Below are positions 1 through 20,163 of a DNA stretch of 20,163 nt, one piece after another; position 1 is the first letter of the stretch, and every line of letters starts with the position of its first letter. The DNA is from a virus. Below the pieces are notes generated by a model, which saw only the letters and a program-made list of their open reading frames with translations, was not told the DNA's origin and searched no databases. The position numbers were made by a program, and so were the translations under genes. Location of the stretch: the IMG/VR virus record IMGVR_UViG_3300005664_000140, positions 1-20,163 of that record; one strand, written 5' to 3'.

Positions 1-423
1 GCGCGAACCGTGGAAAGCATTTGCGGAGTGCTCGAATCGATGCACCAGCGAACCCCGCTCAAGCTAATTTTTCTGGATTACGTCCAGCTGGTCCAATCCC
101 AAAAAGCGTTCCGAGGCGACCGAGTTCGTGAGCTTGATTACATCATCGAGTGCCTCAAGAATCTTGCCAAAGTCATCGGCGCGCCGATAATCCTCGCGGC
201 CCAAAACACAGGCGGCGGCACGGTGAAGAAATCCATCGAGCTGACCATCAAAGGCTCGAAAGCGATTGAGGAAGCCGCGGCCCTCATCATCGGCCTGGTC
301 CGCGACGAAAACGACGCCCCGGATTGCCGAGTCCTCAAGAACCGATTCGGCGGCGCGCGTCCTGTGATTGGCCTAACGTACGACAAGAAATTCGCGAGAT
401 TCACGGAGCCGGAGAAACCATGA
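1..423 (+). CDS. DnaB-type replicative helicase, C-terminal part (5' end outside window)
   Basis: The reading frame is open from base 1 and ends at TGA 421-423, so this is the 3' end of a longer gene. The protein shows the last motifs of the hexameric RecA-fold helicase domain of DnaB/gp4 type. They are a Walker B strand LIFLDYVQLV (bases 64-93), the helix plus strand LKNLAKVIGAPIILAAQ with the sensor glutamine, and GSKAIEEAAALIIGL, which matches the GSGAIEQDADVV-type motif. The C-terminal KNRFGG segment carries the basic residue usually placed near the neighbouring subunit's ATP. The family unwinds DNA at the replication fork using NTP. Its position immediately ahead of the packaging genes suggests that the replication module ends here. 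The last base of the last sense codon begins the ATG of the next gene (ATGA overlap), implying translational coupling. A RadA/Sms-like or recombinase relative is less likely because of the KNRFGG ending. Confidence 0.85.
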   Translation, partial: ARTVESICGVLESMHQRTPLKLIFLDYVQLVQSQKAFRGDRVRELDYIIECLKNLAKVIGAPIILAAQNTGGGTVKKSIELTIKGSKAIEEAAALIIGLVRDENDAPDCRVLKNRFGGARPVIGLTYDKKFARFTEPEKP

Positions 424-812
424 CGATGAGCGAGATTGTTTTGCAGGAATGGGCACTTGCCGAAATTGACGGGAAGCGCAAAGACAGGTCCAGGCCGCAT
501 GACCTCTCGGCACCCACGGGCGGCGACATCGAGGATTGCGAGCTGGCAACGCTTGTCGCGAAAGTCGATAGCGCGTTCTCGGCTTTCCCGGATTTGGGCG
601 ACCGCATGAAAGTTCGAAATTGCCTCATTGCCAAGCACGGACGCGGCGAAGGCTCGGGAATCCCGGCGCATATCGGCCGCGCTTTCGTGGACCACTTCGA
701 TGCCAACATCGCGGTCATCGCTGCGTGGTGGTCGAAGATCCTCGACATGAGGCGAGCCGAAGCTGAGCACAAAAAGAAGCTTCAAGCCCTGCGCAATCGC
801 GAGGAAGCATGA
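420..812 (+). CDS. Hypothetical protein, 130 aa, coupled to helicase gene
   Basis: ATG at 420 overlaps the helicase stop as ATGA, with GGAG at 411-414 five bases upstream; a second ATG at 426 is possible. The product is about 130 residues. It has a polar N-terminus, a middle helix-rich part (ELATLVAKVDSAF through the AFVDHFDANIAVIAAWW region) and a charged C-terminal helix (MRRAEAEHKKKLQALRNREEA) likely to be exposed or coiled. I do not recognise the family. It is the last gene before a noncoding region with a terminator, between replication and packaging modules. In many phages a late-transcription regulator sits at this place, but no helix-turn-helix or zinc site is evident, so this remains positional inference. 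Confidence 0.75.
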   Translation: MTMSEIVLQEWALAEIDGKRKDRSRPHDLSAPTGGDIEDCELATLVAKVDSAFSAFPDLGDRMKVRNCLIAKHGRGEGSGIPAHIGRAFVDHFDANIAVIAAWWSKILDMRRAEAEHKKKLQALRNREEA

Positions 813-815
813 ACA

Positions 816-860
816 ATTTTTGCAAAATTTCGCAAACCATGGAAACCATTTCAAGTTTTT
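816..860. repeat. Phased A/T-tract patch with palindrome TTTTGCAAAA
   Basis: The perfect palindrome TTTTGCAAAA lies at 818-827. A related TTTCGCAAA follows one turn later (828-836), and AAACCAT occurs at 834-840 and again at 844-850. A-runs thus recur at 824-827, 834-836 and 844-846, with T-runs at 817-821, 828-830, 849-851 and 856-860. This roughly 10-bp phasing is the pattern that gives intrinsic curvature or forms a protein-binding array. The patch begins directly after the stop of the preceding gene. Confidence 0.55.
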
Positions 861-873
861 CAGCGTCTAGGTT

Positions 874-901
874 TTCGGGTAGGGGCGTAGCTGCACCCGA
901 A
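874..901. repeat. Inverted repeat, 7-bp arms
   Basis: TTCGGGT (874-880) is matched by ACCCGAA (895-901) with a 14-base spacer rich in G. It has no following T-run, so it is not a terminator. It could be an RNA hairpin or a protein site in the noncoding region ahead of the small terminase gene. Confidence 0.45.
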
Positions 902-914
902 TATCCAAAATTCA

Positions 915-938
915 GTCGTCCATCGTGGCGGCTTTTTT
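915..938 (+). terminator. Intrinsic terminator after the replication-end genes
   Basis: GTCGTC (915-920) pairs with GGCGGC (927-932), using two G-U pairs, around a 6-base loop. Six T follow directly (933-938). The 3' part, GGCTTTTTTGTTGC (930-943), is identical over 14 bases to the 3' part of the terminator at 10831-10856, which supports its reality. It would end transcripts entering from the helicase side before the packaging genes. Confidence 0.55.
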
Positions 939-956
939 GTTGCCGACTTTCACCAA

Positions 957-978
957 GCCCGCTACTCGCCAAGCGGGC
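957..978. repeat. Inverted repeat, 7-bp GC-rich arms
   Basis: GCCCGCT (957-963) pairs with AGCGGGC (972-978) around the 8-base loop ACTCGCCA. No T-run follows. It lies between the terminator at 915-938 and the small terminase start, so it is either a hairpin in the late leader RNA or a binding site for a dimeric protein such as the small terminase. Confidence 0.45.
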
Positions 979-1072
979 AAGATTTGTACCCGACGTAGCA
1001 AGCAAACCAAAGTCCTCTAGCCCCGGAATCCCGATTTTCTTAGGGCAAAACACGGGGGCAATTTTTCCAACC

Positions 1073-1429
1073 ATGAGCGAAACTGGAAATCAGCCAGAAA
1101 ACAGAAAGCCGTGGCAGTTCCAGCCGGGACAATCTGGGAACCCTAGCGGGAGGCCGAAGGGAACGGTTTCGCTGACCAACTTGCTTCGGAAAAAGCTGCT
1201 TGAAGGAACCTGCGCGCAGGACGTGATCGACGCGACGATTCGTGACGCGCTCGCTGGTGATGCCGCTGCCCGAAAGCTGGTCTGGGAGCGCATGGAAGGG
1301 CTTTTAACTCAACCCGTGAACATCAATTTCGCAGGGAAGCCCGCGGACGAACTCACGGACGCCGAACTCCTTGAGATGTCCACCGCGTTGAACGCAAGTG
1401 ACGACGATGCTGACCCAAACGCTGACTGA
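1073..1429 (+). CDS. Small-terminase-like DNA-binding protein (DUF5681-type N-terminus)
   Basis: The start at ATG 1073 is chosen because residues from here on look like a known family: an N-terminal WQFQPGQSGNPSGRPKG stretch (residues 14-30) followed by a helical region (LTNLLRKKLLE). This KPGQSGNPxGRPKG signature is that of DUF5681-type phage proteins, which commonly precede the terminase large subunit and are presumed to recognise DNA. The GRPKG core (26-30) resembles an AT-hook. The C-terminus is acidic (ADELTDAELLEM to DDDADPNAD), which may contact the large subunit. The product is 118 residues, short for a classical small terminase. The gene overlaps the next one by 23 bases (or 32 with the GTG start). 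The in-frame extension to ATG 809 would add 88 residues of non-protein-like sequence and is rejected. The role as small terminase is inferred from family and neighbour. Confidence 0.7.
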   Translation: MSETGNQPENRKPWQFQPGQSGNPSGRPKGTVSLTNLLRKKLLEGTCAQDVIDATIRDALAGDAAARKLVWERMEGLLTQPVNINFAGKPADELTDAELLEMSTALNASDDDADPNAD

Positions 1430-2198
1430 GGCACAACGCGCAGAAGCGCGCCGAATCCTCGCGAACGAAGCGCGGCGGCGAGGGCTTGCACTCCAAACAG
1501 CGGCAGAACTTGCAACCCGCCCGTTGTGGCCGCCGAAGTTTTGCCATCCTCATGCGCGATCGGCATGGGCGTTTGTCCAGCATTTGCGAACGTGGAACGA
1601 GGCCGAGCAAGCCGTTCAGCCGTTCCCCGACAAGGCGTACTTGCGCAAGTGGACGCGGGAATGGGTGCGGTGTTGGCGGCGCGGTCAACCGCTCATCATC
1701 GAGAAGTCCAGGCGGCTCGTAGCATCGTGGCTGTTCCGTGCGCTTGAGCTTTGGGCACTGGGCTTGCGGCGCGGCGATTGGATCATCGCTCACCTGACGA
1801 ACGAAGATGCGGCCGGCCACGTGTGGAGAATTTTCCACCTGTACGACGACCTTCGAAAGCGGTTCCCGTCGTGGAGGCTTGCGATGGCTACGACGTGGGG
1901 AAACGAACTTTCGTACAAGCTCGATTCACTGGCACTCCCGAACGGTTCGAAGGTCGAAAAGCACTACGATGCCGCCGACGCGTTGCAGGGATCGGGATAC
2001 GCGGGAATCACCGCCGAAGAGCTTTCAAAGTACCGCCATCCTTCGGCGTTTTGGAGCCAAGCGGCGTTCATCACGCAAGGAAGCGCGGGCGGCAAAAACG
2101 GCTTCATGTGCGCAATCACGAACTCTGACCCAGATCCGAACTGGCGCGAAATCAAGGACTTTCTGAACGCCCGCGACTTGCTTGGATTTAATTCCTGA
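1407..2198 (+). CDS. Terminase large subunit, ATPase half (separate gene)
   Basis: The 263-residue product matches the N-terminal packaging-motor ATPase of tailed phages. It has a Walker A-like segment IIEKSRRLVASW (about residues 97-108) and, after an interdomain region, a Walker B-like GITAEELSKY (about 200-209) with two acidic residues (204-205) where the catalytic Glu is expected. The family translocates DNA into the prohead. The Walker A loop reads SRRLVAS where relatives usually have a Gly (SRRxGxS). The protein stops at TGA 2196-2198 just after the ATPase domain, and the nuclease domain begins in the next gene with a TGATG overlap. So the subunit is either naturally split or carries a frameshift. 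An alternative GTG start lies at 1398 in the same frame. Neither start has a good ribosome site, and coupling to the overlapping upstream gene is likely. Confidence 0.8.
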   Translation: MLTQTLTEAQRAEARRILANEARRRGLALQTAAELATRPLWPPKFCHPHARSAWAFVQHLRTWNEAEQAVQPFPDKAYLRKWTREWVRCWRRGQPLIIEKSRRLVASWLFRALELWALGLRRGDWIIAHLTNEDAAGHVWRIFHLYDDLRKRFPSWRLAMATTWGNELSYKLDSLALPNGSKVEKHYDAADALQGSGYAGITAEELSKYRHPSAFWSQAAFITQGSAGGKNGFMCAITNSDPDPNWREIKDFLNARDLLGFNS

Positions 2199-3034
2199 TG
2201 GAAGGTATCGCCGTTGCCACACTCGCGAACGGAACGCGGTACATGGCTTCGCATTATTCGTGCGACCCCGAAAAAGACGCGGCATGGGTGCTCAAAAACA
2301 AGCGAGGCGGCGCGCGCGAATGGAACCGCGAGATGGAGCTTTACGAGGATGTTTACGACGGCGAACCCGTCCACTCCGATTACTCCAAAAAACTGCACTG
2401 GCAAGCGGGACCGATTGAGCCAAAGCGAGACTCGATTTACGTAAGCGGAACCGACTGCGGTCAAACTCTGGAACCCGCTCACATCTTGCTGGAAATCTCT
2501 TTCAAGCCGGTCTCAGTCAAAGCGATTCTCGAAGTCTTGCCGGTCGTTGCCGGTGAATCGATGAAGACGTTCGGCCCGGCGATCCTCGACGCCTTGGCAA
2601 ACAGAATTCCCGGCCAGTGGCAATCGGTCGAGCACTGGGCCGACGCGACGGTCACGACCCGCAGCGGAACGAACGGCGAATCCGCACAAGACGAAGCCGC
2701 CAAGGTTGGGCTGAATCTTCGCCAAAGCACGAACGTTTGGGAAGTTCGCAAGTCTGCCGTAACGTGGCTTCTCACCGAGCGAAACGAAAACGACGAACCG
2801 ATTTTCACCCTCGATGCCGCAAGTTGTCCAAGACTCGCTCAAGCACTCGCGGGAGCTTACAAGTACGAAGAAGGCGGCGATGCAACTGGCCCCGGCCGCG
2901 TGATTCGAAAGCCTCTCAAGAATGGCTGGTCACACGTTGCCGACGCGTTCCAATATGCCGCGATAGCCGCCCGAATCCGGCTTAGTGGCGCGAAACAATC
3001 CACCACCCACAAGCGGCGCGGCTCGTGGGCCTAA
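2198..3034 (+). CDS. Terminase large subunit, nuclease half (separate gene)
   Basis: ATG 2198 overlaps the stop of the ATPase gene (TGATG). In this frame a TAA lies at 2189-2191, so there is no longer upstream extension. The 278-residue product has the RNase H-like layout of the terminase C-terminal nuclease. The first acidic site is in SGTDCGQ (Asp about 86), the second in HWADATV (Asp about 149) and the third in HVADAFQY (Asp about 249), the last matching the xxHxxDAxxY ending typical of TerL. This domain cuts concatemeric DNA during packaging; metal ions are expected to be held by these aspartates. It presumably associates with the separate ATPase product. The C-terminus is basic (KRRGSWA). 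The next gene follows after 16 bases, or overlaps if the portal uses the GTG at 2985. Confidence 0.8.
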   Translation: MEGIAVATLANGTRYMASHYSCDPEKDAAWVLKNKRGGAREWNREMELYEDVYDGEPVHSDYSKKLHWQAGPIEPKRDSIYVSGTDCGQTLEPAHILLEISFKPVSVKAILEVLPVVAGESMKTFGPAILDALANRIPGQWQSVEHWADATVTTRSGTNGESAQDEAAKVGLNLRQSTNVWEVRKSAVTWLLTERNENDEPIFTLDAASCPRLAQALAGAYKYEEGGDATGPGRVIRKPLKNGWSHVADAFQYAAIAARIRLSGAKQSTTHKRRGSWA

Positions 3035-3050
3035 CGAAGCACTTTTACCC

Positions 3051-4607
3051 ATGGAATCCTCCACTGCCCGCAGATCGAGACTTGCCAGTAGCCTTATTGG
3101 CTGTCCGAATGAACCGGCAGGGTTCAGCGGGCAATGGAACCTTGGGCGCGAGGCGTACGCGTACCATCTTTTGAACCCGTACCCGTTCTTCCACTTTCAG
3201 GATTGGAAGACCGAGGAACGCGGCCCACTTCCAAAGGCGATGCCGATCGCGCGAGATATTGCGCGAAAGGGCGCTCAGTGGCTTTTCGGTGTTTCACCCG
3301 CGCTCACTGCCGAAAACAAGAAAATCGAGGAAGCGATCAACGTCATATGGCAGCTCAACATGATGCCGCAGCGCATGGTTCGCTTTGCTGAGAATGGCGC
3401 GGTCTGGGGCGGTTACTGCCTCAAATTCAGCTACGACCAAGAAGACCCCAAGAAGGTCACGATTTCAACCCACAACGCCTCGAAGGACTGCCAACTTTTT
3501 TACGATTACCACGACCGTACGCGGCTCTTGATGGCGCGAATCCAGTACCGATACTTCGACGCGGTGAATGGTGATTACTACTGGCACCGCGAGGAATGGA
3601 CGGACGCCGAATTTGTCCAGTACGAGCCGGTGAAGCACGAAAACGCCGCCAACACGATCGAGAACCCGTACGACCTCATCAAAGCCCCGCCAAACGAGAA
3701 GTGGCAGATCCAGAGCCGCGAACCCAACCAGTTTCAGGTCATCCCGGTCCAGTACGTGCGCAACATGGAAACCGAATCCCAGTGGGGCGAGGGCGACTGC
3801 TGGGCGATTTGGCGAGTCCTTGACCGAGTGAACCTCACGTACCACTTGATGGACCGCTCGAACCAGTTCGATTCGGAGCCAAACAAGGTCTACATCGACG
3901 TCAAGGAAGGCCAAGAGTTGGTTGATCGGCCCATGACTCCCGGCGAAGTCGAGAGCGTTGAAAGTTCGAACGACAAGGGCGCAAAGGTCCAGTTATTGGA
4001 GCCAGGCGGCAACCTTCGACCGGCGATGATGGAGTACGCGCGGGAACTCACGCGGCAAATCTACTCGGCTTGCGGCTCGGTGGACATCGATGGCGCGGCG
4101 GTCACGAACAAAGGCTCGATGACGACCGCGGTCATGCACCAAATGTACGCCCCGCTGATTAACACCACTCGCGAAAAGCGGAAGTTGTACGGCGAGGATG
4201 GAATTGCCAAGTTCCTCGAGCTGATGTGCATCGGACTCAAGAATGTCGGGCGCGAACCCGCATTCAGCAGTGTCAACCCTTCGAAGATCGATACCTACAA
4301 CGTGACGACGGTTTGGCCTGACTTCTTCAACCTGACCCCCGAAGAGCGGCAAATCGTAACGCAGACGACGTGCGAGCAATTTGATGCAGGATTCCTGAGC
4401 CGTGAAATGGCGGTCGAGCGAATCGCCTCAATCGAGGGCATAGACAACACCGCACTACTTTTGGAGCAACTAAATGCAGAAAGCGCAAACGAAGACACCG
4501 ACGACGGCGACGACACCGACACCCCCGTCGACCCCGGCACCGACCCCGCCGAAGGAAAGCAAAGCCCCAAGCCTCGAAAGGGCAAAGTCGACACTGGCGC
4601 GGAATGA
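3051..4607 (+). CDS. Portal protein (SPP1 gp6-like)
   Basis: The product of about 518 residues is close in length to SPP1-type portals. It contains the characteristic N-terminal wing region (ARDIARKGAQWLFGVSPAL), the tract around RFAENGAVWGGYCLKFSY, and a C-terminal clip/crown region with YARELTRQIYSACGSVDIDG. Portals form the 12-subunit ring at one capsid vertex through which DNA enters and the tail attaches. The tail end, from about 4490, is very acidic and Thr/Pro/Asp-rich (DTDDGDDTDTPVDPGTDP). That is probably because a second gene is read from the same DNA in another frame. ATG 3051 gives a 16-base gap from the nuclease gene; GTG 2985 in the same frame would add 22 residues. Neither has a clear ribosome-binding sequence. 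Confidence 0.85.
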   Translation: MESSTARRSRLASSLIGCPNEPAGFSGQWNLGREAYAYHLLNPYPFFHFQDWKTEERGPLPKAMPIARDIARKGAQWLFGVSPALTAENKKIEEAINVIWQLNMMPQRMVRFAENGAVWGGYCLKFSYDQEDPKKVTISTHNASKDCQLFYDYHDRTRLLMARIQYRYFDAVNGDYYWHREEWTDAEFVQYEPVKHENAANTIENPYDLIKAPPNEKWQIQSREPNQFQVIPVQYVRNMETESQWGEGDCWAIWRVLDRVNLTYHLMDRSNQFDSEPNKVYIDVKEGQELVDRPMTPGEVESVESSNDKGAKVQLLEPGGNLRPAMMEYARELTRQIYSACGSVDIDGAAVTNKGSMTTAVMHQMYAPLINTTREKRKLYGEDGIAKFLELMCIGLKNVGREPAFSSVNPSKIDTYNVTTVWPDFFNLTPEERQIVTQTTCEQFDAGFLSREMAVERIASIEGIDNTALLLEQLNAESANEDTDDGDDTDTPVDPGTDPAEGKQSPKPRKGKVDTGAE

Positions 4608-4758
4608 CGATGGCGAGATTGTCATCGATGGCCCCGCTGACTCGCTTGTCTTCGTCGGATACCCATTCTCAAAAGCGGACGGTTTCGCGCTTGGCCTGAC
4701 GCATCTCGGGCATGATCCCGTGACCGACTGCGACGTTTTTGAAGCCCGTTCCAAGTAG
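4474..4758 (+). CDS. Small protein overprinted on the portal 3' end, unknown function
   Basis: ATG 4474 is preceded by GGAG at 4463-4466 with a 7-base spacer, one of the better ribosome sites in the window, and lies inside the portal gene. The first 134 bases overlap the portal in another frame. There the new protein is Thr/Pro/Lys-rich (TPTTATTPTPPSTPAPTPP) while the portal is Asp/Thr-rich. The non-overlapping part (about residues 45-94) looks folded: GEIVIDGPADSLVFVGYPF, then GFALGLTHLGHDPVTDCDVF. I do not recognise this domain. Its place between portal and scaffold suggests a head-assembly accessory or minor capsid role, by position only. The flexible N-terminal tail could tether it to a partner. 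Confidence 0.75.
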   Translation: MQKAQTKTPTTATTPTPPSTPAPTPPKESKAPSLERAKSTLARNDDGEIVIDGPADSLVFVGYPFSKADGFALGLTHLGHDPVTDCDVFEARSK

Positions 4759-4765
4759 CAAAACG

Positions 4766-4795
4766 CCGACCTGTGGCGGCTGATCCCACAGAGAC
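4766..4795 (+). promoter_or_regulatory. RNA hairpin element upstream of scaffold (copy 1)
   Basis: CTGTGG (4771-4776) pairs with CCACAG (4786-4791) around the loop CGGCTGATC. It is flanked by CCGAC before and AGAC after. The same architecture, with flanks CCGACCTG and CAGAGAC and loop CGGTTAAT, occurs at 5404-5430 ahead of the capsid gene, but with a different stem. There is no T-run, so it is not a terminator. It lies 7 bases ahead of the scaffold start codon and could control translation or RNA processing. Confidence 0.5.
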
Positions 4796-4801
4796 ACAAT
4801 C

Positions 4802-5347
4802 ATGAGCGAAACACCCACACCACAGACTCCGGCTGTTAACCCGGAAGTACAAGACAATTCAGCGATCCGCGAAATGCGGGCTAAGATCGAGTCCGAGGCA
4901 ACGGCGCGAAAAGCCGCCGAAACCGAGGCCGCCGAGCTGAAAACCCGACTCACGGAAATTGAGCGTTCAAAGCTCGATGAGCTGGAGCGCGTTCGACTTG
5001 AAAAAGAAGACCTCGCGAAAACTTTCGGACAAACCCAAAGCGAGCTTGAGCAGGCCAGGAATGAACTAGGCCAGTTCCAGACGCTTGCTGAGGCTGAATA
5101 CAACCAGCTTCTTGCGACGGTTCCACCCGAGAAGCGCGCGGCCGTTGAAGGAATCGCAGGATCGGGCACATGGGCTGACCGGCTTTCAAAGGCTCGAAGT
5201 GCCATGTCGCTGATCGGCGCGGCTCCCGTGCAAGTCGGAACACCCGGAATGCCGCCAGCATCGGCCCCGACTGTCACGCCAGGAACGCCGGAACCGTTCA
5301 AGTTCGACACATCGAATCCATACGCTGGCACGTACAGCAAGAAGTAA
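4802..5347 (+). CDS. Capsid scaffold protein
   Basis: The 181-residue product has a long, highly charged coiled-coil segment (about residues 20-95: REMRAKIESEATARKAAE, then ELKTRLTEIERSKLDELERV). A Pro/Gly/Thr-rich linker (GTPGMPPASAPTVTPGTP) and a short C-terminal tail (FDTSNPYAGTYSKK) follow. This is the usual build of a phage scaffolding protein, which guides capsid protein assembly and leaves the prohead. Its place between portal and major capsid protein fits SPP1-like head clusters. No protease signature is present in it or nearby, so capsid maturation probably does not need a dedicated prohead protease. Start ATG 4802 has only a weak GAGA upstream, but a hairpin element lies just ahead. 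Confidence in function comes from coiled coil plus context. Confidence 0.8.
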   Translation: MSETPTPQTPAVNPEVQDNSAIREMRAKIESEATARKAAETEAAELKTRLTEIERSKLDELERVRLEKEDLAKTFGQTQSELEQARNELGQFQTLAEAEYNQLLATVPPEKRAAVEGIAGSGTWADRLSKARSAMSLIGAAPVQVGTPGMPPASAPTVTPGTPEPFKFDTSNPYAGTYSKK

Positions 5348-5403
5348 TTTTCTTCCTACTGGCCCCCTTGCGCCACGCCTAAAAGCAAGAGTTCTCGTCA
5401 TCC

Positions 5404-5430
5404 CCGACCTGCGCGGTTAATCGCAGAGAC
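5404..5430 (+). promoter_or_regulatory. RNA hairpin element upstream of major capsid gene (copy 2)
   Basis: CTGCG (5409-5413) pairs with CGCAG (5422-5426) around the loop CGGTTAAT. Flanks CCGAC (5404-5408) and AGAC (5427-5430) are the same as in the copy at 4766-4795. The stem bases differ between copies but both remain paired, which is compensatory change. It sits about 20 bases ahead of the strong ribosome site of the capsid gene. Confidence 0.5.
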
Positions 5431-5448
5431 TCGCCCTTTGACCTTTTT

Positions 5449-5453
5449 GGAGG
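5449..5453 (+). promoter_or_regulatory. Strong ribosome binding site of the capsid gene
   Basis: GGAGG at 5449-5453 lies 9 bases before ATG 5463 and follows a T-run. It is the strongest such site in the window and fits the high copy number needed for the major capsid protein. It also fixes the capsid start. Confidence 0.8.
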
Positions 5454-5462
5454 TTTCTCACT

Positions 5463-6473
5463 ATGGCGGTCTCAGCTTCCGCTTTAACACTCGCACAGTG
5501 GGCTTTTCAGTCCAACGACCCGCTTATCAACGCGATTACGTTTTCGCTTTACAAGTCGGGTTCAGTTCTTCAAGACATCCCGTTCGCGAACCGAAAAACC
5601 ATGATGGTTAACGGCACCCGCTGGACGGGCGCACTTCCGACTGTCAACTGGTCGAAGATCAACGTTGACCCCGTTGTCACCAGCGGCACCCCTGCTGCCT
5701 ACTCCGAGTCTGCGTTCATCGTGCGCAACGCGATCGACGTCGACAAGGTTCTGGTTGAGGATGAAAACAACATCATCGACCCGCGCGAGGCTCAGGTTGA
5801 GGCATGGATGCAGGGTTACGCGTACGACGTGAACGACAAGTTCATCAACAACACCCACGCCACGGGCAACGTTGATGCGTTTGTTGGTCTTCGCTCCCGA
5901 CTCGACAACCCCACGGACTGGGGAATGCCGACGACCACGAAGATTGACGCCGGTGGTGTCAACCTTTCGGACGGCAACATCACGGCCGCAAACGCCAACT
6001 CATTTATCATGAAGGTGCAAAGCCTCCTTGATTCGATGGGAGCGTTCGACGGTGACGATGTGACCCTCTACATGAACGCAGATATGCGCCGACGATTTGA
6101 GGCGGCGGTTCGCGTTCTTGGTGCGGGCGGCGGTTGGGACATGACCCGGGACGCTTACGGGCGGTCCGTGGCTTTGTACCGAAACGCCAAGATCCGATAC
6201 ATCGGCCGAAAGGCTGACCAGACGACGGAGATCATCACCTCGACGGAAACCGCTGCAGGCGTGAACGGTGCAAGCACCTTTACGAGCATCTACGCGGTCA
6301 AGTACGGGATGACGGACTTCTTCGGTTGGCAATTTGAGCCGCTATCCGCGAAAGATATTGGCCTGATTGGTAACGGCGGTTCGACATACCGGACGGTCAT
6401 CGATCACGTTTACGGTCTCGTAGAGGCAAACGTGTACTCGATCGGTCGTCTCTACGACATCAAGGTGGCTTAA
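5463..6473 (+). CDS. Major capsid protein (HK97-fold type)
   Basis: The 336-residue product resembles tailed-phage major capsid proteins of HK97 fold. An N-terminal segment (QSNDPLINAITFSLYKSGSV) is followed by PFANRKTMMVNGTRWTGALP, a VDVDKVLVEDENN-like helix entry, and the GYAYDVNDKFINNTHATGNVDAFVGL motif that in relatives reads FFNGD...FdGL. A later part, VTLYMNADMRRRFEAAVR, leads to the end VEANVYSIGRLYDIKVA. It forms the icosahedral shell. There is no long N-terminal delta domain, consistent with the separate scaffold gene. GGAGG nine bases upstream and placement after the scaffold support the call. The next gene starts after only 5 bases. Confidence 0.85.
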   Translation: MAVSASALTLAQWAFQSNDPLINAITFSLYKSGSVLQDIPFANRKTMMVNGTRWTGALPTVNWSKINVDPVVTSGTPAAYSESAFIVRNAIDVDKVLVEDENNIIDPREAQVEAWMQGYAYDVNDKFINNTHATGNVDAFVGLRSRLDNPTDWGMPTTTKIDAGGVNLSDGNITAANANSFIMKVQSLLDSMGAFDGDDVTLYMNADMRRRFEAAVRVLGAGGGWDMTRDAYGRSVALYRNAKIRYIGRKADQTTEIITSTETAAGVNGASTFTSIYAVKYGMTDFFGWQFEPLSAKDIGLIGNGGSTYRTVIDHVYGLVEANVYSIGRLYDIKVA

Positions 6474-6478
6474 CGAAA

Positions 6479-6856
6479 ATGGCAGGTGATGCTAACTTAA
6501 TCCTTCTGGCCTCCACCGCTTTGACCGCAACGGGTCAGGCGACGGGCCTCCTTCTCCGCAAGCCGTCTTCGAGCGGCACCAACCAAGGCGGCACTGTTCG
6601 GCGCGGCATGAAAGCCCGCGTGACGGTGACGCTGGTCAGCGGAACGACTCCCACGTGTGCGTTTGTGATTCAGCACTCGGACGACGATTCGACCTACACC
6701 GATCTTGCGACTTGTCTCACGGCAAGCGTAACGGCAGCGGGCGAATACTTCATCCCGTTTGAAACCTCAAAGGCATACGTCCGGTTGAAGTACACGATTG
6801 CGGGCACAACCCCGTCGTTCACAACTCAAGCCGACATCACAATGGGCCGTCCATAA
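6479..6856 (+). CDS. Probable head decoration protein (Bbp16-like)
   Basis: The 125-residue product is predicted to be all beta: an N-terminal MAGDANLILLASTALTATG, then RRGMKARVTVTLVSG, FVIQHSDDDSTYTDLATC, and the end YVRLKYTIAGTTPSFTTQADITMGRP. This pattern, including the xVxVExSDDxxxYTDLA strand turn and the YVRLxYTI strand, is common in small phage proteins encoded just after the capsid protein (Bbp16-type and similar decoration proteins) that trim or stabilise the capsid lattice. It follows the capsid stop by 5 bases, so it is probably translated from the same message. A weak AAGGTGG about a dozen bases upstream may serve as ribosome site. The exact family is inferred. Confidence 0.7.
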   Translation: MAGDANLILLASTALTATGQATGLLLRKPSSSGTNQGGTVRRGMKARVTVTLVSGTTPTCAFVIQHSDDDSTYTDLATCLTASVTAAGEYFIPFETSKAYVRLKYTIAGTTPSFTTQADITMGRP

Positions 6857-6870
6857 GGGCACCCATAGCC

Positions 6871-6918
6871 ATGACACGGGGCTTTGTACCGTGTCCCCAA
6901 GATTTAGGCCATGTCTGA
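6871..6918 (+). CDS. Possible 15-residue leader peptide ahead of the connector gene
   Basis: ATG 6871 opens a 15-codon frame (MTRGFVPCPQDLGHV) that ends at TGA 6916-6918, five bases past the ATG (6911) of the connector gene. The frame spans the hairpin at 6873-6895. Such an arrangement could couple translation across the 54-base gap, but the ribosome site (AAGGG about 12 bases upstream) is weak. The frame may be chance. Confidence 0.25.
   Translation: MTRGFVPCPQDLGHV
6873..6895 (+). promoter_or_regulatory. Hairpin between decoration and connector genes
   Basis: GACACGG (6873-6879) pairs with CCGTGTC (6889-6895) around the loop GGCTTTGTA. No T-run follows, so it is not a standard terminator. 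Part of its loop, GGCTTTGT, recurs in the terminator hairpin at 19494-19518. A role in setting the ratio of head to connector proteins, or in message stability, is possible. Confidence 0.45.
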
Positions 6919-7579
6919 TTACACCGCTTACCCGACCACTGCCGACGTGAATATTGCCATCGCTGCGGCGGGATCGTCGTATGACAACGACCCGTTTACA
7001 GCGGACAAGCTTGCGTCGGTCATCAGCATGGTCGAGAAGGAAACCGGCCGATCCTTCCCAACATCGGCAAGCGCGGCGCGATACTTCCACGGCAACGGAT
7101 ACGGCGAGATGGTGATCGATGAATTCATCGCCATTAGTGAAATCACGCTGATCGGCTACTACGGCAACGCGTCGGGAATTGCACTGGCAAACGCTCAAGG
7201 TATCGAGCGGCAAGGCGGTCCGAACAATCGAATCATCGTCCGAAAAGGCTCCTACCCATCTTTTGGCCTCGGCTTCGTCAATACGTTTCCCAAAGGCCGC
7301 GATAACATCAAGGTGACGGCAACGTGGGGCTACTCGCTCGACTGGACTGACCTTTGGGACGCGATTCGCGACGAAGCCGCGGCTCAGTGCTTACGATTCA
7401 GCGAGTACAACCCAGGCGGCAAGATGACGGGCTGGAAAGAGGCCGACGTGACCGAGAATTACACGGGCGACTATGCGGACGTGATCCTCAACAGCTCCAA
7501 ACGGCTCCAAACAGCGATTGAGCGACACAAGCGCAAGGGGCAAGTGATTCGGTCCCGCAACTCTCGGAGCATGATCTAA
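6911..7579 (+). CDS. Head-tail connector (adaptor) protein
   Basis: The 222-residue product begins with a typical connector N-terminus: YPTTADVNIAIAAAG, then a helix-rich ADKLASVISMVEKETGRSF. This resembles the adaptor family that binds under the portal (HK97 gp6 / SPP1 gp15 type), in which a region like TxADVxxxL is followed by a helix containing E(K)xTGR. The middle part is strand-rich (MVIDEFIAISEITLIGYYG, KVTATWGYS) and the C-terminal part has the DAIRDEAAAQCLRFSEYNPG helix. The length is larger than the minimal family. It lies straight after the capsid/decoration genes and is followed by a stopper-like gene with no gap (TAA directly followed by ATG). The function is inferred from sequence pattern and gene order. 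Confidence 0.7.
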   Translation: MSDYTAYPTTADVNIAIAAAGSSYDNDPFTADKLASVISMVEKETGRSFPTSASAARYFHGNGYGEMVIDEFIAISEITLIGYYGNASGIALANAQGIERQGGPNNRIIVRKGSYPSFGLGFVNTFPKGRDNIKVTATWGYSLDWTDLWDAIRDEAAAQCLRFSEYNPGGKMTGWKEADVTENYTGDYADVILNSSKRLQTAIERHKRKGQVIRSRNSRSMI

Positions 7580-7996
7580 ATGCCCGCCTACAACCCATCG
7601 GGGCTGAATACTCGGCAGCGGCTTTTGTTCGCGCATCGGGTGAGCATCTACCGCAAATCCCGCGAGGCTACGACGGGCGACTGGGTATGGGCGTCGGTTC
7701 TCACGGGTCTTTACTGCTACTTGTTCACTTCCGAAAACTACGACAAAACCCGAGAAGGTGTAGGGCTCATCCGTCAAGAAAACATCTTTACCGCCGACGT
7801 GATGAAGTGCGAGTACAGCGTTGATTTGCGCGATACCGATGTCATCTACGTCACTGAGCCAACAACCCCGCCAAGCGGCTCATGTTTCATGGTTCAGGGC
7901 AATCCAAAAGGGCGAGTCGCAACCGCTCGCAGGCGCCCGAACTTCCTTCAAGTGTATTTGATCCCGACTGACGCGCCTCCAGGAGTACCAAGTTGA
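7580..7996 (+). CDS. Head-tail joining / stopper-like protein
   Basis: The start codon follows the previous stop without a base between (TAAATG). The 138-residue product has RQRLLFAHRVSIYRKSRE near the N-terminus, then VWASVLTGLYCYLFTSENYD, a pattern seen in head completion (stopper) proteins such as SPP1 gp16 and HK97 gp7-like proteins. Most of the rest is strand-rich (ENIFTADVMKCEYSVDLRD, VIYVTEP, RRPNFLQVYLIP), as expected for a small beta barrel that plugs the connector. Identification rests on weak sequence likeness plus position between adaptor and tail terminator. The end overlaps the next gene, which starts with TTG on the stop codon. Confidence 0.6.
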   Translation: MPAYNPSGLNTRQRLLFAHRVSIYRKSREATTGDWVWASVLTGLYCYLFTSENYDKTREGVGLIRQENIFTADVMKCEYSVDLRDTDVIYVTEPTTPPSGSCFMVQGNPKGRVATARRRPNFLQVYLIPTDAPPGVPS

Positions 7997-8451
7997 GCGC
8001 ATACAGCACATTCCGCGACGAATTGAAGACGGCGATCCTTGCCGCGTGGTCTGACATCAACGGCTCAGTGTCGTACTTCTCGGACTTCCAGGGCGCGAGT
8101 CAGAACATCTTGAATCTGCCAAAGCCTTGCGCGGTGGTCTTGTGTGGTCGCTTGGAGGATGACAACAACTGGGGGCTTGCAAGTGCTCGGCAAGCGCGCG
8201 TTCCGCTGTCGATTTACTACCTGTCGGGCAAGGCGGCGACGGTGGACTTCCAGCAGTTCATCAATGACAAGATGGAAACGCTCCAAACGGCACTTCTTGG
8301 AGGCTCGTACACTACTTTTCGGGTGATGGTGGACCGGGGGCTGATCGACACGACAAGCGCGAACCCGGCGAACCAATTCCTGCTTGAGCAACAGCAACAG
8401 ACGCGCGCGGGATTGCTCGAGTACTCCGACATAGCGGTCGCGATGGTATGA
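7993..8451 (+). CDS. Tail terminator / tail completion-like protein
   Basis: The start is a TTG at 7993 overlapping the upstream stop (TTGA), and it is well supported by AGGAG at 7981-7985 with a 7-base spacer. The 152-residue product has an N-terminal helix (YSTFRDELKTAILAAWSDI), alternating strands (KPCAVVLCGRLE, ARVPLSIYYLSGKA) and a helix FQQFINDKMETLQTALLG. That fits the alpha/beta tail terminator fold, in which the protein caps the tail tube and docks to the head. Position between stopper and HK97-gp10-like gene supports this. The family was not matched by motif, so the function is mostly contextual. The stop overlaps the next ATG (ATGA). Confidence 0.6.
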   Translation: MSAYSTFRDELKTAILAAWSDINGSVSYFSDFQGASQNILNLPKPCAVVLCGRLEDDNNWGLASARQARVPLSIYYLSGKAATVDFQQFINDKMETLQTALLGGSYTTFRVMVDRGLIDTTSANPANQFLLEQQQQTRAGLLEYSDIAVAMV

Positions 8452-8891
8452 GACCAAGCGCGGCGGCTTCTCAAATTCGGCGCATCAAGGGCGCGGCCGA
8501 TAACGCGACAAAGCGCGGGCTGGATCGTGCCAGCCGCGAGATGGTCGTTTACGCTCACAAACTATCAAGCGGCACGTACAAGCTCTCTGCGCAGAGGAAA
8601 GCAGACCACCCTTACGCAACTCGGCACGGATCGCAACAAACGCTGAGTGGGCTGATTAACCGGCAAAGCGGGGCGTTTTACCGCTCTTGGCGAATGAAGA
8701 AAATCACCACGGCGTTCAGCAGCCAGCCGGTGTACATCATGGAGAACCTAACGAGCTACTCCGAGTTCGTCATTTTCGGAACTCCGAAGATGGTCGCACG
8801 GCGAATCGATTTGAACATTCAGAAGCGTTGGGCCGAAATCGCCCCGCGATACGTTGAGGCAGAAATCAACAAGCTAGGGTTAGGCAAATGA
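8448..8891 (+). CDS. HK97 gp10-like tail component
   Basis: The 147-residue product starts at ATG 8448 on the previous stop (ATGA). It has a basic helix-rich N-terminus (SQIRRIKGAADNATKRGLDRASREMVVYAHKLSSG). The middle holds SGAFYRSWRMKK and AFSSQPVYIMENLTSYSEFVIFGTPKMVARR. The part YxxxvE.G..M..R at the end is the usual ending of HK97-gp10-type proteins (here YSEFVIFGTPKMVARRIDLNIQKRW). These proteins occur between connector and tail tube genes in siphoviruses and are thought to act at the head-tail joint or the tail top. No neck passage or cofactor site is visible. The stop overlaps the start of the following small gene (ATGA). Confidence 0.65.
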   Translation: MRPSAAASQIRRIKGAADNATKRGLDRASREMVVYAHKLSSGTYKLSAQRKADHPYATRHGSQQTLSGLINRQSGAFYRSWRMKKITTAFSSQPVYIMENLTSYSEFVIFGTPKMVARRIDLNIQKRWAEIAPRYVEAEINKLGLGK

Positions 8892-9046
8892 CACCAGACA
8901 ACAAACCAGAGGTTTTCATCGGTTCCCAAACACGGGGCATCTACTTTGATGGGCACGGCAATCGTGTCACGGAGTTCGGTAAGCCGATCCCCACTGACCC
9001 AGAGCCGGAGCCGAAGCCGGAAGAAACTCAAGACGGCAAGGAGTAA
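8888..9046 (+). CDS. Small acidic protein, 52 aa, unknown
   Basis: ATG 8888 overlaps the previous stop (ATGA), so translation is likely coupled. The product has 52 residues. A short possibly folded part (VFIGSQTRGIYFDGHGNRVTEF) is followed by a Pro/Glu tail (PTDPEPEPKPEETQDGKE) typical of flexible linkers. It ends 6 bases before the tail tube gene. AAGGAG at its 3' end (9038-9043) serves as the ribosome site of that gene. Tight packing between two tail genes and the overlap argue that it is real. I do not recognise a family, and no function can be assigned. Confidence 0.65.
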   Translation: MTPDNKPEVFIGSQTRGIYFDGHGNRVTEFGKPIPTDPEPEPKPEETQDGKE

Positions 9047-9052
9047 CGCAAA

Positions 9053-9511
9053 ATGGCAACAATTCCCCTTTGGCTCTTAGGCCGTCACTTGACATCGGTG
9101 ACCCTAATCCCCCAGACCGCCAACGCCACAACCGGCGTCTTGTCGGCGGGCACAACGCAAACCCTCACCGTGGTTACCAAGAGCATCACGATTCGCCGGG
9201 AGCCTCAGTCTGAGGATATTCGGCCGGTAAATTCGACGGTGGTCAACAACGTGAACCACTCCGACGATTCCACGCTCGACCTGACGATTCTCTTGCGGCA
9301 AGGCGTAGGCTCAATTGACCGCAACCAGATCGAAACTGCAATCGCGGTTTCGGATTACTTCCAGGCCAACTTCACATCAGGGGCCAAGACGTGGAGTGGG
9401 TACTTTATTCGCGGATCTTCGGTAGACGGTGTGACGAATTACGGCGCAAACGAGGCCACAATCACACTTCGGCAGATCGACGCGGGCACCGCTACCCCGA
9501 CGTACACCTAA
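9053..9511 (+). CDS. Probable major tail (tube) protein
   Basis: ATG 9053 follows AAGGAG (9038-9043) with a 9-base spacer. The 152-residue product is rich in beta strands and Thr: an N-terminal HLTSVTLIPQTANATTG, then KSITIRREPQSEDIRPVN, a middle STLDLTILLRQGVGSIDRNQIETA, and the end YGANEATITLRQIDAG. The final GAxEATITLRxI strand and the SDYFQANFTSGAKTWSGYFIRG middle match the pattern of siphovirus tube proteins, where hexamers stack to make the tail. Position right ahead of the tail assembly chaperones is the normal one for this gene. It is shorter than many tube proteins, so a minor tail role is the alternative. Confidence 0.65.
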   Translation: MATIPLWLLGRHLTSVTLIPQTANATTGVLSAGTTQTLTVVTKSITIRREPQSEDIRPVNSTVVNNVNHSDDSTLDLTILLRQGVGSIDRNQIETAIAVSDYFQANFTSGAKTWSGYFIRGSSVDGVTNYGANEATITLRQIDAGTATPTYT

Positions 9512-9514
9512 AGC

Positions 9515-10060
9515 ATGGAAAAGCTCAACGTATACACGCTCAAGAGGCCGGCCGTTCCGGTCTCTGAGCGCACTTTTGGCGAAGGTGAAAAGAGTTTCAC
9601 CGTTCAATTGAGGGCACTTGATGCGATCCAAGAACACGCGTTTGAGGAATTGGCCCGCGAGAATGTCGCGCAATGGCTCATCGGTATTCCTACTGGTGAG
9701 AAAGACAAGAACGGGGATGCAATTCGAGAGGTTGTACCATTCCCAGCCGTTCCGACCGAAACCGGGGAGCTTGACGTTGTTGAACTCAACGAACAAGCGA
9801 TCCGTGTCGCGACTCGGTTAGAGCTGATGCAACCCGAACGGGTCTACAACACCCAAGAGCTGCTCATTATTGCCGCCACAATGAGCAAGGAATTCAACGA
9901 ACTTGTCACCTTTGCGGCAGATGTCGAGTCAGGCGGTGGCGGCTTAAAAAAAGGTTCGGCGGCGAGTATGCCGGAATCGTCCGAATCTGCCTTGAATCCG
10001 GCGCCGGGCACCACCCTGAGCATATCCAGCGAGCCGACGAGCTGCTCCGATTGTGCCTAG
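9515..10060 (+). CDS. Tail assembly chaperone, short form (gpG-like)
   Basis: This is the unshifted product of 181 residues. It begins 3 bases after the tube gene and has a helical, chaperone-like body: FGEGEKSFTVQLRALDAIQEHAFEELA, VELNEQAIRVATRLELMQPE, then YNTQELLIIAATMSKEFNELVTFA. Position before the tape measure fits the lambda gpG family, whose members keep the tape measure protein soluble and bring tube subunits. After the slippery A-run (9946-9952) the zero frame goes on for about 35 residues of Ser/Pro-rich sequence (SAASMPESSESALNPAPG), which looks unconstrained. The -1 frame holds the better protein. Both forms are expected to be made. Confidence 0.7.
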   Translation: MEKLNVYTLKRPAVPVSERTFGEGEKSFTVQLRALDAIQEHAFEELARENVAQWLIGIPTGEKDKNGDAIREVVPFPAVPTETGELDVVELNEQAIRVATRLELMQPERVYNTQELLIIAATMSKEFNELVTFAADVESGGGGLKKGSAASMPESSESALNPAPGTTLSISSEPTSCSDCA

Positions 10061-10224
10061 ACCAGCTTCGAGCGATTGCGCGACGGCTTAAGGCTGACGA
10101 AGCCCCAACACTTCCCGCGCTTGGTGATAGTTGGATTCAAGACATCGCAGGAATGGAGCTTTTGAGGCGGGAGCGCGAGGTCAGCGCGAGTGAGGATTTT
10201 GACGGCCCGCTTGGTGATTACTAA
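9515..10224 (+). CDS. Tail assembly chaperone, -1 frameshift product (gpGT-like)
   Basis: A -1 slip on A AAA AAA (9946-9952) moves ribosomes into the frame starting AGG at 9952. That frame is open for 90 codons to TAA 10222-10224 and gives a product of about 236 residues. The extension reads like a real protein: EYAGIVRICLESGAG, ELLRLCLDQLRAIARRL, and an acidic end EDFDGPLGDY. It has no ATG until late and no ribosome site of its own, so frameshifting is the only simple way to express it. In lambda-like phages the long form links the chaperone to both tape measure and tube protein. Without this reading, the 160 bases after 10060 would be noncoding. Confidence 0.75.
9946..9952 (+). other. Programmed -1 frameshift site (A AAA AAA)
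   Basis: Seven A in the phase N NNN NNN with zero-frame codons TTA AAA AAA GGT meet the X XXY YYZ rule (A AAA AAA). Two bases downstream a 6-bp hairpin can form (9955-9960 with 9970-9975, one G-U pair, 9-base loop). This is the usual layout of a stimulated slip site in tail chaperone genes. Confidence 0.75.
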
Positions 10225-10239
10225 AAGCCGTTGTACAAT
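10211..10239 (+). promoter_or_regulatory. Sigma-70-like promoter of the lipoprotein gene
   Basis: TTGGTG (10211-10216) and TACAAT (10234-10239) are spaced by exactly 17 bases. The -10 box matches the consensus at 5 of 6, the -35 box at 3 of 6 (the TTG). TTGTACAA (10231-10238) over the -10 box is an 8-bp palindrome, which could be an operator. The expected start point, 6-8 bases after the -10 box, falls on or next to ATG 10246. Confidence 0.5.
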
Positions 10240-10245
10240 GGGCTG

Positions 10246-10806
10246 ATGCGAGTCTTTTTACTTGCCATGCTCACAATTGGCTTGATTGGCTGCTCCCCGC
10301 TTGAAACGCGGACGGAAACGACCACTCCGAGCCGGACCAAGAGCGCAGCGGAACCGTTCAGCCAACCGAAAGTAGACGGTATTCAGTCGAGGCGCGCGCC
10401 AAGGCCGATGCCGCCATCGGTTGAGCAGGTGCGGGAGCCGGAACCGGCGCGAAGTGTTGCGGTTGACCAAGAGTTGGCGGCACTTGTGGCGAAGTACAAC
10501 GATGCGCTTGACAAGTACGTACGGTTTTGTCACAAATCCCTAGCGGACGCGCTAAGAGAGATTTGGAAGGGTGGTGCAAAGAGCGATTCCGGCAACGATG
10601 CCGTGATAAGGGCCACTCTGGATTCGCAGAAAATGATTATGCAACGGGGTGACCTGAAGCTGATGGAATCCGAAATTAGGCATCACCCACGGTTTAGCGA
10701 TTACAAGCCTAGCGAAGAGATCATCATCAAGATCAAGCCCGAGGAAATGGGAACTCCTTGGGGCGATCAGGCATCAATTGAGTTCCGCTACTACGACTTG
10801 AAGTAA
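10246..10806 (+). CDS. Phage-encoded lipoprotein (moron candidate)
   Basis: ATG 10246 is preferred over TTG 10231 because it starts a clean lipoprotein signal peptide: Arg 2, a hydrophobic run VFLLAMLTIGL, then the lipobox LIGC with the lipidated Cys at residue 16, followed by Ser. In an outer-membrane host, Ser at +2 would favour the outer membrane. Residues 17-65 are a Thr/Ser/Arg/Pro-rich linker. About residues 70-186 form a charged, mostly helical domain (ELAALVAKYNDALDKYVRF to SIEFRYYDLK) that I do not recognise. The gene has a promoter-like sequence directly before it, no ribosome site, and a strong terminator after it. It sits between the tail chaperones and the tape measure, which are normally adjacent. 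Superinfection exclusion or another surface change of an infected host is a fair guess; a spanin is unlikely given size and position. Confidence 0.8.
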   Translation: MRVFLLAMLTIGLIGCSPLETRTETTTPSRTKSAAEPFSQPKVDGIQSRRAPRPMPPSVEQVREPEPARSVAVDQELAALVAKYNDALDKYVRFCHKSLADALREIWKGGAKSDSGNDAVIRATLDSQKMIMQRGDLKLMESEIRHHPRFSDYKPSEEIIIKIKPEEMGTPWGDQASIEFRYYDLK

Positions 10807-10830
10807 AGATTTACCCATTCTTTCCAGACC

Positions 10831-10856
10831 GCCACAGTGCCCGCTGTGGCTTTTTT
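10831..10856 (+). terminator. Strong intrinsic terminator after the lipoprotein gene
   Basis: GCCACAG (10831-10837) pairs perfectly with CTGTGGC (10844-10850) around the loop TGCCCG, and six T follow (10851-10856). It lies 25 bases after the lipoprotein stop and only 20 bases before the tape measure start. It shares GGCTTTTTTGTTGC (10848-10861) with the terminator at 915-938. Confidence 0.8.
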
Positions 10857-10876
10857 GTTGCGCGAAGTAACCCATC

Positions 10877-12163
10877 ATGGCTGTTCAAATTGTTCTCGAT
10901 ACCGTAGACGCTCAAGCGTTCGCGGGGCTGGATCGTCTTGCCAAAAAGCTCGACGACCTGGACGCCAAGGTAAAGAATCTCGGACAGTCGTTTGCGGCTC
11001 CAAAGCTGACGGCGGTCACGGGAGGCCAAGGGTATTCGAGCAGGGGGCGGGCGGCTGACGGCATGGTCGGCCCGTTTCGAAGAGCTGCGCGGGCACAAGA
11101 GGAACTCAACAAGGCGATTGCATCGGGAGACGCGCTTCGCTTAGGTGATGCGCTATTCAACGCCGACAAAGCCGAGGCCGCACTCGCAAGAGCCACGAAG
11201 CCGAAGTCCAGCGCGTTCATGAATGCAGTGGCGAGCACTCGGTTTGGGCAGGGTGCAGACGGCAAAATCGGGATGTTCCCACTTATTGGGCGAACTGCGG
11301 CCGCGCTTGGTTCAGCGGGCACAATCGCGGCGGCAGGAATCGGCGCGGCTTACTCATCCATGAATTCATCGGGCGAAAGCGTCCGCAACTTCACCAACTC
11401 GTACTACCGAGGCGGCGGCGGTCCCAACACTGGCAAGGGGCTTGCGATAGGGGGATTCGCGGGGACCGACGCGGCAAGTGATGCCGTCTCGCTTGGCGAC
11501 AAATTGCGCTCGGGCGGGATCGGCGCGTCATACCTTCGCGGTAAAGGCGTGATTGACCTCGGCTTCAAGACGGTCGACAAGATGTCCAACCTTACCAAGG
11601 CCATTGAGGAACTCGCGAAGATTCAGGACGAAAACACCCGAATCATGGTGGCCCGTGACGTTGGGCTGGAAGGGTATTTGCGCTTCACTGACGCAAGCCC
11701 CAACGCGCAAGAGAGGCTCAAGAATTCATTCGGTCAACGAAGCAAAGCCGATATGAAGATTAACGCCGAATTTGACACCTTTTGGGAGACCGCTAAAAAC
11801 CGATTCGGCAACGCCCAAGACGCCATGTGGACGGGGATCAAGAAGCCGTTCGCGGACATGAGCGCGGGCAATTTTGGCACCGCGATACTCGGCACGATGA
11901 TTAACGGCATTGTCGGCCCCGTGATTGGCGGGTTCATCAATCGCGCACTCCCGTTCTCAAACGATGATGGCTCAGGCGGCAAGAAATCGGGCACGAAGGA
12001 AGTCGTTGACGCAGTGAAGGATATGCACCGCACGATGAAGGAAGGACGCGACGGCGTTGGTTCGATGTCGGGGAGGGCACTTGGCGCGATTCCTGCAGCT
12101 TGGCGAATGCAAATGGCCGATGAAGCGATTCGGCTCCAATCGATGCACTTAGGCTCCTACTGA
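10877..12163 (+). CDS. Tape measure protein (short)
   Basis: The 428-residue product has the marks of a tape measure: an N-terminal helical part with regular charge (LDRLAKKLDDLDAKVKNLG), Ala-rich helices (DALFNADKAEAALARA) and two hydrophobic Gly/Ala segments able to cross a membrane. These are about residues 135-160 (LIGRTAAALGSAGTIAAAGIG) and about 335-360 (ILGTMINGIVGPVIGGF). The protein sets tail length and helps DNA entry. By the usual relation of about 1.5 angstrom per residue it would give a tail near 60-65 nm, which is short. Position after the chaperones, although parted from them by a lipoprotein gene, supports the call. The start ATG 10877 has no ribosome site. The stop overlaps the next gene as TGATG. 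Confidence 0.7.
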   Translation: MAVQIVLDTVDAQAFAGLDRLAKKLDDLDAKVKNLGQSFAAPKLTAVTGGQGYSSRGRAADGMVGPFRRAARAQEELNKAIASGDALRLGDALFNADKAEAALARATKPKSSAFMNAVASTRFGQGADGKIGMFPLIGRTAAALGSAGTIAAAGIGAAYSSMNSSGESVRNFTNSYYRGGGGPNTGKGLAIGGFAGTDAASDAVSLGDKLRSGGIGASYLRGKGVIDLGFKTVDKMSNLTKAIEELAKIQDENTRIMVARDVGLEGYLRFTDASPNAQERLKNSFGQRSKADMKINAEFDTFWETAKNRFGNAQDAMWTGIKKPFADMSAGNFGTAILGTMINGIVGPVIGGFINRALPFSNDDGSGGKKSGTKEVVDAVKDMHRTMKEGRDGVGSMSGRALGAIPAAWRMQMADEAIRLQSMHLGSY

Positions 12164-14877
12164 TGGCAAATGCAAACGTAACCCGTGGGCGGTCTACTCG
12201 GCTCAGGATCGACGCCGAGACGTGGGGCATCGGGACGATTGGCTACGCGTTTGAGCGCAAGGGTTCCGAGATCGGGATTGGGGATAACGTCCAGGCGGTC
12301 AGCACCCATTACGTGAACAATGTTGGCTGGCAGTTGTTGACCTATCAGGAATCGGCGACGCTCAATTACGAGTCCACTTTGACCGACTCGGCATTCCATA
12401 AACCGGGCGTCAACTCGGCGGGATCTTCGAAGCTAACGGCATTCAAGACCTCAAGGCAATTCACCGATTACCCGCCCGCAAGCGGCGCGTATGGCGGCTC
12501 GTACCCGGCAACGGCCGGCGAAATGCTCCAACTTCGATACACGTCGTCCGACACGACGCCCGACAGCCTTTCAGCAGACCAAACGGCGTGGCCGTCGCCC
12601 GATACAGCGAGCGACAGAGTTCCGATGGATCGGCTTTTGGTGACCAATGGGCCACATGAGCCAGACGAAGGCATTTGGCTTGTATTCCAATGCCCGTATG
12701 CGGCGGCTTCTTCGACCGCGCTGACAATCCATTTCAGTGGCCCGGCTGGTGAGTACAAAGATGGCAAAATCGGGCGCGGACAATACGCGCTCAAGGTTGA
12801 CATTTTTGACCAATGCAAACTCTTCGAGTTGGTGTACGACGATGATGACGACACAACGGGCACTTGGCGCAAAGTGTTTCAGTACGCATCGCCTAACGTG
12901 GCTACGGCCGTCATGCTTGGCGGGATACAAATCGTGTCCGACTGCAAGCTCACGGAAGGCGGTTTCCGTGGAAGCTCAATATCGTTCTATCACGCAAACG
13001 CCACATACGACGGCAATGAACTCATTGAGAAGCTTAGGGCCAACGTTGTTGCTGCGGTTCAGATTGAATCAAGGACGCCTACCGCAACGTACCGAGTCCC
13101 CGGAACAGCAGACCAAAAACCCACGACTCTATCACATATCCGCATCGATGCCCGTCGCGACATTCGGCTACGGTTCGGAAGCTCGGTGGCCGTCTATCCT
13201 TCAACGGGATCGCTCACGGACGAAATCATTAACTTGTCGTTCATCCCGTCCAGTACGACCACGGTTCAGGTCGAGTGGTTTGGCTCCTACCCCGTAGGCA
13301 CCGACATTGTAGCCAAGCTCTTCGACGCCGATACCGGGCTGGAGATCACGGGCGGCTCAACCACAGTGATTCCGTACTTGATGAAGATCAAGACATTTCC
13401 ACTTACACCAACCGTGCGGAATGTTTATGTCAAGTACGAGTTTTCAACAACTAGCCCGATAAAAACTCCAACGCTCTCTATGGGGCGGCTCATCGTTGAC
13501 CCCGTAGCGACCAAAGTAGCCAGAACGCCGGTCACAACGACCAAGATTCAGCGGGTAAGCCTCAACGGGGCGACGGACTCCCCGCAAGTCGAGAACGGCT
13601 CCATCGTGGTCAATGACCCGCTCGGCGGCATCGCTGACCCGGTAGACATCAGAAGCGGGATGCCGGTCATTCTGGACACATCGTACGACCCTGCTGATGC
13701 GAGCAAGAAAAGCATCTTGTTTCGGGGCTACATCAAAGGCTCACCGGCGCGGCAAATTGGGGCAAAGCGCACACGTACGGGAAGCACGTCGACGCGCTAC
13801 GCAGACGACCGCTGGAAGGCATGGACGCTGGTATTAGCAAGCGAAGCCCACCGATTAGACCGGTATTTCACGTCCCAGGCGTACAACTACGCAATTGACC
13901 CAAACGCGCTCGACGCGAACGGCGCGCCTCAACCGTGGAAAGTCACGGACGCGATTATCTCGCTACTCAAAGATGCGGGCTACCCAGAGGAAATGCTCGA
14001 CATTCCCGATAGCGCACTCCGATTCTTTGCGGTTCCTGGGCAGGATTTGTACATCGAGTACAGAAGCCCGATTCTCGCGATTTGTGAGCGTTGGGCGCGG
14101 GATTACCTCGGCGGCTACTTGGTGTTTGACGCCAACGCTTGCGCGGACCCGGTAGGCGATCCCACGAACGAAGACGGAATGTGGCGACTGGTGTACTACC
14201 CACGCCCGAAAGCTGACGGTTTTTACTACCATCTCGCGCACTTCCTGCTAGACCTTCCAAGCGGGGCAACGACGCCCGTTGTAGTGAGCGACGAACGCGC
14301 ATATCCGGCGACGACCGGCGATTCAGGCCAAACGCTTAAGCGGACATTCGTGCAACACGGGACGCTTTTGGAAGACCGAGTAGAACCCGAAGCAAATCAT
14401 ATCGAGGTTTTCGGCGTCGATCCTGCGAGTACGAACCTTGCCAACTTCAAGGCCGCTGCGGGGCTGGTGCAATCGGCGTACAACTTCGAATCGGCGCTCT
14501 TCTTTGACACTCAGCCAATCACGCCCGATACCGCGAGTGTCGATTACCTCGGATACGAGCGAACGTACTCGCTTTTTGATGTGGGGCTGACTACTCAATC
14601 GGCGGTTGACTTCGCGTGTCGGCGGCTCTACGACGTGCTTTGTCACGGACGTTACACGAAGAAATTCAAGGCCCCGCTGATCCTGGTCACGGACGCGACC
14701 GACGTTTACCAACTCAGACCAAGGCCACTCCGATTTGGTGACCCGGTGAAGTTCGGCAGCGACGGATTGACCTACATCATTCGAAGCGTGAACATCGATT
14801 ACACGCACGATCAAATTCAGTGGGCTTGGTACGAACTCGAAACACCGATCCCGCTCATTTCGGAGTACGCATCGTGA
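12163..14877 (+). CDS. Large tail protein, probable distal tail/hub (baseplate) fusion
   Basis: The 904-residue product starts on the tape measure stop (TGATG). Residues 1-about 300 are beta-rich (RLRIDAETWGIGTIGYAFER, ATLNYESTLTDSAFHKPG, GSSISFYHANATYDG), suggestive of an attachment or distal-tail part. From about 450 on the pattern is hub-like: VSLNGATDSPQVENGSIVV, PVDIRSGMPVILD, LFRGYIKG, KAWTLVLASEAHRLDRYF. A C-terminal barrel (RPLRFGDPVKFGSDGLTYII, then SVNIDYTHDQIQWAWYEL) resembles the last domain of phage tail hub proteins. Such proteins close the tail tip and anchor the fibres. As no separate distal tail gene is present, one protein may do both jobs. No lysozyme or peptidase motif was recognised. 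Family assignment is inferred. Confidence 0.6.
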   Translation: MANANVTRGRSTRLRIDAETWGIGTIGYAFERKGSEIGIGDNVQAVSTHYVNNVGWQLLTYQESATLNYESTLTDSAFHKPGVNSAGSSKLTAFKTSRQFTDYPPASGAYGGSYPATAGEMLQLRYTSSDTTPDSLSADQTAWPSPDTASDRVPMDRLLVTNGPHEPDEGIWLVFQCPYAAASSTALTIHFSGPAGEYKDGKIGRGQYALKVDIFDQCKLFELVYDDDDDTTGTWRKVFQYASPNVATAVMLGGIQIVSDCKLTEGGFRGSSISFYHANATYDGNELIEKLRANVVAAVQIESRTPTATYRVPGTADQKPTTLSHIRIDARRDIRLRFGSSVAVYPSTGSLTDEIINLSFIPSSTTTVQVEWFGSYPVGTDIVAKLFDADTGLEITGGSTTVIPYLMKIKTFPLTPTVRNVYVKYEFSTTSPIKTPTLSMGRLIVDPVATKVARTPVTTTKIQRVSLNGATDSPQVENGSIVVNDPLGGIADPVDIRSGMPVILDTSYDPADASKKSILFRGYIKGSPARQIGAKRTRTGSTSTRYADDRWKAWTLVLASEAHRLDRYFTSQAYNYAIDPNALDANGAPQPWKVTDAIISLLKDAGYPEEMLDIPDSALRFFAVPGQDLYIEYRSPILAICERWARDYLGGYLVFDANACADPVGDPTNEDGMWRLVYYPRPKADGFYYHLAHFLLDLPSGATTPVVVSDERAYPATTGDSGQTLKRTFVQHGTLLEDRVEPEANHIEVFGVDPASTNLANFKAAAGLVQSAYNFESALFFDTQPITPDTASVDYLGYERTYSLFDVGLTTQSAVDFACRRLYDVLCHGRYTKKFKAPLILVTDATDVYQLRPRPLRFGDPVKFGSDGLTYIIRSVNIDYTHDQIQWAWYELETPIPLISEYAS

Positions 14878-15104
14878 GGGAGCAAGACAACCACCGTCAG
14901 GCACTTCGAAAGATCGCCTCCGACTCGGTAGGGGAGCGCGTTTCGCTTACGAATTGCTGGTCATTCGCCAAAGTGAACTCACTCACCGAGGAGCAAATTC
15001 GCAGACTCCCGATAAAGCAAAACACTCCCGTGCAAGTGCTTGACCCGGCTGACCCTGACTTTGGGAAGTTCTACTTCCTCACAGATTACGACCCGATCGG
15101 ATAA
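14874..15104 (+). CDS. Small tail-region protein, 76 aa, unknown
   Basis: GTG 14874 lies on the stop of the previous gene (GTGA) and has GGAG at 14862-14865 with an 8-base spacer, so this start is preferred to one 54 bases upstream inside the larger gene. The product of 76 residues has a basic N-terminal helix (REQDNHRQALRKIASDSVGERV). The rest, SLTEEQIRRLPIKQNTPVQVLDPADPDFGKFYFLTDY, resembles a small beta unit. I do not recognise it. Placement between hub-like and fibre-like proteins suggests a tail tip part. Confidence 0.7.
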   Translation: MREQDNHRQALRKIASDSVGERVSLTNCWSFAKVNSLTEEQIRRLPIKQNTPVQVLDPADPDFGKFYFLTDYDPIG

Positions 15105-15110
15105 CCCATT

Positions 15111-15992
15111 ATGGCAATTGCACTTACCGCCGCAAACGTTCCGCTCCCGATGTCTCCCGGCTCGGCTCTTAGTCTCAGCGGAACCCCGCCCGTCATCAGC
15201 TACCCCGTCACCGGCGACTTTGCAAGCGGGGCAGCGGCGAAGATCCAAAAGGCCGCGGTTCATTCGACGCTCATCGCCCGGTACGGGAGCGGTTGTTACG
15301 GCGTTTGCTATGGGCTGGTCATTAGTATCAGTTCGGGGCTGACTCTCGCGTACACCGCTGGAGAAGCCCTAATTGACGGCATTGTCGAGAAGGCCGCTGG
15401 CACGATGGCGATTTCGCCAAGCATCACGGGGCGAGTTTGGCTCAACCGGGACGGAACATTCACAGTGCGAACCGACACCGCGCAACCCGCCAACCCTGCG
15501 GTATTCCTTGGCACTGTCACGACGAGCGGCGTTGCGATCACGAACGTCGATACAAGCGGAGTTCTCAACCTCATTGGCGGGGTTGGAGTTCGGCAAACGG
15601 CTGACACGGGCAAGCCTGGTGATACGCCGGGATCTACGCAAGGGTTCTACACGCAGACCACGGGCGAGCTTTGGTACTGGAACGGATTTCAATACCTCAA
15701 GGTGCCATACGGCGGACGCAAGTCAACCGCGATGACGGACGCGAACAAGACTCTCGCGGCGAGCGAGTACAAGGCATCAATCTTGGAGCTTACGGGCGCG
15801 CTGACGGCGGGCAGGAACATCGTCCTACCGATTTATGACGGATTGGAGTACACGGTCTACAACGGCACAACAGGCGGCTTTGCGCTGACGTTCATTGGCG
15901 CGACAGGAACCGGGATTGCAGTCGCGGCCACGAAACGCGCGCGGATTTATTGCGACGGCACCAACTGGGTTCGCGCATCGGCTGATGTGTAA
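15111..15992 (+). CDS. Tail fibre / tail tip protein
   Basis: The 293-residue product is Gly/Thr/Ala-rich with short repeated strands (VISISSGLTLAYTAGEALIDG, GRVWLNRDGTFTVRTDTA). Its C-terminal part has the signature common to many phage fibre and tip proteins: ILELTGALTAGRNIVLPIYDG, then YTVYNGTTGGFALTFIG and ending RIYCDGTNWVRA. This LTGxLTAxRxIxLP / YTVxNxTTGxFxLTF / xYCDGTNW pattern marks a C-terminal domain used in fibre trimers. A role in host recognition or at the tip is likely. It starts 6 bases after the preceding stop, with no ribosome site, and its stop overlaps the next gene (TAATG). Confidence 0.7.
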   Translation: MAIALTAANVPLPMSPGSALSLSGTPPVISYPVTGDFASGAAAKIQKAAVHSTLIARYGSGCYGVCYGLVISISSGLTLAYTAGEALIDGIVEKAAGTMAISPSITGRVWLNRDGTFTVRTDTAQPANPAVFLGTVTTSGVAITNVDTSGVLNLIGGVGVRQTADTGKPGDTPGSTQGFYTQTTGELWYWNGFQYLKVPYGGRKSTAMTDANKTLAASEYKASILELTGALTAGRNIVLPIYDGLEYTVYNGTTGGFALTFIGATGTGIAVAATKRARIYCDGTNWVRASADV

Positions 15993-18900
15993 TGCTAGCC
16001 GGTCTCGTATTCTCTGGCAAGATTCGATACCACGTATCGATTGATGTCACGACCGTTAGTGCGGCGGGCACTGGAAGCACGGCGGGGGCGACGTACAACG
16101 TCTACGGCCGGACTTGGAATATCGGCGTTTTTGGTGCACTCACAGACGGACTCAGTATTGGGCTAGAGGGCGCGAAGAACTCACCAGCGGGCACGGACAG
16201 CTACAATTTCACGCTCGACATTCCTTTGCTTGGCGTATCGGATTCGGCAAGTGGCGCGAGTTGGAAGCCAACCGTTGACAGTGTTGTCACGATTCGCCTC
16301 GATGTTTATGAGACCGATTCCGGGCGTTGGTATGTGGACTTTGGCGAAGTCGTTTGGGATTGCGACGGATCATCAACAACCTACGGGGCGGCGGGTGGGA
16401 TACTCGGCTACGGGATCACTCCGGCGTTCCTCCCGGTCATCGGCACACCGCTTGCGGTTTACACCGACTTAGGAGCTGCCCCAAGCACGACGCAGACAGA
16501 ATGCGACTCGTACACGCTCACGGGAACCGCTGAAGGGGTTGTGACAGGCGGGTACGAGATTTGGGACAACTCTGACGCGGTTCCGGCGTGGGAGAGTTTG
16601 CCGATCGATTGGGGAACGCCCGATTACCCAACCGCTCCCGATTCGCCGCCATTCTCGCTCAACCTCGCGGGAATCACGCGGGGAACGACGACGTGGGACG
16701 CAGGGTTAAACCTGTACACGTTCAGCTACTTTGTCAATTCGCGCTACCGGGCAACGAATTACATCAACTCGGAAGGCAAGCAAAAGACGGGCTGGTTCTG
16801 GGTCATCCCCAATATCGAGAGATCGGTAAAACGCGGAACCCTCACGAACTATGTCGCGATGATCCAGAGGGGCGGGCTGCCTCAAGTCACGTACTTAGGT
16901 GAAGCAGGTTGGGGCGAATCCAGCACCATAAACGCGCGTCCTGATTCGTTCAGCCATTACGACAGTCACACGGGAAGCCTTTACCCAACTGAGACGGCAT
17001 TCCTTGGGACGGTCATCGACACCCATCACGTCATCGAAGACCCGATGGACACCGACGCGCCCACGCTCCAAATGGTGTACGCCATTTCGCACTGGGAAAG
17101 CGAGCTCCACGGGCCAGGGATTGCAGGGACGGGTACTTGTTCCGATAACGGGATCGACCCGCCCGCGTACGAGCCGAACATCGGGGAATCGGTAGCTTAC
17201 CAAAGCCTGACGACGGTCGACGAATACGTCTCAGGGGTTCTCAACTATCTTGATTACGACGAAGGCGCGCTCGTTACGCTCACACCGACAGGCGGGGCTG
17301 GCGACTTTCAGGGCAAGGATAGCGTTGTTCGGTACTGGCACTACTGGTGTCACCCTCACTGGTCGTATTGGTTCCGCGCAGAGAATTGGAGCGTCGATGG
17401 CTCCACGACGGACCGGTGGAAAGACTACTGGGTTAAGATTGGTTCCCAGTGGCTTTACAATGCCGCTCTCCCTACCGCTGACAATCGGCTCACACGTTGC
17501 GACCAAGCGAGCGCGACCGGAATCGAGGGCGGCAACTCTGGAACGGGCGGGCTGATTGAAACCTTCATCAGCGGGACCGATTACCCGTCCAGTTGGTGGG
17601 GCAATTGGAAGTACGTAACCGAAACCCTTGAACTGCCGGCGTCCATGCAGATGGATGATGATTCCTCGCCTCGGTGGGAAATCAAAGACGGCGGCGGCTC
17701 AACCTTAAGTGCAACCTTTGGAGGCTCCGACGTTTCGGTCACAATCGGAACCGGCGACGTAATTGCCCGCATTGAGCTTGCGAGCTTCGTTGACCCGCCG
17801 TTCATGTATCCATCGATCGCGCAGCGGTTCGAAGTACTTCGCGACTCGGCAACAGTCGACCGGATACGGGTCTACCTCGAAGGCGCGGACGGTAGCCTGG
17901 TCGAGCTGGACGAAACCGACGTCCAAACAGCGGGCGGGGCGAACTGGCCAAGCTCCGGACTAACGAGCACAAAGTTCGCGGGAACGTGGGCGCACGATTA
18001 CGGCGTAGCGGCGATCACCGACCAGGGTGCGGACATTGGCGGCGCCGGTGAGTCGAGCACGGTCGATACGGACGATGTTCGCTCTTGCGTGTTTCAATTG
18101 CTACCGGGCAGGACCGCGAAATACCTCAAGGTGGTTGCCACTCCAAAAGCGGCAACTGATCCGATCAAGCTGAAGTATCCGAAGTTCTACGCGCCAACCG
18201 TAGCCCCGGAGGTTCTTTATCTTGGTCGGCAGTACGCGGCTCTTGTTTGGGAGAATGGGCCGGGCATCGTGCTTGGCACCTGGAGCTTTTGGGATTACCT
18301 TTTCGACGTATTCACGGCAACGCCGCTTGTGCTAGATCCGGGCAGCAAGCAAAGCGTCCTCGATGCCCTGTGCACAAAGCGCGTTCTTGAAGGCGTAGCC
18401 GCTGACGACGGGCTAGACACTCGAATCGGGCAGCTCTACGTGGTCAACATCGAGTACACGATTCGCAAGCACGTCGCCTACCAAACGGTTTCGTGGCCGG
18501 TCATATCGGACGACAAATGCGCTTGGTGTTTGCAGAACACGTACACCCCGCCTCCGCTGGCATGGTTCCCTCCAAGGGAGCGCGATACCGATTACCAGCC
18601 GCTAGGAGATCGGTCGCTTGAGTGCTACGACTGGTCATTCGAGCATCGGCACATCGTAAGTCCGTACACCGATCAGCTGGGCGTTTATGATGGCGGCACG
18701 GAATGGACGGACACCAACGAAACGGTCCCCGTTGGCTGGCGATGCCGCTCACACACTCACACGGTCGACAACACCGAAACGGGGCTAAATGTTCGCGGCC
18801 GGATCAACGCCACAGACTACGCGACCGTCAGACCGTGGCACGGTGAATTTGCAGTCATCGGCATCGAGGTTCCGGCAGTCACGGGCGGCGTTGACAATCA

Positions 18901-19462
18901 CGTCGGCATATTCGGACAAGCCCACAAGGTTTACGAAGACGCGGACGGGAACATCCAGTACGAAGGGTGGCAAGGGCTGCCGAGTGGAGCTGCAGACATT
19001 ACGAGCACGGTTGTTGCGGGGAGTTCGCCGCACGTCTTTCAGGACTCCCAACTGCGCACGTTTGTCATGTACACCCGAGCCGCTAATGGCTACTACAAAG
19101 TGTCCGACGATGACGGGGCGACGTGGCGCGCAGAAACTTCGATGATAACCAACGTAATCAACATTCGCCGAACCGAGAAGCGGGGCGACAGCTTAGTCGT
19201 GGGATTCCGCTACGACTCGGGAACTTCGGGGCCGGGCACTCTGATTGGCGTTTACCGCGGCGGCGGTGATGCCGCTTACAGCGCGGAATTCACGCTTCAG
19301 GATGACACTGTGACCGACATTGCAGTCACAGACTCACCGTTTGGGCTATCAAGCGGACAAGAGGGGCCAGACCGGTGGTGGCTCTCGATTGTCGTCGATG
19401 GCGAGACCGATTCCTCAGATTGGTTCAGCTCCGACACCGGCGAGACGTGGAAGCGCGTGTAA
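15992..19462 (+). CDS. Large tail/receptor-binding protein with C-terminal Asp-box repeats
   Basis: At 1156 residues this is the largest product here. It begins on the previous stop (TAATG). Most of it is Trp/Tyr/Asp/Gly-rich and beta-like (GVFGALTDGLSIGLEGAKN, RWYVDFGEVVWDCDG, YWHYWCHPHWSYWF). Near the C-terminus there are two Asp-box (BNR) motifs of form SxDxGxxW: SDDDGATW at about 1038-1045 and SSDTGETW at about 1146-1153. These are typical of sialidase-like beta propellers that bind or cut glycans. It probably forms a side or tip fibre that touches the host surface. No catalytic Arg triad could be established, so binding rather than cleavage is the cautious reading. A terminator follows 31 bases later. 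Confidence 0.65.
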   Translation: MLAGLVFSGKIRYHVSIDVTTVSAAGTGSTAGATYNVYGRTWNIGVFGALTDGLSIGLEGAKNSPAGTDSYNFTLDIPLLGVSDSASGASWKPTVDSVVTIRLDVYETDSGRWYVDFGEVVWDCDGSSTTYGAAGGILGYGITPAFLPVIGTPLAVYTDLGAAPSTTQTECDSYTLTGTAEGVVTGGYEIWDNSDAVPAWESLPIDWGTPDYPTAPDSPPFSLNLAGITRGTTTWDAGLNLYTFSYFVNSRYRATNYINSEGKQKTGWFWVIPNIERSVKRGTLTNYVAMIQRGGLPQVTYLGEAGWGESSTINARPDSFSHYDSHTGSLYPTETAFLGTVIDTHHVIEDPMDTDAPTLQMVYAISHWESELHGPGIAGTGTCSDNGIDPPAYEPNIGESVAYQSLTTVDEYVSGVLNYLDYDEGALVTLTPTGGAGDFQGKDSVVRYWHYWCHPHWSYWFRAENWSVDGSTTDRWKDYWVKIGSQWLYNAALPTADNRLTRCDQASATGIEGGNSGTGGLIETFISGTDYPSSWWGNWKYVTETLELPASMQMDDDSSPRWEIKDGGGSTLSATFGGSDVSVTIGTGDVIARIELASFVDPPFMYPSIAQRFEVLRDSATVDRIRVYLEGADGSLVELDETDVQTAGGANWPSSGLTSTKFAGTWAHDYGVAAITDQGADIGGAGESSTVDTDDVRSCVFQLLPGRTAKYLKVVATPKAATDPIKLKYPKFYAPTVAPEVLYLGRQYAALVWENGPGIVLGTWSFWDYLFDVFTATPLVLDPGSKQSVLDALCTKRVLEGVAADDGLDTRIGQLYVVNIEYTIRKHVAYQTVSWPVISDDKCAWCLQNTYTPPPLAWFPPRERDTDYQPLGDRSLECYDWSFEHRHIVSPYTDQLGVYDGGTEWTDTNETVPVGWRCRSHTHTVDNTETGLNVRGRINATDYATVRPWHGEFAVIGIEVPAVTGGVDNHVGIFGQAHKVYEDADGNIQYEGWQGLPSGAADITSTVVAGSSPHVFQDSQLRTFVMYTRAANGYYKVSDDDGATWRAETSMITNVINIRRTEKRGDSLVVGFRYDSGTSGPGTLIGVYRGGGDAAYSAEFTLQDDTVTDIAVTDSPFGLSSGQEGPDRWWLSIVVDGETDSSDWFSSDTGETWKRV

Positions 19463-19493
19463 TTCAATTTTGGAAAATCATCCCAAGTAAATC

Positions 19494-19518
19494 GCCTCGG
19501 CTTTGTCCGGGGCTTTTT
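19494..19518 (+). terminator. Intrinsic terminator after the large tail gene
   Basis: GCCTCGG (19494-19500) pairs with CCGGGGC (19507-19513), with one G-U pair, around CTTTGT, and five T follow (19514-19518). It ends the tail transcription unit before the last, partial gene. Confidence 0.75.
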
Positions 19519-19546
19519 ACTTCCTGACCCTCACCTACGAACGAAA

Positions 19547-20163
19547 ATGGCAGACCTCACACTCCAGTATCCGACACAGCGCGGCATCAGCGTCCCCACG
19601 ACGCCCGTGTCGCTTTATTCTTTTGGCGACGTTGGGGTCAAAACGATCCGCGTCAACAACCTAAGCGGGAGCACGATCCGCATCCTCGCTTACCCGACGA
19701 ACACCGTCACAGATCCGGCCTCGTACACCGAAATGGGTGCCGGTGGTGATGGGGCGATTCGGTACACCGCCGTCGTTGGTGATAGTGCATCGTTTACCGT
19801 TGTAGGCGAGTGGGAAGTTTGGGTATGCGCGGCAACGGCAACGGCGACTATCAACGCGGTCGCTACTCCGATTGTTCCCGCGCAAACGCTCGCTCAGTCA
19901 AACGCGGCGCAAATGCTCGGCACACCGGAAGCCCAAGAGTTATTCCAGTTGCTCTCGGACACCTCGCTCGGAATCATCGGGTTCATGGTCCCAGGCGTTG
20001 GCGTTTGGAAAGAGAACGCGAAAACCTCAACCGCAAGCGCGGACGGCGATGCCGTCGCTTATATGATGAACTGGGCGAACCCTACAAATTCGTTCTTTTC
20101 TTCAAACGGCTCCGGTGCGGCGAGTGACGCGAACGCGGCAATCCTGAAGACGGGAAGCAATGG
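19547..20163 (+). CDS. Phage structural protein, partial (runs off window end)
   Basis: ATG 19547 opens a frame with no stop to the window end, giving at least 205 residues. The N-terminal part is strand-rich and neutral (LTLQYPTQRGISVPTT, VKTIRVNNLSGSTIRILAYP, SFTVVGEWEVWVCAATATATINAV). A helical piece, AQTLAQSNAAQMLGTPEAQELFQLLSD, follows. The last part (ASADGDAVAYMMNWANPTNSFFSSNGSG) resembles the entry of a LamG/concanavalin-like domain found in phage fibre proteins (DGDxVxxWxDxSGNGN...), though this likeness is weak. It lies after a terminator and has no clear promoter or ribosome site in the 28-base gap. It probably belongs to the receptor-binding region. Confidence 0.65.
   Translation, partial: MADLTLQYPTQRGISVPTTPVSLYSFGDVGVKTIRVNNLSGSTIRILAYPTNTVTDPASYTEMGAGGDGAIRYTAVVGDSASFTVVGEWEVWVCAATATATINAVATPIVPAQTLAQSNAAQMLGTPEAQELFQLLSDTSLGIIGFMVPGVGVWKENAKTSTASADGDAVAYMMNWANPTNSFFSSNGSGAASDANAAILKTGSN

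What the first reader, a model, noticed from the sequence alone, without database searches (positions are those of the whole stretch)
10211..10856. Self-contained lipoprotein cassette inserted between tail chaperones and tape measure
The sequence shows a promoter-like pair (TTGGTG, 17 bases, TACAAT), a lipoprotein gene with lipobox LIGC, and a perfect 7-bp hairpin with six T, all inside the late tail operon. In known siphoviruses the chaperone pair and tape measure gene are normally adjacent. Own promoter plus own terminator is the definition of a moron. Known phage lipoproteins such as Ltp of TP-J34 and Llp of T5 block superinfection, and Ltp acts on tape-measure-mediated DNA entry. By inference this gene, just ahead of the tape measure gene, may be a new exclusion lipoprotein expressed independently of the late genes. 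The soluble domain (about residues 70-186) was not recognised.
Basis: partly seen in the sequence, partly recalled or inferred. Interest (0 to 1): 0.75.

Follow-up and report, generated by a model that had tools for sequence, protein, structure and literature searches.

The report
Extra lipoprotein gene beside tail ruler
A phage carries one extra gene, for a membrane-anchored protein of unknown family, slotted with its own transcription stop signal between two tail genes that touch in its relatives; phage HK97 carries an unrelated gene that keeps out rival phages at exactly the same spot, so this is probably another member of a known kind of add-on gene.

Summary
A 186-codon lipoprotein gene (10246-10806, lipobox LIGC) lies between the -1 frameshifted tail chaperone (ends 10224) and the tape measure gene (starts 10877), followed by a strong intrinsic terminator (10831-10856). 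The terminator and lipobox are well beyond chance. The promoter is weaker: its -35 hexamer matches 3 of 6, it falls below the standard scan's threshold, and a similar or better site occurs in 3% of comparable stretches. In four relatives (three lineages) the chaperone and tape measure frames overlap or abut and the lipoprotein is absent, so it is an addition in this phage. HK97 has the same layout: its moron gene gp15, known to block superinfection, sits between chaperone and tape measure with a terminator after it, while HK022 and N15 lack it. The moron reading is therefore well supported and the site has a direct precedent. Superinfection exclusion is the best guess, not shown: the protein has no homologue in any collection searched, no Ltp, Bor or gp15 similarity, and a low-confidence predicted fold (flexible linker, helical hairpin, beta hairpin). 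New member of a known kind, modest interest.

The parts
9515..10060 (+). tail assembly chaperone, zero-frame product (181 aa)
   Evidence: 27-28% identical to the gene at the same place in L002; directly follows the tail tube gene
9946..9952 (+). A AAA AAA slippery heptamer for the -1 frameshift; the frameshifted frame runs to the stop at 10222-10224 (236-aa fusion)
   Evidence: frame analysis; the downstream frame has counterparts in L002, L010, L026 and L027
10199..10227 (+). second promoter-like pair TTGACG-17-TAAAAG
   Evidence: weight-matrix scan; weak
   Evidence: present; 3/6 and 5/6; fifth best on the + strand of the window; not significant in the consensus scan
10246..10806 (+). lipoprotein gene: signal peptide residues 1-15, lipidated Cys16, Pro/Ser/Thr-rich linker about 17-65, helical hairpin plus beta hairpin about 66-186
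   Evidence: translation, lipobox filter, codon usage, AlphaFold2 without alignment
10831..10856 (+). intrinsic terminator (7-bp perfect stem, 6-nt loop, T6)
10877..12163 (+). tape measure gene (428 aa)
   Evidence: position, weak alignment with L002 and Mae-JY24 counterparts

Best explanation
This is a moron: one lipoprotein gene with its own terminator (shown) and probably its own weak promoter (suggestive), added between the tail chaperone and tape measure genes of a siphovirus (shown by comparison). The most likely mechanism, all inferred: the protein is exported and lipidated at Cys16, stays on the host envelope through its lipid and a flexible linker of about 50 residues, and its helical domain interferes with DNA entry of superinfecting phages, possibly by binding the tape measure or its host partner as Ltp and HK97 gp15 do. 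The terminator keeps moron transcription out of the tape measure gene, while late transcription would read through it.
For: Absent from four relatives with overlapping or abutting junctions: L002 T stop 7128 / TMP start 7129, Mae-JY24 overlap 23 nt, L026 and L027 overlap 32-41 nt. Strong terminator exactly between gene and TMP. Promoter-like score 10.3 here and 8.7 upstream of HK97 gp15, but 2.2 and 4.9 at the uninterrupted junctions of L002 and Mae-JY24. HK97 record: gp15 'moron product' at 8203-8391 between the frameshift chaperone and gp16 TMP, putative terminator 8398-8422; HK022 and N15 lack it. HK97 gp15 and TP-J34 Ltp block DNA injection, and escape maps to tail or tape measure genes (PMC10883804). 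Ltp has the same three-part build: lipid anchor, spacer, active domain (PMC3952083).
Against: The promoter is not significant in the consensus scan. No homology to any exclusion protein. Terminators also occur elsewhere in late regions of this phage (19494-19513) and of HK97 and N15, so a terminator alone does not make an independent unit. No sign in the window of whether the phage is temperate. G+C and codon usage are not foreign. No expression data.
Confidence: 0.5

Rival explanations
1. Moron with another envelope role: a conversion lipoprotein that benefits the host cell (as Bor of lambda does) or alters the surface or receptor, not DNA entry.
For: Same anatomy; lipobox and disordered linker typical of envelope lipoproteins (weak N-terminal resemblance to RcsF, E 0.13).
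Against: No match to Lambda_Bor; position beside the tape measure gene is not needed for this.
Confidence: 0.25
2. A late-expressed lipoprotein of the lytic cycle, for example a lysis (outer-membrane spanin-like) or envelope-remodelling protein, or superinfection exclusion during lytic growth (T5 Llp-like); the terminator only tunes tape measure expression.
For: It lies co-oriented in the late region; the weak promoter and weak Shine-Dalgarno fit expression from upstream; PHROG Rz-like spanin is the third weak hit (E 0.34).
Against: Spanin lipoproteins are normally much shorter and sit in lysis cassettes (general knowledge); the strong terminator in front of the tape measure gene argues for a separate unit.
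Confidence: 0.18
3. Structural or assembly protein of this tail type, such as a chaperone-linked factor, that other relatives have lost.
For: Position among tail genes.
Against: Four relatives with the same tail module lack it; the signal peptide sends it out of the cytoplasm where tails assemble.
Confidence: 0.04
4. Spurious or decaying ORF with no function.
For: No homologue found in any collection.
Against: Codon usage, 186 open codons, lipobox, and terminator.
Confidence: 0.03

Closest known systems
HK97 gp15 moron (superinfection exclusion; YebO family)
   Same: Same junction (frameshift tail chaperone / tape measure), same orientation, terminator after it, promoter-like site before it, absent from related phages; membrane-associated product
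   Different: gp15 is a 62-aa membrane protein of the YebO family (PF13974); this is a 186-aa lipoprotein with no sequence similarity to it
Ltp of Streptococcus phage TP-J34 (PF07553)
   Same: Lipid anchor, spacer, soluble domain; reported target is the tape measure protein (PMC3952083)
   Different: No PF07553 match; Gram-positive surface lipoprotein; in TP-J34 the frameshift chaperone pair directly precedes the tape measure gene
Llp of T5 (superinfection exclusion lipoprotein)
   Same: Phage-encoded lipoprotein that acts in the envelope against superinfection (general knowledge)
   Different: Llp blocks the FhuA receptor and lies elsewhere in the genome (general knowledge); no match to a T5 record in the phage-wide protein search
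Lambda Bor (PF06291)
   Same: Moron lipoprotein
   Different: No profile match; Bor is much shorter and lies elsewhere (general knowledge)

Membership tests
phage moron | Extra gene absent from otherwise syntenic relatives | tested here: met
   L002, Mae-JY24, L026, L027 have overlapping or abutting chaperone/TMP junctions and no such gene
phage moron | Own transcription terminator | tested here: met
   10831-10856, expected 0.05 per strand
phage moron | Own promoter | tested here: inconclusive
   Two weak candidates; 3.2% of windows as good; below the consensus-scan threshold
phage moron | Transcribed independently of late genes and not needed for virion production | not testable with these tools
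   needs RNA and gene deletion
phage moron | Compositionally foreign insert (common, not required) | tested here: not met
   G+C 54.4% and GC3 63.1% within the phage range
bacterial-type lipoprotein | Signal peptide with lipobox and Cys | tested here: met
   MRVFLLAMLTIGLIGC; only such ORF in the window
Ltp superinfection exclusion family | PF07553 repeat domain | tested here: not met
   no match at E 10, none in the Pfam scan
HK97 gp15 / YebO family | Sequence similarity, PF13974 | tested here: not met
   no BLASTP alignment; no PF13974 match
superinfection exclusion protein | Expression alone blocks phage entry | not testable with these tools
   needs experiment

The most novel reading that the evidence does not exclude
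A new, unrelated class of tape-measure-directed exclusion lipoprotein that independently occupies the same genomic slot as HK97 gp15, implying that the chaperone/tape measure junction repeatedly collects entry-blocking morons in unrelated phages.
Probability: 0.25. Interest if true: 0.5.

Novelty: new member of a known kind. Interest (0 to 1): 0.33.

Why it matters
If it blocks DNA entry, it would be a second, unrelated protein at the site where HK97 carries its exclusion moron. That would suggest that the slot in front of the tape measure gene is a place to look for entry-blocking genes in unstudied phages, perhaps because exclusion gene and target are inherited together. As it stands it is one orphan gene with a good anatomical precedent.

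Tried and rejected
Homologue searches of the lipoprotein: IMG/VR contigs, the 70-kb relative G001, phages (only E 0.3 and 0.7), GTDB genomes, plasmids, PDB sequences, Pfam, PHROGs, NCBIfam and PADLOC: nothing. Fold searches: the full-length model is poor (pLDDT 63). The soluble part is better (pLDDT 74, pTM 0.61), but only one of five models is confident, and the matches are generic helical hairpins (SMAC, Vipp1, CHMP4B, seryl-tRNA synthetase), so nothing is concluded. A near-palindrome CCGTTGTACAATGG overlaps the -10, but it is single-copy in the window and by a rough estimate of mine some tens of equally good palindromes are expected in 20 kb. No flanking direct repeats mark the insertion. 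Portal relatives L013-L015, L018 and L023-L025 are too short or carry other tails to test the junction. The charge argument made for Ltp (acidic domain against basic tape measure end) does not carry over: the soluble domain is near neutral (19 K/R, 21 D/E).

Full report
What the window is. The window is a 20,163-base virus record from IMG/VR. It reads left to right as a siphovirus late region: the end of a DnaB-type helicase, a terminase-like region, an SPP1-type portal and a GP7-type major capsid protein, head completion genes, a tail tube gene (9053-9511), a tail chaperone (9515-10060), the lipoprotein gene, a tape measure gene (10877-12163), a tail tip gene and a large fibre-like gene.

Checking the observation. 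The chaperone has a canonical -1 slippery heptamer, A AAA AAA, at 9946-9952; the shifted frame runs to a stop at 10222-10224. The lipoprotein starts 22 bases later at ATG 10246 and ends at 10806. It is the only ORF of the window, in six frames, with a strict lipobox behind a charged N terminus, and its codon usage fits the phage in the annotated frame only. The hairpin at 10831-10850 with TTTTTT is the only terminator of its grade in the window, with 0.05 expected per strand and a folding energy of -13.8 kcal/mol. These parts are real.

The promoter is the weak part. TTGGTG matches the -35 consensus at three of six positions. The consensus scan does not report the pair, and that scan finds no more sites in the window than in shuffled sequence. 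A weight matrix is kinder: the site is fifth on the + strand of the window, and 3.2% of 165-base stretches hold one as good. A second candidate overlaps it. If the named pair is the promoter, the message would begin at about the start codon, and the start codon has little Shine-Dalgarno complementarity. I treat the promoter as plausible, not shown.

Is it an insertion? Relatives were found through the tail tube, the tail tip and the portal. Four share the tail module: L002 (a 70-kb IMG/VR contig), Microcystis phage Mae-JY24 (PP438416), and L026 and L027, which are 93% identical to each other, so three lineages. In L002 the chaperone frame stops at 7128 and the tape measure starts at 7129. In Mae-JY24 the two overlap by 23 bases, and in L026 and L027 by 32-41. 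None has a lipoprotein gene there, and L002's contig and Mae-JY24 show no convincing lipoprotein gene elsewhere. The window phage has 652 extra bases at this junction. The gene is therefore an addition, or was lost in three lineages, which is less economical. Its composition is not foreign, so it is not a very recent arrival from a different base composition.

Comparison with known systems. HK97 has the same layout. Its record lists gp15, 'moron product', at 8203-8391, between the frameshift chaperone (to 8145) and the tape measure gene (from 8435), with a putative terminator at 8398-8422. HK022 and N15 have no gene there. The same weight matrix gives 8.7 upstream of gp15 and 10.3 here, but only 2.2 and 4.9 at the uninterrupted junctions of L002 and Mae-JY24. 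HK97 gp15 and TP-J34 Ltp block DNA injection, and tape measure or tail changes escape them (PMC10883804). Ltp is built as lipid anchor, spacer and active domain (PMC3952083), which is the build predicted here.

Membership. The protein is not an Ltp (PF07553), not a Bor, and not similar to gp15, which is a 62-aa YebO-family protein. It has no homologue in phages, plasmids, IMG/VR contigs, GTDB species genomes or the PDB within the sensitivity of those tools. The contig and genome scans with a single protein find close relatives only.

Structure. Without an alignment AlphaFold2 gives a disordered linker to about residue 65, then a long antiparallel helical hairpin and a C-terminal beta hairpin. 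The soluble part reaches pLDDT 74 in one of five models, the others being poor. Fold matches are generic helical hairpins, and I draw no function from them.

Mechanism. Shown: an added lipoprotein gene with its own terminator at the chaperone/tape measure junction. Suggestive: its own promoter. Inferred: export and lipidation, tethering by the linker, and interference with the entry of other phages' DNA. I put the moron reading at about 0.8 and the exclusion function at about 0.45; the joint statement is scored 0.5 because most of what it asserts (the moron anatomy) is well supported. A benefit unrelated to entry is the main rival, followed by a role in the lytic cycle.

Verdict.

Noticed in passing
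window 1398-2198 and 2198-3034: The terminase large subunit appears split into two overlapping ORFs in different frames (ATPase-like half, nuclease-like half, by eye). It could be a true split or a frameshift in the assembly; neither half matches PHROG or Pfam terminases.
   Followed up: no
L003 8285-8929 (minus strand), Microcystis phage Mae-JY24 11843-12487: A reverse-strand gene sits on the other side of the tape measure gene, between it and the tail tip gene. It has an N-terminal zinc-ribbon-like stretch (DZR, E 0.013) and looks to have a membrane segment; it resembles a 'reverse moron'.
   Followed up: partly
L002 5475-5993 and 6001-6459: Two tandem tail-tube-like genes in a relative where the window phage has one.
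   Followed up: partly
window 19494-19513: A second good terminator-like hairpin after the fibre-like gene, in front of another ORF at 19547.
   Followed up: partly
window 8888-9046: A 52-codon ORF ending in an acidic proline-rich tail lies between the gene at 8448 and the tail tube gene; it may be a small gene missed by length cut-offs. L026 has a 48-aa ORF at the same place.
   Followed up: no
L016, L024, L025 against window 2985-7579: Portal, scaffold, capsid and head completion genes are shared (about 30-52% identity) with contigs that show no match to the window's tail genes; in L016 genes beyond the head differ, a mosaic boundary near window 7579.
   Followed up: no
window 10877-12163; L002 7129-7968; L026 13518-14789: The putative tape measure proteins are very short (428, 279 and 423 aa), which would mean unusually short tails if they are the rulers.
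   Followed up: no
window 10228-10241: Near-palindrome CCGTTGTACAATGG overlaps the -10 hexamer; it could be an operator but is single-copy and probably not beyond chance.
   Followed up: partly
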